From IMG/VR virus record IMGVR_UViG_3300019776_000961, positions 1 through 64,000 of that record: DNA of 64,000 bases; one strand, given 5' to 3'. The stretch is from a virus. Both the position numbers and the translations under genes were made by a program. The notes under the pieces are model-generated. The model made no database searches, was not told the origin of the DNA, and saw only the letters and a list, made by a program, of their open reading frames with translations. Positions 1 to 64,000 of this stretch are shown in pieces; the stretch's first letter is position 1, and each line of letters begins with the position of its first letter.

Positions 1-219
1 AATAATGAATGTTACTCTTTTCTTCTTGGCTATCTTTCTTAATAGACTCAGAATGTTCCAATGTCTTTTCTTATATCTATGAAGATAGCGATTATCGAAC
101 ACATCCCCATTTAGAATTAAATGACCATACTTTTCATTCTTTAGAACCTTGGCCAATGATTTGACCTTTGATACAGGGCTTCCTAGATGAATGTCTGAAA
201 TGACTAGAATATTGGACAT
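1..219 (-). CDS. Metallophosphoesterase, partial
   Basis: The reading frame runs leftward from ATG at 219 and is open to base 1, so the C-terminus lies outside the window. The 73 visible residues show SDIHLGS near the N-terminus and LILNGDVFDN about 30 residues later. These match the first two metal-binding motifs (DxH and GDxxD/N) of calcineurin-like phosphoesterases, most like the UDP-diacylglucosamine hydrolase and phage phosphoesterase branch. The substrate cannot be told. A minus-strand late-type octamer lies just upstream of the ATG. The family assignment is good; the function is inferred. Confidence 0.75.
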   Translation of the reverse strand, partial: MSNILVISDIHLGSPVSKVKSLAKVLKNEKYGHLILNGDVFDNRYLHRYKKRHWNILSLLRKIAKKKRVTFII

Positions 220-225
220 CTAAAC

Positions 226-233
226 TATTTATT
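226..233 (-). promoter_or_regulatory. T4-type late promoter octamer
   Basis: AATAAATA on the minus strand. T4 late promoters place +1 six bases past the octamer, which gives position 220, next to the ATG at 219. This implies an essentially leaderless transcript. Confidence 0.5.
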
Positions 234-260
234 TGACTTTCCTCTGCTTTGCTCTATAAT
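233..260 (+). promoter_or_regulatory. Sigma70-type promoter
   Basis: TTGACT (233-238), 16 bases, then TATAAT (255-260). The expected +1, about seven bases later, coincides with the ATG at 268, so the message would be leaderless. Confidence 0.65.
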
Positions 261-267
261 TCTAAAT

Positions 268-1641
268 ATGTTCAATATCTTTTCAACACCCACACGAACA
301 GAATCAGGTAATTTATACCCATCCTGGTCTTGGTCAACTGTTATTAAAGATGCTGAAGGTAAAGATGTTACTGTACAGGAGCTTATCGAGAAGTTTAATA
401 AGCTCAGTGAATCTGTAGAGCACCTTAGAGGTGAAGCAGAGAAGTTCTATGAAGAGAACAAGAAGCTCAAGGATCAGCTCAACTCTATTGAAGAAGATGG
501 AACAGAGGAGCATAATGCAGCTGTAAAACTTAGACAAGAAAATGCTCAATTAAAGATTGAGATAGACAACTGGAAAGTATGTTCTGTAAAATGGAGGGAA
601 TTATATGATGAAAAGGCAGATGCTGTAGATGAGCTTATGAAGGAAATTTTACAGTTAAGACATCTTAAAGAAGAGAATGTAAAGCTAATTGAAGAGAAAG
701 CAGCTCTTCTTGATAAAGGAGGTCTCACCTATAAGGATGCTCAGATTCAGATTATTCATAATGACTACATAAAGTGTGCTGAACAAAGAGATGAATACAA
801 ACATCAGCTCAATGCAGCTAATAAGGAGATCGAGCAACTCAAGAGATGGAAGAAGGAGCAATTGACTGTTCAGAGCTGGTGGGATAAGGTTGATAGTTAT
901 GTCAGGGATCATGATGATGCTCCTCTTGGAGGGTTTGTGGCGAATACTTGTTTGAATTTTCTTAAGGAAAGAGATGAACTGAAAGCTGAAGTTAAAAAGC
1001 TCAAGGAAGATATTATTGATTATGTAATTGAAAAAGATGATGAAGTTAATGAGCTAAAGAAGTCTCAAGACTGGAATAAATTAAACGGAGCAAAGACAGA
1101 AAAGTACTATGAGTGCAATCATTGCAAGTATAAAGTAGCTCATGATACCAATTATTGGGGAGGCTGTGGGTTCTGTAAGGATGGGCTTATGATTGAGAAA
1201 GAGGAAGAGTCTCAAAAGCAGACATATTTTCAACCAGCTCAAGATGATGCATATTATCAAGATGCTTATGCTAAAGAACCTCAAAAACACCCTATGTATC
1301 CTTTTCATTGGGGAGGATATGATAAAGTACTTTACATTGATAAGGAAATTGAGTTTAGTGCTGAAGAGCTTTTGAAGAGAGCTACTGAGTATGCAGAAAC
1401 AACAGCTGAGAATTTAGAAGAGAAGTTTGACAAGGGTGAAGATGTTCTCGATTATTTTAATAAGATTGAAGTAACTACTTCTTCTACAGACAAGTGGCAG
1501 TGCCCTTGTAATAAATGCAAAGAAAACAAAGAAGAAAAGTCTTGGGAAGAAGCTGCTTCTGATTTAGCTTTGAAAATAATAAAGCTTGAAAAACAAATAG
1601 AAGAGCTTAAAATTACAAATATATGGCAAAAGCAATCCTAG
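268..1641 (+). CDS. Coiled-coil protein with zinc ribbon, unknown function
   Basis: 457 residues, highly charged and rich in K and E. Residues about 40-275 look like a long coiled coil with heptad-like leucines. A zinc-ribbon-like segment follows, with CNHC near residue 285 and CGFC about 15 residues later, and a second CPCNKC cluster near residue 410. The start is set by the sigma70 promoter that ends seven bases upstream. The next gene overlaps its last codons. I do not recognise the family; an early or middle structural or nucleic-acid-associated role is possible but unsupported. Confidence 0.7.
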   Translation: MFNIFSTPTRTESGNLYPSWSWSTVIKDAEGKDVTVQELIEKFNKLSESVEHLRGEAEKFYEENKKLKDQLNSIEEDGTEEHNAAVKLRQENAQLKIEIDNWKVCSVKWRELYDEKADAVDELMKEILQLRHLKEENVKLIEEKAALLDKGGLTYKDAQIQIIHNDYIKCAEQRDEYKHQLNAANKEIEQLKRWKKEQLTVQSWWDKVDSYVRDHDDAPLGGFVANTCLNFLKERDELKAEVKKLKEDIIDYVIEKDDEVNELKKSQDWNKLNGAKTEKYYECNHCKYKVAHDTNYWGGCGFCKDGLMIEKEEESQKQTYFQPAQDDAYYQDAYAKEPQKHPMYPFHWGGYDKVLYIDKEIEFSAEELLKRATEYAETTAENLEEKFDKGEDVLDYFNKIEVTTSSTDKWQCPCNKCKENKEEKSWEEAASDLALKIIKLEKQIEELKITNIWQKQS

Positions 1642-1850
1642 AATTTGATTTAAACGAAGAGCAATATGATTTCGAACAAGCAGTCAATGCTGGCAAATAT
1701 CGCTCTGTACTTTGGGACTTAGATCAGTTTTTGAGGTCTAAAACCAAGTACGCTGATGATAATGCAACGGAAGAACAGATTGCTGCTTATTATGAACTTC
1801 GAGATGAGCTTCATAAGCTTATGGAAGAGAATAATATAACACTCGATTAA
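1623..1850 (+). CDS. Small conserved phage-type protein, unknown
   Basis: 75 residues, acidic, overlapping the end of the preceding coiled-coil gene by 19 bases, so translation is probably coupled. The core (VLWDLDQFLRSKTKYADD followed by a helical, acidic C-terminus) resembles a short protein common in large phages whose function is unknown. No catalytic motif is visible. Confidence 0.7.
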   Translation: MAKAILEFDLNEEQYDFEQAVNAGKYRSVLWDLDQFLRSKTKYADDNATEEQIAAYYELRDELHKLMEENNITLD

Positions 1851-1854
1851 TAAT

Positions 1855-2001
1855 ATGTTCTGGTTGATTGATAAAATTATAGACTCTATGACTTGCTTTA
1901 TGCTTGATATTGTTTCAGGGGAGAGTCATGCTCATCTCTTTAAAGAAGAGAAGGAAGTCGTAGAAAGAAAGAATAGAGATTTATATATTTGGGATTTTTA
2001 A
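1855..2001 (+). CDS. Small hypothetical protein (48 aa)
   Basis: ATG at 1855, four bases after the previous stop; TAA ends at 2001 and the next ATG is at 2003. The tight packing between two co-directional genes supports real coding. The N-terminus is hydrophobic (FWLIDKIIDSMTCFMLDIV) and the C-terminus charged, so a small membrane-associated protein is possible. Not recognised. Confidence 0.55.
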   Translation: MFWLIDKIIDSMTCFMLDIVSGESHAHLFKEEKEVVERKNRDLYIWDF

Positions 2002-2002
2002 T

Positions 2003-2560
2003 ATGAAACCTACTGTTATTTGGCTAACAGGCTTATCGGGAGCTGGTAAGACGGCCGTAGCTAATTCTCTTTATCAATTTTATAAAAATAGTGGATATAA
2101 GGTCGGTCTTCTCGATGGTGATGTAGTTCGTGCGTCTCTAGAGAAGCCCCTCGGTTATTCTATACAGGATAGAGAGAAATTTGTCAACACTGTCACATAT
2201 ATGGCCTCTAATATGCTTTCATATCAGAGGACAGAAATCGTTATTGTTGCTGTTATTTCTCCTCTTCGTTCTATGAGAACAAGCGCCAGACATATTATAG
2301 AGACATATTGCGGTGCAAGATTTGTTGAAGTGTTTCTTGACACACCTCTTGAGATATGCGAACAACGTGATCCAAAAGGCCTCTATAAGAAAGCAAGGGC
2401 TGGTGAAATAAAGGACTTTACCGGTATTGATTCACCATATGAAGTACCAGAATTTCCGGATGTGCGCATACATCCTAAGAGTACACTCTTTGGTGAAATG
2501 ACTATAGAAAGAACTACAAAAATTATCAGAGACATAGTTGATAATCGTTCTATACTATAG
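2003..2560 (+). CDS. cysC: Adenylylsulfate (APS) kinase
   Basis: 185 residues, close to the full length of stand-alone CysC (about 200). Walker A is GLSGAGKT at residues 10-17, LDGDVVR at 37-43, and the family's substrate-binding stretch DPKGLY (124-129) through GIDSPYE (142-148) is intact. The enzyme phosphorylates adenosine 5'-phosphosulfate to PAPS, the sulfuryl donor of sulfotransferases. No sulfurylase or PAPS reductase is visible, so PAPS here fits sulfation better than assimilation. Two sulfotransferase-like genes follow in this window (7653 and 12809-13627). The residue after the P-loop lysine is Thr-Ala rather than Ser-Thr. Confidence 0.9.
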   Translation: MKPTVIWLTGLSGAGKTAVANSLYQFYKNSGYKVGLLDGDVVRASLEKPLGYSIQDREKFVNTVTYMASNMLSYQRTEIVIVAVISPLRSMRTSARHIIETYCGARFVEVFLDTPLEICEQRDPKGLYKKARAGEIKDFTGIDSPYEVPEFPDVRIHPKSTLFGEMTIERTTKIIRDIVDNRSIL

Positions 2561-2571
2561 TAATTATAGGT

Positions 2572-3153
2572 ATGAAAAAGGTCTTCTTACTGTCGGTATT
2601 GTTTCTTGCTTCTTGTACTTTATATACCGAAAAGCAATCAGAGGCATTGAGCCAGAATGTCTATGCAACTTCTGATTCTCTTAATAATAAGCGTGTTGAT
2701 TTGGCATACTATTATTCCAATGAGACAACAAAGCTAGTAAAGGTACCGAAGCGTCGCATACCCATTCAGCCTGTATATGAGGCGGGAGAGATTGTAAAGG
2801 ATGGACCGAAGAAAGAGAGAACGGCGGTTGTACTCGTTCCAGACAAATATAAGGGAGATAGAATTGTTGTCGTTGGTTCAACAGAGTATCAAGATCTTCT
2901 TAAAGATAGAGATATTAAGAAGCAGTTAGAAAAAGATAATGAAAATCTAAAGAAGAGTAACGAAAATACAGCAAAAGAGCTCGCCAAACAACAAGAGATG
3001 CGCGATAAAATTATAGAAAATGCAGCTACTTTACAGACAAGAGTATATAAGCTTGAAGCTGGAATTTGGAAGCGTAACGTAATTATTATTGGATTACTTG
3101 TAATTATCGTGGGCTATATCTACTTGAGAGCCAGTAGGTTCCTTCTATTTTAA
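2572..3153 (+). CDS. Unimolecular spanin (lipoprotein with C-terminal TM)
   Basis: 193 residues. A signal sequence ends in a lipobox, L-A-S-C with Cys15 as the predicted lipidation site. A polar segment and a coiled coil (about residues 110-160) follow, then a C-terminal membrane helix (about 169-193). An outer-membrane lipid anchor at one end and an inner-membrane helix at the other is the architecture of T1 gp11-type u-spanins, which fuse the two membranes in the last step of lysis. Its place directly before small membrane proteins and an endolysin supports this. It implies a Gram-negative host. Confidence 0.75.
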   Translation: MKKVFLLSVLFLASCTLYTEKQSEALSQNVYATSDSLNNKRVDLAYYYSNETTKLVKVPKRRIPIQPVYEAGEIVKDGPKKERTAVVLVPDKYKGDRIVVVGSTEYQDLLKDRDIKKQLEKDNENLKKSNENTAKELAKQQEMRDKIIENAATLQTRVYKLEAGIWKRNVIIIGLLVIIVGYIYLRASRFLLF

Positions 3154-3172
3154 GTAAAAACTATTTTTTATC

Positions 3173-3180
3173 CATAAATA
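3173..3180 (+). promoter_or_regulatory. T4-type late promoter octamer
   Basis: CATAAATA. The predicted +1 (3186) is the A of the ATG of the next gene. Confidence 0.6.
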
Positions 3181-3185
3181 ATATT

Positions 3186-3314
3186 ATGGATAAAATCTTA
3201 AAGACCTTTATTTCTATAGCGACTTCAATCGAGGATTGGGTAACACGGAATCCTCGTGTCGCAATTTCGATTGGTCTATTTGTATTAGGCTTTATTTTAG
3301 GCCTATTGTTTTAA
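3186..3314 (+). CDS. Small single-TM protein, holin candidate
   Basis: 42 residues: a short amphipathic, charged N-terminus (IEDWVTRNPR) followed by one hydrophobic helix (about residues 25-42, VAISIGLFVLGFILGLLF). It lies between the spanin gene and the endolysin gene and has its own late promoter. Size, topology and location fit a holin or pinholin, or a holin partner, but the sequence alone does not decide. Confidence 0.6.
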   Translation: MDKILKTFISIATSIEDWVTRNPRVAISIGLFVLGFILGLLF

Positions 3315-3318
3315 TCGT

Positions 3319-3429
3319 ATGTACAACGAGGATTACCAACGCAAGACCTATCTTCGCACTGCTATATATCTCTATAGTGCATTACTTGGCTATGAACTAG
3401 CTAAAGCTGTTCTATGGCATATTGGATAA
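3319..3429 (+). CDS. Small hypothetical protein in lysis cassette (36 aa)
   Basis: ATG at 3319, five bases after the previous stop. It encodes 36 residues with a polar N-terminus and a moderately hydrophobic helix (YLYSALLGYELAKAVLWHIG). Its stop lies inside a late-promoter octamer serving the next gene. Probably a small membrane-active lysis accessory; no family recognised. Confidence 0.45.
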   Translation: MYNEDYQRKTYLRTAIYLYSALLGYELAKAVLWHIG

Positions 3430-3432
3430 ATA
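3425..3432 (+). promoter_or_regulatory. T4-type late promoter octamer
   Basis: GATAAATA overlapping the stop of the 36-residue gene. Predicted +1 is 3438, two bases before ATG 3440, which favours that start over the in-frame TTG at 3422. Confidence 0.45.
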
Positions 3433-3439
3433 TCTATGT

Positions 3440-3868
3440 ATGTGGCTAGACAATATTACAAGAACCCTACAAAGTGCTAGCGCTTTTCTTCAGACCGGAA
3501 AAGCACCCCCCGGTACACCTGAATATTTAAAAAGAAAGATGGAGGAAACAAATCATCTGTCTTCCAAAAAATTCTTTATTATTTTTACTTCTGTTTTGAT
3601 GCTCGGCATACTTTACTATTCGAGCGTTACAATACTATTAACAATTACTCTGCCTGAACATGTAGCAGCATTTGTTACAATATTTTCAAAAACCATAGAG
3701 ATATTTGCAATTATTATTGCTTCCTATCTTGGTGTACAGGCTGCGGTTGATTTAAGATACAATAGTAGCTCTGATGCATCAATAGAAGGTAATGTTGAAG
3801 CAATTAAAGAAGAAGTAATAGAGAATTTGACACAAAACACTAAAGACGAAGACTATACCTTAAAATGA
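3440..3868 (+). CDS. Membrane protein in lysis cassette, holin candidate
   Basis: 142 residues from ATG 3440 (an in-frame TTG at 3422 would add six). Two membrane helices are separated by a very short loop: FFIIFTSVLMLGILYYSSVT onward, and FVTIFSKTIEIFAIIIASYL. An acidic cytoplasmic-type tail follows. The stop overlaps the endolysin start by four bases. Two helices, short hairpin and tight coupling to the endolysin fit a class II-type holin. The long tail is unusual for one, so an antiholin or another membrane role remains possible. Confidence 0.6.
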   Translation: MWLDNITRTLQSASAFLQTGKAPPGTPEYLKRKMEETNHLSSKKFFIIFTSVLMLGILYYSSVTILLTITLPEHVAAFVTIFSKTIEIFAIIIASYLGVQAAVDLRYNSSSDASIEGNVEAIKEEVIENLTQNTKDEDYTLK

Positions 3869-4476
3869 AATCACCATCACCAGAAACACTAAATTTACTT
3901 TTCGAGTATGAGGTCGGCGGAGGCAAAACATACTATGACAAGTATCTATCTAAATTTACCTGGCCAGGTGGTGCCTCGGGTCCGACCATCGGTATCGGAG
4001 TTGATTGCGGTTATTATACAAAGGATGAATTAGCAAAAATATTCTATTTCTTAGATAATAATCAAATTAAATTAATTCAAGGTGCTAGTGGTAAAACAGG
4101 TGCTGCAGGTAAGGAGTATACAAAGACATTAAGAGAAGCAGGTATCGTTGTTTCATGGGATCAAGCAAAAGAGATCTTTGATAAACTTACCTGGCCGAAA
4201 TTTGCTAAATTAGCTGAAAAGGCATTTCCTGGACTTGATCAGCTTTGTGATAACGCATACGGTGCACTGGTATCTCTGGTCTTTAATAGAGGTACATCAA
4301 TGACAGGTGATAGTCGTTTAGAGATGAGAAATATACGCGATCTTGTTCCTAAGAAGGATTATAAGGGCATAGCAAAAGAGTTACGTAAGATGAAGCGAAT
4401 CTGGGAGGGAAAAGGGCTCGACGGATTAATAACAAGACGTGAAGCAGAAGCAAAATTAGTTGAAACGTGCGCATAA
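3865..4476 (+). CDS. Endolysin, pesticin/T4-lysozyme-like muramidase
   Basis: 203 residues. Glutamates near residues 14-16 precede TIGIGVDCGY (41-50), the pattern of the catalytic Glu and following glycine-rich strand in GH24/pesticin-type lysozymes. The C-terminal half has the helical region (LVSLVFNRG; GLDGLITRREAEAKL) typical of these enzymes, including the terminal R-R-x-E-A motif. It would cleave the glycan strands of peptidoglycan. There is no signal peptide, so export would depend on a holin. It overlaps the preceding membrane-protein gene by four bases. Confidence 0.85.
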   Translation: MKSPSPETLNLLFEYEVGGGKTYYDKYLSKFTWPGGASGPTIGIGVDCGYYTKDELAKIFYFLDNNQIKLIQGASGKTGAAGKEYTKTLREAGIVVSWDQAKEIFDKLTWPKFAKLAEKAFPGLDQLCDNAYGALVSLVFNRGTSMTGDSRLEMRNIRDLVPKKDYKGIAKELRKMKRIWEGKGLDGLITRREAEAKLVETCA

Positions 4477-4532
4477 AGATGCGTTTTCAGTCATATATGA
4501 TTGAATTCACAATTGATGATCGTCGATAACAA

Positions 4533-4540
4533 TATAAATA
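4533..4540 (+). promoter_or_regulatory. T4-type late promoter octamer
   Basis: Perfect TATAAATA. Predicted +1 at 4546 leaves a 10-base leader before ATG 4556. A second, overlapping AATAAATA (4537-4544) would give +1 at 4550. Confidence 0.65.
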
Positions 4541-4555
4541 AATAAAGCGATTTAT

Positions 4556-7500
4556 ATGTCCGAAGATATCATCGATTTTTACAGAAAGGCTAATGTCGAA
4601 AAGATGTCGGATACACCTGTAAGTGTAGCGAAAGAAGAGAATGTAATTGAGCCAATTCTTGAATCTGTAGAAGAGCCGTTAAAAACTGAAATTGAGGATA
4701 CCTCTCTCAATTCATTTCTCTCCATTCTATCTGATAGTATCCAAAAAGAGAAAGAAAAAAGAACTGCAATACAGGTACAGGAAAAAGTCATCAAAGTACC
4801 TGTAGTTGTAACAGCGATCGAACCTCAGGGGATACAAGAGCCCATCGCTAATGAGACAAGTGTCATAATTGAAGGTGATCCGCTGGATAGCTTTCTTGAT
4901 AAGTTTCAAAATATTGTTAAGACTAATAAAGAGAAGAAAGTTAAAGCTACTACTCTTGAGTTCATCAACAATTTAAAAAACGGTATAACGAAAGTTGAAG
5001 AGGAAAGCAAGGAAGAGCCTGTTGTATTAGATGATAATAAAGAAGAAATTGCCCATGAGCCTATTACTACAGTAAGCGAAGAGATAGCTGATCAAGAACA
5101 AGCACCTGTTGAAAAAGAAACAAGTGAAGCAAAGCCCGGTAAAAAGTATGTCGGTGAATTAAAAGCTCTCGATAAAAAAGTAAAAAAGATAGAGAAGCCT
5201 GTAACAAAACCAAATGATATTAAGACACTAATATCACAACAAGTAGAGACACAGACAGCTAAAATTACAGATGAAGTAAAAGCATATGCGAGACGTATTC
5301 TTGATCTCGGTGGAGGTGGCGGCAGTGTAGCTCAGCAATTTGCTAACGGCGGTACAATGAAGGGCGATCTTAATGTCACCGGAAAATACCTCTCCGCTGG
5401 TGTTGAATTATCGACATTGTTCAGCACAGGCGGCGGCGGTGGCGGTACAACTGACAGGCTTGTAGCAGGTGGTGAGACTCTTATCCTTAACTCCGACGGT
5501 ACAGTATCATTACCTAATAACACACTCCGTTCACCGAACGATTTGGAATTAATTCTTGAATCAGAAAATACAACTCTTTCAGCGTTTACTCAAATTGCAC
5601 TCACACCGCACGGTTTTCTAGCTTATGATAGCGCTGGTGATTCAATAACATTCGATAGTATAAGCAATACCATTGTATTTAAAACTATAGATGAATATAC
5701 ATGGACATTAGATGATCAGGGTAATATAACAGGCCCTGATGGTACACTTACCGTTTCTGGCAATGTTGATACGACAGGTAATATTTTATCTGGCGGTAAA
5801 AACCTCGATCAGATTTTCATTACGCATGAGACAGATAGTCAGACACTTTCTTATACACCATCATCATATAGGCTTTCTATATCTAATGGTAACACTGTTT
5901 CATTATCGTCCCTGAGTAGTACGCCTACGGATCTTTCTTTCTTATCTGTTTCTGGTAATTGGAATTCGACATTTAATACAGTAAGCTCATTAAGCGGTAA
6001 TTGGAATACAGCGTATAATACAGCTACAGTATACGCTAATAATTCTGCTTCTTATGCTACAACAAGTTTTGTTAATAATAACTTCCTCAGTCTTACCGGT
6101 GGTACCGTGACAGGAAGAACAGACTTCAACGGTAACGTAACTGTTTACGGTAATTTAACAGCAACAGGTACTACAACTTTTGCAAACACTATATTCACTG
6201 TAACAAGTGCTCTCAGCGTTGTTCACATTGGCGCTGGACCTGCATTATACGTCGGTAATAATGGTACCGGTGACATCGCTTCGTTTTACGATATAGATCA
6301 AAACGTAGAAGTTTTACATATCGGTGGTATTAATAGCTCGTACCCTAATGTTGGTATTAAAACAAGCTCACCTAATAAAACATTTACAGTTGTAGGTGAA
6401 ATATCTGCTACGTCAGATATTACAACGAGCGGTAAAATTTACTCACAAGGCAACGGAAGCTCGGATCAATGGAATAGTGTTTATAGTTATGTAAGATCCA
6501 CATCAGCTACAAATAACCCAACTTATAATGCTACAAATTTTAGTAAGCTCTCAAGTCAAGCGTATACGCTAACCAATAGTACAACGGCTTCAATTGTACC
6601 TAGGTACGGTAATAATTCAGCAACAAAATGTTTTGCTAGTGTTGCTGGTGGATGCTGTAATACAGCTTCTGGTTATTTTTCACACATAGGCGGTGGTAGT
6701 GAAAATATTACTTCTAATGATTATAATTTTGTTGGTGGCGGGTATTATAATAATGCATCTGGAGGCCTAGCTGTTATTGCTGGTGGTCAAGGTAATCAAT
6801 CATCGGGATATGTTTCGTTTGTAGGCGCTGGGTATAGTAATATAGCTTCAGGTAATCTTTCAGTAGTTGGAGGCGGTGCTAGTAATACAGCATCCGGTGT
6901 TTACCCTGTTATTGCTGGTGGTCAAAGTAACACTATTTCAGGATTTTATGATCCTAGTATTTGTGGTTATAGAGGTATTAGTAACTCTATTGTTGGTGGT
7001 TCAAATAACTGTATTGTTAATAATAATTATAATGCAATTGGAGGTGGTCTGTCCAACTGTATTATAAACGTAGTAACAGAAACAAATTGCTCAAATATAG
7101 CAGGTGGATTTTACAACACTGTAACTGCTCATGCTGCTAACATTGCAGGTGGTTCGTCGAATACAGCTTCAGGCTATTACTCCAATATTGCTGGTGGTCG
7201 AAGTAACACAGTTTTTGGAGAAAATTCAAACATCGCAGGTGGTTTGTGTAACATTATTTGTAATAGTAATGTAGATACTAGTTACTCATCTGTTGTAGGT
7301 GGTACGTGTAATTCCGTTAAAAGGTTCTATTCAAGCGTTCTTGGAGGATGTAAAAATAATAACAATAGCACATATTCTTCTATTGTAGGTGGTAGAAATA
7401 ATTCATTAAGTGGTACCAACAATTTTATTCTTGGTTCTAATATATCAGTTAGTGCTAATAACTATACATTCGTTAACAATCTTTCATCTCAAGGCACGAT

Positions 7501-7633
7501 TGCAGCAACTAACATATCAATCATTCAAACACCGACAACGTTTATTAACCCTGTAACAGCTTCCGGTACCTTCTTAATAGTAAATGTCAATGGAACCAAT
7601 CAAGCAATTCAACTTTGGAACTATTCATCATAA
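4556..7633 (+). CDS. Long tail fibre / adhesin with YadA-like repeats
   Basis: 1025 residues. Residues 1-230 are charged and probably form the attachment and coiled-coil region. Glycine clusters (near 255 and 290) separate beta-rich modules. A segment containing TVTSALSVVHIGAGPA (about 545-560) recurs in the adhesins at 25833-30350 and 60730-62622. About residues 695-965 are head-type repeats of the form GGxxNxASGxYSxIAGG, as in trimeric autotransporter heads. Several repeats carry Cys-Cys. The protein has no S74 chaperone. A virion fibre role is inferred from repeats, late promoter and neighbours. Confidence 0.8.
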   Translation: MSEDIIDFYRKANVEKMSDTPVSVAKEENVIEPILESVEEPLKTEIEDTSLNSFLSILSDSIQKEKEKRTAIQVQEKVIKVPVVVTAIEPQGIQEPIANETSVIIEGDPLDSFLDKFQNIVKTNKEKKVKATTLEFINNLKNGITKVEEESKEEPVVLDDNKEEIAHEPITTVSEEIADQEQAPVEKETSEAKPGKKYVGELKALDKKVKKIEKPVTKPNDIKTLISQQVETQTAKITDEVKAYARRILDLGGGGGSVAQQFANGGTMKGDLNVTGKYLSAGVELSTLFSTGGGGGGTTDRLVAGGETLILNSDGTVSLPNNTLRSPNDLELILESENTTLSAFTQIALTPHGFLAYDSAGDSITFDSISNTIVFKTIDEYTWTLDDQGNITGPDGTLTVSGNVDTTGNILSGGKNLDQIFITHETDSQTLSYTPSSYRLSISNGNTVSLSSLSSTPTDLSFLSVSGNWNSTFNTVSSLSGNWNTAYNTATVYANNSASYATTSFVNNNFLSLTGGTVTGRTDFNGNVTVYGNLTATGTTTFANTIFTVTSALSVVHIGAGPALYVGNNGTGDIASFYDIDQNVEVLHIGGINSSYPNVGIKTSSPNKTFTVVGEISATSDITTSGKIYSQGNGSSDQWNSVYSYVRSTSATNNPTYNATNFSKLSSQAYTLTNSTTASIVPRYGNNSATKCFASVAGGCCNTASGYFSHIGGGSENITSNDYNFVGGGYYNNASGGLAVIAGGQGNQSSGYVSFVGAGYSNIASGNLSVVGGGASNTASGVYPVIAGGQSNTISGFYDPSICGYRGISNSIVGGSNNCIVNNNYNAIGGGLSNCIINVVTETNCSNIAGGFYNTVTAHAANIAGGSSNTASGYYSNIAGGRSNTVFGENSNIAGGLCNIICNSNVDTSYSSVVGGTCNSVKRFYSSVLGGCKNNNNSTYSSIVGGRNNSLSGTNNFILGSNISVSANNYTFVNNLSSQGTIAATNISIIQTPTTFINPVTASGTFLIVNVNGTNQAIQLWNYSS
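7436..7476 (+). repeat. 41-bp exact repeat shared by two fibre genes (copy 1)
   Basis: These 41 bases recur exactly at 9870-9910 in the next fibre gene, in the same frame, encoding SNISVSANNYTFVN. The flanks diverge on both sides, as at a recombination seam between fibre modules. Confidence 0.85.
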
Positions 7634-7635
7634 CC

Positions 7636-7643
7636 TATAAATA
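7636..7643 (+). promoter_or_regulatory. T4-type late promoter octamer
   Basis: Perfect TATAAATA. Predicted +1 at 7649, four bases before ATG 7653. Confidence 0.65.
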
Positions 7644-7652
7644 ACTCTATAT

Positions 7653-8183
7653 ATGCAACCTTCGTATTTCATTCTACCAAACGGTAATTCTCTAGCAGAT
7701 ATCAAAAGAACAGGAGCTGGTACCCTTACATCGGCTATTCTCGATACTTTTTATGCAGCACAATCTGGTACTCCGGAATTTAACAAAACACTAATACCTC
7801 TTAGCAGCGAGCCTGTTGGCCAGGCTTGTGCAATTGTACGCGACCCCATCGATCGTTTTATTAGCTCATACGCTTTCATTACCATTAATACTCTATTGCA
7901 GCTTTCTGTTGATAATGTTATCGATCAGATTGAGCGACAAGATAACGTCAATCCGTTCTTTATACCACAGACAACGACCATTGGATCATTTAGCGGTGTT
8001 AAATATTATGATTTTGCTAAAGGTCTCGATCCTGTTTCGGTAGATCTAGGTCTCCCGGTACCAGCAGCAACATATTTTGAGCCAAGTCTTTCTGCAAAAC
8101 CGACATTAACACAAGTGCAAATTGATCGCTTGAATGTTATCTATGCTGCAGATTTAAGCTTATACGCATCAATCTCCTCGTAA
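7653..8183 (+). CDS. Sulfotransferase-like protein (Sulfotransfer_2 type)
   Basis: 176 residues. KRTGAGT at 18-24 has the form of the 5'-phosphosulfate-binding loop. VRDPIDRFISSY at 62-73 has the form of the 3'-phosphate-binding motif of PAPS-dependent sulfotransferases (Arg63, Ser71). Typical members are 220-300 residues, so this is a compact version. It sits between two tail-fibre genes, has its own late promoter, and starts four bases before the next fibre gene region. With the phage APS kinase supplying PAPS, transfer of sulfate to a fibre or surface glycan is a plausible but unproven role. Confidence 0.65.
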   Translation: MQPSYFILPNGNSLADIKRTGAGTLTSAILDTFYAAQSGTPEFNKTLIPLSSEPVGQACAIVRDPIDRFISSYAFITINTLLQLSVDNVIDQIERQDNVNPFFIPQTTTIGSFSGVKYYDFAKGLDPVSVDLGLPVPAATYFEPSLSAKPTLTQVQIDRLNVIYAADLSLYASISS

Positions 8184-8186
8184 TAT

Positions 8187-10958
8187 ATGCCTCTACAGAT
8201 AGAGACTCAACCATTTCAGTTTAATAATACCGTAACTGGCTTAAGCAGTGCGGTATTCAATTCTGTTTCTGCTACAGCTCTATCTGGTGCATTCTATGGT
8301 GACGGTTCTAAATTAACAGGTATTAGTACCTATAACGGGTCTGATGTTAAAGCTCTAACAGGTAACTGGCAATCAACCTTTAATACTGTTTCGGCTTTAA
8401 GTGGTAATTGGAATACTGCATATAATATCTCTACAGGTTATCGCTCAGTAAGTTCAACATTTATAACTTTAAGTTCTAATGCAACTCCATTTATTAATAA
8501 TGTATGTCTAGTTAGTTCTAATAATTCTATATCCGGTACTTGTGCGTTTATTAGTTATAACTCCTACGGTTCTCCTGGACAATATGGCACACCACCAAAT
8601 GTATTTTGCAACAATTTAATAGGAGGTGGATCGAACAATATTATACTTGCCTGCGCTGCATCAAGCGGTGGTTATGATAACGGTAACTGTACGACGTACA
8701 ATATTGCAGGCTGTACGATATCGTGTTTAAACTCTATATTAAATGGAACAAATAATACCATACAAAATAATTGCATGGTATATAATGGCTCCGATCAGCC
8801 GTATCGATATTCCGGTACAAACTGTATTATTAATAATTTTATTGGTACAGGAAATAATAATAAAATTACATCTTGTAACTCTACTATATTGAACGGCGTA
8901 TCAGGGTTTATATCTAATAATTCATCGTTTATTGGCAATGGAAGCTGTAATAGTATATTAGCATATTGTGGCGCTTACGATAGCTCACAGACATATTCCT
9001 ATAATTTTATTGGTAACGGTTGTTGTAATAGAACATGTAATAACTATTCATCAGTATTGAACGGTCGTAATAACACATCATCAGGTGCTTATTCAACTAT
9101 ATTAAATGGTAGTTATAATGATGACAGGGGTCTCGCTAATGTAACAATACTAGGTACCGGTATATCTGCAAATAATTCAAATACTGTGTTTGCAAACAAC
9201 ATGTGTGTTACCGGGAGATACTACGGAGATGGCGGTAGTTTAGCAAATATACCTCCTATAATTTATATATGTGCAGATAGAGGCTACGGCTTTAAATACG
9301 ACGGCTGCAATACAATTACAAGTTATAGCTATCCTGGTTATTCAAATATTGAGCGTACATGTTCCGCTATCTTAAACGGTAGACGTAATTGTATTTCCAC
9401 CGGTTCCGCTGAATATCAGATCAAATCATCCGCTACTATTGCGTCAGGTTTATGCAACTCTATTATTGGGTTAAATGCTAATAATTGTACACATAGTCAT
9501 TACAGTACAACAGCTGAACATTCACTCATTGCCGGTGGGTGTTGTAATAACATTCTAGCAACCGGTTGTGGTTATTATTATTATATAGGTTCTTGTCAAC
9601 CTTGTGGTTGGTGTGGTGCTATATCAAATACAAGTTTCTCAACAATTATTAACGGTACCTGTAATAATATAGTAGATGGATGTCTTGTAACAAACTGCAA
9701 CACATCATCAACATATTCAACAATAATAAACGGCGCTAAAAACACTATCTCAAAAAATAGTTCCTTTTCATTAGTTAATGGCTGTTGTAATATAGCGTGC
9801 GGTAATTACAATACTATCCTTAATGGATATAAAAATTCTCTCTCTGGTACAAATAATTTTATTTTAGGCTCTAATATATCAGTTAGTGCTAATAACTATA
9901 CATTCGTTAATAATATCTCCTCACAAGACGCTGGCTTCATAGGAGGCACAACAACTCTTAATAGTAGAGTAAATGTAGGTGGTATAATATCATCTAACTA
10001 TAGTGGCGCTGTTGATTCTACTGTAGTGCTGTCAGGAGGTAATACGAAGGGAGGAGCAGGGTATAATGATTTTTTAAGAGTTTATAATCCTACTGGTGCT
10101 AATAATTTATGGTTCCGTACAAATAGTACAGGTGGATTAGAACTACTTAACAGTGATTATTCAAAGAATATTTACAGTATAAACCAACAGGGTAATATTA
10201 ACATATACGGCAATAATTCCGCTACATCAACAAGCAACGATGGTGTTTCAGGTACAATACGATTTAATAACAACAATAGTCAAATCTATGATGATGGTAA
10301 CATGCACATTCATAGTAGAGGTTCTGGTCAAACAATGTGGGTTAACACCAATGGTGGACAGCTTAGCATAGGTAATCAAATACCTGTAGTAGGTGGTTCA
10401 GTGATGAACGGTATCACTATAGGTTCTTCAACAACTGTTAAAGCATATGTAAGTATCTACGGGAGCAAAACATATTCAATTGGTGCGTATGGTTTTACAG
10501 CTGCAGGCGGTACAGGAACAGGAGGCGGTACAACTGGTAATTTCAGTCTTTATACAGATAGTCGCATACAAGCAGAAGAATTTGATGCAACATCGGATGA
10601 GTGCTTAAAGGACGTAATAAGTACAGTTCCATTAGTATCAGCTATTAACTTTATCAAATCGGTTGATGGTATCTTATATACATGGAAGCCTGATACAACA
10701 AAAGAAGAGAATGATAAAGGAATAAAAGCAGGATTTAGTGCACAACGAGTTCATAAAGCAGGTTTTGACCACATGCTAGGTGCTATACCGAATGATAACT
10801 TATCAGAGGAAGTCGATAGCGATGGATGGGTGCACCCAGATAAAATGCAATTAACAATGGGATATAACCAGGCAATACCTTATCACCATGAAGTTATTAA
10901 GAACCTACTCAATCGTATTGAAGAGTTAGAAGCAACCGTAGCTGAATTAAAGAAATAA
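8187..10958 (+). CDS. Cysteine-rich tail fibre with S74 chaperone domain
   Basis: 923 residues. The N-terminal about 85 residues share short motifs (SALSGNWNTAYN) with the fibre at 4556. Residues about 95-580 are asparagine/glycine-rich repeats built on NG(C)CN...STILNG and contain about 34 cysteines. The C-terminal about 115 residues are a peptidase S74 intramolecular chaperone: SDECLKDVI, then AGFSAQRV, ending in a short coiled coil. Such domains trimerise the fibre and are usually auto-cleaved at the Ser of the SDE motif. It follows the sulfotransferase-like gene by three bases. Confidence 0.85.
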   Translation: MPLQIETQPFQFNNTVTGLSSAVFNSVSATALSGAFYGDGSKLTGISTYNGSDVKALTGNWQSTFNTVSALSGNWNTAYNISTGYRSVSSTFITLSSNATPFINNVCLVSSNNSISGTCAFISYNSYGSPGQYGTPPNVFCNNLIGGGSNNIILACAASSGGYDNGNCTTYNIAGCTISCLNSILNGTNNTIQNNCMVYNGSDQPYRYSGTNCIINNFIGTGNNNKITSCNSTILNGVSGFISNNSSFIGNGSCNSILAYCGAYDSSQTYSYNFIGNGCCNRTCNNYSSVLNGRNNTSSGAYSTILNGSYNDDRGLANVTILGTGISANNSNTVFANNMCVTGRYYGDGGSLANIPPIIYICADRGYGFKYDGCNTITSYSYPGYSNIERTCSAILNGRRNCISTGSAEYQIKSSATIASGLCNSIIGLNANNCTHSHYSTTAEHSLIAGGCCNNILATGCGYYYYIGSCQPCGWCGAISNTSFSTIINGTCNNIVDGCLVTNCNTSSTYSTIINGAKNTISKNSSFSLVNGCCNIACGNYNTILNGYKNSLSGTNNFILGSNISVSANNYTFVNNISSQDAGFIGGTTTLNSRVNVGGIISSNYSGAVDSTVVLSGGNTKGGAGYNDFLRVYNPTGANNLWFRTNSTGGLELLNSDYSKNIYSINQQGNINIYGNNSATSTSNDGVSGTIRFNNNNSQIYDDGNMHIHSRGSGQTMWVNTNGGQLSIGNQIPVVGGSVMNGITIGSSTTVKAYVSIYGSKTYSIGAYGFTAAGGTGTGGGTTGNFSLYTDSRIQAEEFDATSDECLKDVISTVPLVSAINFIKSVDGILYTWKPDTTKEENDKGIKAGFSAQRVHKAGFDHMLGAIPNDNLSEEVDSDGWVHPDKMQLTMGYNQAIPYHHEVIKNLLNRIEELEATVAELKK
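9870..9910 (+). repeat. 41-bp exact repeat shared by two fibre genes (copy 2)
   Basis: Second copy of the 41-bp block at 7436-7476, in the same reading phase of the neighbouring fibre gene. Confidence 0.85.
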
Positions 10959-10959
10959 T

Positions 10960-11868
10960 TTAAACCTCTTTTGAATTGTGATGTTTTAAAAATGTTATAA
11001 GGCTCGCTTTACAATACACCCCAAATTCAAACTCTTTGAATATTGAGCTAGTATTAGTTAGAAATAATTCAAAGCGGGCTTTAAAAATATCAGTGTCAAC
11101 AGCGTATCTAAAAAGAGAATCATCAGTATTATTATTACTATCGATTGGTAGCTTTTTTTGCTCTCTTTTATTCTGACAATAATACTCTGCAGCTGCTAAA
11201 ATAATGCGATTTGGTATATTCTCTAATTTCATTCTATCATTAGAAAGAAATTCTTTTAATTTTTCTGAATCCTTTTTATGCCACTCCGTATACCCGCTTG
11301 ATGTACAGCATTTATTAATAATGTCTTTAATACCACGAAAACGGAAATGATAGAGAGAGTTATTTAAATTCTCTCTCATATGATACGGTCCATTGAAGTG
11401 ATGATAGTTAAAGACTGTTTCTATTCTTGATACTCGATATAACGATTTACCTTGATTGAGATTAAATCCTTTTATATGAACAGATTGCTCGTGCATATTT
11501 TTATATTCAGTAAACAATGACGGAATCATAAACCAGGAAAAGAAATATAAATCACGTTTATCTTCTATAATTTCTTTTATATTTGTATATGCTAGATATT
11601 CATCTGCATCGATCATGAGAACATAATCTTCCTGTATATGTGTTTTTACTACATCAGTAAAAAATGACATCTTTTCTTTTTCATCATCATAATGCTTACA
11701 AGGATAGAAGCTTACATTATAATCTTTCAAGAAAGGTAAACTACCATACAATGGATCACCTATTATATAGAATTTATCAACACCAATTTTAGTGTAATAT
11801 TCTAACCATTGACTGTAAAACGGTAGATCACACTCTGAGATTCTAGAAAAAACTGCTACCGTCTCCAT
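10960..11868 (-). CDS. Glycosyltransferase (GT2/GT92-like)
   Basis: 302 residues. The N-terminus (WLEYYTKIGVDKFYIIGD) and LMIDADEYL (about 84-92) match the Glyco_tranf_2_4/DUF23 type of GT-A transferase, with DADE as the metal-binding DxD equivalent. It would transfer a sugar from a nucleotide-sugar; donor and acceptor are unknown. It is the last gene of a four-gene minus-strand unit with a beta-propeller, a sulfotransferase and a GT9-like enzyme. Its stop faces the stop of the fibre gene one base away. A role in decorating fibres or host surface glycans is inferred from context. Confidence 0.75.
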   Translation of the reverse strand: METVAVFSRISECDLPFYSQWLEYYTKIGVDKFYIIGDPLYGSLPFLKDYNVSFYPCKHYDDEKEKMSFFTDVVKTHIQEDYVLMIDADEYLAYTNIKEIIEDKRDLYFFSWFMIPSLFTEYKNMHEQSVHIKGFNLNQGKSLYRVSRIETVFNYHHFNGPYHMRENLNNSLYHFRFRGIKDIINKCCTSSGYTEWHKKDSEKLKEFLSNDRMKLENIPNRIILAAAEYYCQNKREQKKLPIDSNNNTDDSLFRYAVDTDIFKARFELFLTNTSSIFKEFEFGVYCKASLITFLKHHNSKEV

Positions 11869-11876
11869 AGAGATAC

Positions 11877-12803
11877 TTAAAGCTGTAAAAATCTCATTGT
11901 ATTATCTAGATAGTTTGTAACAGCCATCAAACCATCGTCGCGTATATCTAAACCATGCGGCATATTGAAACCGGAAATCGATCCTACCTTTTGTAATTTT
12001 TCATCTTCTGTTATACCGAATATCTCCACTTCATCAGTGTATTGGTTTGCAGAGTAAGCTTTACCATTAAATTCAAGCATAGCATCTAAGTGTCCCTTAC
12101 CGTGTATTTTATCTACAATAACCGGTGGTTGTTCTAATATATTCTCAGGCAACCGTAACAAGTAAATTGTACTGTACATATCACCGGGATAACTGCCTGC
12201 CTGTACACCTACAACGTGATTAGTGCGAGCAGGTACTATAGCGTAATTACCAATAAACGCTACATCTTGAGGCTGTTCATCGAATTCTATCTTATGAATA
12301 ATTTGCTTATTTTTATAATCATTGATATAGACAAATTTGTTTCTTGTACCATTATATGTACACCATAAAAGATCCTCACGACCAGGCATAAATCGTACAC
12401 CGTGGTTACCGTAGTTTTTAAAATTCATATCCAACTCTTCAACAAAAACGAGCGTATTATTTTCTATTCTATAGAAGGACTGGGTACCTTGCATGAAGTT
12501 TGAAACTACAATTAACCCGTCTGAATTGATATCCAGCAAGTCGGTCATTGCACGGGTACCGTTACTAGTTATAGTTGGTATTTCTGATAAAATATCCACT
12601 CCGTCTTCTTTTAATTCAGCAAGATAAATCTTTTTTTGATTAAAATCCGCACATACGAATTTTGTATCTGTTAAGAATCTAACAGATGTAAGTCCGGAAT
12701 TTCGTGGTCTATCTTTAATTAAAAAGAATCTTTTTTCTTCAGTAATGTCAAACGTAACGAATTTCTTCCCACATTCTGTAAGATTAAAATTTAATTGTGC
12801 CAT
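11877..12803 (-). CDS. Beta-propeller protein (YncE/SMP-30-like)
   Basis: 308 residues from ATG 12803 (an upstream in-frame start at 12842 would overlap the preceding gene). Repeated blades read as short strands ending in NGT/DGL-type turns, for example SNGTRAMTDLLDINSDGLIVVSN, KFVYINDYKNKQIIH and PHGLDIRDDGLMAVTNY. This is the pattern of six- or seven-bladed propellers of the SMP-30/YncE kind. No signal peptide is seen. In this operon it may be a scaffold, lectin-like subunit or lactonase-like enzyme. The fold is likely; the function is unknown. Confidence 0.65.
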   Translation of the reverse strand: MAQLNFNLTECGKKFVTFDITEEKRFFLIKDRPRNSGLTSVRFLTDTKFVCADFNQKKIYLAELKEDGVDILSEIPTITSNGTRAMTDLLDINSDGLIVVSNFMQGTQSFYRIENNTLVFVEELDMNFKNYGNHGVRFMPGREDLLWCTYNGTRNKFVYINDYKNKQIIHKIEFDEQPQDVAFIGNYAIVPARTNHVVGVQAGSYPGDMYSTIYLLRLPENILEQPPVIVDKIHGKGHLDAMLEFNGKAYSANQYTDEVEIFGITEDEKLQKVGSISGFNMPHGLDIRDDGLMAVTNYLDNTMRFLQL

Positions 12804-12808
12804 AGGTA

Positions 12809-13627
12809 TTACTTTGTATAACCGAATCCTTGCTGATACCAAGCAAAGTTATTATCAATCCAATCACAGATCTGCTTACCGAGGACAGTATTGTAATCAG
12901 GTGTAAGCGGCTGTACCTTCTGACGAATAGTATGAAGGTCGCTTGTTAGACCGTATACAGAGTCATCTTCCTTGACAGTCTGTTCGACATTATCAAAATT
13001 ATGTCTAAACGGAGTAAGACTGAGATACTCATAAATCTTATTCATCTCACGATCCGGATAACTAGTTAAATCTTCTGCTCTAATATAGAGTACTTCTTTA
13101 TTAATACCTTCGAGAAACGTCTGCTGTAGACGTTCAAGAGCCAATCCAACAGGAGGCGAAGCAACCCAAGCATCAATTCTCTTAGCTGTAGATGTACCTT
13201 TCATCTCTGAATGGTTTTGAATCTCCTGATGATATTCTTGACTCTTTCTATAGAGCTTTTCCATGGAAGAGAAGATACTCTTTAGGTTTCTTACCATACA
13301 GATCATCTTCGGCTTTTCATCCATAAATGATTCGAACCAACGATAGTGGATAGTTCCCCCACGCGTTTTAACACAAAGATGAGGTTTATGAGAATATTCT
13401 GCAGCATATCCAAGAAGACCGCCCTTACAGAATCCACGCCAAGTCTTCAGAGCTAACTCTTGATCCATAGCCTTTACTTCTGGTGTATTAGTAAAATTCA
13501 TTCGAGCACCATAAAGATACTCTAGAACAGGATCAGTAGGTGTAGCGCAGATCTCAGGGTTCTGATTGAGAATACACTGGAGTAGTGTACTCATACTACG
13601 AGGCATAGAAGAGTTAAAAAAGATCAT
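12809..13627 (-). CDS. Sulfotransferase (Sulfotransfer_3 type)
   Basis: 272 residues, normal length for the family. The N-terminus carries SSMPRSMSTLL (6-16), the 5'-phosphosulfate loop seen in Sulfotransfer_3 proteins. VRNLKSIFSS (112-121) supplies the 3'-phosphate motif (Arg113, Ser120/121). The C-terminus contains the usual TPFRHNF...LH segment. It would transfer sulfate from PAPS to a hydroxyl or amine of an unknown acceptor. It starts one base into the stop of the GT9-like gene and is followed by the propeller gene, so a shared carbohydrate substrate is the simplest reading. Confidence 0.82.
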   Translation of the reverse strand: MIFFNSSMPRSMSTLLQCILNQNPEICATPTDPVLEYLYGARMNFTNTPEVKAMDQELALKTWRGFCKGGLLGYAAEYSHKPHLCVKTRGGTIHYRWFESFMDEKPKMICMVRNLKSIFSSMEKLYRKSQEYHQEIQNHSEMKGTSTAKRIDAWVASPPVGLALERLQQTFLEGINKEVLYIRAEDLTSYPDREMNKIYEYLSLTPFRHNFDNVEQTVKEDDSVYGLTSDLHTIRQKVQPLTPDYNTVLGKQICDWIDNNFAWYQQGFGYTK

Positions 13628-14562
13628 TAGAATGTAAGTGTATTAGCTGACATATCAAAAAGCAACTCACCAGACTTTGAACCAAGTATTGCTTCAACAA
13701 ATTGATCCTTATCAAATATCTTGTTAACGTCATCATATGGACATTCATGAAACCTACCACCGACCCAATCTGACTCCTCAAGATAGCTATCAATAAAATG
13801 TCTAAATGACTTTGTTTCGGTAGGTAAAATGTTCTTATGTACCTCATGTCCAAATACAACAGGAGAGTTAGCTATCCACCCGACAACAGCCTCTTTATTA
13901 TATGCTGCGGCCGCGTGTTGAATAAGTGAATCAATTCCAAGTATCTTGTCAACAAACGGTATATAGAGAAGTAAATTTCTTACTGTATCAGTAACCTGAA
14001 TTGTACCATTTAATGCAGGCTGATTATCACGCCTTACGTGAAGGATTTTATTAAAATTACCCTTTACAGCATCAATAACTTCTTGAGCAAACACCGGTGG
14101 TAGATCTCTTGACCATGAATAAGGATGCTGTTGACTTTCAGCACCGCCGCTCGATTGAACTAGTAGGATCGGACCCTCCTTGTTAACTTGACGTTCAATA
14201 AACATGAGCTCACGCTGGGTCGGGAAGAGTTCAGGCTTCTTGGTTATACACGGTATACCAAATAAGTCGCACCATATCTCACTCAGATGTTTTCTCTTAT
14301 AAAGGATATCTTCGGTGTGATAAGGTTCAGTTCTAAAGACTTTAGTATCTTTATCACGTATATAATCATCATAGAAGTACGGCAAGAAGCCAAACTTGTA
14401 AACTCTATATACATTTGGATTATGTAAGAAAACTTCAGGCCAGGCTGTTACTACTATTAGTTTTCTATCAGGGTAAGCTGAAACGAGAGATTTGACAACA
14501 GCTGTAGCAATTACGTTTTTGCCAATGCCACCGTCAATATGAAATATCATGTATTGGTCCAT
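13627..14562 (-). CDS. GT9-like glycosyltransferase (heptosyltransferase fold)
   Basis: 311 residues with GT-B features: an N-terminal glycine-rich loop (HIDGGIGKNVIATAVV, 8-23) like the acceptor-side loop of ADP-heptose:LPS heptosyltransferases. A second Rossmann half follows with ILLVQSSGG and, later, GIDSLIQHAAAAYNKEAVV, equivalent to the G-x-D-S-x-x-x-H-x-A-A motif of GT9. It is first in the four-gene minus-strand unit. The donor sugar is unknown. The family match is good but divergent. Confidence 0.7.
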   Translation of the reverse strand: MDQYMIFHIDGGIGKNVIATAVVKSLVSAYPDRKLIVVTAWPEVFLHNPNVYRVYKFGFLPYFYDDYIRDKDTKVFRTEPYHTEDILYKRKHLSEIWCDLFGIPCITKKPELFPTQRELMFIERQVNKEGPILLVQSSGGAESQQHPYSWSRDLPPVFAQEVIDAVKGNFNKILHVRRDNQPALNGTIQVTDTVRNLLLYIPFVDKILGIDSLIQHAAAAYNKEAVVGWIANSPVVFGHEVHKNILPTETKSFRHFIDSYLEESDWVGGRFHECPYDDVNKIFDKDQFVEAILGSKSGELLFDMSANTLTF

Positions 14563-14604
14563 TACTTTAATTTAACATATGCAATGTAAAACTCAAGAAA
14601 AGAG

Positions 14605-14633
14605 TTGCATTTAATTTTTTATCTTCCTATAAC
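14605..14633 (+). promoter_or_regulatory. Sigma70-type promoter
   Basis: TTGCAT (14605-14610), 17 bases, TATAAC (14628-14633). Expected +1 falls on the ATG at 14640, giving a leaderless message. Confidence 0.6.
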
Positions 14634-14639
14634 AGGGGT

Positions 14640-15023
14640 ATGATTACGAACATCATCAACACTGCTATCAACAAGCTTATCAATTCAAACAACCCGATGC
14701 TCAATCGCATTGGACTCACGCTGCATATTAACCGAGAAATGCAGACGAATAGAAAAAATCTTATTAGTGCTCCGTTTGATTATGGTTTTTCCGATCAGAT
14801 GAATAATATTCTTGTAGAAATGAACCATATTATGGATGGTGGTTACTATGGCAATAAAGACTATCTTTTTGAGCGTATGAAGTATCTTATTAATCAAGGC
14901 TTTATGCACAAAATGTCTGCTCTTAATACACATACTATATCGGTAAACAATAGGCCATTAAAACAGCTTCGTCCGCGTAATAAAAAGGGTCAATTCATCT
15001 CTACCCATCGTAGGAAGAAGTAA
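14640..15023 (+). CDS. Hypothetical protein (127 aa)
   Basis: 127 residues, basic, with a Lys/Arg-rich C-terminal tail (RPRNKKGQFISTHRRKK). No recognised domain. The ATG coincides with the predicted +1 of a sigma70-type promoter. It is the first plus-strand gene after the minus-strand glycan unit. The basic tail could bind nucleic acid, but nothing else supports that. Confidence 0.65.
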   Translation: MITNIINTAINKLINSNNPMLNRIGLTLHINREMQTNRKNLISAPFDYGFSDQMNNILVEMNHIMDGGYYGNKDYLFERMKYLINQGFMHKMSALNTHTISVNNRPLKQLRPRNKKGQFISTHRRKK

Positions 15024-15075
15024 TCACATTTGCTTACCTGCCATAAGCTTAAATACTTAAAGGTAGGTAACAATC

Positions 15076-15282
15076 TTGAAAACAAGAAGCTTCCTTATTA
15101 AACTTCATGGCGTTGATTACATGATCGACGTCATAGAAGATATAGAGAACAACAATACAGAGGTATTTGTTGACCGGGAGGATATTGATGAAGGTGAAGA
15201 GCTACCTGATGGTGAGCTTGCTACGGTAATAAGATATTTGATTGCCGAAGGCTTTGTAAAAGGACCTGATCCTATATACTAG
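15076..15282 (+). CDS. Hypothetical acidic protein (68 aa)
   Basis: 68 residues starting at TTG 15076, preceded by an AGGTAGG ribosome-binding-like site at 15061-15067. Strongly acidic (EDIENNNTEVFVDREDIDEGEELPDGE). A TTGCTT and AATACT pair upstream may be its promoter. It ends just before a strong hairpin. Not recognised. Confidence 0.6.
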   Translation: MKTRSFLIKLHGVDYMIDVIEDIENNNTEVFVDREDIDEGEELPDGELATVIRYLIAEGFVKGPDPIY

Positions 15283-15284
15283 GA

Positions 15285-15308
15285 AACCCTCAGCCGAAAC
15301 TGAGGGTT
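15285..15308. terminator. Bidirectional-type hairpin terminator
   Basis: A perfect 9-bp stem (AACCCTCAG / CTGAGGGTT) with a six-base loop lies between convergent genes at 15076-15282 (+) and 15334-15519 (-). A short T-rich tract follows on the plus side. Confidence 0.7.
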
Positions 15309-15333
15309 AACTGTTTTATAACTCTTAAAGAGA

Positions 15334-15519
15334 TTACTTGGCTGTCTTACGGTTGTTCTTTTCTTCCTGAATACGCTTACGCTCGTCACGAGAGAACTTG
15401 ATGATCTCCTGTAGTGCTTTACGTGCTCTTGTGCCTGCTGCGTTGTTACCATTCTGAAACTTTGCTACTTCAGCAACAAAAGTATTGGTAAGAGTAATAA
15501 GTGTGTTTTCTTCGCTCAT
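15334..15519 (-). CDS. Histone H1-like small protein
   Basis: 61 residues. The central NAAGTRARKALQEI and the lysine/arginine-rich C-terminus match the short bacterial/phage 'histone H1-like' family, whose members share KAAGTRARKAxQEL. These are presumed DNA-binding, nucleoid-associated proteins. It converges with the acidic protein gene across a shared hairpin. A role in phage DNA compaction or modulation of host chromatin is an inference. Confidence 0.7.
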   Translation of the reverse strand: MSEENTLITLTNTFVAEVAKFQNGNNAAGTRARKALQEIIKFSRDERKRIQEEKNNRKTAK

Positions 15520-15559
15520 ATCAACATTTATTAAAACACACCATTAATGCAACGTTCTT

Positions 15560-15829
15560 TTAATGTTTTCGAGATTTAAGCTCTTGCTCTTCTCTTATTT
15601 CTTCACGCTCTACAGTGCCATCTATAAAAGCGCGCCAAGCTATTAGACCCTGGACAACAAAATTTAACGCTATTGTAATCCAGCGTATTAAAGATATATC
15701 ACCTATATGATCGTGCGAGCATGTATAATGTGATAGATCTGATAATAGAGAAGAAAGTGAAGCGACAGAAATATAAAGACACAACTTCACACCCATTCCA
15801 CCGAAAGGAAATTTAAAAGCCTGCATCAT
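15560..15829 (-). CDS. Small membrane protein (89 aa)
   Basis: 89 residues from ATG 15829, whose A coincides with the +1 predicted from a minus-strand late octamer (15835-15842). The longer upstream reading overlaps the bS21 gene and was not used. Two hydrophobic helices (VKLCLYISVASLSSLL and WITIALNFVVQGLIAW) are followed by a charged tail. Family unknown. Confidence 0.6.
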   Translation of the reverse strand: MMQAFKFPFGGMGVKLCLYISVASLSSLLSDLSHYTCSHDHIGDISLIRWITIALNFVVQGLIAWRAFIDGTVEREEIREEQELKSRKH

Positions 15830-15834
15830 AATAT

Positions 15835-15842
15835 TATTTATC
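15835..15842 (-). promoter_or_regulatory. T4-type late promoter octamer
   Basis: GATAAATA on the minus strand. Predicted +1 at 15829 is the A of the start codon of the membrane-protein gene. It diverges from the bS21 promoter a few bases away. Confidence 0.6.
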
Positions 15843-15847
15843 AAAGC

Positions 15848-15855
15848 CTTAAATA
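15848..15855 (+). promoter_or_regulatory. Late-type promoter octamer for bS21
   Basis: CTTAAATA, a variant octamer. Predicted +1 at 15861 is one base before ATG 15862. Confidence 0.45.
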
Positions 15856-15861
15856 ATAATA

Positions 15862-16044
15862 ATGCACACAGTTCATGTTCGTCCAAACGAAAATATTGAT
15901 TTTGCTTTGAAGCGTTTAAAGCAAAAGATGGACTCTGATTATGTTCTCGATGAAGTTCGCAATAGAAGAGCATTTGAAAGTAAGGGACAAAAGCGTAAAC
16001 GTAAGGAAAAAGCTCTTTCACGTAAAATTAAATTAAAGAGATAA
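15862..16044 (+). CDS. rpsU: Ribosomal protein bS21
   Basis: 60 residues, the normal bS21 length (about 60-70). VRPNENIDFALKRLKQK at the N-terminus and RNRRAFESKGQKRKRKEKA in the second half follow the bS21 pattern V-x-x-x-E-x-x-x-x-A-L-x-R-x-K ... RR-x-x-x-E-x-x-x-x-K-R-K-R. bS21 sits by the anti-Shine-Dalgarno end of 16S rRNA and affects initiation. Phage-encoded copies are known from large phages and are thought to enter host ribosomes. Its late-type promoter predicts a leaderless mRNA. Confidence 0.85.
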   Translation: MHTVHVRPNENIDFALKRLKQKMDSDYVLDEVRNRRAFESKGQKRKRKEKALSRKIKLKR

Positions 16045-16049
16045 TTTGC

Positions 16050-16077
16050 TTGACTTCTATTTAGAAGACTTTATTAT
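16050..16077 (+). promoter_or_regulatory. Sigma70-type promoter
   Basis: TTGACT (16050-16055), 16 bases, TATTAT (16072-16077). Expected +1 near 16084, about three bases before ATG 16087. Confidence 0.55.
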
Positions 16078-16086
16078 ATTGGTATT

Positions 16087-16293
16087 ATGAGTCATCTTAC
16101 CAATAATAGTCCTAAAGTAATAAAGACAGGCGCTTCTTGGCAGCGATCAAAATTTACTCAACGTCCAAAGGGACTTACTAATGAGGAATGGGCTGCAATG
16201 CTAAAGGAGAATAAATTTAATAAGCTCATCGTACTTAATAAAGTTCCGAAAGTATCGAGAGCTACCGGTAATCGCAAATCTAACAACGAATAA
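16087..16293 (+). CDS. Hypothetical basic protein (68 aa)
   Basis: 68 residues, basic, with W-x-R-S-K-F-T-Q-R-P-K-G-L-T-N-E-E-W in the middle. Expressed from a sigma70-type promoter with almost no leader. The next gene starts two bases after its stop. No family recognised. Confidence 0.6.
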   Translation: MSHLTNNSPKVIKTGASWQRSKFTQRPKGLTNEEWAAMLKENKFNKLIVLNKVPKVSRATGNRKSNNE

Positions 16294-16294
16294 T

Positions 16295-16681
16295 ATGCTA
16301 CAAACACATAAGACAGTTAAGTCGCGTACTGAGTATTATATCGAAATGACCGATGAAGAGAAGCAGTACGCAGGATGGAAGGATAATCAAAGATTTGAAT
16401 GTAAGCTTCAAGATGATGGAAGTATTTTTTTGAGCCCTTGGAAGGAAGTTGATTTGGGAGATATTTCTGAATTGCCGAGAGAGGTTCTTGAGATGCTCGT
16501 TCTCGAATCTTTGGAACAAGATCTTCCCGTTAATCAGATTATTAACGATCTTTTAAAGCAGACACTAGCTGATTTTAAGAATAACGATCTTACAAAAGGT
16601 GAGATCGATCCGAATTTCACTAACAATGATATCGGCTTACCAGGAGGACAATTAAACGAATATATACCTTCAGAGGAATAA
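16295..16681 (+). CDS. Hypothetical acidic protein (128 aa)
   Basis: 128 residues. The N-terminal 50 (EYYIEMTDEEKQYAGWKDNQ, then FECKLQDDGSIFLSPW) alternate strands in a way reminiscent of AbrB/MazE swapped-hairpin domains. The rest is helical and acidic. It forms a two-gene unit with the preceding basic protein, which raises the possibility of a complex. Function unknown. Confidence 0.6.
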   Translation: MLQTHKTVKSRTEYYIEMTDEEKQYAGWKDNQRFECKLQDDGSIFLSPWKEVDLGDISELPREVLEMLVLESLEQDLPVNQIINDLLKQTLADFKNNDLTKGEIDPNFTNNDIGLPGGQLNEYIPSEE

Positions 16682-16689
16682 AAATTTAC

Positions 16690-16784
16690 CCACCTGTAGT
16701 TTAATGGTAGAACCCCTGTTTTATACACAGGTTTAGCTGGGCGACACTGGCAAAGTGCAGGTTCGAATCCTGCCAGGTGGACCA
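16690..16784 (+). tRNA. tRNA with anticodon UAU and a long variable region
   Basis: Acceptor CCACCTG pairs with CAGGTGG, followed by ACCA. Anticodon stem CCTGT/ACAGG has loop TTTATAC, giving UAU (Ile, AUA codons). The variable region is 25 bases, class II-like, which normal tRNA-Ile lacks. Discriminator A and long arm suit a Leu-type body better, so amino-acid identity is uncertain. Confidence 0.7.
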
Positions 16785-16794
16785 TTTAAAGTTT

Positions 16795-16968
16795 ATGAAA
16801 ACGATAGGAAAAATAGCACTACTAGCAATTGCGTTCTGGGGTGGGCTCACGCTCGGAGCGCGTGGTATAGCGCAAGAGGCAGCTCAACATCATGCAGGTA
16901 GGTTTGTTGTTAACCAATCAACAGGCCAGACTGTCTTTAAATGGAATGACGAGAGTGTAAATTACTAA
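16795..16968 (+). CDS. Small membrane or secreted protein (57 aa)
   Basis: 57 residues from ATG 16795, which lies just after the tRNA (an upstream ATG at 16777 falls within the tRNA). The N-terminus is a hydrophobic helix (TIGKIALLAIAFWGGLTLGA), either a signal anchor or a signal peptide with AQEA as a possible cleavage region. Abuts the next gene with no gap. Not recognised. Confidence 0.55.
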   Translation: MKTIGKIALLAIAFWGGLTLGARGIAQEAAQHHAGRFVVNQSTGQTVFKWNDESVNY

Positions 16969-17304
16969 ATGAATCAAGATTATCTTTTCGAATTAAAGCT
17001 CAAGAACGGTAGGCATGTTATCCGTTTAGAGAAAGCAGGAAACGAAAAGCGTAAGTTCTTGTATCATAGTACATACACAATAAGAGAGAACGGTGTAGAG
17101 TTTAGACTGACACAGTATTACTTCTTTAAACATAAACTCTACTGCTATACAAAGATACGTGAAATACCAATTCCTGTTGAAGAGATACGTATTGATCCAA
17201 ATCCTTCAGTAGAGAAGATGTTATCTCAAATGGGTAGAAAGCTTATGGATCAGTATATGGATCTTATACAGAAGAAAATACAGGAGGCAAAAGAAACAAA
17301 ATGA
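16969..17304 (+). CDS. Hypothetical protein (111 aa)
   Basis: 111 residues, basic, alternating strands in the first 70 (LFELKLKNGRHVIRLEKAGN; EFRLTQYYFFKHKLY), then a helical lysine-rich end. It immediately follows the small membrane-protein gene and overlaps the next gene in an ATGA arrangement. No family recognised. Confidence 0.6.
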   Translation: MNQDYLFELKLKNGRHVIRLEKAGNEKRKFLYHSTYTIRENGVEFRLTQYYFFKHKLYCYTKIREIPIPVEEIRIDPNPSVEKMLSQMGRKLMDQYMDLIQKKIQEAKETK

Positions 17305-17417
17305 ACCCTCTAGTACGCGCTTGGATTAATTTTTGGCATAATGAAAAAGTCGTAGTTGTGTCAATTATTTTTACTGTTATTATTTTTTTTCTTGAGTGTT
17401 ACTATCTCTGCAGCTAA
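17301..17417 (+). CDS. Small single-TM protein (38 aa)
   Basis: ATG at 17301 overlaps the previous stop by four bases (ATGA), a typical coupled start. 38 residues with a hydrophobic helix VVVVSIIFTVIIFFLE. Too short for family assignment; supported mainly by gene packing. Confidence 0.45.
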   Translation: MNPLVRAWINFWHNEKVVVVSIIFTVIIFFLECYYLCS

Positions 17418-17428
17418 TATCATCCTTC

Positions 17429-17692
17429 ATGAAAGAAGTAATAAGAGAAGTATCAGGTGCAGTGATGACACTAGCATTTATGTCTTGTTATTTACCACAA
17501 ATTATTAAAATTATTAAAACTGAATCTTCTACCGATGTTTCGCCTTTGATGATTATTCTCGGACTTGTTGGGTATATCTTTGGAATGATCTATATGTTTA
17601 CCAATGTATTTGGTATCTGGTGGTTTTTAAACTACTCTACTGGCATTGTAACATCTCTTATTTTACTTTATTTCTGGTATAAGCACAAATAA
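17429..17692 (+). CDS. SemiSWEET / PQ-loop membrane protein
   Basis: 87 residues from ATG 17429 (a GTG at 17396 would add 11). Three membrane helices. The first contains the PQ-loop signature SCYLPQIIKIIKTESS, followed by DVSPLMIILGLVGYIFGMIY. This is the SemiSWEET pattern, half of a SWEET sugar transporter, active as a dimer. Substrate unknown. Sugar transporters are unusual cargo for a phage; the gene sits among other small membrane-protein genes. Confidence 0.75.
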   Translation: MKEVIREVSGAVMTLAFMSCYLPQIIKIIKTESSTDVSPLMIILGLVGYIFGMIYMFTNVFGIWWFLNYSTGIVTSLILLYFWYKHK

Positions 17693-17695
17693 TTT

Positions 17696-17866
17696 ATGAC
17701 CACATCAAACACAAACAAACAGGCAAGGGTTTATAGACTCTGTCAGGAACTAGAAGAAGCCAAGCTCCGTAAGAAGTCAGTAACAAGAGCGGCGAGCGAT
17801 GAGATCAAGAGGATTCAAGCAGAGATTAAAGAGCTTCTTGAGTCTGAAGAAGAGCAGCTTCCTTAA
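17696..17866 (+). CDS. Small helical protein (56 aa)
   Basis: 56 residues, charged and helical (VYRLCQELEEAKLRKKS...EIKELLESEEEQ), a probable short coiled coil. It directly abuts the next gene. Not recognised. Confidence 0.5.
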   Translation: MTTSNTNKQARVYRLCQELEEAKLRKKSVTRAASDEIKRIQAEIKELLESEEEQLP

Positions 17867-18193
17867 ATGGCAAAACAATATATACTAAAAGATATAGATT
17901 CTAAAGCTAAGGAGCTAAAGAAGTCTCTTAGGAAAGCTCATAAAATTATTGAGCGTGCTCAAAAGAGAGTATCAAGAACTGGTAAGGATAAGTCATTGCT
18001 CAAAGCAGCATGTGAGCTTGGATTTATCTGCAACAATGCTCCTATCACTAAAGATGGTAAGAGGTATGTTAATCCTATGACATCTGGTGATAAGCTTTTT
18101 CTTGAAGAAATGGGTACGTACAAGTGTATTGAATTCAAACAAAACGAATTTTTAGATTGCACAGGTAAGCAAGTTCATCTAGAATGGTATTGA
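17867..18193 (+). CDS. Hypothetical protein (108 aa)
   Basis: 108 residues: basic helical N-terminal half (KELKKSLRKAHKIIERAQKR), then a mixed C-terminal half with Cys at ACELGFICNN and YKCIEF. It abuts the previous gene and ends 24 bases before the intron-containing tRNA. Family unknown. Confidence 0.6.
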   Translation: MAKQYILKDIDSKAKELKKSLRKAHKIIERAQKRVSRTGKDKSLLKAACELGFICNNAPITKDGKRYVNPMTSGDKLFLEEMGTYKCIEFKQNEFLDCTGKQVHLEWY

Positions 18194-18217
18194 TAATTTA
18201 GGAGATATATAAAATAT

Positions 18218-18466
18218 GGCAGTGTAGTCCAACGGCAGAGACAAGCGACTTATAGTAATTGAGCCTTATAGGAGGAATCTTATAAGTGGATCCCGCTAAG
18301 TCGGTGAAGGTATCGAAAGATAATAACGCCGAGCTAGCAGGTCGAAAGACCGGGCAAGTGTAGAGACTTTACACGGGATACCCAGAACGGGTAAAGACAA
18401 AGTCCAAGCACCGAAAGGTGTACGAAAATCGCTCAAGTGTGGGTTCGAATCCCACCACTGCTACCA
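18218..18466 (+). tRNA. tRNA-Leu(UAA) interrupted by a group I intron
   Basis: 5' exon 18218-18251, 3' exon 18425-18466. The joined exons give acceptor GGCAGTG/CACTGCT, D-arm with GG, anticodon arm AGCGA-CTTAAAA-TCGCT (anticodon UAA), T-arm GTGGG-TTCGAAT-CCCAC, then ACCA. The split is between U34 and A35, as in cyanobacterial tRNA-Leu(UAA). The variable loop is only five bases, so the body is class I, unlike normal bacterial tRNA-Leu. Confidence 0.82.
18252..18424 (+). other. Group I intron in tRNA-Leu(UAA)
   Basis: 173 bases. The 5' part (TAATTGAGCCTTA) matches the known Anabaena tRNA-Leu intron, including the guide GAG that pairs with exon CUU to leave the U-G pair at the splice site. The P2 hairpin (CTTATAGGA/TCTTATAAG) keeps pairing although its bases differ. 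Core elements GCAAGTGTAGAGACT and GGGTAAAGACAAAGTCC correspond to P7/P3/P8 strands. The intron ends in G. It carries no ORF; an HNH gene begins 43 bases past the tRNA. Confidence 0.82.
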
Positions 18467-18495
18467 TATTTGTTTTAATTAAAGCACGTGTCTAC

Positions 18496-18503
18496 CATAA
18501 ATA
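18496..18503 (+). promoter_or_regulatory. T4-type late promoter octamer
   Basis: CATAAATA. Predicted +1 at 18509 is the A of the HNH gene's ATG. Confidence 0.6.
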
Positions 18504-18508
18504 TTAGT

Positions 18509-19117
18509 ATGGATAAAAAATGTACATACAAATGCGGTAAACCAGGAATATACCGTCTAAGAGACGGGTCATGGCGCTGTAGTAAGTGGAGCAATAGTTG
18601 CGAGGCTATACGCGAGAAAAACCGTAAAGGGGTAACGCGTGCTCATAGAGAGGGTAAGTGCAAATCCTTTACTGATGAGCATAGAGCTATTACCATTAAA
18701 AACCGTAAAAATAAAGTGATAGAAGATCTTTTTACTGAAGCTAAAGCAAAGTATCGCTCTAACCACTATCTAAAGAAGATTGTGCAAGATTTCGATCTAC
18801 TGCCTTGGAGATGCTCGTGCTGTGGTATTGATAGCTGGCAGGGAAAAAATATTACTTTAGAGCTTGATCATATTGATGGGAGCGCACATAATTGTAAATT
18901 AGAAAATCTAAGACTACTTTGTCCTAACTGCCATTCGCAAACCGACACTTTTCGAGGTAAGGGCATTAATGCAGGTAAGAAAAAAGTCTCTGATGATGAA
19001 TTAAAGGAAAGCTTAAAAAATTCAAAAAATATTAGACAAGCTCTCATTAATGTAGGGCTTTCACCGAGAGGTGGCAACTATACAAGGGCCCTTAAGCTTA
19101 AAAATTTAGCTTGCTAA
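18509..19117 (+). CDS. HNH homing-type endonuclease
   Basis: 202 residues from ATG 18509, fixed by the late octamer (the upstream GTG at 18488 is not needed). RCSCCG, then LELDHIDGSAHN and LRLLCPNCHSQTDTF form the HNH nuclease core with two CxxC zinc knuckles. The N-terminus has another cysteine cluster (CTYKCGKPG...WRCSKW). The C-terminal helices (RQALINVGLSPRGGNY) may bind DNA. It follows the intron-containing tRNA and shares its core with the HNH gene at 20303, suggesting two homing genes of one family. Confidence 0.8.
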   Translation: MDKKCTYKCGKPGIYRLRDGSWRCSKWSNSCEAIREKNRKGVTRAHREGKCKSFTDEHRAITIKNRKNKVIEDLFTEAKAKYRSNHYLKKIVQDFDLLPWRCSCCGIDSWQGKNITLELDHIDGSAHNCKLENLRLLCPNCHSQTDTFRGKGINAGKKKVSDDELKESLKNSKNIRQALINVGLSPRGGNYTRALKLKNLAC

Positions 19118-19207
19118 ATAGCCATATTCCTTTATACTCATAAGTATATTAAATAAACAGCTTCAGTAGTTGTTTTCGATCATTGACATTTTTAGTTGGT
19201 TTGTAGA

Positions 19208-19234
19208 GCCGCGGTTGGAAATACCGGCCGCGGC
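19208..19234 (+). other. GC-rich hairpin upstream of the tRNA cluster
   Basis: A perfect 7-bp stem GCCGCGG/CCGCGGC with an inner TTGG-AAATA-CCGG stem-loop stands out in an AT-rich spacer, 32 bases before tRNA-Thr. It could be a processing signal, a terminator without a T-tract, or a tRNA remnant. Nothing else is seen between 19118 and 19266. Confidence 0.4.
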
Positions 19235-19266
19235 AACCTACTCCTATTCTTAAAATTTAAAAATAT

Positions 19267-19349
19267 GCCAGTGTGGCTCAGCGGCGACAGCACCGCTTTT
19301 GTAAAGCGGTATACAAACAACGGGGGTTCGAGTCCCTCCACTGGCTCCA
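19267..19349 (+). tRNA. tRNA-Thr(UGU)
   Basis: Acceptor GCCAGTG/CACTGGC, anticodon arm CCGCT-TTTGTAA-AGCGG, T-loop TTCGAGT, encoded CCA. The variable region is longer than usual (about 12 bases). Confidence 0.88.
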
Positions 19350-19371
19350 TTTTTGATCTTTTACATTTCAC

Positions 19372-19447
19372 GCGGACGTGGCTCGACAAGCAAGGCAACG
19401 GTCTCCAAAACCGTCATATGTAGGCGCGATACCTACCGTCCGTGCCA
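19372..19447 (+). tRNA. tRNA-Trp(CCA) with altered elbow
   Basis: Acceptor GCGGACG/CGTCCGT, anticodon arm ACGGT-CTCCAAA-ACCGT, discriminator G, encoded CCA. The T-loop is CGCGATA instead of TTCRANN and the D-loop has no GG, so the standard D-loop/T-loop contacts are missing. Confidence 0.82.
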
Positions 19448-19457
19448 ATTTTTTACT

Positions 19458-19542
19458 GGGTAGATCGCATAGCGGCAATTGCCGGAGACTGTAAATCTCC
19501 TCTCCTTGGAGTTCGAAGGTTCGAGTCCTTCTCTGCCCACCA
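19458..19542 (+). tRNA. tRNA-Tyr(GUA)
   Basis: Acceptor GGGTAGA/TCTGCCC, anticodon arm GGAGA-CTGTAAA-TCTCC, long class II variable arm, T-arm GAAGG-TTCGAGT-CCTTC, ACCA end. Confidence 0.9.
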
Positions 19543-19562
19543 TTTAAAAATTCTTTTCACAG

Positions 19563-19570
19563 ATTAAATA
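19563..19570 (+). promoter_or_regulatory. Late-type promoter octamer
   Basis: ATTAAATA, the variant also seen at 43221-43228. Predicted +1 at 19576 is the A of the start codon. Confidence 0.5.
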
Positions 19571-19575
19571 ATAAT

Positions 19576-19998
19576 ATGGATTTCAATACATATGTAAATC
19601 AATTGCTACCGTTGAATGAAGCAAAAAGTGATAAAATTATTCACTATCATATGATTCTTCGCTTAAAAGTTAACAACCCTGTAACAGGTGTCAAGGAATG
19701 TAATACAGTTATTGAGGAGCTGGTAGATGCTATAGATATGAAAATTCTATCCGGTCCGCATACAAAATATTTAGACGTACCAGGTAATAGAGGTATTACG
19801 TCAGTCACGATTATTGAAACTTCACATATTAGCCTTCACGTTTGGGATGAACAAGATCCTGCGTTAATACAATTAGATATTTTTTCGTGCAAAAAATTTA
19901 CAAAGGAACAGGTTTTAAAATTTCTTAAAAACAGATTTGACATCACTGATTTAGAATTTATTTTTCTCGATCGTACGAACGGATTAAAGGTACGATAA
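19576..19998 (+). CDS. speD: S-adenosylmethionine decarboxylase-like protein
   Basis: 140 residues, near the length of prokaryotic SpeD proenzymes (about 120-130). SVTIIETSHISLHVW (76-90) and LDIFSCKKF (100-108) align with the pyruvoyl-forming ESHISIHTWPE motif and the FTCG catalytic cysteine. Ser83 would become pyruvoyl, but the residue before it is Thr82, not the usual Glu, so self-processing may differ. The enzyme would make decarboxylated AdoMet for polyamine synthesis. The N-terminal about 20 residues (MDFNTYVNQLLPLNEAK) are an extension resembling T4 capsid-targeting peptides. Late-promoted, between tRNAs. Confidence 0.75.
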   Translation: MDFNTYVNQLLPLNEAKSDKIIHYHMILRLKVNNPVTGVKECNTVIEELVDAIDMKILSGPHTKYLDVPGNRGITSVTIIETSHISLHVWDEQDPALIQLDIFSCKKFTKEQVLKFLKNRFDITDLEFIFLDRTNGLKVR

Positions 19999-20011
19999 TC
20001 GTAATCCCTAT

Positions 20012-20084
20012 CGCAGGGTGGACAAACGGTTAAGTCGTCACGCTCATAATGTGAAGATTCCGGGTTCAATTCCCGGCCCTGCCA
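20012..20084 (+). tRNA. Initiator-like tRNA-Met(CAU)
   Basis: Anticodon loop CTCATAA. Position 1 (C) faces C72, an unpaired end as in tRNA-fMet, and the D-stem carries A11-U24, another initiator mark. The three G-C pairs of the initiator anticodon stem are absent. T-loop TTCAATT. No CCA is encoded. Confidence 0.75.
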
Positions 20085-20090
20085 TTTTTT

Positions 20091-20164
20091 CCTCTGTTAG
20101 CTTAAAAGTAGAGCAATCGACTGATAATCGATAGACGAAGGAGCGTTACCTTCACGGAGGACCA
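20091..20164 (+). tRNA. tRNA-Ile(GAU) with altered elbow
   Basis: Acceptor CCTCTGT/ACGGAGG, anticodon arm ATCGA-CTGATAA-TCGAT, encoded CCA. T-stem GAAGG/CCTTC closes loop AGCGTTA; the D-loop (TAAAAGTAG) lacks GG. Confidence 0.82.
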
Positions 20165-20170
20165 TTTTAC

Positions 20171-20247
20171 GGAGTTGTAGCTCAGTTGGTCAGAGCGCAT
20201 GCCTGTCACGCATGATGCCGTGGGTTCAAGTCCCATCAGCTCCGCCA
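20171..20247 (+). tRNA. tRNA-Asp(GUC)
   Basis: Acceptor GGAGTTG/CAGCTCC, anticodon arm CATGC-CTGTCAC-GCATG, T-loop TTCAAGT, discriminator G, encoded CCA. Confidence 0.93.
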
Positions 20248-20273
20248 ATTTTAATAAAAAGGCTTATTGCTAG

Positions 20274-20281
20274 CATAAATA
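20274..20281 (+). promoter_or_regulatory. T4-type late promoter octamer
   Basis: CATAAATA after tRNA-Asp. Predicted +1 near 20287, a 16-base leader before the HNH ATG at 20303. Confidence 0.5.
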
Positions 20282-20302
20282 TTATTAACGCAATAAACCT
20301 CT

Positions 20303-20821
20303 ATGATATCTAAACTCGAATCATTTAAAGACGATGTAATACGAATGTATGTTGAAGAAAGAATGACATGTAAGCAAATTGGTTTAAAATTCGGTCTCAG
20401 ACCAAATCCTGTATCTCATTTTCTTACTAAACACGGTGTAGAACTTCGATCACGTGGCTTGCAAAAAGGCAGACCCGGCACAACAAAAGGAAAAAAGTTT
20501 ACTGAAAGAACCACTGATTACAATAATCAACTTATAGAAAGCGGTGAATATAAAAAATTACACGAAGCAGGTATAAGAAAAAGAGTACGTACATACTTGA
20601 TTAACAAGTACGGGCATAAGTGCCAAATTTGCGGTTTAACGGAATGGATGGGTGTCAGAATACCGCTTGTCTGTGACCACATAGATGGGTCAGCAAAGAA
20701 CTGTGAATTAAAAAATTTTAGAATAATTTGTAATAACTGCGATTCGATTTTACCAACATACAAAGGTAAGAATCGTGGTAACGGCAGAAAGTTAAATGGA
20801 AGCTTGGCTGAGCTGGTTTAA
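20303..20821 (+). CDS. HNH homing-type endonuclease
   Basis: 172 residues. The N-terminal 45 have a helix-turn-helix look (MTCKQIGLKFGLRPNPVSHFL), followed by a basic linker and an HNH core: CQICG, VCDHIDGSAKN, FRIICNNCDSIL. It shares DHIDGSA-x-NC-x-L and the TYKGKN/TFRGKG tail with the HNH at 18509. Its last eight codons lie inside the tRNA-Ser gene that starts at 20798, so its 3' end is made of tRNA sequence. Confidence 0.8.
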   Translation: MISKLESFKDDVIRMYVEERMTCKQIGLKFGLRPNPVSHFLTKHGVELRSRGLQKGRPGTTKGKKFTERTTDYNNQLIESGEYKKLHEAGIRKRVRTYLINKYGHKCQICGLTEWMGVRIPLVCDHIDGSAKNCELKNFRIICNNCDSILPTYKGKNRGNGRKLNGSLAELV

Positions 20822-20889
20822 AGCAGAATTCTACTAAAATTCCGAGGTCTAATACACCTCCGAGGGTTCGAATCCCTCAGCTTCCTCCA
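20798..20889 (+). tRNA. tRNA-Ser(ACU), overlapping an HNH gene
   Basis: Acceptor GGAAGCT/AGCTTCC, anticodon arm GAATT-CTACTAA-AATTC (anticodon ACU, an unusual A34), long class II variable arm CGAGGT...ACCTCC, T-arm GAGGG-TTCGAAT-CCCTC, CCA. Discriminator is T. The first 24 bases overlap the 3' end of the HNH coding sequence. Confidence 0.8.
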
Positions 20890-20900
20890 CTAAATATTTT

Positions 20901-20985
20901 TGCTAGACTCGATCAGGCAGAGAGTAATTAGAATTCTTCGACCAGCGGGTTAAAGACCCGGTAGCCAATGAAGACCTATCTAGCA
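20901..20985 (+). other. Structured tRNA-sized element, possibly a decayed tRNA
   Basis: 85 bases closed by a perfect 7-bp stem TGCTAGA/TCTAGCA, with an inner hairpin CGGGT-TAAAG-ACCCG. Size and position between tRNAs suggest a tRNA relic or small RNA, but no T-arm and no credible anticodon can be built. Confidence 0.35.
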
Positions 20986-20991
20986 TAAATA
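20984..20991 (+). promoter_or_regulatory. T4-type late promoter octamer
   Basis: CATAAATA. Predicted +1 at 20997 is the A of the ATG of the 57-residue gene. Confidence 0.55.
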
Positions 20992-20996
20992 CTTTT

Positions 20997-21170
20997 ATGA
21001 CTTTTAAAGAATACATTACAGAGAAGAATATCGACGCACCACGTCACCCTGGTATTCTTAAACGTCAGGTTAAAGGTAAGCTTACGTGCTCAAAAGCACG
21101 ATCATTGAAAGGCAAGGGTGGGTTGACAGCTAAGGCTGCCCAGCGTTACCTCAATTACCATTGTCAATAA
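20997..21170 (+). CDS. Small basic protein with capsid-targeting-like N-terminus (57 aa)
   Basis: 57 residues, strongly basic. It begins MTFKEYITEKN, close to the MKTYQEFIAEA start of T4 internal proteins. The rest (GILKRQVKGKLTCSKARSLKGKGG) could bind DNA. It is transcribed from a late promoter with no leader. A packaged internal protein is a reasonable guess; no family recognised. Confidence 0.6.
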   Translation: MTFKEYITEKNIDAPRHPGILKRQVKGKLTCSKARSLKGKGGLTAKAAQRYLNYHCQ

Positions 21171-21175
21171 CTTTT

Positions 21176-21252
21176 GCATCCATGGTGAACTGGAATAATC
21201 ACGCAACGCTACGGACGTTGAGTACTAGGTTCGATTCCTAGTGGATGTACCA
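21176..21252 (+). tRNA. tRNA-Arg(ACG)
   Basis: Acceptor GCATCCA/TGGATGT, anticodon arm CAACG-CTACGGA-CGTTG, T-arm CTAGG-TTCGATT-CCTAG, ACCA. Confidence 0.9.
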
Positions 21253-21259
21253 TTTTTAC

Positions 21260-21350
21260 GGATAGGTGGCAGAGTTGGTCTATTGCATCTGACTTGAAAT
21301 CAGAAGTACCCGGAAGGGTACCGTGGGTTCGAATCCTACCCTATCCGCCA
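21260..21350 (+). tRNA. tRNA-Ser(UGA)
   Basis: Anticodon arm TCTGA-CTTGAAA-TCAGA, long variable arm TACCC...GGGTA, T-loop TTCGAAT, discriminator G, encoded CCA. Confidence 0.92.
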
Positions 21351-21355
21351 TTTTA

Positions 21356-21430
21356 CGCTGGTTAGCTGAGATAGATTAGCACGTGCCTGAAGAGCATGAA
21401 AGGTTGGGGCGGTACCAACACCAGCGGCCA
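21356..21430 (+). tRNA. tRNA-Phe(GAA) with altered elbow
   Basis: Acceptor CGCTGGT/ACCAGCG, anticodon arm CGTGC-CTGAAGA-GCATG, T-stem GTTGG/CCAAC with loop GGCGGTA, encoded CCA. The D-loop (GAGATAGATT) lacks GG. Discriminator G is unusual for tRNA-Phe. Confidence 0.8.
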
Positions 21431-21437
21431 ATTTTAT

Positions 21438-21513
21438 ATCAAGGTGGGAGAGTAGTTTATCCACGAGTCTCATAAGCTCGGTTACGTTGGTGCAAATCCA
21501 ACCCTTGATACCA
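21438..21513 (+). tRNA. tRNA-Met/Ile2(CAU), elongator type
   Basis: Acceptor ATCAAGG/CCTTGAT, anticodon arm CGAGT-CTCATAA-GCTCG, T-stem GTTGG/CCAAC with loop TGCAAAT (G55), ACCA. The D-loop lacks GG. Whether it reads AUG, or AUA after lysidine modification, cannot be told. Confidence 0.78.
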
Positions 21514-21519
21514 ATTTAT

Positions 21520-21594
21520 GGAGACTATCGTTCAATGGCAGGACTTAGGTTTGTGGCACCTATAATTTGGGTTCAATTCCCAATAGTCTCCCCA
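21520..21594 (+). tRNA. tRNA-His(GUG)
   Basis: Anticodon arm TAGGT-TTGTGGC-ACCTA. The acceptor has eight pairs, GGAGACTA/TAGTCTCC, so the His-specific G-1:C73 pair is encoded. T-loop TTCAATT, CCA present. Confidence 0.92.
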
Positions 21595-21609
21595 TTAAAT
21601 ATTTTTTAT

Positions 21610-21684
21610 GCATGGAAAGCTAATCGGCTAGGCAAGGGTCTGCAAAACCCTTTATGGTGAGTTCGACTCTCACTCCATGCTCCA
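21610..21684 (+). tRNA. tRNA-Cys(GCA)
   Basis: Acceptor GCATGGA/TCCATGC, anticodon arm AGGGT-CTGCAAA-ACCCT, discriminator U as expected for Cys, CCA. Confidence 0.92.
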
Positions 21685-21690
21685 CTTTAC

Positions 21691-21766
21691 GGGGGATTAG
21701 CTCATTTGGTAGAGCGGTAGCTTTGCAAGCTATAGGTGACCGGTTCGAGCCCGGTATCCTCCACCA
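21691..21766 (+). tRNA. tRNA-Ala(UGC)
   Basis: Acceptor GGGGGAT/ATCCTCC with the G3:U70 pair that marks tRNA-Ala, anticodon arm GTAGC-TTTGCAA-GCTAT, ACCA. Confidence 0.93.
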
Positions 21767-21767
21767 C

Positions 21768-21841
21768 TACCCTGTAGTGTAATGGTAACACCACAGTTTT
21801 TGGCACTGTTATTCATGGTTCGAGTCCATGCGGGGTAGCCA
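21768..21841 (+). tRNA. tRNA-Gln(UUG)
   Basis: Acceptor TACCCTG/CGGGGTA (U1:A72 as in tRNA-Gln), anticodon arm ACAGT-TTTTGGC-ACTGT, discriminator G, CCA. Confidence 0.92.
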
Positions 21842-21848
21842 GTCTTTC

Positions 21849-21923
21849 CGGGATGTAGCTCAGCTTGGCTAGAGCGCTTGGTTTGGGACCAAGATGTCGT
21901 AGGTTCGAATCCTATCATCCCGA
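21849..21923 (+). tRNA. tRNA-Pro(UGG)
   Basis: Acceptor CGGGATG/CATCCCG, anticodon arm CTTGG-TTTGGGA-CCAAG, T-loop TTCGAAT. No CCA encoded, so host CCA addition is needed. Confidence 0.92.
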
Positions 21924-21972
21924 TATTTTTTATTGCATATCTTATATTAAGAGCTTAATATATTTTTATTAA

Positions 21973-22047
21973 TCCTGATTAGCTCAATGGTAGAGCAGCG
22001 AGCTGTTAACTCGCATGTTGTTGGTTCGAGTCCAGCATCAGGAGCCA
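21973..22047 (+). tRNA. tRNA-Asn(GUU)
   Basis: Acceptor TCCTGAT/ATCAGGA, anticodon arm GCGAG-CTGTTAA-CTCGC, discriminator G, CCA. Confidence 0.93.
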
Positions 22048-22052
22048 TTTTA

Positions 22053-22133
22053 GCTCAGGTGGCGTAACGGCAGCCGCGCAAGTCTTAGGAACTTGTTCCA
22101 AATGGAGTGAGAGTTCGAGTCTCTCCCTGAGCA
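22053..22133 (+). tRNA. tRNA-Leu(UAG)
   Basis: Acceptor GCTCAGG/CCTGAGC, anticodon arm CAAGT-CTTAGGA-ACTTG, class II variable arm TTCCAAATGGA, discriminator A. No CCA encoded. Unlike the intron-bearing UAA tRNA it has the normal Leu architecture. Confidence 0.92.
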
Positions 22134-22147
22134 CTACTTTCATCTTG

Positions 22148-22155
22148 CATAAATA
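22148..22155 (+). promoter_or_regulatory. T4-type late promoter octamer
   Basis: CATAAATA. Predicted +1 at 22161 gives a 19-base leader before the HNH ATG at 22180. Confidence 0.5.
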
Positions 22156-22179
22156 ATTAAAACCAACTAGAATGTCTCT

Positions 22180-22770
22180 ATGTCTCACCTAAGAAAGGAA
22201 ACTGTTTTAGTTCTCAATCGTAGCTGGCAAGCCATTCATACAAAGTCTCCCATGGAAGCTTTTACTATGATGTATCAAGACTCAGCTACTGCTCTCGATA
22301 TTCGTGGAGTTGATGTTATGGTGCCCCTTCGTTGGAAGGATTGGGTAAATCTGCCGTATGATGAGAATGCTAACTATATTAAGACAATAAATGGAGAGAT
22401 AAAGATTCCGACTGTTATCGTTCTCTGTGAATTTGATCGGGTACCTATGAAGCGTCCGAAGTTTACGTCTAATAACCTTTGGGAACGCGATCAGGGTATA
22501 TGTCAATATACTAACAAGAAGCTATCGAGGTCGGAGGCAAATATTGATCACGTCATACCTCGTACTAAAGGCGGTAAGACCAATTGGACAAATTGCGTTA
22601 TTTGTCATAAGGAAGTAAATGCGAAGAAAGGACCTCGTACACCTGAGGAGGCTGGTCTTAAGCTCATTCGTCAGCCTTCTGTTCCTCGTGCTCTCCCTTC
22701 TACATTCTACATCCGCAATAAACACAATGTTACCGATTGGGATATTTTTCTTAAGGATTTCTCTAATTGA
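22180..22770 (+). CDS. HNH endonuclease, McrA-like
   Basis: 196 residues. VLVLNRSWQAIHTKSPMEA near the start and CQYTNKKLS...ANIDHVIPRTKGGKTNWTN followed by CHKEVNAKKG match the widespread HNH family with an N-terminal VLN-x-x-x-x-x-I strand. The first cysteine pair is altered (CQYT instead of CxYC), so zinc binding may be reduced, while the H-N-H residues remain. It differs from the HNH genes at 18509 and 20303. It lies between tRNA-Leu and tRNA-Arg, and could be a selfish gene or a DNA-processing enzyme. Confidence 0.8.
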   Translation: MSHLRKETVLVLNRSWQAIHTKSPMEAFTMMYQDSATALDIRGVDVMVPLRWKDWVNLPYDENANYIKTINGEIKIPTVIVLCEFDRVPMKRPKFTSNNLWERDQGICQYTNKKLSRSEANIDHVIPRTKGGKTNWTNCVICHKEVNAKKGPRTPEEAGLKLIRQPSVPRALPSTFYIRNKHNVTDWDIFLKDFSN

Positions 22771-22789
22771 GATACTATAATATCTTTAC

Positions 22790-22864
22790 GCATCCATCGT
22801 TCAACGGATAGGACAAGGCTCTTCTAAAGCCTTTATGTAGGTTCGATTCCTACTGGATGCACCA
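22790..22864 (+). tRNA. tRNA-Arg(UCU)
   Basis: Acceptor GCATCCA/TGGATGC, anticodon arm AGGCT-CTTCTAA-AGCCT, T-arm GTAGG-TTCGATT-CCTAC, ACCA. Reads AGA/AGG. Confidence 0.92.
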
Positions 22865-22872
22865 TCTTTTAT

Positions 22873-22947
22873 GGGAGTGAAGCTTTAATGGTGAAGCACA
22901 CGGCTTTTAACCGTGAGAAGAGGGATCGTTACCCTCCGCTCCTACCA
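22873..22947 (+). tRNA. tRNA-Lys(UUU)
   Basis: Acceptor GGGAGTG/CGCTCCT, anticodon arm CACGG-CTTTTAA-CCGTG, ACCA. T-loop ATCGTTA departs from consensus at positions 54 and 58, but T55, C56 and the D-loop GG are kept. Confidence 0.88.
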
Positions 22948-22948
22948 T

Positions 22949-23398
22949 TTATTTCTTTAAGTTTTGAATCAATTGTTTTAATTCAGCGAGCTCTTGTTTA
23001 AGTTCGGAGTGATCATACTCCAATCTCTTGTGATCTCGTAATGACTGCCTATCGAGTTTTATATCTTCTTGAAGATCAGTCATAATAATCTTTAAATCCC
23101 TAATTATCTCATGGTCTTCTCTATCAATACGGAGAGCTGCAGACATTTGTTTTCTATCTTTTGCTGCTTGAATGTTTGAAGACATAAGAATAAGAGGAGT
23201 AGCGTACGCAGCTTCAAACGAAAGAAACAAATTAAGAAGAATAAACGGATATGGATCATAATGAGCAAATCCTACAACATTAGCTGTAACCCATAGTATT
23301 AAAATGATGGATTGTATAATGATAAACGTCCAAGAGCCTATAAAAGAGGCAATAATATCTGCTAATTGCAAACTTGCTTTTTTAAGATAGTTGACCAT
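22949..23398 (-). CDS. DUF1003 membrane protein
   Basis: 149 residues. Two membrane helices flank HYDPYPFILLNLFLSFEAAYATPLILMSSNIQAAKDR. That segment is the hallmark of DUF1003, an uncharacterised family of small membrane proteins in bacteria and some phages. A coiled-coil tail follows (about 110-149). The gene ends two bases after the tRNA-Lys CCA. Function unknown. Confidence 0.8.
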   Translation of the reverse strand: MVNYLKKASLQLADIIASFIGSWTFIIIQSIILILWVTANVVGFAHYDPYPFILLNLFLSFEAAYATPLILMSSNIQAAKDRKQMSAALRIDREDHEIIRDLKIIMTDLQEDIKLDRQSLRDHKRLEYDHSELKQELAELKQLIQNLKK

Positions 23399-23411
23399 AT
23401 CATTATTTAAG

Positions 23412-23440
23412 TTGCATTGTATTCATTAAGTGATTATTAT
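23412..23440 (+). promoter_or_regulatory. Sigma70-type promoter
   Basis: TTGCAT (23412-23417), 17 bases, TATTAT (23435-23440). Expected +1 at 23447 is the A of the ATG, giving a leaderless message and favouring this start over TTG 23417. Confidence 0.6.
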
Positions 23441-23446
23441 GTCTAT

Positions 23447-23692
23447 ATGAATCAACAAGCTATTATTATTTCTTTGTTCTATCTTATTGTAAGTACAGCC
23501 CTGTATTGGTTTGAATCGTTTGTTACAATTATATGTATCAACATGTTGTTTCATTTGAACATTGCAACGTCACTAGTTAATATTGGAGCAGTTTTTATTC
23601 TACTTAACGTTGTTCTACGCAACGGATTCAAGATCAAGCTTAAGATCAATAATACAGAGACGGAGAAGAAATCCCAGCTCATTAACGGATAA
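23447..23692 (+). CDS. Small membrane protein (81 aa)
   Basis: 81 residues with two or three hydrophobic segments (IIISLFYLIVSTALYW; FVTIICINMLFHL; LVNIGAVFILLNVVL) and a basic tail. Start chosen because ATG 23447 coincides with the predicted transcription start. It diverges from the DUF1003 gene. Not recognised. Confidence 0.6.
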   Translation: MNQQAIIISLFYLIVSTALYWFESFVTIICINMLFHLNIATSLVNIGAVFILLNVVLRNGFKIKLKINNTETEKKSQLING

Positions 23693-23697
23693 TCAAC

Positions 23698-23850
23698 ATG
23701 GCAACAAATAAAATCATTAAGGTCTGGGGAGCTACCACTTCAAAGAATAGCTTTGCTTATAAAGAGCAAAAGGCTACAGCAGCACGTCAACGTCAATTTG
23801 GCGTAAAGGCACGAGCTCAGAGATCGGACGCAGGTAAGAAGCGTAAGTAA
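23698..23850 (+). CDS. Small basic protein (50 aa)
   Basis: ATG at 23698, five bases after the previous stop. 50 residues, very rich in Lys, Arg and Ala (KEQKATAARQRQFGVKARAQ...KKRK). Probably nucleic-acid binding by composition only. No family recognised. Confidence 0.5.
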   Translation: MATNKIIKVWGATTSKNSFAYKEQKATAARQRQFGVKARAQRSDAGKKRK

Positions 23851-23861
23851 TACATTTTTAA

Positions 23862-23869
23862 GATAAATA
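23862..23869 (+). promoter_or_regulatory. T4-type late promoter octamer
   Basis: GATAAATA. Predicted +1 at 23875, one base before ATG 23876. Confidence 0.55.
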
Positions 23870-23875
23870 CTTTCA

Positions 23876-24229
23876 ATGGACTTTATCACCATTGAACCGC
23901 CTGCTTATCTTAGTATCAGTATACTCGGATATCAGTTTAACTATCTGCAGAGTTTATTCTTAAGTGCAGGTAATACTTCTGTATTTCCTAGTACTACAGC
24001 TATAGATCAATTTTCTAATAGCCATAGAGTATCTGCTATCTGTCCTCCTTTTGTAGGATATCAAATACCGGTATCTGCTTATGCTATTGTTGATAACAAT
24101 CGTTTAATTTTATCATCAGCATTTATACAAGAATTCAGTGGTATTTTTGATGTAATATTTTTAAATAGAGCTGGTTATACAAAACTATCTGATATCGGCT
24201 ACTATATAAATGCCCTTAGTGCATCATAG
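23876..24229 (+). CDS. Hypothetical late protein (117 aa)
   Basis: 117 residues, low in charge, strand-rich (EPPAYLSISILGYQFNYLQS; YQIPVSAYAIVDNNRLILSS). Transcribed from a late promoter and convergent with the adhesin gene that ends at 24244. A small virion or fibre-associated protein is plausible. Not recognised. Confidence 0.6.
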   Translation: MDFITIEPPAYLSISILGYQFNYLQSLFLSAGNTSVFPSTTAIDQFSNSHRVSAICPPFVGYQIPVSAYAIVDNNRLILSSAFIQEFSGIFDVIFLNRAGYTKLSDIGYYINALSAS

Positions 24230-24243
24230 GATTTATATCCTTA

Positions 24244-25827
24244 TTACGCTGTATAGCTTCCTGATGAGAGGAATGTAATTAAGGTATTTGATCCGTTTGT
24301 AGTGACAACAGGTGAACCGGTAACGTTGCCTGTATAGTTAATTGTCGGTACAGAGAGTATTACAACACCTGAACCACCAGAATTGTAACCGCCTCCACCG
24401 CCACCCGTATTTGGCATACCAGCTGTTGGTACCGTAGAGCCATTATTTACAAGACCGCCGTTACCACCACCACCTAATCCACCCGGATATACGACATCGG
24501 GGTTAGGGTAACCATATGATGTACCAGTACCACCGCCAGCGATCCAATACTGGCCAGCAGAGAGCTGTCCGATGGTGGATCCGGATATTGGATTGGGGAT
24601 ACCAATGCCGCCATAAAATTTATTATTACCAGGTGCACCAGCTCCGCCACCACCGCTACTTCCAGCACTGGTGCCAAAACCAGTACCACTCCCCGTTCCT
24701 CCGCTGAACCCTTGATTCAAGGTACCAAGTCCACCGATAGCATTATACCCACCGCCGCCTGAACCGCCATTACCACCTGGGGTACTTCCTAATCCGTTTA
24801 TACCAGATCCGGCACCAAATCCACCACCATATGCTGTTAAATTAAACGCTACAGTATTACCACCGGTATTACCAGGTGCTCCTCCTTGACCAACGATTAT
24901 ATTATATGTTGTACCAGGGGTTATAACTAGATTGTTACCTGTTATAACACCTCCAGCTCCTCCACCTGAGTCGACAACACCAGCACCAGTAGAACTACCG
25001 CCGCCTCCGCCTACAAGGAGATAATTTGCATTATATGTAAATGGGTATTGTATTCCGTTTCCATTATTATATAATGTAGTGATTTCTGAGGCACTCAATG
25101 CTCTATTCCAGAGACCAACTGCATCAAAGGTACACGGAACACCATATTCACCGTTTGTGCTCTGACCTGAACCATCTATAGCAAAACCCTGGAAGTTTTC
25201 ACCAGGTGCAGTTAATGAGGTAAATGAAACAGCACTAAGGACAGCACCATTTCTATACACAGTATATGTTTTGTTAGTGTTGTTTAATACTCCTGCAAAA
25301 TGATACCATGTATTCGTAATAAACGTAGCGGTAATACTCGGTGTAATATTTCCTGCAAGACTGAACACCAGCATATTAGGTGCAGCTGCACCTGTGGGAC
25401 CAGCTGGGTTAATAGAAAAACCAAAATTACCGTAATCGGCTCCGAAAATTGTCATACCACAAGTACTAAATGCAGGATTAACTGATGGAAAATATTGTGG
25501 TATTTTTATCCAAAACGAAAAACTAGCATTTGTTACACCGTCGTAGATATTCCAGATATTATTAGGATATGTTAATCCAGCGGCAGCACCACAGGGACCG
25601 TAATTTGTAAACTGTATTGCACTTGCACCTGTTTTACCAGTTGTGAAGTTATATGCACTATTCCCTCCTGTACCTAAATTTAAACCGTTATTTGTACTAT
25701 CATTTGTATTTCCTTCAAAGCTATAGAAGGCACAAAGACCAGTAGTAAGTGTAGTAAAACCTGGTCCTGTCTGACTGTTATTAAACTGAATAACACTAAA
25801 GAAGCCTGGAGAAAATGTGAATAGCAT
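24244..25827 (-). CDS. Adhesin with LamG-like and glycine-rich domains
   Basis: 527 residues. About 25-250 form a LamG/concanavalin-like domain: LCAFYSFEGNTNDST, FSFWIKIP, WYHFAGVLNNTNKTYTVYRNG and VGLWNRALSASEIT. About 255-500 are extremely glycine-rich (LLVGGGGGS..., GGYNSGGSGVVILS), like the glycine-rich modules of phage tail-tip adhesins. LamG folds bind glycans. It follows the 1505-residue adhesin gene by five bases on the same strand, so the two are likely co-expressed virion receptor-binding proteins. Confidence 0.8.
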   Translation of the reverse strand: MLFTFSPGFFSVIQFNNSQTGPGFTTLTTGLCAFYSFEGNTNDSTNNGLNLGTGGNSAYNFTTGKTGASAIQFTNYGPCGAAAGLTYPNNIWNIYDGVTNASFSFWIKIPQYFPSVNPAFSTCGMTIFGADYGNFGFSINPAGPTGAAAPNMLVFSLAGNITPSITATFITNTWYHFAGVLNNTNKTYTVYRNGAVLSAVSFTSLTAPGENFQGFAIDGSGQSTNGEYGVPCTFDAVGLWNRALSASEITTLYNNGNGIQYPFTYNANYLLVGGGGGSSTGAGVVDSGGGAGGVITGNNLVITPGTTYNIIVGQGGAPGNTGGNTVAFNLTAYGGGFGAGSGINGLGSTPGGNGGSGGGGYNAIGGLGTLNQGFSGGTGSGTGFGTSAGSSGGGGAGAPGNNKFYGGIGIPNPISGSTIGQLSAGQYWIAGGGTGTSYGYPNPDVVYPGGLGGGGNGGLVNNGSTVPTAGMPNTGGGGGGYNSGGSGVVILSVPTINYTGNVTGSPVVTTNGSNTLITFLSSGSYTA

Positions 25828-25832
25828 ATACG

Positions 25833-28800
25833 TTATGCACTAACATCACCAAATAACACCCATCCACCGATTGCACCAGTGTATACAAGTGATGCAGCGG
25901 AATATTGCTTGGTTGTTCTGAAGTAACCGTTAGCCTGGTTAATTGTTACGTTTTGACCTGATATTGCTACGCGAGCTGTACTAAGCTGTACAATAGATGT
26001 ACTAAAGCCAACAGGGTATGTACCAACAATAGTTGCAGTTAAGCCGGTACCAGCATTAGTAGATCCAATAGTGCTACCTATATCAGAAAGACGAATTGTA
26101 TATGTTGTACCGGTTTGGATATTAACCGGTACTGTACCTACATTATAACCTAGTGATACAATATTACCTGTTACCGATACATTACCTGTAAATGCAGCAT
26201 TATTTGCTGATAGACCACTTGAAGCGCTAATTGAACCTGCAACTGTTAATTCAGCTACAGGATTGTTAATCTTAATACCAATATTACCTGCATAATAACC
26301 ATTGTTAGCAGAAAGACCGCCCGAGGCACTTACATTACCAGCGACTGTCAAACGCTCAGCAGGAGCAACAATACTAATACCAACATTTCCGTTTTGATCA
26401 ATACGCATTGATTCTACGGTGCTTATTGTGGCATTCGGTGTTGTTTGGAAAGTTAAATATGTACCATTAGCAATATCACTCCAATTTTCAGCAGCATTAA
26501 TTGTCATTCTACCACGGGATGATGTACTATAACCTGTGGCTCCCCAGCCTTGACCGGTAAACTCACAGAGCACATCTCCAGCAATAACAGCAGTTGGACT
26601 TGCAGCAGTGCCTTCAGCATGACGGCCAGTAAATGATGGTCGAGCATTAGCGACAGCACCAAATGAATCAACAAGAATTCTATTGTTTGTACTATCAGTT
26701 TGTGTTACGTGAACTGTGGTACCTGAAGCAACAGAGCGCGGAGCCGCAGCATTGTTATTAATATCAAGTTTTGCAGTAGGCGCTGTTGTGCCTAGACCGA
26801 CACTTCCCGCATAATAACCGTTGTTGCCTGAAAGACCACCAGATGCACTAACTGAACCAGCGACTGTTAGACGTGAACCTGTTGGTGCAATTCCGAGACC
26901 TGTATTACCAAAACGATCAACTAATACTGCGGTAATAGGAGTGTATGAAGCACTAAAGTTAGACTGTAAGGTTAGAAGGTTTGATATTTCATTATAGAAT
27001 AAATCAAAACCTGAGAAACCACGGATAATAGAACCATCAAGAGTTGTGTCTTGTTCACCGATTCTAAAAATTGGGTTAACACCGTCGTTTGGTTGTCCGT
27101 GAACGAGGGTAATATATCTAGCTGATAGTGTAGTAGCAGATACTGTTGGTACCTGAATGTAACCACCTGATGTTGTAAATACTTCGAATGAGGAATTATA
27201 AACACCGTTAAGATAATTCAACGTAAGTGTATTAATCCCATTACCTGTTAAACTCGATCCATCGGTAAATACTGTTTCAGATCCAAAACCGTAAATAGTA
27301 TTTGCTGTTACTTGATTACTTTCTGTTGAATAGGCTTTAATATAATTAGCACTTACACTATTATAGAAAAATGCATTATTAGCTGATAATGTGTTTGAAG
27401 CACTAATTGACCCCGCTACTGTTAGTTCAACAGCAGGATTATTAATCTTAATACCCACGTTATTAGCATAATAACCACCGTTAGCACTTAAACCACCTGA
27501 TGAACTTACGTTGCCTGCGACTGTTAAGCGTTCAGCTGGTGTTGTTATACCAATGCCTACATTACCGGTCTGATCGATACGGACAGCCTCTGCTGTATTG
27601 AGAGTTGTATTCGGTGTTGTCTGGAATGTAAGATAAGTGCCGTTGGCGGTATCAGTCCATGTTTCAGCTGCATTAATTGTCATTCTACCACGTGAGGTAG
27701 AACTGTATTTAGTAGCACCAAAACCTTGACCAGTAAATTCACATAGTACATCACCGGTAACAACCGCTGTTGGGTTTGCACCGGTACCTTCAGCATGACG
27801 GCCAGTGAATGATGGACGTGCATTTGCAACAGCACCAAATGAATCAACAAGAATTCTACTGTTTGTGCTATCAGCTTGTGTAAGATGTACGATTGTACCT
27901 GTTGTAGCTGAAAGAGGTAAAACAGTATTATTGTTGATATCAAGCTTTACTGTGTTTGTAGCACCGCTATATAGACTTACACCTGGTGCATTTGTACCAA
28001 TACCAACAGCGTTGGCATGATAGCCACCGTTAGCACTTAACCCACCCGAGGCACTTACATTACCTGCGACCGTTAAACGCTCAGCTGGTGTACCAATATT
28101 AATACCAACGAACCCGCTATCCTCAATAAACAGTGCGTTAAAGCCATCTGCGTCTTCAAATCTTGCAATTGGCTGGGCTCCCTTTTGTGATACTACTAGA
28201 GCTGGGCCTGTACCAAGATTTATAACAGATAATGCACTAGTAATAGAAACAATAGTGTCAAGATAGGAAAGAGCACCATAGACAGAAAGATTACCAGTAA
28301 TTGTCATATTACCAGCAGCACTTGTATCACCGACTATTGTTAAAGCATTAGTATTGTTAGATGTACCAATACCTACATTACCAGGGAAATATATACCACC
28401 AGGTGCTGATACTAGGTACTGACCTGTACTTGTTGATGAGATACCTGAAAGAGCTGTACTATCACCTGACCATACATAAGAGAAATCTTTTGCAGCGTAA
28501 GCACGGTAACCCGCAGCTATTGAAGCAGCGCCCTGTGCTACAGAGGCATAACCACTCGCGTATGCACCAGATGCAAGAGGACCAGTTGATGTATTGATAC
28601 CTTCTGCGTGACTTGCAGGTCCGTAAGTTGATGAACCGTAACCTTCTGCGTGACTGTCAGCACCGTAGGCATATGTTAAATTTCCCTCAGCGTGTGTCTC
28701 CGGGCCAAAAGCACTTGTGTATTTACCTTCAGCATGGGTAAAGCAATTAGTAGCTACTGTACCCAATCCTGTTGTAAATGATGTTTCACCAAGAGCACGT

Positions 28801-30350
28801 GTACTACGGCCAGCTGCGAATGAACCAGATCCTGCTGCAATATTTGTTGTATTAGCTGTAAAAGAATCATCACCGGTAGCAAGAGTATTATTACCAAATG
28901 CAATACTGTTAATGCCGTAAGCTTGAGAACCAGATCCTGCTGCAATAGTACCTGAGTTGGCTGTATATGTCGAAATGCCTGTCGCTAAACTATAATTACC
29001 ATACGCAGTGGTTGCATAACCAATACTCATCGACGCAGAGCCTACAGCAACAGTAGTTAATCCACCGGCACGACTATAGCTACCATAAGCTACAGTATTA
29101 GCACCATCAGTATGTGATCCAATACCAGCTGCTATTGTATTATATCCTTCAGCGTGACTCCATCCACCTGAGGCAATAGAGAGCAAGCCTTCAGCATGAG
29201 CACCGACTCCAAATGCGCTTGTATACTGACCTTCAGTATGAGAATAGAGTGCTGAAGCAGCTGTAAAATAACCCTCAGCATGTGATCCTGTAGCAAATGA
29301 TCTACTATTAAGACCCTCGGCATGGCTTGCAATCCCATAAGCACTTGTATATTGACCTTCCGTGTGAGATTCAGCACCAATTGAAACAGTGTATTGACCC
29401 TCAGAGTGTGAAAATGATCCTAAAGAACTTGTATATTGACCCTCTGCGTGTGACGCTAGTCCTGTAGCATTTGTGTATTCACCTTCGGAGTGTGCATTGG
29501 ATCCTGAAGCCGCAGTGAATCTACCTTCAGCATGTGAATGAATACCAGCGGCGATTGTTGTTTTACCATGTGCGAAAGCGTTTGTATTACTTGCAATGTT
29601 ATTTTGACCGAGAGCGAGAGATGCAGAACCTGATGCAATATTTGTAAGACCAGCTGCTACACTATAATTACCTGATGCTAGGTTACCGAAACCTATTACA
29701 AAAGAACCTGAACCACTAGCTATATTTGATTCACCTGCTGCAAAAGAACGACTTCCATAAGCAAGACTACTATTAAACGATGCTGAATCATCTCCGATAG
29801 AAATACCTCTATTTGATGCTGTTGAGCGAGCACCTGCTGCTGAACCCGCTTGAAATTCTGTATTACCAGAAGCTGTCATACTTCCGGCTATCGTAACACG
29901 TCTACCAGGTACTGCATCATTACCGTTTATAACAATATTACCACCACTCTCGATTGAGAAAGCATCAACACCGTCTGGTGCACTAGCGTTATTAGCATCA
30001 ATAAAGCGTACAACAGGCTGATCACCATACTGTACGGCAACAATAGCTGGACCCTGACCGTGATTGATTACTGAGAGAGCACTTGTTGTAGATGTATATG
30101 TTTCAAAATATGAATAATCACCATATACAGAAAGATTACCGAGAATTGTTGTATTGCCACCAACGAGAGCGTTATTGGTTACATAAAGATTGTTATTAGC
30201 GCTGACACTTGCATTTACGATAAAATCTCCCTGGAATGGTGCCTCAGGAGATGCGATAGGATCGGTGCCTGAATCAGGGTAACCGGGTACCGGGATACTA
30301 TAGTGGTTTGCTCTGTGAAGCTTATTGTGAAACCTTGCATTATCAGCCAT
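25833..30350 (-). CDS. Giant fibre/adhesin with YadA-type SHAEG repeats
   Basis: 1505 residues. An N-terminal stretch (about 45-150) contains NLSVYGDYSYFETYTSTTSA, which recurs in variant form near residue 700. About 170-640 are tandem head repeats of about 14 residues (xSHAEGxYTxAxGxx), as in trimeric autotransporter adhesins. The C-terminal half has repeated GNVGIGxxxPAERLTVAGNVSASGGLSANxGYYA units and two copies of a roughly 145-residue module containing RHAEGT...LCEFTGQG. No S74 chaperone domain is seen. Minus-strand and late-promoted; a trimeric fibre is inferred. Confidence 0.82.
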   Translation of the reverse strand: MADNARFHNKLHRANHYSIPVPGYPDSGTDPIASPEAPFQGDFIVNASVSANNNLYVTNNALVGGNTTILGNLSVYGDYSYFETYTSTTSALSVINHGQGPAIVAVQYGDQPVVRFIDANNASAPDGVDAFSIESGGNIVINGNDAVPGRRVTIAGSMTASGNTEFQAGSAAGARSTASNRGISIGDDSASFNSSLAYGSRSFAAGESNIASGSGSFVIGFGNLASGNYSVAAGLTNIASGSASLALGQNNIASNTNAFAHGKTTIAAGIHSHAEGRFTAASGSNAHSEGEYTNATGLASHAEGQYTSSLGSFSHSEGQYTVSIGAESHTEGQYTSAYGIASHAEGLNSRSFATGSHAEGYFTAASALYSHTEGQYTSAFGVGAHAEGLLSIASGGWSHAEGYNTIAAGIGSHTDGANTVAYGSYSRAGGLTTVAVGSASMSIGYATTAYGNYSLATGISTYTANSGTIAAGSGSQAYGINSIAFGNNTLATGDDSFTANTTNIAAGSGSFAAGRSTRALGETSFTTGLGTVATNCFTHAEGKYTSAFGPETHAEGNLTYAYGADSHAEGYGSSTYGPASHAEGINTSTGPLASGAYASGYASVAQGAASIAAGYRAYAAKDFSYVWSGDSTALSGISSTSTGQYLVSAPGGIYFPGNVGIGTSNNTNALTIVGDTSAAGNMTITGNLSVYGALSYLDTIVSITSALSVINLGTGPALVVSQKGAQPIARFEDADGFNALFIEDSGFVGINIGTPAERLTVAGNVSASGGLSANGGYHANAVGIGTNAPGVSLYSGATNTVKLDINNNTVLPLSATTGTIVHLTQADSTNSRILVDSFGAVANARPSFTGRHAEGTGANPTAVVTGDVLCEFTGQGFGATKYSSTSRGRMTINAAETWTDTANGTYLTFQTTPNTTLNTAEAVRIDQTGNVGIGITTPAERLTVAGNVSSSGGLSANGGYYANNVGIKINNPAVELTVAGSISASNTLSANNAFFYNSVSANYIKAYSTESNQVTANTIYGFGSETVFTDGSSLTGNGINTLTLNYLNGVYNSSFEVFTTSGGYIQVPTVSATTLSARYITLVHGQPNDGVNPIFRIGEQDTTLDGSIIRGFSGFDLFYNEISNLLTLQSNFSASYTPITAVLVDRFGNTGLGIAPTGSRLTVAGSVSASGGLSGNNGYYAGSVGLGTTAPTAKLDINNNAAAPRSVASGTTVHVTQTDSTNNRILVDSFGAVANARPSFTGRHAEGTAASPTAVIAGDVLCEFTGQGWGATGYSTSSRGRMTINAAENWSDIANGTYLTFQTTPNATISTVESMRIDQNGNVGISIVAPAERLTVAGNVSASGGLSANNGYYAGNIGIKINNPVAELTVAGSISASSGLSANNAAFTGNVSVTGNIVSLGYNVGTVPVNIQTGTTYTIRLSDIGSTIGSTNAGTGLTATIVGTYPVGFSTSIVQLSTARVAISGQNVTINQANGYFRTTKQYSAASLVYTGAIGGWVLFGDVSA
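26340..26770 (-). repeat. Internal module repeat in giant adhesin (copy 2)
   Basis: This stretch encodes the RHAEGT...CEFTGQG...GRMTINAAE module and closely parallels 27510-27940, about 1170 bases away. Boundaries are approximate. Confidence 0.75.
27510..27940 (-). repeat. Internal module repeat in giant adhesin (copy 1)
   Basis: First copy, in protein order, of the module repeated at 26340-26770. Exact shared runs such as AATGAATCAACAAGAATTCT are mixed with silent differences, indicating an old in-frame duplication. Confidence 0.75.
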
Positions 30351-30360
30351 ATCTAATGAT

Positions 30361-30368
30361 TATTTATA
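30361..30368 (-). promoter_or_regulatory. T4-type late promoter octamer
   Basis: Perfect TATAAATA on the minus strand. Predicted +1 at 30355, five bases before the giant adhesin's ATG at 30350. Confidence 0.6.
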
Positions 30369-30425
30369 ATAAATGTGTTTTTATTCTATATGCTAAAATG
30401 AATAAAAAGAAGTGTGTGGTATACT

Positions 30426-30433
30426 GATAAATA
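30426..30433 (+). promoter_or_regulatory. T4-type late promoter octamer
   Basis: GATAAATA. Predicted +1 at 30439, four bases before the GTG start at 30443. Confidence 0.5.
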
Positions 30434-30442
30434 TTTATTCGT

Positions 30443-31567
30443 GTGAATATATTTGAAAGCTTTAAGCAACCACGTCTCTCTACTGACAAAGTAGATAGCT
30501 ATTATACTATTTTCGGGTTTGATACTACAAGCCGTATTGCAGCACAAGCAATCGATATTGTTTATTGGTTTATTATCTTCGTAGCATATTGTTTTGCATT
30601 CCATGCACTTAATAATATCCTTATAACCTGGAATTGGTTTTTAGTTGGTCTTGCATGCTTTGCTGTTGTAGGTCTACCGTATTGTGTAAAGATAATACTT
30701 TTCGGTAGAAAGGAATTTCCTCTCAAGGCGGCCTTATTGTGTTTATTTTTAAGTCTTCTGCCTACTATCTTTGACTTTACAGGTTTATATTCTGAGACAG
30801 GTCTGCAAGATAGTCTAAAACAAAGCAAAGTACAAATTACTGATTCTCTATCATTTTTTGAAGCAGAAAGTAAAAAGGCCGTCCAAAATCAAGAATTGGA
30901 AATTAAAAATAGAGGTAGAGATAAGAAGAATGAAATCGAAAATAATCTCGGACAAAAGGTTACAAGTATAAAAAAACAAATAGAAGATGCAAATCAAGAG
31001 GTAATTGATGAACGACAGGGCATTAAGGGAAAAGCAGGTGATGGACCGAGAGCAAAAGAATTACAAGCAGAAGTAAGAAAATTACAAGCTCAATCAGATA
31101 TTGAGGTCAAGAATTCAAAAGCTGAAATAGAAAGACAAACAACAGCTGTTGATCAAGAGATTAATGATCAACTACAAGCTTTAGCACAATCCAATAAACT
31201 TCTAAATGAAAAGCTTCTTGCATGTAAAAGAGAGGTTAATGATACAACATCTTTTAGAGAGCTTGAAGTATCAGCATTAAATGCAAATAGTCTAATATCA
31301 TCAATTGCATCAAACCTTAATACGAAATTTGTTCCAGTAAAAATTATTGGATCTGATAATATTATTAAAGTTTCTTTTGGGTCCCTTGTCGTTGGAGATA
31401 TAACAGCACTTGTATGCTTCTTACTTGCTTTCCTTATGGAGATCGGCGATATAATCATAGCATTTGTTATTCGCTATGAACGACAAACACCCAAAACAGT
31501 AGTCAAATCTAATTCAAATGAAACTCTACGCAATATCCGTTATACAAAAACGTACGAAGGATATTAA
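30443..31567 (+). CDS. Membrane coiled-coil protein, DUF4407-like
   Basis: 374 residues from GTG 30443, placed by the late octamer. Three hydrophobic helices lie in about 35-115 (IVYWFIIFVAYCFAF; WFLVGLACFAVVGL; ALLCLFLSLLPTIF). A long charged coiled coil covers about 120-290 and a final helix about 310-335 (LVVGDITALVCFLLAFLMEI). This order resembles DUF4407 membrane proteins. The role is unknown; a late membrane-associated function such as lysis control or virion assembly is possible. Its end overlaps the stop of the convergent gene. Confidence 0.65.
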   Translation: MNIFESFKQPRLSTDKVDSYYTIFGFDTTSRIAAQAIDIVYWFIIFVAYCFAFHALNNILITWNWFLVGLACFAVVGLPYCVKIILFGRKEFPLKAALLCLFLSLLPTIFDFTGLYSETGLQDSLKQSKVQITDSLSFFEAESKKAVQNQELEIKNRGRDKKNEIENNLGQKVTSIKKQIEDANQEVIDERQGIKGKAGDGPRAKELQAEVRKLQAQSDIEVKNSKAEIERQTTAVDQEINDQLQALAQSNKLLNEKLLACKREVNDTTSFRELEVSALNANSLISSIASNLNTKFVPVKIIGSDNIIKVSFGSLVVGDITALVCFLLAFLMEIGDIIIAFVIRYERQTPKTVVKSNSNETLRNIRYTKTYEGY

Positions 31568-32145
31568 CGCTTATATTTTTTAGAAAACTGCTTTGCTGTT
31601 GATTGACACCATTGTGTATATTTACAGTGATCACAGGTTCTATCACTGTTGAGATAGAGCTGTGGAGCAATACATGAACCGTTTTTTGTATTATCTGTAA
31701 CATATTCCGCAATAGAGCTATAGAACCTACGCTCCGCGGGCTTCCAGTTCTTAACTGTAAGGGTTGCTTCTTCCTCAGTAAGCTTCTTATGTCTTGGCTT
31801 TTTAAGAAGTTTTTGACGAGCGAGAACCTGGTGATTAATTGAGAACGGCTCTAGATCATCGGGACGAAGTTGTTTTTGTACTTCTTCCGGTGAAATTCTC
31901 TGGCGCAGTAGCCTTTTTGCTTCATTGCTAATGTAATGCTCTATGAATGCATTAAGACCACCAAATTTCTTAATACCCTTAGACATACCTGCTTTTGATA
32001 CTCTACGCACGAGACCCGTAACAATACATGTCATGTTTTTTGATTTAAGAGCACCATCATCGTTTTCCTTAACAGGCTTGCTCTTTACAGGCTTTGTCTT
32101 TGCTTTGATAGGTTTTGCTTTCGTTTTGGTCTTTTTGCCCTTCAT
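31564..32145 (-). CDS. TCIVTG-family protein with C-terminal cysteine cluster
   Basis: 193 residues. A lysine/proline-rich N-terminus (1-30) is followed by a domain with NMTCIVTGLVRRVSK...FIEHYISNEAKRLLRQ...EVQKQL, clearly paralogous to the 102-residue protein at 33000-33308. The C-terminus has TCDHCKYTQWCQS, a possible zinc or Fe-S site. The family is not recognised beyond this pair. It is convergent with the DUF4407-like gene. Confidence 0.65.
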   Translation of the reverse strand: MKGKKTKTKAKPIKAKTKPVKSKPVKENDDGALKSKNMTCIVTGLVRRVSKAGMSKGIKKFGGLNAFIEHYISNEAKRLLRQRISPEEVQKQLRPDDLEPFSINHQVLARQKLLKKPRHKKLTEEEATLTVKNWKPAERRFYSSIAEYVTDNTKNGSCIAPQLYLNSDRTCDHCKYTQWCQSTAKQFSKKYKR

Positions 32146-32166
32146 GTTGATTTATGTTATGGAAAC

Positions 32167-32174
32167 TATTTATA
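32167..32174 (-). promoter_or_regulatory. T4-type late promoter octamer
   Basis: Perfect TATAAATA on the minus strand. Predicted +1 at 32161, a 16-base leader before ATG 32145. Confidence 0.5.
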
Positions 32175-32219
32175 AACTCCACAGTTGATATTTTCAAGTC
32201 TTATTTCTATTATTGAGGA

Positions 32220-32480
32220 ATGCCATACATTAAATCCATATCTCGCAATATGCTGAAGTCGACGACTGATGCTATTGTAAACAATCCACCGATAACCGTC
32301 GGTGATCTAAACTATGTGCTGACAAGTGCATGTAAAGCATATCTTGAAAAACAGCTCTATATTAACTACCAGGCCTACAATGATGTTATTGGAGCACTTG
32401 AATGCTGTAAGCTTGAAATGTATCGTCGCTCTATCGCTCCTTACGAGGACATTAAAATTAAGGAGAACGGCGATGTCTAA
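32220..32480 (+). CDS. DUF6899-like conserved phage protein
   Basis: 86 residues. MPYIKSISRN, then ITVGDLNYVLTSACKAYL, NDVIGALECCKLEMYRRSIAPYEDIKIKENGDV at the end. This is the pattern of a small protein found across large tailed phages (DUF6899 as I recall it), of unknown function. The next gene's ATG overlaps its last codons. Confidence 0.75.
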   Translation: MPYIKSISRNMLKSTTDAIVNNPPITVGDLNYVLTSACKAYLEKQLYINYQAYNDVIGALECCKLEMYRRSIAPYEDIKIKENGDV

Positions 32481-32658
32481 GATGACTGCAGATAAAATCC
32501 ATAAGCTTGCCCTTAAGGGACGACTTGTACCTATTATTCAAGAAGTCAACGGAAAGCACTATCTTGTTGGATATGGTCGCAAGGCAACTTCTCGTAAGAA
32601 AGAGAAGTACATGCTCCCTGAACCAGAGCTTCTCAACGTTTTGCCAAAAAATAACTAG
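32473..32658 (+). CDS. Small basic protein (61 aa)
   Basis: 61 residues starting at ATG 32473, eight bases inside the previous gene (coupled translation). Lysine-rich, LKGRLVPIIQEVNGKHYLVGYGRK in the centre suggests a small beta structure. The longer upstream reading frame is only a shadow of the previous gene. Not recognised. Confidence 0.6.
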   Translation: MSKMTADKIHKLALKGRLVPIIQEVNGKHYLVGYGRKATSRKKEKYMLPEPELLNVLPKNN

Positions 32659-32720
32659 TTGCTATTAATCTCAGAGCATCTAATATGAATTTTATATCCC
32701 GAAAGGAGGTGAAATAATAA

Positions 32721-32912
32721 ATGAACTACAACAGCACAGATCTACGTCCAAAGACGTTCTACGTCCAGATTGAGCGCCAGCGTAACGGCACCTTCGCCGT
32801 TAAGCGTGCGAACGTTCTCGACAAGGCTAATCAGTACAGCCGTACGCTTCGTCGCGTTGACGCTCGTGATTTCACACGCGCTCTTCGTAACAGCGACATC
32901 ACCGTCGCCTAA
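32721..32912 (+). CDS. Small protein with strong ribosome-binding site (63 aa)
   Basis: 63 residues, arginine-rich. It has one of the strongest Shine-Dalgarno sites in the window (AAAGGAGGTGA, 32701-32711) and noticeably higher GC and C-ending codons than its neighbours, then a perfect 13-bp hairpin. These suggest a highly expressed gene or a recent arrival. Function unknown. Confidence 0.7.
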   Translation: MNYNSTDLRPKTFYVQIERQRNGTFAVKRANVLDKANQYSRTLRRVDARDFTRALRNSDITVA

Positions 32913-32926
32913 GACGATTGTATAAA

Positions 32927-32968
32927 AGAGATGCCATACTTTGCACTTCAAACAGGTATGGCATCTCT
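32927..32968 (+). terminator. Hairpin terminator after 32721-32912
   Basis: Perfect 13-bp stem AGAGATGCCATAC/GTATGGCATCTCT with a 16-base loop, followed by ATTTA. No long T-run, so it may also be a stabilising 3' structure. Confidence 0.6.
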
Positions 32969-32999
32969 ATTTACAAATACTATAATTTAATTCAACTAT

Positions 33000-33308
33000 A
33001 TGACAAGCGATTTAGCAGCAGAAATTAACAAAAGATTAAAACGATCCCTTTCTAAAGATCCGAACGTGCTTACCTGCATAGTTACAGGAAAGTCGCGGCC
33101 TACAAATTCAGCATATCTTGAGGAAAAGGCAAAAATAGCAGGTTCCAAAGAACGCTTTGTTGACAACTATATTTGCAGGGAAGCTTTGACCCTTCTCAAG
33201 AAAGGCAAGACTCTATCAGAGGTTCGCACCGAGCTCAATGTCACAGCATCTCTTCCGGTTATCTCTCAATCTACATTGGACGAAGCTTTAAAAATAAACG
33301 GAAAATAA
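33000..33308 (+). CDS. TCIVTG-family protein, short paralogue
   Basis: 102 residues. NVLTCIVTGKSRPTNSAYLEEK...FVDNYICREALTLLKKGKTLSEVRTEL parallels the central domain of the protein encoded at 31564-32145, without the basic N-terminus or cysteine-rich C-terminus. The two genes lie within 1 kb on opposite strands. Function unknown. Confidence 0.65.
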   Translation: MTSDLAAEINKRLKRSLSKDPNVLTCIVTGKSRPTNSAYLEEKAKIAGSKERFVDNYICREALTLLKKGKTLSEVRTELNVTASLPVISQSTLDEALKINGK

Positions 33309-33310
33309 TC

Positions 33311-33339
33311 TTGCACGATAAAAGAGATTCCTGCATACT
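33311..33339 (+). promoter_or_regulatory. Sigma70-type promoter
   Basis: TTGCAC (33311-33316), 17 bases, CATACT (33334-33339). Expected +1 near 33346, three bases before ATG 33349. Confidence 0.5.
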
Positions 33340-33348
33340 AGAGGAACA

Positions 33349-33621
33349 ATGAAGACACTAGCAAAAACAATACAAAATAAAGGCTTCAATCTTAAGCAGA
33401 TCAAGCGCGTTGGTGATAAGGCTATTTACGAGCAGACAAAGAAGGGACAAGAAGGAAAGTCCTATGAGGTCATCCGTATTGGCAAGCATAATGGTTACGA
33501 GCTTGGAGGAGCTAAGATTGCTCCGGCTGAGACATATCCTGGTAGCTCTCAATGGGGTATCAATGGATGGACGTTTACAGATCTCGCGTTGGCAGAGAAA
33601 AAGTTCAAGTCCCTGAAATAA
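33349..33621 (+). CDS. Hypothetical protein (90 aa)
   Basis: 90 residues. KAIYEQTKKGQEGKSYEVIRIG and YPGSSQWGINGWTFTDLALAEKKF resemble small phage proteins annotated as hypothetical in large phages. No catalytic motif. Short leader from a sigma70-type promoter. Upstream of the RadA-like gene. Confidence 0.65.
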   Translation: MKTLAKTIQNKGFNLKQIKRVGDKAIYEQTKKGQEGKSYEVIRIGKHNGYELGGAKIAPAETYPGSSQWGINGWTFTDLALAEKKFKSLK

Positions 33622-33662
33622 AGCTTGTCCTCCCGGTCGAGTTCCTTTAATATAAAAGAATC

Positions 33663-34601
33663 ATGAAGCTGAATTATACATCTACTGAATTCGTTGCAGT
33701 CAAGGATATCGAAATTCCTGATATCTATAATCGTCGACTTAAAACCGGTATTGAAACAGTTGACACCATGTTCGGTGACGGCTTGCTCCCTGGGTCTGTT
33801 ATTACCCTTTCGTCAAAGGCTGGAATGGGTAAGACGACGTTTGTTCTGCAGATGCTTAATAATTTGACCAAATTCGGTCATCGTATCGGCTTCTGTTCGT
33901 CAGAAGAGTCGATTTACCAGGTAGCGTTTGCTTGCCGTCGACTTGGAATTACCGAGGTCGGTATTTGTAACGAGAGCAGGCTCGACAAGATTCTCACGAC
34001 TATGGAGAATATGAGCGTTGTTGTTGTCGACTCCTTCCAGGGCATTGACAAGTGCGGTATGGATGATAAGGATGCTATTGAGGCACTTATTCAGAAGGCA
34101 AAGGCTACTGAGTGTGTTCTAATTCTCATCTGTCATCTCACTAAGAGTGGTGATATGCGCGGGACAAACCTTTTGACCTACGCTGTTGATGTGAATATGT
34201 TCCTCGACTCCGTAAAGGACGCACCTGCTGGTACCCGTCACGTGTACTTCAGTAAGAATCGTTTCGGACCTGGTGCTGAGTTTGATATTATTCTCGAGAA
34301 GACTGGATTTGACTTTACCGCAATCCAGCCCGCTGGGACGGAGAAAAAGAAGGTTAATAAGAAAGACGAGGAGCGTAAGAAGATTCTCGCTCTCACTGGT
34401 AAGATTACTGTCGAGAAGGTTTGCAAGGCAGCTGGTGTAGATGCATCGAGAGCTGGCTATCTTCTCAGGGAGCTTACTGCAGAGGGTAAACTCAAGCGTA
34501 AGGGTAAGAGAAAGAATGTATCTTGGGTAAATAATGAAGTACAAGTTGAAATCTCTGACTTCAACCCATATAATACTATCAACCTAATTCAATCAATTTA
34601 A
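33663..34601 (+). CDS. RadA/RecA-like ATPase with winged helix
   Basis: 312 residues. Walker A SSKAGMGKTTF (about 49-59) and Walker B MSVVVVDSF (about 118-126), with CSSEES between, as in RadA/Sms and KaiC-type RecA folds. KNRFGPGAEFDI near residue 200 resembles the RadA KNRFG signature. It lacks RadA's N-terminal zinc finger and Lon-like domain. Instead, the C-terminal about 60 residues look like a winged helix (ITVEKVCKAAGVDASRAGYLLRELTAEGKL). Likely a recombination or replication ATPase. Its end overlaps the convergent HNH gene. Confidence 0.82.
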   Translation: MKLNYTSTEFVAVKDIEIPDIYNRRLKTGIETVDTMFGDGLLPGSVITLSSKAGMGKTTFVLQMLNNLTKFGHRIGFCSSEESIYQVAFACRRLGITEVGICNESRLDKILTTMENMSVVVVDSFQGIDKCGMDDKDAIEALIQKAKATECVLILICHLTKSGDMRGTNLLTYAVDVNMFLDSVKDAPAGTRHVYFSKNRFGPGAEFDIILEKTGFDFTAIQPAGTEKKKVNKKDEERKKILALTGKITVEKVCKAAGVDASRAGYLLRELTAEGKLKRKGKRKNVSWVNNEVQVEISDFNPYNTINLIQSI

Positions 34602-35154
34602 TATCGCTTCCATCATTTGGTCTCGTTAGGTTTTCATACCACCAAAGAGGTCTCAGATTTGTGTAGTGAAAACATTTTCTTTGTTGTTCGGGAATTTTTA
34701 AATTAAAAGTATTGCATGGTATTATATGGTCTATATGCCATCCTTTTGTACCATGGTTTGTCCAGGACATACCATCTTTAAACTGTTTTTCTATATACAT
34801 TCTCGCTTCTTCAACCGTACATCCGAGCAGCTCTACTGTTTTTGCAGCTTTTTTATGTCTTTTTTTAAGAGCACCGAGTATTCTCGATCTCAATATGTGT
34901 GCAAGCTTAAAATTTGAATCTGTTTGTAATTTTTTATTAATATAATTAACACTGTAGTTGTAGCGCTGTTGCTTATTTTCTGTCCTATATTTTTTATTAG
35001 ATAAAAGCCTCTTCTCTCTATTCTGTATATAATATTTTCTCGCGCATTCTCTGCAGCGTATGGTTTTTTGATTAAATTGATCAATGGGTTTATGAACCTT
35101 GCAGCCAGGGCATACCCTATCACGAAAAAAGACACCAGAGATATATGTAGACAT
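34579..35154 (-). CDS. HNH endonuclease
   Basis: 191 residues from ATG 35154 (35160 is an alternative). The N-terminus has a zinc knuckle pair, CPGCKVHKP and CRECARK. The C-terminus has GWHIDHIIPCNTFNL and CFHYTNLRPLWWYENL, the HNH core common in phage HNH genes that sit beside other genes as mobile elements. It overlaps the 3' end of the RadA-like gene and is bordered upstream by short direct and inverted repeats, consistent with a mobile insertion. Confidence 0.8.
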   Translation of the reverse strand: MSTYISGVFFRDRVCPGCKVHKPIDQFNQKTIRCRECARKYYIQNREKRLLSNKKYRTENKQQRYNYSVNYINKKLQTDSNFKLAHILRSRILGALKKRHKKAAKTVELLGCTVEEARMYIEKQFKDGMSWTNHGTKGWHIDHIIPCNTFNLKIPEQQRKCFHYTNLRPLWWYENLTRPNDGSDIKLIELG

Positions 35155-35210
35155 AAGCATAATTATTTATGTCTAGAAAGTGTTAAAGTTATAACCGGTA
35201 GACATAAGCA
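35147..35210. repeat. 13-bp direct repeats near the HNH gene start
   Basis: GTAGACATAAGCA occurs at 35147-35159 and 35198-35210. The first copy spans the HNH start codon. A late-type octamer (CATAAATA on the minus strand, 35164-35171) lies between them. Confidence 0.6.
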
Positions 35211-35243
35211 ATCACCAACAAAATTTTAATTGCTTTCTAGACA
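35170..35243. repeat. 11-bp inverted repeats upstream of the HNH gene
   Basis: TGTCTAGAAAG (35170-35180) is the exact inverse of CTTTCTAGACA (35233-35243). They could mark an insertion boundary, a regulatory site or an endonuclease target remnant. Confidence 0.55.
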
Positions 35244-35266
35244 CATATAACATAATATATAAAAAT

Positions 35267-35392
35267 ATGAGTGGAAAAGGCAGCAAGTCGCGCATTACTG
35301 ACTTAAAGAAATATAAGGAAAACTTTCCTAAGACAACAGGCAAGACTGAGGGCTTTGTTAAAGTTAAAGGAAAGCTTGTTAAGAAGTATTAA
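35267..35392 (+). CDS. Small basic 'GKG' phage protein (41 aa)
   Basis: 41 residues beginning MSGKGSKSRITDLKKY, rich in lysine. It resembles a group of very short phage proteins that start M-x-GKG-[DS]. Function unknown. It precedes tRNA-Val. Confidence 0.55.
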   Translation: MSGKGSKSRITDLKKYKENFPKTTGKTEGFVKVKGKLVKKY

Positions 35393-35435
35393 TCGTTGTT
35401 GCTTTTAAAGCTTCAAGCGGTTAATATTATCGTAC

Positions 35436-35511
35436 GGGAGATTAGCTCAGTTGATAGAGCAGGTCCTTTACACGGACAAGGTCACAGGTTTGAGCCCTGT
35501 ATCTCCCACCA
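35436..35511 (+). tRNA. tRNA-Val(UAC)
   Basis: Acceptor GGGAGAT/ATCTCCC, anticodon arm GGTCC-TTTACAC-GGACA, T-loop TTTGAGC, ACCA. Isolated from the main cluster. Confidence 0.92.
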
Positions 35512-35521
35512 CGATAAACAT

Positions 35522-36358
35522 ATGGATTACTCGCTTACATTTAGCATTAACAATAAGAATCGATTTAACTATAATGTCAAATCGAGAAACTTTAGGCGAG
35601 GTAAGAATGAATGTCTATTTAAGAACCCTCTCTTTACAAATGAGAGAATGCTCAAGGAAGGGTATTTGGTTCATCGCTTTCCAAAGAACTGGGCTGTACG
35701 GATTAATGACTCAATAACAGAGTACGTAAAAGAGCGTTTGAGGGATAACGGCGTAGAGCCTTATAATTTTACCCTCGACAAATATCATAACTACGTCGAT
35801 GATTATACACACCGTGGTGTTGTAGATAGCTTCCGTGGCGGCTTTTTTGGTACCGGTGGGATTCATCTTAATAAGCTCGGTATTCCGTATAAAGAACTCG
35901 ACGAATGGGTTAACGGTACAATTGGTAGTAAGGGACTCTCCTGTCATTATAAACGATACGGTATATCAATAAAGCATTTTTGGATTCGCATTGTGCGGCC
36001 GAATGTTAATGATAATAATCCACCTCATAAAGATATTCATGTAGGACGAAATAGAGATAGTATTAATATCTATCTTCCGCTCGCCGGTAGTAACGAGAAC
36101 TCATCTCTGCCTGTTATTCCGCGTTCTCATCTTGAAAACGAGAGCGAATATATCATTTCTGCTTCACCTTGCTATGTAAACAATAGGAAGTTTGTCGTAC
36201 CTGCTGTTGTACATAGAGAGCAAGGGTTAAACATGGTTACACCTAATCCAGGATTAAATCAAATCATGTTTTTTACACCGCATTTAATACACGGAGGCGG
36301 TGTTAATATTAATAAAAATCTCACGCGTGTTTCACTTGAGATGCGCTTCTTTAAATAG
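35522..36358 (+). CDS. Fe(II)/2-oxoglutarate dioxygenase, PhyH-like
   Basis: 278 residues from ATG 35522, ten bases after the tRNA (the open frame upstream runs through the tRNA and is not coding). PPHKDIH (near residue 180) supplies the HxD pair. FFTPHLIHGGG...TRVSLEMRF (near 255-276) supplies the distal His and the Arg that binds 2-oxoglutarate. Such enzymes hydroxylate small molecules, nucleobases or proteins. The substrate is unknown; nucleic-acid or protein modification is possible in a phage. Confidence 0.72.
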   Translation: MDYSLTFSINNKNRFNYNVKSRNFRRGKNECLFKNPLFTNERMLKEGYLVHRFPKNWAVRINDSITEYVKERLRDNGVEPYNFTLDKYHNYVDDYTHRGVVDSFRGGFFGTGGIHLNKLGIPYKELDEWVNGTIGSKGLSCHYKRYGISIKHFWIRIVRPNVNDNNPPHKDIHVGRNRDSINIYLPLAGSNENSSLPVIPRSHLENESEYIISASPCYVNNRKFVVPAVVHREQGLNMVTPNPGLNQIMFFTPHLIHGGGVNINKNLTRVSLEMRFFK

Positions 36359-36437
36359 GTTATTTATTCGAAACCTATAATAAAAATTTCCGGTAAAAAC
36401 TTTTGTTAAAATACCGTGAATCACTGCATGCAGCTGC

Positions 36438-36465
36438 TTGTAAATGTGATAAATTATATTATTAT
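36438..36465 (+). promoter_or_regulatory. Sigma70-type promoter for nrdB
   Basis: TTGTAA (36438-36443), 16 bases, TATTAT (36460-36465). Expected +1 at 36472 is the A of the nrdB ATG, again leaderless. Confidence 0.5.
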
Positions 36466-36471
36466 AAAGCT

Positions 36472-37443
36472 ATGATCTTCGACGAACAAATCTCACGCAA
36501 ACCTAATCACTATAAATGGACCGATGAATTCATCGAATCAATGCACAATGGATTCTGGACAGATAAGGAATTCAGTTTCAAGTCCGACGTCCAGCAATTT
36601 AAAGTAAATTTAACCGATCAAGAACGAGAAATTATCATTCGTTGCTTATCTGCTATTGGGCAAATCGAGGTAGCTGTAAAGACATTCTGGGCTAAGTTAG
36701 GTGAGAACTTACCCCATCCTTCATTGCAAGATCTTGGTTATGTCATGGCTAATACTGAAGTTATTCATAATAACGCTTACGAGAGATTGCTTACTGTGCT
36801 CGGTCTTGAAGACATCTTTGAAGAGAATCTCAAGCTTGATTGGATTCAGGGCCGTGTAAAGTATCTTAAGAAGTATACACACCGTTTCTATAAGGATTCA
36901 AAGAAGCAGTATCTTTATGCTCTTATTCTCTTTACTCTCTTTGTTGAGAACGTGTCGCTAATGTCTCAATTCTATGTTATCAATTGGTTTGCTCGTAATA
37001 AGAACGTCCTTAAGGATACCGATCAACAGGTAAAGTATACCCGCAATGAAGAGAACATTCACGGTCTTGTCGGTACAAAGATCATTAATACAATCAAGGA
37101 AGAGTATCCAGAGCTCATCGATCAAGAACTTATCGACCGTATCGTCAACGAAGCTAAAGAAGCATATGAGTCTGAAGCTAAGATCGTTGATTGGATGGTA
37201 AATGGTATTCAGGAAGAGGGTCTATCGGCTCCTATTCTTAAAGAGTTTATTAAGGACCGTCTTAATGAGTCACTCCGTGGTATTGGCTTCCCTGATGCAT
37301 TTGACACTGATAAGGAACTTGTAAGTAAGACGATGTGGTTCAACGAAGAGCTACTCGGTAATAATATGACTGACTTCTTTCATAGTCGTCCTGTCGAATA
37401 CTCGAAGAAATCTCAATCTTTCTCTGAAGACGATCTATTCTAA
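36472..37443 (+). CDS. nrdB: Ribonucleotide reductase class Ia small subunit
   Basis: 323 residues from ATG 36472. Metal ligands and radical site are in place: TEVIHNNAYERLL gives E...H and, four residues on, the Tyr corresponding to the radical tyrosine. ENVSLMSQFYV and RNEENIHGLVG supply the second Glu and His set. It houses the di-iron tyrosyl radical that activates NrdA. The conserved C-terminus (SFSEDDLF) should dock to the large subunit. One unknown gene separates it from nrdA; the order nrdB then nrdA is the reverse of the common arrangement. Confidence 0.93.
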   Translation: MIFDEQISRKPNHYKWTDEFIESMHNGFWTDKEFSFKSDVQQFKVNLTDQEREIIIRCLSAIGQIEVAVKTFWAKLGENLPHPSLQDLGYVMANTEVIHNNAYERLLTVLGLEDIFEENLKLDWIQGRVKYLKKYTHRFYKDSKKQYLYALILFTLFVENVSLMSQFYVINWFARNKNVLKDTDQQVKYTRNEENIHGLVGTKIINTIKEEYPELIDQELIDRIVNEAKEAYESEAKIVDWMVNGIQEEGLSAPILKEFIKDRLNESLRGIGFPDAFDTDKELVSKTMWFNEELLGNNMTDFFHSRPVEYSKKSQSFSEDDLF

Positions 37444-37444
37444 G

Positions 37445-37452
37445 AATAAATA
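37445..37452 (+). promoter_or_regulatory. T4-type late promoter octamer
   Basis: AATAAATA directly after the nrdB stop. Predicted +1 at 37458, three bases before ATG 37461. Confidence 0.5.
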
Positions 37453-37460
37453 ATTTTATT

Positions 37461-37934
37461 ATGAAATTTGATAAGCTCGCTGCTGCCTATTTGAAGGTCT
37501 TAACGGAATCACAAAGTATTGATGATCTTTCACGTAATTTTACTATTCTCGGTATACAAAACATTGAAACAGATGGACACGATACTTTCGTAAGAGATGA
37601 GTTCGGTAGAACAGCGATTGAAGTGACATTCAAATACAAGAATGATGAACCAGGTATTTTCCTTTATAAGGGAAGAAATGGTTTTTTTGAAGAATGGGGT
37701 GAAGAATTATACGCTGATACCAATGAAGGTGAAGATTGGGAAGATTTTGTTAATGCAATATTTGTCGCGATAAAGAGCAAGGGTGGAAAGAGCGAAAATG
37801 CAGAAGATAAAGAAGAAACATCACAGGAATGGGAGCTTAAGCGGCACGCTCGCGAGCAGAACAAATGGGATAAGCGTAAGGAGAGATGGGATGCTTTTAA
37901 AAAAGCAAATCCTAATTATAAAAAGAATAGATAA
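37461..37934 (+). CDS. Hypothetical late protein with capsid-targeting-like N-terminus
   Basis: 157 residues. The N-terminus MKFDKLAAAYLKVLTESQS contains L-T-E-S, matching the T4 prohead protease consensus ([LI]-x-E before a small residue). An acidic middle (EEWGEELYADTNEGEDWEDF) and basic helical tail follow. A late octamer inside the nrd region means it is timed differently from nrdA and nrdB. It could be a packaged internal protein. Not recognised. Confidence 0.6.
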   Translation: MKFDKLAAAYLKVLTESQSIDDLSRNFTILGIQNIETDGHDTFVRDEFGRTAIEVTFKYKNDEPGIFLYKGRNGFFEEWGEELYADTNEGEDWEDFVNAIFVAIKSKGGKSENAEDKEETSQEWELKRHAREQNKWDKRKERWDAFKKANPNYKKNR

Positions 37935-37939
37935 CAAAA

Positions 37940-37963
37940 AGAGATACTAGTATTCTCTCTTTT
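37940..37963 (+). terminator. Imperfect hairpin before nrdA
   Basis: AGAGATAC-TA-GTATTCTCT pairs with one bulge and is followed by CTTTTA. It separates the late gene from nrdA. Confidence 0.4.
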
Positions 37964-37983
37964 AGCTATTAAAATACCCTGTA

Positions 37984-39633
37984 ATGAATAAGGATATCTA
38001 TTGGCTTAATAAGGACTCGAGAAAATTTCTCAGTCGTGGTTACCTTCTAGAAGGTGAAACCGCCGAACAACGTATTAGAGATATAGCTGAGAAAGCTGAG
38101 CACTATCTCAATCTACCAGGCTTTGCAGATAAGTTTGAAGATTATATGCATAGAGGCTTTTACTCTCTCGCATCTCCTATTTGGTCTAACTTCGGTCGTG
38201 TAAGAGGTCTTCCTATCTCTTGCTTCGGTTCATACGTCAATGACGATATGGATGATATTCTTTATAAGATGGCAGAAGTTGGTGTCATGTCCAAGGTAGG
38301 TGGTGGTACATCCGGTTACTTCGGTGCTATTCGTGGCCGCGGAACTCCTATTTCATCAGGCGGTGAAGCAACAGGCGTACATCATCAACTAACGGTGTTT
38401 GAGTCATTAACAAACTATATCTCTCAGGGTAATGTGCGCCGTGGATCGTTTGCTGCTTATTTACCTATTGATCACCCCGATATTGAAGAGTTCTTGAAGA
38501 TTAGAGGTGAAGGTGATGATATTCAGAACCTCTCAATTGGTGTTTGTGTAACAGACAAGTGGATGAAGTCAATGATTGAAGGTGATAAGGAAAAGAGAGC
38601 TCTTTGGGGACAAGTTATTAAGAAGCGCTTTGAATCCGGTTACCCATATATCTTCTTTACCGATAACGCCAACAAACAAGCCCCTAAGGTCTATAAAGAT
38701 AAGGGATTAAAGATTAATCATAGTAATCTCTGTACTGAGATCATGCTCTCCAATGGTGTAGATGAATCATTTGTTTGTGATCTTTCATCACTCAATCTTG
38801 AGCGTTGGGATGAATGGAAGGAAACAGATGCTGTTGAGACTCTTGTTTATTTCCTCGATGCTGTCATGACAGAGTTCATTAATAAGACAGAAGGTATGAA
38901 GTTTATGGAGCATCCGAGAAACTTTGCTATCAGTCAAAGAGCACTCGGTGTTGGAGTTCTTGGCTGGCATTCTCTTCTTCAGCTTAAGATGATTGGATTC
39001 GAATCGATGGCAGCTAAGATGCTTAACGGCCAGGTTTGGAGATTTATTCGCGAGAAAGCAGATTTAGCTTCCGAGACGTTAGCTAAAGAATACGGTGAAC
39101 CACCGCTTCTTAAGGGTTATGGTCGTCGCAACTCTACCACTCTTGCTATCGCACCTACTACATCGAGCTCATTCATTCTCGGGCAAGTATCACCCTCTAT
39201 TGAGCCTCTTAATAGTAACTACTTTGTTAAGGATCTAGCTAAAGGTAAGTTCACATATAGAAACCCATATCTAAAGAAGCTTCTCAAGGAGAAGGGTAAA
39301 GACGATGATGATACTTGGAAGTCAATCCTTATTAAGGGCGGTTCTGTTCAACATTTAGATTTTCTTACCCAAGATGAAAAGGATGTCTTTAAAACCTTTG
39401 GTGAAATATCTCAGAAGGAGATTATTATCCAAGCTGCTACAAGACAGAAATACATTGATCAGGGGCAGTCATTAAACGTAATGATTCCACCGAATACTAA
39501 GCCTAAGGATGTCAATGAGTTGCTTATTTTTGCGTGGGAGCAAGGTATTAAGAGTCTCTATTATCAGAGATCTGCAAACCCTGCACAAGAATTAGCTCGT
39601 TCTATTCTTACTTGTGCTTCATGTGAATCATAA
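37984..39633 (+). CDS. nrdA: Ribonucleotide reductase class Ia large subunit
   Basis: 549 residues, shorter than E. coli NrdA (about 760). It has no N-terminal ATP-cone, so overall activity regulation by ATP/dATP is probably absent. The catalytic residues are present: GLPISCFGSYV and ESFVCDLSSLNLE carry the redox cysteines, HSNLCTEI the radical cysteine, and YYQRS the radical-transfer tyrosine pair. The C-terminal CASCES holds the thioredoxin/glutaredoxin-reducible pair. It converts ribonucleotides to deoxyribonucleotides with NrdB. Confidence 0.94.
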   Translation: MNKDIYWLNKDSRKFLSRGYLLEGETAEQRIRDIAEKAEHYLNLPGFADKFEDYMHRGFYSLASPIWSNFGRVRGLPISCFGSYVNDDMDDILYKMAEVGVMSKVGGGTSGYFGAIRGRGTPISSGGEATGVHHQLTVFESLTNYISQGNVRRGSFAAYLPIDHPDIEEFLKIRGEGDDIQNLSIGVCVTDKWMKSMIEGDKEKRALWGQVIKKRFESGYPYIFFTDNANKQAPKVYKDKGLKINHSNLCTEIMLSNGVDESFVCDLSSLNLERWDEWKETDAVETLVYFLDAVMTEFINKTEGMKFMEHPRNFAISQRALGVGVLGWHSLLQLKMIGFESMAAKMLNGQVWRFIREKADLASETLAKEYGEPPLLKGYGRRNSTTLAIAPTTSSSFILGQVSPSIEPLNSNYFVKDLAKGKFTYRNPYLKKLLKEKGKDDDDTWKSILIKGGSVQHLDFLTQDEKDVFKTFGEISQKEIIIQAATRQKYIDQGQSLNVMIPPNTKPKDVNELLIFAWEQGIKSLYYQRSANPAQELARSILTCASCES

Positions 39634-39636
39634 ATA
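39629..39636 (+). promoter_or_regulatory. T4-type late promoter octamer
   Basis: CATAAATA built around the nrdA stop codon TAA. Predicted +1 at 39642 is the A of the next ATG. Confidence 0.6.
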
Positions 39637-39641
39637 CTCTT

Positions 39642-40004
39642 ATGAGTAGATTTACTGATTTATTTGAATCTGTACAAGAGACGCTTTCATCAAAAGAGAG
39701 CTTAATGGAGTTTCTTCATAAACGCCTTGCTGGTGCAAAGAAAATACAAGAGTCTGCTGCGAAAAAAGGTGGGTACTCTACACTTACAGCTATTCACTTT
39801 AAGGCTAAGTTTAAACCGTATAACGAATGCATGAAGCATGTAGATAAGGCTGAATTTGCTAAAAAAGCGGCAGACGAATGTTTTGAAAAGCTTAAAAACT
39901 GGGATAAAATGTCACAGCGTGAATTTCAGTCTGTAATGGGAGAACTCGAAGCTTATGGTGAAGTGTATATTAGAGAAACTAAGCCGAATAGTATCAAACT
40001 TTAA
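39642..40004 (+). CDS. Hypothetical late protein with capsid-targeting-like N-terminus
   Basis: 120 residues, lysine-rich and helical. It starts MSRFTDLFESVQETL; L-F-E-S matches the T4 prohead protease site pattern. The rest (KKIQESAAKKGGYSTLTAIHFKAKFKPY...) is unrecognised. Leaderless late transcription and the N-terminus suggest a capsid-packaged protein. Confidence 0.6.
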   Translation: MSRFTDLFESVQETLSSKESLMEFLHKRLAGAKKIQESAAKKGGYSTLTAIHFKAKFKPYNECMKHVDKAEFAKKAADECFEKLKNWDKMSQREFQSVMGELEAYGEVYIRETKPNSIKL

Positions 40005-40041
40005 GCTTGCAGATAATCAGGAAGCATGTAATATTGATGAC

Positions 40042-40254
40042 ATGCCTACACGCAAGAAAAAACTCACCGAACAAAAGTATACTGTTTCTGTTACCTTTCC
40101 GAAAGATATAACGTACGAGGAAAGAGAATCGATTCTTCGACGTGCTCTCTATAAGGAGGAAGAAGCTGTAAAGAAACATGGTTATAAGACCTTCAAGTAT
40201 ATTATCGTGGAGAAGACGATGAAGGGTGCTACAGTGAATTTCACTATTCGGTAA
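40042..40254 (+). CDS. Hypothetical protein (70 aa)
   Basis: 70 residues from ATG 40042; the open frame extends upstream into the previous gene but that part is a shadow. Basic, with YTVSVTFPKDITYEERESILRRALYKEE and ending in a strand (KGATVNFTIR). The next gene begins two bases after the stop. Not recognised. Confidence 0.6.
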   Translation: MPTRKKKLTEQKYTVSVTFPKDITYEERESILRRALYKEEEAVKKHGYKTFKYIIVEKTMKGATVNFTIR

Positions 40255-40255
40255 C

Positions 40256-40540
40256 GTGGACGAAGATATTAAATCAATCTTCGTTGCTGAATCACTCGAG
40301 CAACACGTTTATTATTGGTTTAAGAAGATCGATGATGAGGGCAACTCCACACTTGCACGGGTTGAGTCCTGGCGCAAACATCGCGGACCGTTTGTTAAGG
40401 ATAGAGACGATCTACGTCAGCTAGCAAAGATAATTCACGAAGGTAATAAAGAGGAAGCATGTAGCTGGATCGATAATGTTCTCGCAGATTCAGCGAAAGA
40501 GCTAGTACCTGATGATGTTTATGAGTATCTCGGACGATAA
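40256..40540 (+). CDS. Hypothetical acidic protein (94 aa)
   Basis: 94 residues from GTG 40256, immediately after the previous stop. Helical (VAESLEQHVYYWFKKIDDEG; LRQLAKIIHEGNKEEACSWI). Overlaps the start of the next small gene. Unknown function. Confidence 0.6.
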   Translation: MDEDIKSIFVAESLEQHVYYWFKKIDDEGNSTLARVESWRKHRGPFVKDRDDLRQLAKIIHEGNKEEACSWIDNVLADSAKELVPDDVYEYLGR

Positions 40541-40670
40541 GTTTATTTTTCCTACACCTGAGGATAAAATATATTATAAACAGCTGTATGACAAGTATAA
40601 TCCAAAAGTCGAGTTGTACAATAAACCTTATCGTCCAAAAAAGAAATTCTTTAAGAAAAAACCAAGATAA
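40521..40670 (+). CDS. Small basic protein (49 aa)
   Basis: ATG 40521 (or 40515) inside the end of the preceding gene; TAA at 40668-40670 overlaps the next ATG (TAATG). 49 residues ending in a lysine run (RPKKKFFKKKPR). Overlaps on both sides support real, coupled translation. Unknown. Confidence 0.5.
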   Translation: MSISDDKFIFPTPEDKIYYKQLYDKYNPKVELYNKPYRPKKKFFKKKPR

Positions 40671-40894
40671 TGAAATTTCTTGTTATTTTATTATGTATAT
40701 GCTTGCCGTCCTTTGCAGATACTAATAATATAACGCCTAATGCAATAAAAGTACCAATTGAATTGATTAATGAAAATCTCCAAAAAAATTACAACTTACA
40801 AATACATAAGGAAGCAAAATTAACCGGGACCATTTTAATCGACTACAATAGCAATTTAACAAGAACGTACACCGTACTTAAAATCGAATTTTAA
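40670..40894 (+). CDS. Small exported protein (74 aa)
   Basis: 74 residues with a typical signal peptide (MKFLVILLCICLPSFA, likely cleavage after SFA, residue 16). The mature part (about 58 residues) is unrecognised. A periplasmic product may act in superinfection exclusion or lysis timing, but there is no direct support. Confidence 0.6.
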   Translation: MKFLVILLCICLPSFADTNNITPNAIKVPIELINENLQKNYNLQIHKEAKLTGTILIDYNSNLTRTYTVLKIEF

Positions 40895-40895
40895 T

Positions 40896-41504
40896 ATGAA
40901 CGAAGACAAATTTATAGCGCGTAATCATGCACTTCTTGATAAACCAAGAAAACGTAGCTGGCTACGAAAGACTCTTAACGAGAAATTCTCTATCTACGAT
41001 ATATGGGATGTATTGCCTCGACACTGGAGATATCGTTATTGGGATACTATCGGCCTTTTTATTGAGCCTCAAAACGGACGCTACCGCAAGGTAATTCCAC
41101 GTCGTTGGGCCGATGTTTCATCGCTTATAGAAACGGTAAACTTTGAATTCGTAAAAGGTTTTTACGAAGACGAATATTTGGACGGTACTGTTAATTGGGA
41201 TGCATTTCCTGAACACCGTGAATTTGCTGATTGGCTTGAAGCTACGTACAAATACATTACAATAGAGCGGCCACAGCTCGAGAAAGACCTTGAAAACGCC
41301 TATCCACCGTCACCTCCGATTGAGGAGTGGTTTGTACCGGTTGAGGACCCTATTAAGGGCGGAAGAGTCTTTAAAATGAAAGATGACGGTTTAACCTATG
41401 AAGAAAAATACGGTGAAGTAAATCGTATTGAAGCTATTATTGACAAAAAGGATACTGAAATTTTAGCTGAAATTGTTAAGCGCAGACACTTCTTCTGGTC
41501 ATGA
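40896..41504 (+). CDS. Hypothetical conserved phage-type protein (202 aa)
   Basis: 202 residues, rich in Trp, Tyr and charged residues. RHWRYRYWDTIGLFIEPQNGRYRKVIPRRWADVSSLIE resembles a protein seen near replication and nucleotide genes of large phages, of unknown function. It overlaps the next gene by four bases. Confidence 0.65.
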   Translation: MNEDKFIARNHALLDKPRKRSWLRKTLNEKFSIYDIWDVLPRHWRYRYWDTIGLFIEPQNGRYRKVIPRRWADVSSLIETVNFEFVKGFYEDEYLDGTVNWDAFPEHREFADWLEATYKYITIERPQLEKDLENAYPPSPPIEEWFVPVEDPIKGGRVFKMKDDGLTYEEKYGEVNRIEAIIDKKDTEILAEIVKRRHFFWS

Positions 41505-42322
41505 TAATTTATACGACATCTGCCAGTCGCTACTTCCCTTATATTAAGGATAAGTTTCGAGAAAAATATAAAGGTATCGGTTATTCAGCAGAATTTTTAA
41601 ACTGCGATTCAGATACAGAGTGGCAGGGCTTCCATCTTGGTTGTGGGAAGGTCCCTGAGTATATTACATCAGCTGATAGTATTGCTGAAGCGTATAGGGA
41701 ACGTCGTTCTCTCAAACATATAGACGGAAAGAATTATCATTACTTTGATAGTGAGATAAGAGATAACTATGAACTTGTGTACGGTATTTTAGATGTTGAG
41801 AGAGTTTATAAAGAGCCTGGTGACTATGCTTTTAGCACAATCATGCACCCTATTGATAAGGTCTATGAAAATTATTACTATATCTGGCATATTTTAAATG
41901 TAAAAGGCTTTCATAATATACCTGAACACGATGCAAAGTATTTTAGAGATCTACTCATTGCACAAGGCGGTGGTGACACACTCGAGCACTTTATTGATGT
42001 CTTTATTGAATATAAAGGGTTGATTAAGTTTTTCGGAAATTCAACATGGTGCCGAAGTGCTGCTATACAAACAGCGACTGCGGATGGTAATTGTGATTTT
42101 GTTGGTGTAGTTGATAATCCTCTCAATATTCTCAAGACGTTTCAATTTCTTAATTCTAAATTTGGTGTTGAATTACAAATAACCGATGCACTACCTCGTT
42201 ATACAAAAATTGAGGAGTATTGTAGTCAAAATACCTATAGGCGTAGAGAGCTTGAAAAAATCTTTGAGAGAGAGCTGTACGATTACTACGCAATTAAACA
42301 CAAGTATGGGTTCTTAAAATGA
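41501..42322 (+). CDS. Unknown protein, possibly sulfotransferase-like
   Basis: 273 residues. YAFSTIMHPIDKVYENYYYI (about 111-130) has the spacing of the 3'-phosphate motif of Sulfotransfer_2 proteins (F-x-x-R-x-P-x-x-R-x-x-S-x-Y), but both arginines are missing. The C-terminal part (DFVGVVDNPLNILKTFQFLNSKFG) also recalls that family. The PAPS loop is not evident. It may be a decayed or re-purposed sulfotransferase fold. It overlaps the flap nuclease gene by four bases, implying co-translation. Confidence 0.55.
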   Translation: MIIYTTSASRYFPYIKDKFREKYKGIGYSAEFLNCDSDTEWQGFHLGCGKVPEYITSADSIAEAYRERRSLKHIDGKNYHYFDSEIRDNYELVYGILDVERVYKEPGDYAFSTIMHPIDKVYENYYYIWHILNVKGFHNIPEHDAKYFRDLLIAQGGGDTLEHFIDVFIEYKGLIKFFGNSTWCRSAAIQTATADGNCDFVGVVDNPLNILKTFQFLNSKFGVELQITDALPRYTKIEEYCSQNTYRRRELEKIFERELYDYYAIKHKYGFLK

Positions 42323-43185
42323 AAAGGTTAATTATTGATGGAAATAATCTTGTACACAGAGCTTTCTGGGTATCAAAAAACCAGCCAGTGTTTAACGAGC
42401 ATTTTCATATTCATTTGTTCCTCAGCTCAGTTAAAAACTATATCAATACTTACAAGCCTGATGTAGCGTATTGTGCGTGGGACGAAAAGCAGGACTATAA
42501 AATTAATAAGCGTAAGGAACTTTTAACAGAGTATAAAGGCAATAGAGATAAAGAACGTAATACAGAAGTTCATAGTAAGAATTACATTATCAAGGAGATG
42601 CTCGGTTATTTGGGTATACAAAACGTATTTCCGAAGTCATATGAAGCAGATGATGTAATGGCCATCTTTCATCACCTCTACCCTACCGATAAGAAGACAA
42701 TTATTACAGTAGATAAGGATATGTGTCAACTTATAGATGAAAATACTATTGTCTTTGATCCTATTAGAAAAATAGAGTTTAATTTAAGCAATTTCGAGGA
42801 GCATGTTAAATGTAAGCACGAGGATTTTGTAAAAATTAAGGCACTCACTGGCGATAAATCAGACAACATACCAGGCATTAAGGGTTTTGGTAAGGTCAAA
42901 ATAGCCAAATACCTAAACGGAGAGTATTCATTGACAGACGAAGAGCAATCACTGTTTGAATATAATATGAAGCTTGTTAATTTGTCGCTTACACTTGATG
43001 ATAGTGATGAAGTAGATTTTGTAAAAGCGCAGTTTGACAAGATACAGGAAGTTGATATCGGATCCTTTAAGCAGAAGTGTATGGATTTAGATTTTCATAA
43101 AATTTTAAAGGATTTTGATAGTTGGAATAATATCTTTGTTATGAGAACTAAATTAGCAGCTGCTATTGACTTTTTATTGCACTAA
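42319..43185 (+). CDS. 5'-3' exonuclease / flap endonuclease (T4 RNase H-like)
   Basis: 288 residues. LIIDGNNLVHRAF at the start, KSYEADDVMAIF, ITVDKDMCQLI and LTGDKSDNIPGIKGFGKVKIAKYL give the acidic metal cluster and the helix-hairpin-helix of the FEN/PIN-like superfamily. Length and order match T4 RNase H and T5 D15. It would remove RNA primers and flaps at lagging-strand junctions. It overlaps the preceding gene by four bases. Confidence 0.9.
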   Translation: MKRLIIDGNNLVHRAFWVSKNQPVFNEHFHIHLFLSSVKNYINTYKPDVAYCAWDEKQDYKINKRKELLTEYKGNRDKERNTEVHSKNYIIKEMLGYLGIQNVFPKSYEADDVMAIFHHLYPTDKKTIITVDKDMCQLIDENTIVFDPIRKIEFNLSNFEEHVKCKHEDFVKIKALTGDKSDNIPGIKGFGKVKIAKYLNGEYSLTDEEQSLFEYNMKLVNLSLTLDDSDEVDFVKAQFDKIQEVDIGSFKQKCMDLDFHKILKDFDSWNNIFVMRTKLAAAIDFLLH

Positions 43186-43220
43186 ACTACTTTCATATAA
43201 CAAAGATGTAATTTTGTCCG

Positions 43221-43228
43221 ATTAAATA
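43221..43228 (+). promoter_or_regulatory. Late-type promoter octamer
   Basis: ATTAAATA. Predicted +1 at 43234 is the A of the start codon. Confidence 0.5.
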
Positions 43229-43233
43229 TTAGT

Positions 43234-43449
43234 ATGGAAGTACTAAAGTTTGATTCAAACGTAATAAAGTGGCATGGTTATTATAATAATTCCGAGGAGG
43301 GTCAAAAGCATCTCGAAGAACAGGTAGCTATATATGCAAAAACAAAGCGCATAGTAAGCGCAAAGAAAGTATTAGTAAACAGAAAGTTACACGGATTATT
43401 TCTTTTTAGATTTACAGTTATTGTGGCTCCGCTTGAACTTCAAGGTTAG
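43234..43449 (+). CDS. Hypothetical protein (71 aa)
   Basis: 71 residues. KFDSNVIKWHGYYNNSEEGQKHLEE resembles an N-terminal strand-helix element; the C-terminus is strand-like (LHGLFLFRFTVIVAPLEL). Late, leaderless. Not recognised. Confidence 0.55.
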   Translation: MEVLKFDSNVIKWHGYYNNSEEGQKHLEEQVAIYAKTKRIVSAKKVLVNRKLHGLFLFRFTVIVAPLELQG

Positions 43450-43466
43450 TACCCTATAATCATAGT

Positions 43467-44111
43467 ATGAAGGTTTATCTCGACATGGATGGTTTACTGG
43501 TCAATTTATTTGATACAGTAGCTATGGGAATGGTCGGAAAACATTACAAGGCGTTGACAGAACAAGAAAAAGAAAAGACTCGACAAATTTGGAGAGATCG
43601 TGAAGGTGCAGCAAAGGAGTTCTTTAATAGACACGGTGGGGTTGAGAAATTTTTTGCAGATTTACCTAGTTTTGGTCCTCTAACAAAAGCTATTATTGAT
43701 ACCGTTGTTAGAGAAGCAGGTGGTTATAGTATATGTTCATGTCCTGCAAGCATCGACCGTAAGGGTTCAGAAGCCGGGAAGAGAATTTGGATTCATAAGC
43801 ATTTAAACCCGCTGCCAGACGAAATGTCGTTTGTAACAAATAAAGCGGTAAACGCTATTAATAAAGAAACGGGTAAGCCGAATGTTCTTATAGATGATTT
43901 TCCACCCTATATAAACAATTGGAGAAATGCAGGTGGCATTGCAATAGAAATGAGAACAGATAGTTTTAATAGTCCCGAACAAGTTAGAGAATATTTAACA
44001 AAAGAATTAATTGCAGCAAGAGACCGAGTTAATGGTACAATAAAAGAGTCTGCGTTTAACAGTTTAGTAAATTCCTTGTTGCATTTCTATATAGCTTCCT
44101 TTAATATATAG
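43467..44111 (+). CDS. 5'(3')-deoxyribonucleotidase-like HAD phosphatase
   Basis: 214 residues. HAD motif I is LDMDGLLVNLFD (5-16), with the second Asp as acid/base. CSCPAS corresponds to motif II, and VLIDDFPPYINNWRNAGG to motif IV with paired aspartates. The layout matches NT5C-type deoxyribonucleotidases, which dephosphorylate dNMPs. It fits with the nearby ribonucleotide reductase genes in nucleotide pool control. The stop lies within a hairpin (44081-44117). Confidence 0.8.
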   Translation: MKVYLDMDGLLVNLFDTVAMGMVGKHYKALTEQEKEKTRQIWRDREGAAKEFFNRHGGVEKFFADLPSFGPLTKAIIDTVVREAGGYSICSCPASIDRKGSEAGKRIWIHKHLNPLPDEMSFVTNKAVNAINKETGKPNVLIDDFPPYINNWRNAGGIAIEMRTDSFNSPEQVREYLTKELIAARDRVNGTIKESAFNSLVNSLLHFYIASFNI

Positions 44112-44117
44112 AAATGC
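44081..44117 (+). terminator. Hairpin overlapping the nucleotidase stop
   Basis: 12-bp stem GCATTTCTATAT/ATATAGAAATGC; the 3' arm contains the TAG stop. No T-run follows, so it may act as mRNA protection rather than termination. Confidence 0.45.
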
Positions 44118-44169
44118 GCCATAATATTATTTATAGTCAAACAACCGATTTTTCGGTAAGGAGGTAATT

Positions 44170-44793
44170 TTGGGAATGTTCGATACAATTTACTGTAAGA
44201 AAAAGCTACCGCTTTCCAAGGAGCTCAAGAAGCTTAAGGATATAAAGTGGGAAGAGCTTGATTTTCAGACAAAGGACTTAGACTGCACTCTTACTGATTA
44301 TGAAATTACAAGGTCAGGAAAGCTTCGCGTACATAAGCATGAACGTGAATGGGTCGATGATGACAATGCCTTTCTTAAGGGATATTTGAAGTCTACTAAG
44401 GACTGGTGGGAGGATGAAACCTTTACCGGTACTATTGATTTTTATACCAGCTTGACAACAGGTCCAGAAGGTGTTAATATACTAAATGCTCATAATATCC
44501 CTGAAAATGAAGATATTCAAGGTGATGATTGGTGGGTTGAATTTACCGCAGAGTTTGTAAAAGGAAAGCTAACTGAACTTAAGCTTCTGAAGGCGACTTC
44601 TGAACCCGCTAAGATTCGCATTATGCGTGACCGTGAATGGGCTCTAGAGAGAATTGCAGAAGAGAAACTTCTTAAAAACCGAATTCGTCGTTTCTTGAGA
44701 AAGTCAAAAACCTATTGTAAGTTTACAAGGAGTCTTAATAACAATTTTCAAAAACTCTCTAGTAAGATACAACATTTTCTTATTAGACTCTGA
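44170..44793 (+). CDS. Conserved phage-type protein 'MGMFDTI' (207 aa)
   Basis: 207 residues. The TTG at 44170 is preferred over ATG 44176 because AGGAGG (44159-44164) lies five bases upstream of TTG. The start GMFDTIYCKKKLPL and the alternation of strands with acidic turns match a family of phage proteins of unknown function. The last 50 residues are basic and helical. A small ACCGA/TCGGT hairpin precedes the ribosome site. Confidence 0.65.
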   Translation: MGMFDTIYCKKKLPLSKELKKLKDIKWEELDFQTKDLDCTLTDYEITRSGKLRVHKHEREWVDDDNAFLKGYLKSTKDWWEDETFTGTIDFYTSLTTGPEGVNILNAHNIPENEDIQGDDWWVEFTAEFVKGKLTELKLLKATSEPAKIRIMRDREWALERIAEEKLLKNRIRRFLRKSKTYCKFTRSLNNNFQKLSSKIQHFLIRL

Positions 44794-44798
44794 TCTTT

Positions 44799-44806
44799 AA
44801 TAAATA
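44799..44806 (+). promoter_or_regulatory. Late-type octamer before tmRNA
   Basis: AATAAATA. Predicted +1 at 44812, within one base of the tmRNA 5' end, suggesting the tmRNA can be made late in infection. Confidence 0.45.
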
Positions 44807-44810
44807 TTTT

Positions 44811-45259
44811 GGGGGCGTACTGGCTTCGACTTATACTCGAAACTTGTATTGCACGCAGTGGTTGATCACCTGGCCACTATAAAAGGTAATCAAAACATAA
44901 ATGCTAAGACTAAAGTCTCTGCAATCCTTGCCAAGGTAAAGAAGGCAGCTAACACAATCACAGAGTTCTGTCTCTGTGACGAAATGGCTCCTCTCGCTAT
45001 CGCAGCCTAAGGAACCAAAAGGGATCCTATTAAACTTTTGGAAATAATAGTAGGTAGAGTAGTACTTGTGATACTCATAAAATAAGTGCAAGGGGTGGTA
45101 TGTGGTCCTCATTCACACATACAGGTAGGACTCTAAACATGGATAGGTCGCTGGTGCCTGGTTACCTTAAGTCAACCAAAGTACGAAAGCCGGCTAAGCG
45201 TGTAGATGTACAAGCCTAACAGTATAAACACAGGGGTTCGACTCCCCTCGCCTCCACCA
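44811..45259 (+). ncRNA. ssrA: tmRNA (transfer-messenger RNA)
   Basis: 449 bases, one-piece. The 5' end GGGGGCGTACTGGCTTCGAC pairs with CGCCTCC before ACCA, and the T-arm is AGGGG-TTCGACT-CCCCT. A tag reading frame ends at TAA 45008-45010. Taken from GCA 44945 it codes AANTITEF... with Cys-Leu-Cys and ends APLAIAA (21 residues). The same frame is open back to GCA 44921 (29 residues), three bases after AAAGTC, which resembles the usual pre-resume sequence. The alanine-rich end is a normal protease signal. It rescues stalled ribosomes. Confidence 0.92.
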
Positions 45260-45270
45260 ATATTTTTTAC

Positions 45271-45298
45271 TTGCAGAAAGCATATATCTCTATATTAT
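45271..45298 (+). promoter_or_regulatory. Sigma70-type promoter for tRNA-Glu
   Basis: TTGCAG (45271-45276), 16 bases, TATTAT (45293-45298). Expected +1 near 45305, three bases before the tRNA. Confidence 0.55.
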
Positions 45299-45307
45299 AG
45301 AGGTAAT

Positions 45308-45382
45308 GTTCCCATAGTGTAGCGGTCAGCACCAGCCCCTTTCACGGGCTTAGCAGGGGTTCAAATCCCCTTGGGAATGCCA
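45308..45382 (+). tRNA. tRNA-Glu(UUC)
   Basis: Acceptor GTTCCCA/TGGGAAT, anticodon arm AGCCC-CTTTCAC-GGGCT, T-arm AGGGG-TTCAAAT-CCCCT, discriminator G, CCA. Confidence 0.93.
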
Positions 45383-45388
45383 TTATAT

Positions 45389-45544
45389 ATGAATAAAAAA
45401 TACATAGTACAACGCTGGACCGGTAAAGGCTGGGATACTTCAATGTGCTCACCGTATATGTCTCTTCTAGAAGCACAACAACACGTTAAGCTCTATTGGT
45501 GGCATTATACGGAAATAAATCCCTGTCGAATAATCGAAGCATGA
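45389..45544 (+). CDS. Small hypothetical protein (51 aa)
   Basis: 51 residues, Trp- and His-containing (VQRWTGKGWDTSMCSPYMSL; KLYWWHYTEI). Begins six bases after tRNA-Glu, and its stop overlaps the ATG of the next gene (ATGA). Unknown. Confidence 0.55.
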   Translation: MNKKYIVQRWTGKGWDTSMCSPYMSLLEAQQHVKLYWWHYTEINPCRIIEA

Positions 45545-46206
45545 AGTTGAAGTATTTACTCAAGGAACTCTATCCCGGAGTTTATTTTTGTAAAATTAAC
45601 GATCTCTATGATCTTGCAATGGTTTTTTGTAGAGTTCAGGAGTTCTATGAGTCGCCGTTTAAGCAGATCCGTGGTAAAAAATTTACTCTTGTAGATTTCA
45701 TGAGAATCTATTCAAAAACTAACGGAAGCTTTACGTATCCACTTGATTGGGGTGGTTTTAACGTACCAGGACCTGTTATTGATAAACTCTACAAACTCGG
45801 TATTGATGATTATAACGTCTACGATGATCTTATTAAGAGCTTTCACGATTCTATCAATGAAAAACTAGAGCAAAAGAATCATTATTATTTGATTGGTGCT
45901 AATAATGATAAGAAGACAATTGAACACGAGCTGTGCCACGCTTTCTACTTTTTAGACGCTGATTATAGGACTGCTACAAATAATGTTCTCCGTAAACTCG
46001 GTAAATCTGTTTATAAAAAGATGACAAAAGCTCTTTTAGATGTAGGCTATTGTCAACCCGTTCTTCTGGATGAGCTTCAAGCCTATCTTATTACCGATTC
46101 ATCACTCATTGATGATAATATTAAACTTAATAAGAAGGAACTTCTCAATAAGACGAATGTTGTATTGGAATTGAAGCATTTTTATAAGAAGTATAAAAAA
46201 CTCTAA
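45541..46206 (+). CDS. Putative zinc metallopeptidase (HExxH)
   Basis: 221 residues from ATG 45541, coupled to the previous gene. HELCHAFYFLDA (129-140) is an HExxH zinc site, and DELQAYL (177-183) could supply the third Glu ligand, as in gluzincin-like folds. No signal peptide. The substrate is unknown; phage metalloproteases of this kind are often uncharacterised. An M14-like enzyme is encoded next. Confidence 0.6.
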   Translation: MKLKYLLKELYPGVYFCKINDLYDLAMVFCRVQEFYESPFKQIRGKKFTLVDFMRIYSKTNGSFTYPLDWGGFNVPGPVIDKLYKLGIDDYNVYDDLIKSFHDSINEKLEQKNHYYLIGANNDKKTIEHELCHAFYFLDADYRTATNNVLRKLGKSVYKKMTKALLDVGYCQPVLLDELQAYLITDSSLIDDNIKLNKKELLNKTNVVLELKHFYKKYKKL

Positions 46207-46214
46207 GATAAATA
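46207..46214 (+). promoter_or_regulatory. T4-type late promoter octamer
   Basis: GATAAATA straight after the metallopeptidase stop. Predicted +1 at 46220, one base before ATG 46221. Confidence 0.55.
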
Positions 46215-46220
46215 ATAACA

Positions 46221-46856
46221 ATGCTTACCTTTGAAGAGTTCTATAATGAAATTCAAAAGACAAAATCACCTGTTGTTATCGTGGGAGGTATTCACGGCGA
46301 TGAACCAGCTGGAAATATAGCAGCTAAATCATTTGAAGATAAAGACGGTATTGTAGTTTTCTCTGACTTTAATAAAACCGGGAAGAGAAGGTTACATGGT
46401 GTAGATCCAAATAGACACTTCGACGAGGACGATTCAATACCAGAAGAAGACTCTTTATTAGAAGATATAATTAAATTAAAGCCAAGACTTGTTATATCTC
46501 TTCACGAAGACGACTCCACCGATGAAGTTTACGCTTATTGCTCACCTGGCATGAAAGATAAGCTTCAAGAAGTGTTAGTATCTCTTGATGTACCATTAGC
46601 TAAATCTGCTATTGGCGACAAAACGGATAGAGGTGTTATAACTGACGGTAAACTACCGACGAAAGGTACTTTAGAGCGCGCATTAAGAAAGAGATATATA
46701 CCAAGCTGCACCATCGAGACGCCATCAGCTGAATTATCCCTAGAAGAGCGTGTAGCTATACATAAGAAGGTAGTACTTGGCATACTCCAGCAAATGGAGT
46801 TTCATGACCGAGCTATCGATATGTCTGATATCGAAGTAAAAGAAGAAACAGAATAA
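46221..46856 (+). CDS. M14/AspA-like zinc carboxypeptidase or deacylase
   Basis: 211 residues. GGIHGDEPAG (22-31) gives the His-x-x-Glu zinc ligands, DPNRHF (62-67) the substrate-binding Asn-Arg, SLHED (94-97) the third His and CTIETP (about 161-166) the catalytic Glu. This is the succinylglutamate desuccinylase/aspartoacylase branch of M14. Substrate unknown; amidated or acylated small peptides, including peptidoglycan fragments, are possible. It begins MLTFEEFYNEIQK, similar to T4 capsid-targeting peptides, and is late-promoted. Confidence 0.78.
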   Translation: MLTFEEFYNEIQKTKSPVVIVGGIHGDEPAGNIAAKSFEDKDGIVVFSDFNKTGKRRLHGVDPNRHFDEDDSIPEEDSLLEDIIKLKPRLVISLHEDDSTDEVYAYCSPGMKDKLQEVLVSLDVPLAKSAIGDKTDRGVITDGKLPTKGTLERALRKRYIPSCTIETPSAELSLEERVAIHKKVVLGILQQMEFHDRAIDMSDIEVKEETE

Positions 46857-46880
46857 ATTTGCTTTTTCATATAAAGCATA

Positions 46881-46888
46881 TATAAATA
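46881..46888 (+). promoter_or_regulatory. T4-type late promoter octamer (hsp20)
   Basis: Perfect TATAAATA, overlapping a TTGCTT/TATAAA sigma70-like pair. Predicted +1 at 46894 leaves a 63-base leader, longer than at other late genes here. Confidence 0.55.
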
Positions 46889-46892
46889 ATAT

Positions 46893-46907
46893 TGCTCAGG
46901 TGCTCAA
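46893..46907 (+). repeat. hsp20 leader segment complementary to its 3' flank
   Basis: AGGTGCTCAA (46898-46907) is the exact reverse complement of TTGAGCACCT at 47463-47472. Flanking GCTC and GAGC add four pairs with one bulge. Confidence 0.6.
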
Positions 46908-46956
46908 CCAGGCCTAAGGCAAACATATTAACTCGCTTAACAAAAGGAGAACACAT

Positions 46957-47442
46957 ATGACAACAAACATAACACCATACACAGTTGGCAGGATCTTTCC
47001 TGCTACAGGCTCGGGATTCAGCCATCTCCCGGCTCTGTTTAATGAAACATGGCTAAGCGATGTCTTTAAGGACTTCGATAAAGCATTTGATATTCCAAAT
47101 GCTGTCTATCCTTACAACATCGTGTCAGAAACCGATCCAGACGGTAATCCACTAACCTACTACATCGAAGTAGCGCTAGCGGGCGTTGGAAAGGATAATA
47201 TTAACGTATCGGTCAAGGAGGGCAAGCTCGTGATCGCCGTTAATAAGGAAGAGGTTGAATATGATGAGACAATCCACTTCCATCGTAAAGGCATTAGCCG
47301 CAGAAAGGGACAATTGTCCTTCTCGCTTAATGACAATACGGATGTAAAGAACATCTCATCAACATACACAGACGGGCTACTACGAGTTAAGGTACCTGTT
47401 GTGAAACCGGAGGTACAAAATATCAGTATCGAGGTTAAATAG
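46957..47442 (+). CDS. hsp20: Small heat-shock protein Hsp20
   Basis: 161 residues. The alpha-crystallin domain spans about 50-150: YYIEVALAGVGKDNINVSVKEGKLVIAV, a loop with FHRKGISRRKGQLSFSL and DGLLRVKVPV (the G-x-L motif). It keeps unfolding proteins soluble. Phage Hsp20 genes are well known in T4-like cyanophages. A strong Shine-Dalgarno (AAAAGGAGA) precedes the ATG, unlike the leaderless late genes. The leader and 3' flank are complementary. Confidence 0.9.
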   Translation: MTTNITPYTVGRIFPATGSGFSHLPALFNETWLSDVFKDFDKAFDIPNAVYPYNIVSETDPDGNPLTYYIEVALAGVGKDNINVSVKEGKLVIAVNKEEVEYDETIHFHRKGISRRKGQLSFSLNDNTDVKNISSTYTDGLLRVKVPVVKPEVQNISIEVK

Positions 47443-47498
47443 AGTTTAAATTAGTCTCTGGATTGAGCACCTGGAGCACTTTTTTAACTTTTTAGTCG

Positions 47499-47506
47499 AC
47501 TAAATA
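47499..47506 (+). promoter_or_regulatory. Late-type promoter octamer
   Basis: ACTAAATA. Predicted +1 at 47512 is exactly the G of a GTG start codon. Confidence 0.45.
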
Positions 47507-47511
47507 ATTAT

Positions 47512-47658
47512 GTGCTTACGATAGATGAAGGCGCATTTTTGGCAATACAGATATTCATTGCTCTAATTCTTTGGTCTACATATATTTTTATTAAGTTCAT
47601 ATTTTTTACAATTAAATATTTCCGGAATTCGAGAAAAAATGCTGGAGCTCTAAAATAG
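47512..47658 (+). CDS. Small membrane protein, GTG start (48 aa)
   Basis: 48 residues from GTG 47512, chosen because it coincides with the predicted late +1. Hydrophobic helix FLAIQIFIALILWSTYIFIKF then a basic tail. No family recognised. Confidence 0.5.
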   Translation: MLTIDEGAFLAIQIFIALILWSTYIFIKFIFFTIKYFRNSRKNAGALK

Positions 47659-47679
47659 TTCCTTCATAATGAGGGGGTC

Positions 47680-48777
47680 ATGAGTACAACCACACTAGAT
47701 AAGTTCGTAGCAAATCGCAAGAACATCCAGGCACAGGTTAGCCAATATAGCCTTGTCCCGATGAGCTTGAATCAAATCCACAAGAACGGAAATCGCTTTT
47801 ATAATGCGGATTCCGAACTTAGCGAAAAGTCCATGAATTCCCTTCTCGGAGTTCTCGGAGTTAAACAATCACTCGTCGATGATATCGAAGATGACCAGAA
47901 GCAGTGGGAACCCCTTCACTCCGCTCTCGCCAATATTCGGTCTAATCGCGTTGTAACAGCTGTTCGTAATAATGAAAACAACAGAATTATCGATGTCTAT
48001 AATACAGCTATTAAAGATGAGAAACCTATTGATCTTACCAATGGTCTTCGTTATACCGAAGAGTTCCTCCGTACCACTGATAGCAATCTCTCGTTGAAGA
48101 ACTTTCACTTCAATCCAGAGAACCTGTCAATTAATATTGATTTCCTTAATCCTGATACCGATATCGATGTCTTCGGTGATGGTAAGGACTTCTGGAAATC
48201 CGGATTTGGTATCTCGTTCTCACCGAACAAGACGCAGACCTATCCGTTTTTCCTTCGAATGATTTGTTCCAACGGAATGCATGCTATCCATCGTATGTCT
48301 CAGCGATTTGTTGACTCTGAGTCACTTACACAGAAAACGTTTATACATCAGATTCAGCGTTATCTGTCGAACGATGATCGAAACTCTGAGGTTCAGGTCT
48401 CTTGTAACCGTCTGCGTAACAACAATGCATCTCTCCGTGAGTTCTATAATGCGCGCGCAGTTGTCGAGAAGATCGATAAGGATCTTGCAAAGAACATGTT
48501 CAATGACGAGGAGCTGACCAAGCGTTATGCTTCGATCGGAGTTGATCTCAAGAAGCAGAACAAGCGCTGGCTTGCAACTGCAAACTCCAACGTCAATAGT
48601 TATGACTTCTTCAATAACTTGACCCACGCAGCAACCCATACGCTCTCTGATACAGAGATTGCAACAAGGATGGAGCTTAACCGACTCGCCTCGGATATGT
48701 TCTTCTCCGGACCTGACTTCTCGACGATGGCTCCGGATCCGTTCCGTGAGGTTGCATCTTATACGACAGAGAAATAA
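47680..48777 (+). CDS. DUF932-like protein (365 aa)
   Basis: 365 residues. YPFFLRMICSNGMHAIHRMSQRF in the middle resembles the R-x-V-C-x-N-G-M motif of DUF932, a plasmid and phage protein family of unknown function. The rest is helical and mixed. A weak AGGGGGT ribosome site lies before the ATG. Codon choice is more C-ending than in the fibre genes, suggesting high expression. Family assignment tentative. Confidence 0.55.
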   Translation: MSTTTLDKFVANRKNIQAQVSQYSLVPMSLNQIHKNGNRFYNADSELSEKSMNSLLGVLGVKQSLVDDIEDDQKQWEPLHSALANIRSNRVVTAVRNNENNRIIDVYNTAIKDEKPIDLTNGLRYTEEFLRTTDSNLSLKNFHFNPENLSINIDFLNPDTDIDVFGDGKDFWKSGFGISFSPNKTQTYPFFLRMICSNGMHAIHRMSQRFVDSESLTQKTFIHQIQRYLSNDDRNSEVQVSCNRLRNNNASLREFYNARAVVEKIDKDLAKNMFNDEELTKRYASIGVDLKKQNKRWLATANSNVNSYDFFNNLTHAATHTLSDTEIATRMELNRLASDMFFSGPDFSTMAPDPFREVASYTTEK

Positions 48778-48790
48778 GTAATCAAAGCAG

Positions 48791-48863
48791 ACCCCCGGCG
48801 CCTCTCTCATACACCTACAGGCCTATAAAGCGGTAAAGAGTGATGATGCGTAATTCCGGGGGT
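48791..48863 (+). other. Structured region before tRNA-Gly
   Basis: ACCCCCGG (48791-48798) pairs with CCGGGGGT (48856-48863), enclosing about 57 bases with smaller internal pairings. It may be a terminator-like or small RNA element between the DUF932-like gene and tRNA-Gly. Confidence 0.45.
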
Positions 48864-48870
48864 GTTCTTT

Positions 48871-48944
48871 GGGGGTATAATGTAACGGTAGCCTGAGACC
48901 TTGCCAAGGTTTACGAGAGGGTTCGATTCCCTCTACCCCCTCCA
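48871..48944 (+). tRNA. tRNA-Gly(GCC)
   Basis: Acceptor GGGGGTA/TACCCCC, anticodon arm AGACC-TTGCCAA-GGTTT, T-loop TTCGATT, CCA. Confidence 0.9.
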
Positions 48945-48954
48945 TTAAATAATT

Positions 48955-48978
48955 GAGCAGCTTCGGCTGCTCTTTTTT
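48955..48978 (+). terminator. Rho-independent terminator
   Basis: GAGCAGC-TTCG-GCTGCTC followed by six Ts: a textbook tetraloop terminator. It ends the tRNA-Gly transcript one base before the next ATG. Confidence 0.88.
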
Positions 48979-49191
48979 ATGAAAAAATTCCTTTATTATA
49001 TTCTAGCTTTGTTCTTTTATTATACAGGTGATTTAGCTTGGTCGATTATAAATCTCTCAACCAATTTCTACCTACTGAATAGACTTCTCGAAGGTCGACT
49101 TTGGGGATTATATCAGAACTGTATGTCACTTTCTTTAAAATACGATGAAATAGCGGGCTATAAGATTTGGAAATTACCGGATGAGACATAA
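48979..49191 (+). CDS. Small membrane protein (70 aa)
   Basis: 70 residues with a hydrophobic N-terminus (FLYYILALFFYYTGDLAW) acting as signal anchor, then a polar C-terminus. The ATG directly follows the terminator T-run, so its own transcript start is unclear. The stop is embedded in the next gene's late octamer. Not recognised. Confidence 0.6.
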   Translation: MKKFLYYILALFFYYTGDLAWSIINLSTNFYLLNRLLEGRLWGLYQNCMSLSLKYDEIAGYKIWKLPDET

Positions 49192-49194
49192 ATA
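49187..49194 (+). promoter_or_regulatory. T4-type late promoter octamer
   Basis: CATAAATA around the preceding stop codon. Predicted +1 at 49200 is the A of the fibre ATG. Confidence 0.6.
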
Positions 49195-49199
49195 TCTAT

Positions 49200-50525
49200 A
49201 TGTCCAATGTAAGAATTAGTGGCCTCCCTATCAATCTACCGACACCATCTTCATATCTTCCGGTAGAAGTTATGACATCACCAGGTGTCTTCACTACTTC
49301 AAAGACACAACTATCTACATTTACACAGGCAGGCCCGGATTTTAAACACTTTCAGAGTAGTTTTTCTACTGCAACAGCGTTATCTGCAGGCTGGCAAACA
49401 GCATATATAAATCTATGTGCCTATGCTCCATCATGGATTGGCAATAATACACTTACATCGGCAAATAGTTCGCGCTGGAGCTCTGCTTATAATACAGTAA
49501 CTGCATATTTTCCTTATTGGCAAGCGGGTTATAATTTTAGTACAGGCAATGGAGCAAGTGTTGTATCAACTGTCTCTTCGAATAGTGCAAGCTGGGGCGG
49601 AGGTGCTTCTGTTTATACAACGGTCAATACATACAGTGCTGCGTGGCAAACAGCAAGTACAGGTGGTGGTGTATCAGTCTATCAAACAGTTAACCCGCTA
49701 AGTGCTGCTTGGACATCTGCGACTAAGACTGTTACCGCTCTTTCTTCTCACTGGGAAGGTGTATTTACAAACGTATATCCAAACTCTGGTAACTGGCAGT
49801 CCACATACACACTCGTTAATACAACAACCGCTACAACATTTTTAGTTAATAGCCTTAGCGCACGAGGTAATATTGCCACAACCGGTAATATTACTACAAC
49901 AGGCGGTATCACTGCAACAGGTAATATCACCACAACTGGAAGTATTACTGCAAGATCTGAAATTACCGCTCTACTCGATAATAATATATCACAATTTAGA
50001 GCAATTGATCGCAATAATACTTACGGATTATTGATCCGCAACGACGGTATCAACACATATTTTCTCTTTACTGCAGTTAACGATCCGTATGGTACATGGA
50101 ATGCATTAAGACCGTTTTATATAAACAATTCATCAGGTAATGTTTCAATGGCAAATGGACTTATGTCTGTTGCATACTCTACAGGTGCTGTAACATTGAG
50201 TAGCGTAACTTTCAGCGATGGCAGTACACAGTATTCAGCTGGTGTTGGTTCTCCAGTTCAATCTTGGCAGAACGTCACATCAACAAGAACACAAGGTTCA
50301 ACATACACTAATTCGACCGGTAGACCGATACAGGTTGCTATCTACGGGACACAGGCTGGCAATTCATCGGTTATTTTTTATATAAATAACGTACAGGTAA
50401 GTAACTCAGTCAGTGTTGCAAATCAAGCAAGTCAATGGCTCATTACATCACACATTATACCACATGGTGCAACGTATAGATTAGGTACAGGTCAGCAAGG
50501 TATCAATTGGTGGGAGCTAAGATAA
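49200..50525 (+). CDS. Tail fibre protein (441 aa)
   Basis: 441 residues. The N-terminus SNVRISGLPINLPTPSSYLPVE looks like a virion-attachment segment. Repeats of the type SALSAGWQTAYN/SAAWQTAS follow, then GNITTTGGITATGNITTTG beta repeats. The C-terminal 90 residues (VQSWQNVTSTRTQGSTYTNSTGRPIQVAI...) form a lectin-like tip. Late, leaderless. It shares the W-x-x-x-Y-N repeat with the fibres at 8187 and 51912. Confidence 0.75.
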   Translation: MSNVRISGLPINLPTPSSYLPVEVMTSPGVFTTSKTQLSTFTQAGPDFKHFQSSFSTATALSAGWQTAYINLCAYAPSWIGNNTLTSANSSRWSSAYNTVTAYFPYWQAGYNFSTGNGASVVSTVSSNSASWGGGASVYTTVNTYSAAWQTASTGGGVSVYQTVNPLSAAWTSATKTVTALSSHWEGVFTNVYPNSGNWQSTYTLVNTTTATTFLVNSLSARGNIATTGNITTTGGITATGNITTTGSITARSEITALLDNNISQFRAIDRNNTYGLLIRNDGINTYFLFTAVNDPYGTWNALRPFYINNSSGNVSMANGLMSVAYSTGAVTLSSVTFSDGSTQYSAGVGSPVQSWQNVTSTRTQGSTYTNSTGRPIQVAIYGTQAGNSSVIFYINNVQVSNSVSVANQASQWLITSHIIPHGATYRLGTGQQGINWWELR

Positions 50526-50531
50526 TTTTTT

Positions 50532-50918
50532 ATGAAACATTATATTGACACGAATAACGAGATTTGGGGTTTCGATAACAATCAAACAGCTCTTATACCT
50601 AACGACGCTGTAGAGATACCTTCCTCATATACAGCTGCACAATATCCTTTTCTTTCTTTAAAGGATAACATTATTCACTTTGATAATATAGCATATATTG
50701 CAAATAGTAATTCTGAAAAATTAAACGATTGTAAATTTAAAGCAAAAATATTGCTTTCAAATACAGATTGGGCTACGCTTTTTGATGTAGCATCAGGTTC
50801 ACCGTGTTTAACAAATCAGTCAGATTTTATTAAGTACCGTGAAGCGGTACGTAAGTTAGTTGTATCACCTGTTTTAGAGCCTGAATGGCCAGAAATACCT
50901 GTAGCTCAATGGTCATAA
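50532..50918 (+). CDS. Tail fibre assembly chaperone-like protein
   Basis: 128 residues. The C-terminal half, KAKILLSNTDWATLFD...FIKYREAVRKLVVSPVLEPEWPEIPVAQW, matches the pattern of phage tail fibre assembly/DUF4376 proteins: L-L-x-x-T-D-W, then Y-R-x-x-x-R, then W-P-x-x-P. It directly follows a fibre gene, the usual place. It likely helps that fibre fold or attach. Confidence 0.7.
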   Translation: MKHYIDTNNEIWGFDNNQTALIPNDAVEIPSSYTAAQYPFLSLKDNIIHFDNIAYIANSNSEKLNDCKFKAKILLSNTDWATLFDVASGSPCLTNQSDFIKYREAVRKLVVSPVLEPEWPEIPVAQWS

Positions 50919-50953
50919 CAACTATTGAGAAGTTTATTAACTGAATAAGTACT

Positions 50954-50972
50954 ATAGTAAGAATCTTACTAT
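50954..50972 (+). other. Hairpin abutting a start codon
   Basis: ATAGTAAG-AAT-CTTACTAT, a perfect 8-bp hairpin with a three-base loop, ends one base before ATG 50973. It could hide or present the start codon; no late octamer precedes this gene. Confidence 0.5.
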
Positions 50973-51896
50973 ATGGCAAGTCTCTATTCGTTACCAACAT
51001 CTGCTGTAGCTAGTTCTATCTATCTGTCAAAGAACTTAGATACAACAAAGGATATCGTTGTATCCTTTGATTACGCATGTTATGGGTATCAATCACAGGG
51101 AAGCGAAGGATTTAACGTTTTCTTTGTAGATTCAAATGCATATACAATAAATGGTGGTAGTCCGGGCCCTGGACTTTGTTACGCTCCTACGTTCGGTATA
51201 TCAGGTGTCAATTCACAAGGGCAAACCTTAACATCTTTCAGCGGTGTTTATCTTGGTGAGCTTGGAATTGGTTTTGACTTAACGGGTAACTATGGAACAT
51301 CTGCTTATGGCATAAATGGTTACCAAGACGGTATACCTAATAGTGTTTCTATCCGCGGTTCCCAGAACTTTCAATACAATCTTTATTACAATTCAGGAAA
51401 TCTTACAGCAAGTAGTTACCCTATACCATTGTCTCTATATCAGCAGGTAACTAGTGTTGATGATGTGCAATTTTATACTGTGCGCATACGGTTAACGGAT
51501 TTCTGTAAGACAATTTATATCGACTGGAAGCAACCTGGCGATCTCTATTATACTAATTATATTACTACCGCTCTACCTGAGGAATGGCCTGGTACAGTCA
51601 ATTGCTGTCTAGGATTTGCAACAGGTCTCACTGGTACCTGTTTTTCTATTAAAAATTTTAATGTAAACGGTATATTCGCAACTACAAGTGCTGCGTCAAT
51701 AACATATACATGGACTTATTCTAGTGCAAGCTACCTCGGTCAGACACCAAATCCTGCTGCATTATCTGTTCTTGATACTGTAACAATAAGAAATGCACCA
51801 CCGTGGAACAATTACCCTTCTCTCATCAATATTACATCAGATGGTACAGCTCCTCTTCAGAATACAGATGGATACATTATCATAAACTATACATAA
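50973..51896 (+). CDS. L-type lectin-like adhesin
   Basis: 307 residues. KDIVVSFDYACYGYQSQGSEGFNVFFVDSN at the start, followed by GLCYAP and a final strand set (TVRIRLTDFCKTIYIDWK; CCLGFATGLTGTCFSIKNF), suggests a legume/L-type lectin jelly roll covering about residues 15-235. A linker and C-terminal strand region follow. Such domains bind sugars. Part of the virion adhesion gene run. Confidence 0.65.
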   Translation: MASLYSLPTSAVASSIYLSKNLDTTKDIVVSFDYACYGYQSQGSEGFNVFFVDSNAYTINGGSPGPGLCYAPTFGISGVNSQGQTLTSFSGVYLGELGIGFDLTGNYGTSAYGINGYQDGIPNSVSIRGSQNFQYNLYYNSGNLTASSYPIPLSLYQQVTSVDDVQFYTVRIRLTDFCKTIYIDWKQPGDLYYTNYITTALPEEWPGTVNCCLGFATGLTGTCFSIKNFNVNGIFATTSAASITYTWTYSSASYLGQTPNPAALSVLDTVTIRNAPPWNNYPSLINITSDGTAPLQNTDGYIIINYT

Positions 51897-51897
51897 A

Positions 51898-51905
51898 TAT
51901 AAATA
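51898..51905 (+). promoter_or_regulatory. T4-type late promoter octamer
   Basis: Perfect TATAAATA, with an adjoining CATAAATA at 51892-51899 over the preceding stop. Predicted +1 at 51911, one base before ATG 51912. Confidence 0.65.
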
Positions 51906-51911
51906 ATTCAT

Positions 51912-53351
51912 ATGCCTAATATAGCAGCAACATTATCTCTTAACGTACCGGCGATTACAGCTCTCTGTAAGGGTGACCCTGGTAGTAGCTTGCTTAACGG
52001 CACAGGTGCACCGAACAATGCGCTCGGCCGAAACGGTGATTTTTATCTCGATACTGCACTTTACAACATCTACGGTCCAAAGGTCTCTGGTGTATGGAAT
52101 GGTCCTACACTACTAAGCAACAGTGTACTGGCTAGTGTTTGGAATAGTACAAATACAACTGTTTATAGTAATAGTGCAAATTGGAATTCTGTCTACACAA
52201 CATTTAACGCGAATAGCGGTGCTTTAACTACACTGGCAACTAACAGTGCCAACTGGGATTCAGTTTATACCACATTTAACGCTAATAGTGGTTCACTTAC
52301 AACTCTTGCAACTAATAGTGCAGGCTGGTCAACTGGTAGCACTCTTGCAAGTAGTGTATACACAACTGTAAATTCAAATAGTGCTACTTGGAATGCAGGT
52401 GGCGGCGGCACAGGTAGACCAGATGTTAATAATGCTGTTATTACTTTGAGTGGTAACTGGACAAGTAGTTACAATACACTTACAAGCTTGAGTGGTGGCT
52501 GGCAGAGTACATATACAAACGTTTATAATAATAGTGCAAGTTGGAATGCTGCAGCGGAAGCCACAACATCTGTAATCGCACCGTTTAGTGCACAATGGCA
52601 GTCTGTTTACAATTACACAAACGAAACCAGTGCTTATAATACTTCTGTTTATAGTACAGTGACGGGTGTGAGTTCCCAATGGCAATCAGCATATAATGTA
52701 ACACTGTCAACAGCTCCTAATGTAACAAATATTATTAATAGTTTTGCTACGGATATAGCTCCTGCCTCAGCTCGTTGGAATAACGTCTCTTACGCTTACA
52801 TGTTTGGTGGCAGTGCAGACATACAGCTCGGTAAAAGCGCCTACTCTACAACTAATGCTTATAGTGGTACATGGAATACTGTCGCTGATTCAGCAGCTGC
52901 ACTTCTTACATTTGTATCGACGATTTCTACAATTACTGCAGCTAGTACATACGTACAGAATAATTCAGCTAATACACAATTTAATAATCTTTCAGCTTAC
53001 GCTTTGAGTGCATCATATCTTGCAGTAGAGCGAGGCATTTATGTAGCTGGCCTCTTTACAGGACCGTATAATGATGGTACTGTAGTGGATTACCAAACAG
53101 GTAACGGTCGTATGCTTGTAGGACCTGCAGATAACATTTCCTTCTACTCTAATTATACAGGTAGTGGAAATGCACTTACAGCTAATGCCACATTATTCTA
53201 TACAGGTGGTTTATCGGCTCGAGGTGGTTTATCTGGTACAGATATTACTATAAACCCAGCACCGACACTGCCCACAGTTAAAACAGCTCAAAATAAATAT
53301 CTACCAATAAATGTCGGTGGTGCTATTTACTATCTATCGCTTTATCAGTAA
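51912..53351 (+). CDS. Fibre protein with NSANWNSVYTTFN repeats
   Basis: 479 residues. A glycine-rich entry domain (about 15-65, GDPGSSLLNGTGAPNNALGRNGDFYLDT) of the kind that opens phage fibre shafts is followed by tandem 22-residue repeats (NSANWNSVYTTFNANSG...). About 250 more residues of W-x-x-x-Y/S-T helical-type repeats follow, then a beta C-terminus. Probably a trimeric shaft. Late, leaderless. Confidence 0.72.
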   Translation: MPNIAATLSLNVPAITALCKGDPGSSLLNGTGAPNNALGRNGDFYLDTALYNIYGPKVSGVWNGPTLLSNSVLASVWNSTNTTVYSNSANWNSVYTTFNANSGALTTLATNSANWDSVYTTFNANSGSLTTLATNSAGWSTGSTLASSVYTTVNSNSATWNAGGGGTGRPDVNNAVITLSGNWTSSYNTLTSLSGGWQSTYTNVYNNSASWNAAAEATTSVIAPFSAQWQSVYNYTNETSAYNTSVYSTVTGVSSQWQSAYNVTLSTAPNVTNIINSFATDIAPASARWNNVSYAYMFGGSADIQLGKSAYSTTNAYSGTWNTVADSAAALLTFVSTISTITAASTYVQNNSANTQFNNLSAYALSASYLAVERGIYVAGLFTGPYNDGTVVDYQTGNGRMLVGPADNISFYSNYTGSGNALTANATLFYTGGLSARGGLSGTDITINPAPTLPTVKTAQNKYLPINVGGAIYYLSLYQ

Positions 53352-53369
53352 AAAATAGTAAATAATAGT

Positions 53370-54803
53370 GTGAAGAGTTATTCGTTTGTACTTAATAGCA
53401 CACAAACTTTGGCTGATCCTGTTCTTGTTAACGGGTATATGTTCCTTGACCCTGTTTATGGTTATAGCTACACATACCCTCTTACTGATATAGGTGGTGA
53501 TTTTTCTGGTACTGGTAGCTACTCTGCAAGCGCTTATGCAGGTAAATTTTATCCTTGGGGCTATAATAAGCAAACAACAGTAACAATTCTTACAGCAGGT
53601 ACACTTAAAGGACCATATACTATAACCTTCTCACCATCAGGTCTTGATACTTCTGGGTATGCATTATTAAAAATAGTTTATGACTTCGGTGATGGAACAA
53701 GTTTTTCAACAGATAATAGTATTATCTATTCTGTAAAAGGTGCAGGTGGTAATGGTGTATCAGATCCTACAAAACAGAATGTAACGCACGATTATTGGCC
53801 TACAAATAATTACATAACAACATATACACCTACTGTCACTGTATTAAACGGTGATCTTTCTCTTAATATTTACAATATCTCTTTCAGTCTTGTTCCTGTT
53901 TCATTATTTGAACTCGATGATATTAGCATTATTAATGCAGCACAACATGTTAATAATATAGAGGAAACATTGGGTGTATTTGAAGTAAAGGGAATCAACT
54001 CTGTAACTAATGCACGTTATTTTAGTGCAGGCACAACTGATTATAACAATACAACAAATACTATATTAGCGGATTTTCAAGAAATTAGCGGATTAATATT
54101 AGATCTTGACGCATCGGATAGTTTATCAGTTATAAAAGATAGTAACAATAAAGTTACTATATGGAAGGACAAAACAGCGCAAGGAAATGATTTTATACAA
54201 TCTGATTACGCATCAGCGCCGAAATTTCTATATCCAAAACAAAGTGCTTGTGGTAGAAAGTCTGTACAATTTACATCAACCAGCGCTACATCAATCGCTA
54301 CATATCTTTCATGTATTAATACGACAGGATTTAGTAGTATGTCTAGTGGTTATACAGCGTTTTTTATTACTGCTGTTAATTCTGACACCGGTACTGTTTT
54401 CTATGGTGGTTCCTCACAAGACGTAGGTGCAAACTTAATTATTGAAGTATCACCTACTGACAGTATTACTACATATCAAGGGTATACAAGTGCATATATA
54501 CCAACAGTTTCTCGAATTCTACCGATTTATAGCTTATATACTGTAACAGCTGATAATTCTGGTACAATGATTGTAACATACGATCAACAAAAATATACCT
54601 TTAAGGGACTCAATACACAATTTGGTGCACTCACGTCAACAGCTTTTATTAGTCAGCCATATAACACACCGGTCTTTGTACCGTTGAAAGATACGGAGGT
54701 ATCACAGGTCTTAATTTACAATAGAGTTCTTACAACAGACGAATACAATGTCGTTTGTAACACATTAATTAATAACTGGTCACTCACTCTTCAGAGTGCT
54801 TAG
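53370..54803 (+). CDS. Adhesin with PKD-like and LamG-like domains
   Basis: 477 residues from GTG 53370. The N-terminal part contains LKIVYDFGDGTSFSTDNS, a PKD-type motif, with further Ig-like strands. Residues about 225-475 read as a LamG/concanavalin-like domain: LILDLDASDSLSVIKDSNN, VTIWKDKTAQGND, KSVQFTSTSATSIATYL and QVLIYNRVLTTDEYNVV. Such domains mediate glycan or protein binding. Adjacent genes are also fibre genes. Confidence 0.7.
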   Translation: MKSYSFVLNSTQTLADPVLVNGYMFLDPVYGYSYTYPLTDIGGDFSGTGSYSASAYAGKFYPWGYNKQTTVTILTAGTLKGPYTITFSPSGLDTSGYALLKIVYDFGDGTSFSTDNSIIYSVKGAGGNGVSDPTKQNVTHDYWPTNNYITTYTPTVTVLNGDLSLNIYNISFSLVPVSLFELDDISIINAAQHVNNIEETLGVFEVKGINSVTNARYFSAGTTDYNNTTNTILADFQEISGLILDLDASDSLSVIKDSNNKVTIWKDKTAQGNDFIQSDYASAPKFLYPKQSACGRKSVQFTSTSATSIATYLSCINTTGFSSMSSGYTAFFITAVNSDTGTVFYGGSSQDVGANLIIEVSPTDSITTYQGYTSAYIPTVSRILPIYSLYTVTADNSGTMIVTYDQQKYTFKGLNTQFGALTSTAFISQPYNTPVFVPLKDTEVSQVLIYNRVLTTDEYNVVCNTLINNWSLTLQSA

Positions 54804-54816
54804 AGCTATACTGTAA

Positions 54817-54824
54817 TATAAATA
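54817..54824 (+). promoter_or_regulatory. T4-type late promoter octamer
   Basis: Perfect TATAAATA. Predicted +1 at 54830 is the A of the ATG of the 1187-residue protein. Confidence 0.7.
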
Positions 54825-54829
54825 ATAAC

Positions 54830-57800
54830 ATGGAGGTTGTCGCTCTTAGCTCAGTAAACTATATAGGTTTATCATCATCTTATATCGATGATGCAAAGCT
54901 TAAAATTAATCAAAATATCTTTTATACTGAAGATGGTTTAGAGATACCATATGTGCATGCATATGAAAATTTAAACGACAATACAATTAATAATTTTTCA
55001 AATTTATTTCTTACCGATACAAAATTACTCTCGAGTACATTTTATATAGAAGATCTCAAGCCAATCGAGGATCCTGGGTTTTCAACATATTTAATAACCA
55101 ATGCAATCGGTAATATCACCGATAATTCACGCTATCTCGTAGTACAGGAGCCTGGTATTGAAGAGAATACAGCGATCTGTACATTCACTGGTACACAAGC
55201 TCTATTTGATAATAGATACATGTTTGACATAGTATTTCTAAACGGTAGCTTATGTAAGATAACTCATGAAAATGAAAATATCACAAGATATCTTACAGTT
55301 GACTATTTGGGTAATTTAATTTTTACAAAGGACGTTCAAGCTGATTATCTCGGAGACTTGAGTCCACAAATTTTTTACTATACATATGACAGAAATAGTC
55401 AGTATATTACTTTTTGTACAAATGTAAATGATATTGTAAAGGTGTTGGCTTATGACCCTGCTACATTAAATTTTACTCTCAATGATTTTATCACAGGAGC
55501 TGATGTACCGTTTACAACAAGATCTATTTTTAGATGCTTGCCGAGACCTACAACACCAAATACGGCATATCTTTTTGATCCTTGGGTTTCATATAAAAAA
55601 GATCTCAAAACTAATACACAAAACATTAATAAAGAGAGTAGTTTTCAAGACGTAAAGTCTAATTTACTCATTAATAATGAATTCTATCCTGTAACAGGTT
55701 CTGAAATGCTCGTTAATGTCCTGTCTCTTAAGAATACAAGTACACCTGAAAATTACCAATCTCGTAATAATCCTTTTCAATCGAGTAAATCAACCCTATT
55801 AACCGGGTCACCTATTAATAATCGCGAATACAAGAGACTCTTTACAGGGTCTAATCAAAAATATGGTAATGATAATATTACTCTAGGTTATGAATCATAT
55901 ACTACAGATATTGTATTACAAGCTGACAATATTACCTATTTCCATATACCTTATAATTTCTTTCCCTTCATACAGCTCAATATTAATGATTCTGGTTTAA
56001 TTGAAGCAGGTAGTATTGCCGGTGATCACCCACTTAAAGCTGATAAAGTATTTAAAAAACTTACAAATGCTGAAAGCACGTCACCGTTTGGTGTAGTAAC
56101 AGATGAAGCTGATGGTTATTTTTTATGTAGCTGGCTTTCAGGTAACTGGGATGTAAACACAAAGCCTGTATGGATGGATAGATATTACAACCCATCAAAA
56201 ATATCTTTCTTTAGTGCACTCACAACTAATCCGTTTCAAGCAATTACATATACTTCACAAGCGGAGTGTCTATTTACAAGTGTTGCGAATATACTGGGTC
56301 ACGTTGATGTTTTTGATAAACCATCTGATTTAATTTTTGAGCCAAGTGCGTACTACGCATACCACCACTATGGTAAGAGTGGTGTACAAAAATATGTAAA
56401 CTCGCTTGAACCATTTTCGATTTCCGATAATTTTAATTCCTATCTTAATACAGATTATACACCTGTAATTACAAATAACCTCGTGCCTTCTACAAGTGCA
56501 TATGTGTTTGATGGTAACAGATACGCTATCACAAAGAGTCTTTCTGCAATTCAAAATAATGGTCAGTTTACATTGAGTTTCTGGGGATCTAATGAAGATT
56601 GGACAGTACCATTTGCTGAACAAATAATAGGTAATTATTCTAGCGATGGCTTTGGTATTTTTAATCAAAATATCATTACACCAACATTATTTGTTAATTC
56701 AATAACTGGTACGTACGTGTTAAACTCCGATCTCAAGCGTATCAAAACAATTCAATACGGTGGCGATACAGTATACAATGTAATTAAATTCTTACACACG
56801 GATGATTATTACGTAATGTTTAATAGTGGAAATTTTGCAAGATACAATAGTATCGATGATGCGATAAAAAATATCTACGATGTTAGATTACAGTATGCTA
56901 AAACAATTGATTATACTCAATCAACATTATATGTAGTATGTTCTGCTAAGCAGTATTCAACGACGCAATCAGACCAATTTATACTTGCTATCGATCTGCC
57001 AACAATGACAGTTGATGATATTACTCAAGATCTTCTTAATTATGAAACAGCAGTATTTGCTAACGATAGCAATGCGGGCTGGGATTGGAATCAACCTGCA
57101 ATTATCTCGCTCAATAACGCAAGTACAGTAGATTATTATGATAAAAAATTGTATTTAACACCAGGTGTAGTCTCCAGACGTGTTGATGATACGATATATT
57201 ATCTTAAAGATGGTGATACGATTGCACAATGGAGTCAAATCACTAACGCTACAGTTAATGCAGTAACTACAGCTTTTAAATCATATAATTCTGGTATCAT
57301 AGATTTTAATATTGACTTTGACGGTAATTTTTGGATTCTCGATAACAATAACAGTTATTATAAATTTACACCAGCTCGAGAATTTGTTCTTTCTGGTACA
57401 ACTACAAATAATAGCTTTTTTAATTATAAAATTGGATTTACTGCAGATCTTATTAATGGTGAATATAAGGAGCAAGTACTTCTCATGCAGCAAGGTAGCT
57501 TGAATATACCACCAAATCCGTTTAGTAACTATAACTACAATATTATAACTAATGACACACCTGCTCTTAATTTTGTAACTGATTATGGTGAAACAATGTA
57601 CGCTAGCTTGTATAGGTCTCTTTCAGCCCCTGGTTTATTATTGAGTATACTCGATACCAAAGGTCAGGTTCTATCAAGTAATACATATATATCACTAACC
57701 GGCTCCTCTTTTGAACCTACAAATTCAGAGTATTTACGTAAAATAGTTAGCGTTCAATACCCCACACCTAGCTTAAACGTAAAGACAGTAATGACAAATG

Positions 57801-58393
57801 TCTATAATTCTGATGACAAGTATTCAACCGATATTATATATTCGCTTACTGCTCTTGACCCAGGCATGCACCACTTTGCTGTACGTGTTGATACATATAA
57901 CGGGGTTAACACACTCTTCATTGATGGTCAAAAAATAGGTATTGTTCAATACCCGCCGAGAAAGTATCACTTCAATAATTTCGGTAATAGACCATTTCTC
58001 GCTGGTACAGCTGTATATAAAAATTCAATTCCATTATTTAACTATCTACAGAAAAAGGAAGGATTAGCTGTAAACCTTACAATGAGTAATGTTCATGTTT
58101 ATAACTCCGCACTTGTGGATGCTGATATCGCAATGCTTGCTCGTGAGCAAATGGGGATTAACGACATACACTTCAACGTACCATGTGGTAGAAGAAATTA
58201 TCTTGAAGAAGTAGAAAGATACTTCAAAGCTACGGTTCCAGGATCAAAATCTACATATTATAATCTAAATATTAAAAATTCAGGAATTTATAATAAAGGA
58301 TTACAAACAGCACTCGGACAGCGTCTTATCACTAAATTAAATGAGTTGGCTCCTGTACATACACAACTAAATAACATTAATTGGATCAACTAA
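54830..58393 (+). CDS. Large virion protein with LamG-like domain (1187 aa)
   Basis: 1187 residues, strand-rich with many Asn and Tyr. A LamG-like domain is split: STSAYVFDGNRYAITKSLS...FTLSFWGSNEDW (about 555-595), and GMHHFAVRVDTYNGVNTLFIDGQ with VHVYNSALVDADIAML (about 1015-1105). Between them lies a region with propeller-like blades (NFWILDNNNSYYKFTPAREFVLSG). It overlaps the next gene by one base (TAATG). Probably a baseplate or tail-tip protein; the exact role is unknown. Confidence 0.7.
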   Translation: MEVVALSSVNYIGLSSSYIDDAKLKINQNIFYTEDGLEIPYVHAYENLNDNTINNFSNLFLTDTKLLSSTFYIEDLKPIEDPGFSTYLITNAIGNITDNSRYLVVQEPGIEENTAICTFTGTQALFDNRYMFDIVFLNGSLCKITHENENITRYLTVDYLGNLIFTKDVQADYLGDLSPQIFYYTYDRNSQYITFCTNVNDIVKVLAYDPATLNFTLNDFITGADVPFTTRSIFRCLPRPTTPNTAYLFDPWVSYKKDLKTNTQNINKESSFQDVKSNLLINNEFYPVTGSEMLVNVLSLKNTSTPENYQSRNNPFQSSKSTLLTGSPINNREYKRLFTGSNQKYGNDNITLGYESYTTDIVLQADNITYFHIPYNFFPFIQLNINDSGLIEAGSIAGDHPLKADKVFKKLTNAESTSPFGVVTDEADGYFLCSWLSGNWDVNTKPVWMDRYYNPSKISFFSALTTNPFQAITYTSQAECLFTSVANILGHVDVFDKPSDLIFEPSAYYAYHHYGKSGVQKYVNSLEPFSISDNFNSYLNTDYTPVITNNLVPSTSAYVFDGNRYAITKSLSAIQNNGQFTLSFWGSNEDWTVPFAEQIIGNYSSDGFGIFNQNIITPTLFVNSITGTYVLNSDLKRIKTIQYGGDTVYNVIKFLHTDDYYVMFNSGNFARYNSIDDAIKNIYDVRLQYAKTIDYTQSTLYVVCSAKQYSTTQSDQFILAIDLPTMTVDDITQDLLNYETAVFANDSNAGWDWNQPAIISLNNASTVDYYDKKLYLTPGVVSRRVDDTIYYLKDGDTIAQWSQITNATVNAVTTAFKSYNSGIIDFNIDFDGNFWILDNNNSYYKFTPAREFVLSGTTTNNSFFNYKIGFTADLINGEYKEQVLLMQQGSLNIPPNPFSNYNYNIITNDTPALNFVTDYGETMYASLYRSLSAPGLLLSILDTKGQVLSSNTYISLTGSSFEPTNSEYLRKIVSVQYPTPSLNVKTVMTNVYNSDDKYSTDIIYSLTALDPGMHHFAVRVDTYNGVNTLFIDGQKIGIVQYPPRKYHFNNFGNRPFLAGTAVYKNSIPLFNYLQKKEGLAVNLTMSNVHVYNSALVDADIAMLAREQMGINDIHFNVPCGRRNYLEEVERYFKATVPGSKSTYYNLNIKNSGIYNKGLQTALGQRLITKLNELAPVHTQLNNINWIN

Positions 58394-60063
58394 TGAATAT
58401 TACAGAAGCAGTAAGTGCAGCAAATATTATATACGACCGTTATCTCGGAGCTACTCTCGCGCTTCCTTTTACTGGTTTTGATACTATAAAAATACAACCT
58501 AATGATGTAGCTATAGCACCTGTAATAAACCAGGCTTTTAGTAAATTATACACAAATTTTCTTTATCTCTACAAATCATCGAGAGTAGCGTCTGATATTA
58601 TACCCATTTCATCTGTAGGAGTTGCGGGAGTTAGTGCTAACTCAACTGATTTCCGCTGGTTTACTAATACCGATGGCTTGAGTACTAGTCAATTTATACC
58701 TCTCTCGACAGCTGTTGTATCAACATCAGCAATGTTTAATTTGTATAACCAGGATCAAATAATAGATATAGCTGTTGTACAGAACCGTGAGTCGAATAAC
58801 TTTTCTATCTTCACCACTACAGGTACTGATATCGTTGTTTATAATTCAGACAATCGATTTTTTAATAATACAATAGATAAAGACCTGTCAATAACACCTG
58901 TATTTAGTGCAAATCAAACATATAAAAATTCAGGTATCTATTGGAAGGGTATTAATGATTTTGCTTTTGGTGAAGAAAACTCTCTTTATGTATTAGATCT
59001 AAGCGCTAATAGAGTTGTAAAATACGATGCTTCTGGTTTTTTGACAGACGATACAGTAATGAAAAATACTCTTACATATGAGGATAGTATGGGTGGTTTA
59101 GGTACATATCTTGATCAAAACATGTTTAACGCTCCTCGCAGTATAGATGTATGTAACTCTGATTTATTTGTACTCGATTCAGGTAATGGTTGTGTAAAGC
59201 GTTATGATAAAGATCTTAACTGGCGCACTACATACCGTCTTTTTAGAGACTTTCTTTCTGCATATCCGGTACATCTATCCCACGATAGTAATGGCAATAT
59301 GTATGTACTTACAACGAATGAAACGATTCTTAGGTACGATAATAATTTTCAAAATAAAACAACTATATATCTTGACAACTTAAGTGCATTTGATAGTATC
59401 TATAAAAAAGTAATATTTTCAAAATATGATCCGAATATATTTTATGCTGTTGCATCAGAGGACATATTTAAACGGCTTGTAAGTGAACCAGATGAAGATG
59501 TAGGTAAGTATTTGTTCTATCTTTACAGAGTAAATACTGAAGAAGTATATACCGGGTTTGACACTATCTCTACTTTTAGCGGTGATATTAATATTGCGTT
59601 TAGTCAAAGTAATGGGGTTGGTAAATTTTCTGCTTGGTTTGATAATTTGAACCTCTTCGATGTACTCAATACAAAAGAATTTGATGTATATTCACTTGAG
59701 GATATAAAAATATCACATGCCGAATATTTACAAAACTGGGTATTCAATAAAGCATTATCAAAGTTAATTCTCAATCATATGAGATTACGAGATCAAATAT
59801 TCGGTAAATTTCTCTCACGTATAGATTCGTACGGCAATATAACATTCCGCGGTACACGTTATTTAACACCTGAAGAATACGCAACAATAAATTATTTTCA
59901 GCAGAACATTACAAATTATATAGGTATGAATGAAATTCTACAAAATAACATCATTAATAGATGTTTAGAGCAAATTTACAATGTACAGGTCGCTATGCTT
60001 AATATTTTACAAGCAGAAGCACAGATAAATTATGACCCAGGTCTCCCTGTATTTATCAATTGA
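58393..60063 (+). CDS. NHL/beta-propeller-containing virion protein (556 aa)
   Basis: 556 residues from ATG 58393 (TAATG coupling). Residues about 185-330 contain NHL-like blades: NSLYVLDLSANRVVKYDASGFL, DLFVLDSGNGCVKRYDKDLNW and GNMYVLTTNETILRYDNNF. The C-terminal 120 residues are helical (WVFNKALSKLILNHMRLRDQI). Coupled to the 1187-residue protein, so the two likely form one tail sub-assembly. The N-terminus (NITEAVSAANIIYDRYLGATLALPF) may be an attachment region. Confidence 0.68.
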   Translation: MNITEAVSAANIIYDRYLGATLALPFTGFDTIKIQPNDVAIAPVINQAFSKLYTNFLYLYKSSRVASDIIPISSVGVAGVSANSTDFRWFTNTDGLSTSQFIPLSTAVVSTSAMFNLYNQDQIIDIAVVQNRESNNFSIFTTTGTDIVVYNSDNRFFNNTIDKDLSITPVFSANQTYKNSGIYWKGINDFAFGEENSLYVLDLSANRVVKYDASGFLTDDTVMKNTLTYEDSMGGLGTYLDQNMFNAPRSIDVCNSDLFVLDSGNGCVKRYDKDLNWRTTYRLFRDFLSAYPVHLSHDSNGNMYVLTTNETILRYDNNFQNKTTIYLDNLSAFDSIYKKVIFSKYDPNIFYAVASEDIFKRLVSEPDEDVGKYLFYLYRVNTEEVYTGFDTISTFSGDINIAFSQSNGVGKFSAWFDNLNLFDVLNTKEFDVYSLEDIKISHAEYLQNWVFNKALSKLILNHMRLRDQIFGKFLSRIDSYGNITFRGTRYLTPEEYATINYFQQNITNYIGMNEILQNNIINRCLEQIYNVQVAMLNILQAEAQINYDPGLPVFIN

Positions 60064-60078
60064 TAACCATGGGGTTTT

Positions 60079-60086
60079 AATAAATA
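60079..60086 (+). promoter_or_regulatory. T4-type late promoter octamer
   Basis: AATAAATA. Predicted +1 at 60092, one base before ATG 60093. Confidence 0.55.
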
Positions 60087-60092
60087 TTTTCA

Positions 60093-60725
60093 ATGGCTAC
60101 TATTTCTGTAATTAAATTAAAAATACGTAGAGGCACCGATACACAGCGTAAGCAAGTTATTTTCGATAACGGTGAACTTGCATATGTAACGGACCCTGAC
60201 AGTCGTCGTCTTTTTGTTGGTGACGGTGTAACACCAGGTGGGATCAGTGCAAATATGAAGTTTTACCTAGGTAGTTTAACATCACCAGTTTCATTTAACA
60301 AATCACAGGTTGGTGATTTAATTTATAATACAGACAATTCATCACTCTATATACTTTCCGGTGTTAATGGAAGCGGATTTCCTGATTATACAAATCCAAA
60401 TGCTTATTTTAATGTGAGTCCATTAGTTGATAATAAGACAATTGCATATATTGGCGGTAATGTAACTGTTAATACAAACGGTGTCTCTGCAGCACAGCTT
60501 GCCTGGAATGCTCTTGATACAACACAGGGATTCTTTAGACCTTCGTCAACAGCACCCTTTAGAATCAATTACGATAATTATAGTATAAAAATTAATAACT
60601 CACAACAGTTGTATGTAAACCTACCGCTCGTTGATACTACAACACTTCCAAGAACAAATCCTGGTGTTGGATCCAATCTCTTATGGATTGATACAACCGC
60701 AGGCAATGTACTCAAAGTAGCATAA
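60093..60725 (+). CDS. Fibre protein with Mtd-type N-terminal domain (210 aa)
   Basis: 210 residues. KLKIRRGTDTQRKQVIFDNG followed by ELAYVTDPDSRRLFVGDGVTPGG (about 8-51) matches the N-terminal domain of phage major tropism determinant/tail fibre proteins ([R]RGT...GE-L-x-Y...R-L-F-V-G-D-G). The rest is beta-rich. The next gene carries the same domain, so the two may form an alternative or mixed fibre. Confidence 0.75.
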   Translation: MATISVIKLKIRRGTDTQRKQVIFDNGELAYVTDPDSRRLFVGDGVTPGGISANMKFYLGSLTSPVSFNKSQVGDLIYNTDNSSLYILSGVNGSGFPDYTNPNAYFNVSPLVDNKTIAYIGGNVTVNTNGVSAAQLAWNALDTTQGFFRPSSTAPFRINYDNYSIKINNSQQLYVNLPLVDTTTLPRTNPGVGSNLLWIDTTAGNVLKVA

Positions 60726-60729
60726 TTTT

Positions 60730-62622
60730 ATGGCCTTTCAAATTACAAATGATACAGTAGTAAAGGTACTTGTTCGTAGAGGACAAGATTATGACCGTTT
60801 ACAAACATTACTTACAAGCGGTGAGTTGGGTTACTCTCAAGATACAGGTCGATTATTCGTAGGAGATGGTGTAACGCTTGGCGGTCTTCCTGTTAGTAAT
60901 CTTTTTTACGGTTTTGTAGCTAATAGAGCGAACTACACTACACTTGCACAGCCTGGTGACACATTATTTCAAACATCAGATAACACACTCTACGCTCTTA
61001 ACGGTGTTACCAGTACATGGCAATCATTGCATCCTGTTTTTGGTAACTGGTTTACCAAATATACAAACTATTACGATGTAAATTCAAACGCGCTTGCAGC
61101 CGGTCTTGTATACAGACCAGGTGTAAACAAATCATCAATTTACAGTACATCGAATATACTAGATTTTAATGCTTACTACATGTCATTGTGCGCAGCATAC
61201 TCAAGTTTTTACTTTGGTAACATTTATAATAAAACAGTATCTAATAATTTAGATGCTACCGTAAATGTAGCTCAAAGTCTATTTGTGAATGGTGTTGATA
61301 ATAATCCAAATCAACTTCAAATACTTGCAAAAGATGGTACAGGTAATAGCTTAATACAAGCGACACAGAATTATTTAAACGTTAACGGTCAGACAGGAAT
61401 AAATTTCTACACAAATGGATTTAAGAGTCTAGTACTCAATACAGGTAGTAACTTTGCATTTACACCTTCAGTAACTGGTACATATACATTGCCTAACTAT
61501 GTAGTTAAGGGTATTACACGTTATTACGACCCCGCTTACTATGATAGTAACGTTACTGTTAACGGTAGTCTGTCTGTACTCGGTGATATCTCATATCTAC
61601 AAACAAAGGTTACAACAACAAGTGCGTTGAGTGTAGTGACCACAAGTACAGGGATACCTGCAATGATTGTAAGTCAGCTAGCACCTGCAGCAAATCAAAT
61701 TATTGCTGAATTCAATGGTGCAGTATCACAAACACAAGGTAAGCCTGTTCTTATTGTTCGCGACGGGCCCTTTGTTGGTGTTAACGTTAGCACAGATACA
61801 CTTGGATCAACTACCAACGCAATGTTTGTTGTATCAGGTACAGCTATATTTGGTCAGGATAACGTTTCAGGTACAACAGACTCCTTTATTGTCAAAACAG
61901 GTACCGGTGGTGTTAATTTAACAACAAACGGTGGTGATATTACACATAATACAAATAATAATGTTACATTTACAGCACCTGGTGGTAATGCCGGTCTGTT
62001 TACACAAATTATTAACAATGCAGCTGCTACTGCAGGTGTTGCTCTTCAAATTGATGCTAGGTCAAACACAGAAGGATTTAGATTCCTACCATCTGCATCA
62101 ACAGGAAGCTATAATTCACTCGTTCGATCAGGTGATCAAGCTCTTATTTATTATAGCGGTGCAGGCGCTGATGGTTCTGGTGGCCTTGTTATCGGTCAGT
62201 GGAGTTCATCATCAGAAGGTATAAGAATTGATTCCAATGGTAATGTCGGTGTCGGTATTTATAACCCAAGTTATAAACTACATGTTAACGGTACATTAGG
62301 TGTTTCCGGTAATACAACAATTGCCGGTACAACATATTGTACAGGTGATATTATTGCTTTCTATACTTCTGACGAACGTCTTAAGGACAATGCTAAGCCA
62401 ATTGAATCAGCATTAGAAAAAGTTAAGAAAATTTCAGGCGTGGAATTTGATTGGAACGATAAGCAAAACATACATACCGGTCATGATGTCGGTGTACTCG
62501 CACAACAAATTGAGGCAGTATTGCCTGAAGCGGTCACAACCCGTGAAGATGGGTATAAGGCTGTAAAATACGAAAAAATAATTCCTCTCTTGATTGAAGC
62601 AATCAAAGAGCTAAGTAAATAG
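60730..62622 (+). CDS. Tail fibre with Mtd-type N-terminus and S74 chaperone
   Basis: 630 residues. Residues about 8-53 (VLVRRGQDYDRLQTLLTSGE through RLFVGDGVTLGG) repeat the Mtd-type head of the previous protein. About 275-320 carry the module NVTVNGSLSVLGDISYLQTK with TTSALSVVTTSTG, shared with the fibres at 4556 and 25833. The C-terminal 85 residues are an S74 intramolecular chaperone: SDERLKDNAKPIE, GVEFDWND, DVGVLAQQIEAVLPEAV. Trimerisation and self-cleavage at Ser of SDER are expected. Late virion protein. Confidence 0.83.
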   Translation: MAFQITNDTVVKVLVRRGQDYDRLQTLLTSGELGYSQDTGRLFVGDGVTLGGLPVSNLFYGFVANRANYTTLAQPGDTLFQTSDNTLYALNGVTSTWQSLHPVFGNWFTKYTNYYDVNSNALAAGLVYRPGVNKSSIYSTSNILDFNAYYMSLCAAYSSFYFGNIYNKTVSNNLDATVNVAQSLFVNGVDNNPNQLQILAKDGTGNSLIQATQNYLNVNGQTGINFYTNGFKSLVLNTGSNFAFTPSVTGTYTLPNYVVKGITRYYDPAYYDSNVTVNGSLSVLGDISYLQTKVTTTSALSVVTTSTGIPAMIVSQLAPAANQIIAEFNGAVSQTQGKPVLIVRDGPFVGVNVSTDTLGSTTNAMFVVSGTAIFGQDNVSGTTDSFIVKTGTGGVNLTTNGGDITHNTNNNVTFTAPGGNAGLFTQIINNAAATAGVALQIDARSNTEGFRFLPSASTGSYNSLVRSGDQALIYYSGAGADGSGGLVIGQWSSSSEGIRIDSNGNVGVGIYNPSYKLHVNGTLGVSGNTTIAGTTYCTGDIIAFYTSDERLKDNAKPIESALEKVKKISGVEFDWNDKQNIHTGHDVGVLAQQIEAVLPEAVTTREDGYKAVKYEKIIPLLIEAIKELSK

Positions 62623-62626
62623 GTAT

Positions 62627-63199
62627 ATGGCACAGTTACCATTAGATGGACAGCAAATAAGTGTAAGTCAGATTAATGCTATTCGCGGAGCTGCTAATTC
62701 CAATACATCTTTAAAAACAGCTGAACTAGCAGTAATGGGTGACCCGAGTGCAACCGGTACAGCTAATATTGCAGCTGCAGGTGCTATATGTATGCCAGAA
62801 GAAATTGTTGACGAAACAACGCATGCATTGGCGCAAAATACCACAGGATGGACATACTATGGCCCTGGTCAAGCAGCAGCTTGGGCACCATATAGAATAG
62901 GAGAATTTCGTGCCGGTTACACCGGCAAACCAACTGTAACAGTAAAAACATTGCCATTAGGTACAATAAATAACTGCTCTGTAGTAATAACTGTAGGTGG
63001 CCAATTTGCTGGTACTAACACATATTATTATGCACTACGTGTTAATGGTGGTTCTATCGGCGCTTGGACAGCTATCGCAGGTAACGGTACAACGGTTACA
63101 TTAACCCCGAGAAGTAACGGAACATATACAGCCTTTGTAAGAGATTATCTTAACTGTGGCTCAAATTACGAATTTAGTTCAACAGCTACATACCCATAA
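62627..63199 (+). CDS. Putative virion adhesin (190 aa)
   Basis: 190 residues. The N-terminus LPLDGQQISVSQINAIRGAANSNTSLKTAELAVMGD resembles the start of phage structural proteins that begin with a short 'P-x-x-G-Q-I-S-x-x-x-I' segment. The C-terminal 95 residues form an Ig-like or fibronectin-like strand set (KPTVTVKTLPLGTINNCSVVITVGGQ...GTYTAFVRDYLN). It follows the S74 fibre gene by four bases. Confidence 0.6.
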   Translation: MAQLPLDGQQISVSQINAIRGAANSNTSLKTAELAVMGDPSATGTANIAAAGAICMPEEIVDETTHALAQNTTGWTYYGPGQAAAWAPYRIGEFRAGYTGKPTVTVKTLPLGTINNCSVVITVGGQFAGTNTYYYALRVNGGSIGAWTAIAGNGTTVTLTPRSNGTYTAFVRDYLNCGSNYEFSSTATYP

Positions 63200-63200
63200 A

Positions 63201-64000
63201 ATGATTAGTAAAGAAATATACAATAATATTCTCAAAGCACTTAATAAAATTGCTGTATTTATTACGCTCAACGAAGTCGATGGTCGACAGGTAACATATC
63301 TTGCTACACGTAATAATACCATTATTAACGACTTTAATGCAGTTTTTTCGGCATTTGAATATGGATGCAATGAGGATGAGGAATATATCGAAGTATATGA
63401 ACTACGCTACGATAAGAAAATACGTATTAGTACAGCAGATGTTTCGCATTATACGTTTTACGGCATTCCAACAGAAGTATCACCTCCGGTATATTTGAGT
63501 GAGAGATATAGTGGATTTGTAACAGATGAACAATTAGTTGATTTTCAGCGTAATAGCTTCCTTGCCAAGGTACATCAGGAGAGAGAAGCGGGACACTATC
63601 ATATCGAACAACCTCACACAATACACGATATGTGTAAATTACTAGAAATAAAATATTTCTTTGAAACGGAATTTAATATAAAGCCAGGTGATCATCCGTT
63701 GTTTGATTTTTATAACGAACTGTATCTTGACTACAATATAGCAAGTAATTCGCTTATAGCAGGTGAACTGCGTGAATTATATAAGAGTATGTTTTTCTTA
63801 CCAGCTATTATCGCTTGTCAGGGTGATGAAGGTGTAGATTTCAAGAAAATAGTTGCAAATAATATAGATAAGAGTATCTATCACGGTTTGCGTGAAAAAT
63901 GGATTTCCTATCTCTATACTCAACGTGATAAGTTCCTACAAAAGGCAACAGAGGATAAATCACAACTTGAATCTGTATGTACAAACCGTCTTATAACAGA
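63201..64000 (+). CDS. Hypothetical virion-region protein, partial
   Basis: Open from ATG 63201 to the window end (266 residues seen, no stop). Mixed alpha/beta at the N-terminus (IYNNILKALNKIAVFITLNEVDGRQVTYLAT), then a more helical region (AGELRELYKSMFFLPAIIACQGDEGVDFKKIVANNID). It starts one base after the preceding stop. No family recognised; probably continues the structural gene run. Confidence 0.7.
   Translation, partial: MISKEIYNNILKALNKIAVFITLNEVDGRQVTYLATRNNTIINDFNAVFSAFEYGCNEDEEYIEVYELRYDKKIRISTADVSHYTFYGIPTEVSPPVYLSERYSGFVTDEQLVDFQRNSFLAKVHQEREAGHYHIEQPHTIHDMCKLLEIKYFFETEFNIKPGDHPLFDFYNELYLDYNIASNSLIAGELRELYKSMFFLPAIIACQGDEGVDFKKIVANNIDKSIYHGLREKWISYLYTQRDKFLQKATEDKSQLESVCTNRLIT

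Follow-up and report, generated by a model that had tools for sequence, protein, structure and literature searches.

A minimal group I intron in a phage tRNA-Leu(UAA) gene and its candidate partner in collaborative homing, a neighboring HNH endonuclease

The tRNA-Leu(UAA) gene of a phage is split by a 173-nt group I intron without an open reading frame, and a free-standing gene for an HNH endonuclease begins 45 nt past the end of the tRNA gene. Taking both parts of the claim together, we consider it probable that the intron self-splices and that the neighboring HNH protein promotes its homing in trans. The analysis concerns a 64,000-nucleotide stretch, here called the window (positions 1 to 64,000 of IMG/VR virus record IMGVR_UViG_3300019776_000961); coordinates refer to the window unless another record is named, and the tRNA gene with its intron, the adjacent HNH gene, and the upstream gene described below lie on its plus strand. 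The proposed partnership of intron and HNH gene is new here; in the open-access literature, with subscription journals outside the scope of the search, no paper was found that describes the intron family or its HNH partner.

With introns allowed (ARAGORN -i), positions 18218 to 18466 are read as a tRNA-Leu(UAA) gene with an intron after tRNA position 34; this split gene is absent from the results of default ARAGORN, which allows no introns, and of Rfam at its gathering cut-off. The 5′ exon (18218 to 18251) ends in GACTT, the final bases being U33 and U34, the intron occupies 18252 to 18424, and the 3′ exon (18425 to 18466) runs from AAAA to an encoded CCA. The splice junctions fall between 18251 and 18252 and between 18424 and 18425, with CTT and AAAA as flanks and G18424 as the terminal intron base, and they are fixed independently because in the syntenic virus contig L233 the tRNA is uninterrupted and its anticodon arm identical. 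ARAGORN -i joins the exons in silico into a complete tRNA that ends in CCA and has a 5-nt variable loop; it is nearly identical in alignment to the tRNA-Leu of L233 and of cyanophage P-SSM7, which share this phage-type, short-variable-loop exon type and are both intronless there. The Rfam model Intron_gpI (RF00028), in a sensitive search of 401 bases, matches 18242 to 18423 with 42.2 bits (E value of 1.4e-9), which is below its curated gathering score of 50, and in a whole-record search of all 193,220 bases of the virus record the window intron is the sole match. Covariance model R1, built from 21 relatives (cyanobacterial and phage introns) with the window intron left out, likewise gave a single match in a blind search of the 193,220 bases: the window intron at full length (18249 to 18428; 94.9 bits, E value of 3.8e-25), although this is the lowest R1 score among the introns compared. 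The initial annotation had called this a 173-base group I intron in a phage tRNA-Leu(UAA), inserted between U34 and A35 with the CUU and AAAA flanks seen in cyanobacteria, and had proposed a group I covariance-model search as a check; ARAGORN -i, the L233 alignment, RF00028, and the blind R1 search bear out all of this. Membership in the IC3 subgroup is putative: the model compared was R1, which includes cyanobacterial tRNA-Leu introns and matches the window intron at full length.

We built a structural alignment of the window intron and 24 relatives, in which the consensus of the 25 introns has 42 pairs, 32 of them with compensatory changes; with P7 added, 95.7% of cells are paired and compensatory changes occur in 32 of 46 pairs. 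The covariation score is 0.550, compared to 0.183 in shuffles and no more than 0.097 with slid partners. MAFFT shifts the window by one base in P3/P4, where 10 of its cells are counted as unpaired but pair when checked by hand, and by this check every helix of the window intron from P1 to P9 is fully complementary. P1 (18249 to 18263) joins the exon bases CUU (18249 to 18251; C32-U33-U34) to the intron bases GAG (18261 to 18263) with a U-G pair at the splice site, and TTGAG is invariant across the 25 introns. P2 is an 8-bp hairpin (18265 to 18286; 18265 to 18272 with 18279 to 18286) and the first covarying helix of the family; the earlier observation that its pairing is kept with changed bases holds, with 8 of 8 positions paired in the window and compensatory changes in all 6 pairs counted in the family. 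P3 (18290 to 18379) pairs AUCCCG at 18290 to 18295 with CGGGAU at 18374 to 18379 and is the second family helix, with compensatory changes in 6 of its 6 pairs. P4 (6 bp) and P5 (4 bp, with a GAAA loop) span 18301 to 18332, and P6 (3 bp) and P6a (4 bp, with a GAAA loop) span 18333 to 18359, all as paired by hand. The guanosine-binding helix P7 (18365 to 18404), GACU at 18365 to 18368 with AGUC at 18401 to 18404, encloses the 3′ strand of P3 and P8, and P7 and its flanking core are invariant in all 25 introns. P8 is reduced to 4 bp (18380 to 18392, paired by hand) and P9 to a single 5-bp hairpin with a GAAA loop (18408 to 18421), lacking the P9 extensions of the relatives.

These reductions raise the alternative of a decaying remnant, in which P8 and P9 have been trimmed, the intron no longer splices, and the tRNA gene has lost its function. 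The intron is the shortest among the Leu introns compared (173 nt, the others being at least 196 nt), and its low R1 score and its place under the Rfam cut-off point the same way; because the comparison covers these sets alone, we do not claim a length record for group I introns in general. Broken pairs are expected in a decaying intron, however, whereas here the helices are fully complementary, neither the catalytic core nor the splice signals show damage, and the exons add up to a complete tRNA with CCA; we therefore regard decay as extremely improbable. Judged by the modeled structure, self-splicing very likely frees the tRNA-Leu(UAA) precursor of its minimal group I intron. The standard two-step guanosine-initiated reaction would yield a tRNA reading UUA/UUG, and with UUA at 20.3 per thousand codons in the phage record, a UAA-anticodon tRNA-Leu would find use.

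The 193,220-base virus record encodes a T4-type portal, a major head protein, a terminase, and UvsX-like genes, and by this gene content the source is a large T4-like phage. Its gp23 and gp20 share only ∼33% identity with their counterparts in known phages; the top matches of gp23 are cyanophages, and the photosystem reaction-centre genes psbA and psbD were not found in the record. We considered a cyanobacterial host and set it aside on account of the absent photosystem reaction-centre gene and the ∼33% identity of gp23 and gp20. Several other features of the window are noted here in their own right. A 95-nt tRNA-Ile(UAU) (16690 to 16784) has a variable arm that is unusually long for Ile, and counterparts of 93 to 95 nt in L263 and L233. 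A tRNA-Trp(CCA)-like gene (19372 to 19444; 39.5 bits with Rfam) is absent from the ARAGORN results and seems to have a D-loop without the G18-G19 pair. A phage-encoded tmRNA (44811 to 45259; 102 bits with Rfam) adjoins a tRNA-Glu, an HNH open reading frame at 20303 to 20821 overlaps the start of a tRNA-Ser(ACU), and another at 22180 to 22770 gives a profile match to a Cas9d/IscB-like HNH domain.

The window intron belongs to a large intron family of phage tRNAs, represented in at least dozens of dereplicated IMG/VR tRNA genes. A first scan of viral contigs with the pattern TTGAGCCTT..TAAGTGGAT returned 24 chance matches in coding DNA and no tRNA, and of the 19 matches to a stricter pattern one was real (L031). 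Scanning for a D-arm followed by the intron start added other tRNA-Leu(UAA) introns whose host tRNA is of this phage type (L031, L058, L059, L060, and L062), and at least 120 viral stretches match the conserved core, GTGTAGAGACT..ACGG..AGTCC. Among the core matches listed, viral and cyanobacterial together, 103 of 134 lie in intron-bearing tRNA genes, mostly tRNA-Leu(UAA); tRNA-Arg(UCU), Lys, Thr, and more also serve as hosts among the matches listed, with some isotypes uncertain. Isotypes that ARAGORN gave as Tyr(ata), Ser(aga), and the like were attributed to shifted splice calls and discarded, since re-reading the junctions as CTT, intron ending in G, and AAAAT restores the anticodon UAA. 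One contig (L174) carries an intron-bearing tRNA-Arg(UCU) and an intron-bearing tRNA-Leu(UAA) 0.6 kb apart.

A BLAST search of GenBank phages with the window intron gave nothing meaningful, whereas typical introns of the family find Agrobacterium phage Atu_ph07 and huge phages. In Atu_ph07 (L326, accession no. MF403008; 112.9 to 113.2 kb), where no tRNA is annotated, there is a tRNA-Leu(UAA) with a 278-nt intron (168.5 bits with R1), and the 735-kb huge phages LR756501 and LR756503 have an unannotated tRNA-Leu(UAA) intron of 205 nt (212.9 bits). These introns share the insertion site and family of the window intron but differ in their class II tRNA-Leu exons and fuller P8 and P9. A stretch of Pelagibacter phage HTVC120P (accession no. 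MH598807; 19653 to 19807) that lies inside an annotated capsid protein gene is 77% identical to the intron family, and the same type of ribozyme may therefore interrupt a protein gene as well. All phage introns known by 2014 were in protein-coding genes, despite the many tRNA genes of phages (review, PMC3984707). Devoto et al. (2019) subsequently described the tRNA introns of Lak megaphages as “enigmatic,” with no class given in the main text (PMC6784885), and jumbo phages with alternative coding are mentioned as bearers of tRNA introns in a survey from 2026 (PMC13037316). Lak megaphages resemble the window in having introns within phage tRNA genes; compared with them, by description only, the window intron is typed as group I and belongs to a family found across many phages.

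With the cyanobacterial tRNA-Leu(UAA) intron, classic examples of which we recovered from nine cyanobacterial genome loci, the window intron shares the U34/A35 site, the CUU and AAAA flanks, P1 with UUGAG, the P3-P7 core, and the terminal G. It differs in length (173 nt versus 222 to 288 nt in the set compared), in its reduced P8 and P9, in its P3/P4 sequences, and in its exons, which are phage-type with a short variable loop where the cyanobacterial ones are class II. The intron phylogeny places the cyanobacterial introns in a clade of their own with support of 99/95 and the window intron outside it, on a branch 0.91 long; the best tree sets the window intron and that of L031 beside this clade, with support of 70/9. 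The label of a cyanobacterial-type intron was thus apt for the insertion site, for the shared 5′ and core sequence, and for detection by a model of cyanobacterial and phage introns, but not for a place inside the cyanobacterial clade, and the further suggestion of movement between cyanobacteria and this phage lineage stays conjectural, with the window intron outside the clade and its best pairwise identities to phage introns. Direct gain from a host tRNA-Leu(UAA) gene would account for the common site, 5′ sequence, and core, and it fits the position of the window and L031 introns next to the cyanobacterial clade in the best tree, where a clade of the window intron with the cyanobacterial ones is not rejected. 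That position is supported at 70/9 only, however, and the phage-type exons, the closer identity to phage introns, and a record free of psbA and psbD, so that no cyanobacterial host is demonstrated, all speak against such a gain, which we consider quite improbable. Spread from phage to phage appears better supported for the window intron than transfer from cyanobacteria.

The gene upstream of the tRNA (17867 to 18193), to which no function was assigned, lies outside the element and serves as a syntenic anchor, with 85% amino acid identity in L233, the closest syntenic relative, and 76% in L263, L199, and L255, which are further syntenic alleles of the locus. Alleles with neither intron nor endonuclease exist in L233, L263, and L199 and, at a related locus, in L295, L231, L220, and L251. 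R1 found no intron in the records of L233 and L263, and no HNH gene of the window family lies beside the tRNA in L233, L263, L199, or L255. The DNA immediately 3′ of the tRNA cannot be aligned between the window and L233, and a joint insertion of intron and HNH gene is therefore not seen directly. Elsewhere in the family, introns that are 90 to 94% identical reside in tRNA-Leu genes with exons of only 53 to 69% identity, including short-variable-loop versus class II exons, and the intron tree does not separate the exon types from one another. One syntenic set combines an allele with intron and HNH gene (L165), two with the intron only (L108 and L143), and four with neither (L295, L231, L220, and L251); its intron alleles carry a different, class II tRNA-Leu, so that here the intron and the entire tRNA gene were exchanged as a unit. 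A second set contains L176 and L118 with both elements and L087, L111, and L153 with the intron only. Comparisons of this kind show an intron family that, as read from its alleles, is mobile.

The free-standing HNH gene (18512 to 19117) encodes 201 amino acids from its ATG, with a possible GTG start at 18488, and matches PHROG 14736 (E value of 2e-32). The protein combines an N-terminal Cys motif (a putative zinc finger), an HNH core, and a C-terminal IRQAL..GGNY motif; the nuclease motif and the Cys-x2-Cys pairs are present, and the Pfam HNH_3 match is weak (E value of 0.005). By eye, the same architecture recurs in L076, L078, L120, L189, and L097, in each case beside an intron tRNA. A peptide-pattern search for close relatives found one viral locus, L045, and no group I intron was found in that record. 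In L097 the HNH gene lies directly upstream of an intron tRNA-Leu, with a second HNH gene ∼1 kb further on. An open reading frame of L142 (528 to 1244 of that contig), 113 nt from an intron tRNA-Leu, joins an N-terminal Cys motif of the window type to what is apparently a Vsr/DUF559-like nuclease domain, possibly the result of exchanging the nuclease behind a common DNA-binding module.

We searched the loci with a hidden Markov model seeded with the window HNH protein; the loci are not independent, and the P values ignore their relatedness. Among the matches listed, 13 of 68 intron tRNAs that have no open reading frame inside the intron have a free-standing HNH gene no more than 60 nt away, but only 5 of 734 intronless tRNAs at the same loci do (odds ratio of 34; Fisher P value of 2e-11, kinship ignored). 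Within 100 nt the counts are 13 of 67 intron tRNAs versus 0 of 81 intronless tRNA-Leu genes (P value of 1.7e-5, kinship again ignored), and in intron-bearing loci an intron tRNA is the immediate neighbor of 14 of the 19 free-standing HNH genes against a random expectation of 0.37, both among the matches listed. Intron tRNAs without an adjacent HNH gene remain the majority (55 of 68 among the matches listed), and the co-inheritance of the two elements is a statistical association in which introns without HNH are common. The adjacent HNH proteins fall into a handful of groups, and their genes lie variously upstream, overlapping the tRNA start, downstream on the same strand at 40 to 46 nt, or downstream and convergent, differences that suggest several origins. 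At least 14 larger tRNA introns (about 680 to 750 nt) carry an HNH gene of the same family inside them, and a weakly supported tree does not separate these forms from the adjacent ones.

The main rival to a partnership holds that this is an ordinary group I intron passed on vertically and that the HNH protein is an unrelated homing endonuclease of the tRNA array, acting in SegB-like intronless homing, its position being a coincidence. Relatives of the HNH gene do adjoin intronless tRNAs in cultured phages, namely tRNA-Leu in Escherichia coli phage ACG-C40 and Aeromonas phage avDM5, tRNA-Leu(UAG) in huge phage LR756508, and tRNA-Asn/Tyr in Gordonia phages, and the HNH can therefore live at tRNA genes without an intron. 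Two apparent cases of an HNH gene inside an annotated tRNA, tRNA-Leu of avDM5 and tRNA-Tyr of Gordonia phage BlueNGold, proved to be overlaps at the tRNA 5′ end with no intron. The window HNH protein is 45% identical over residues 70 to 198 to the ACG-C40 protein, which is annotated as similar to T5 F-TflIV, and T4 SegB and the T5-type HNH genes are, like it, free-standing endonuclease genes in phage tRNA clusters; SegB is a GIY-YIG enzyme, however, and the tRNAs of these systems are intronless. The two further HNH genes of the array also fit a coincidence, but the excess of same-family HNH genes at intron tRNAs over intronless tRNAs of the same loci (13/68 versus 5/734 among the matches listed) and the occurrence of the same family inside related introns make this reading somewhat unlikely.

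A known example of collaborative, or trans, homing is that of cyanophage F-CphI with the psbA intron. The F-CphI and MobE systems have the layout found in the window, an intron without an open reading frame beside a free-standing endonuclease gene; the window differs in that the target is a tRNA gene and in the type of its HNH protein, for which cleavage is a prediction here. MobE acts in this way with a defunct nrdB-type intron (reviews, PMC3984707, PMC2988022, and PMC10448857). On the strength of the arrangement and its recurrence, we lean slightly toward mobilization of the endonuclease-less intron in trans by the HNH protein. The intron itself encodes no endonuclease; when a phage with an intronless tRNA-Leu gene infects the same cell, the HNH protein encoded downstream would nick or cut that gene at or close to the anticodon-arm site, and repair templated by the intron-bearing phage would copy the intron and the HNH gene together. 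A different benefit could lie in protection, the interrupted anticodon loop hiding the tRNA gene or its precursor from tRNA-cutting host defenses or rival homing endonucleases. Anticodon nucleases do target phage tRNAs (PMC10264068), and a site-specific endonuclease would be blocked by an intron at its site; the mature tRNA has a normal anticodon loop, however, so that anticodon nucleases are not avoided after splicing, and we judge protection highly improbable.

The analysis gives phage tRNA biology a typed intron family, located at the site of the classic cyanobacterial and plastid intron and linked to an adjacent endonuclease family. Two questions become testable: how the tRNA-Leu(UAA) intron spreads, and how introns without open reading frames and free-standing endonucleases come together as a composite mobile element. 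In practical terms, intron-bearing tRNA genes are missed by default tRNA finders. We tentatively propose that cyanobacterial-type group I introns have one of their main homes in the tRNA genes of phages, especially those for tRNA-Leu(UAA), that a tRNA-targeting HNH family moves them in trans, and that the adjacent and intron-encoded HNH forms represent a step of endonuclease gain or loss. The cyanobacterial and plastid intron may in that case itself be one branch of this phage-carried family.
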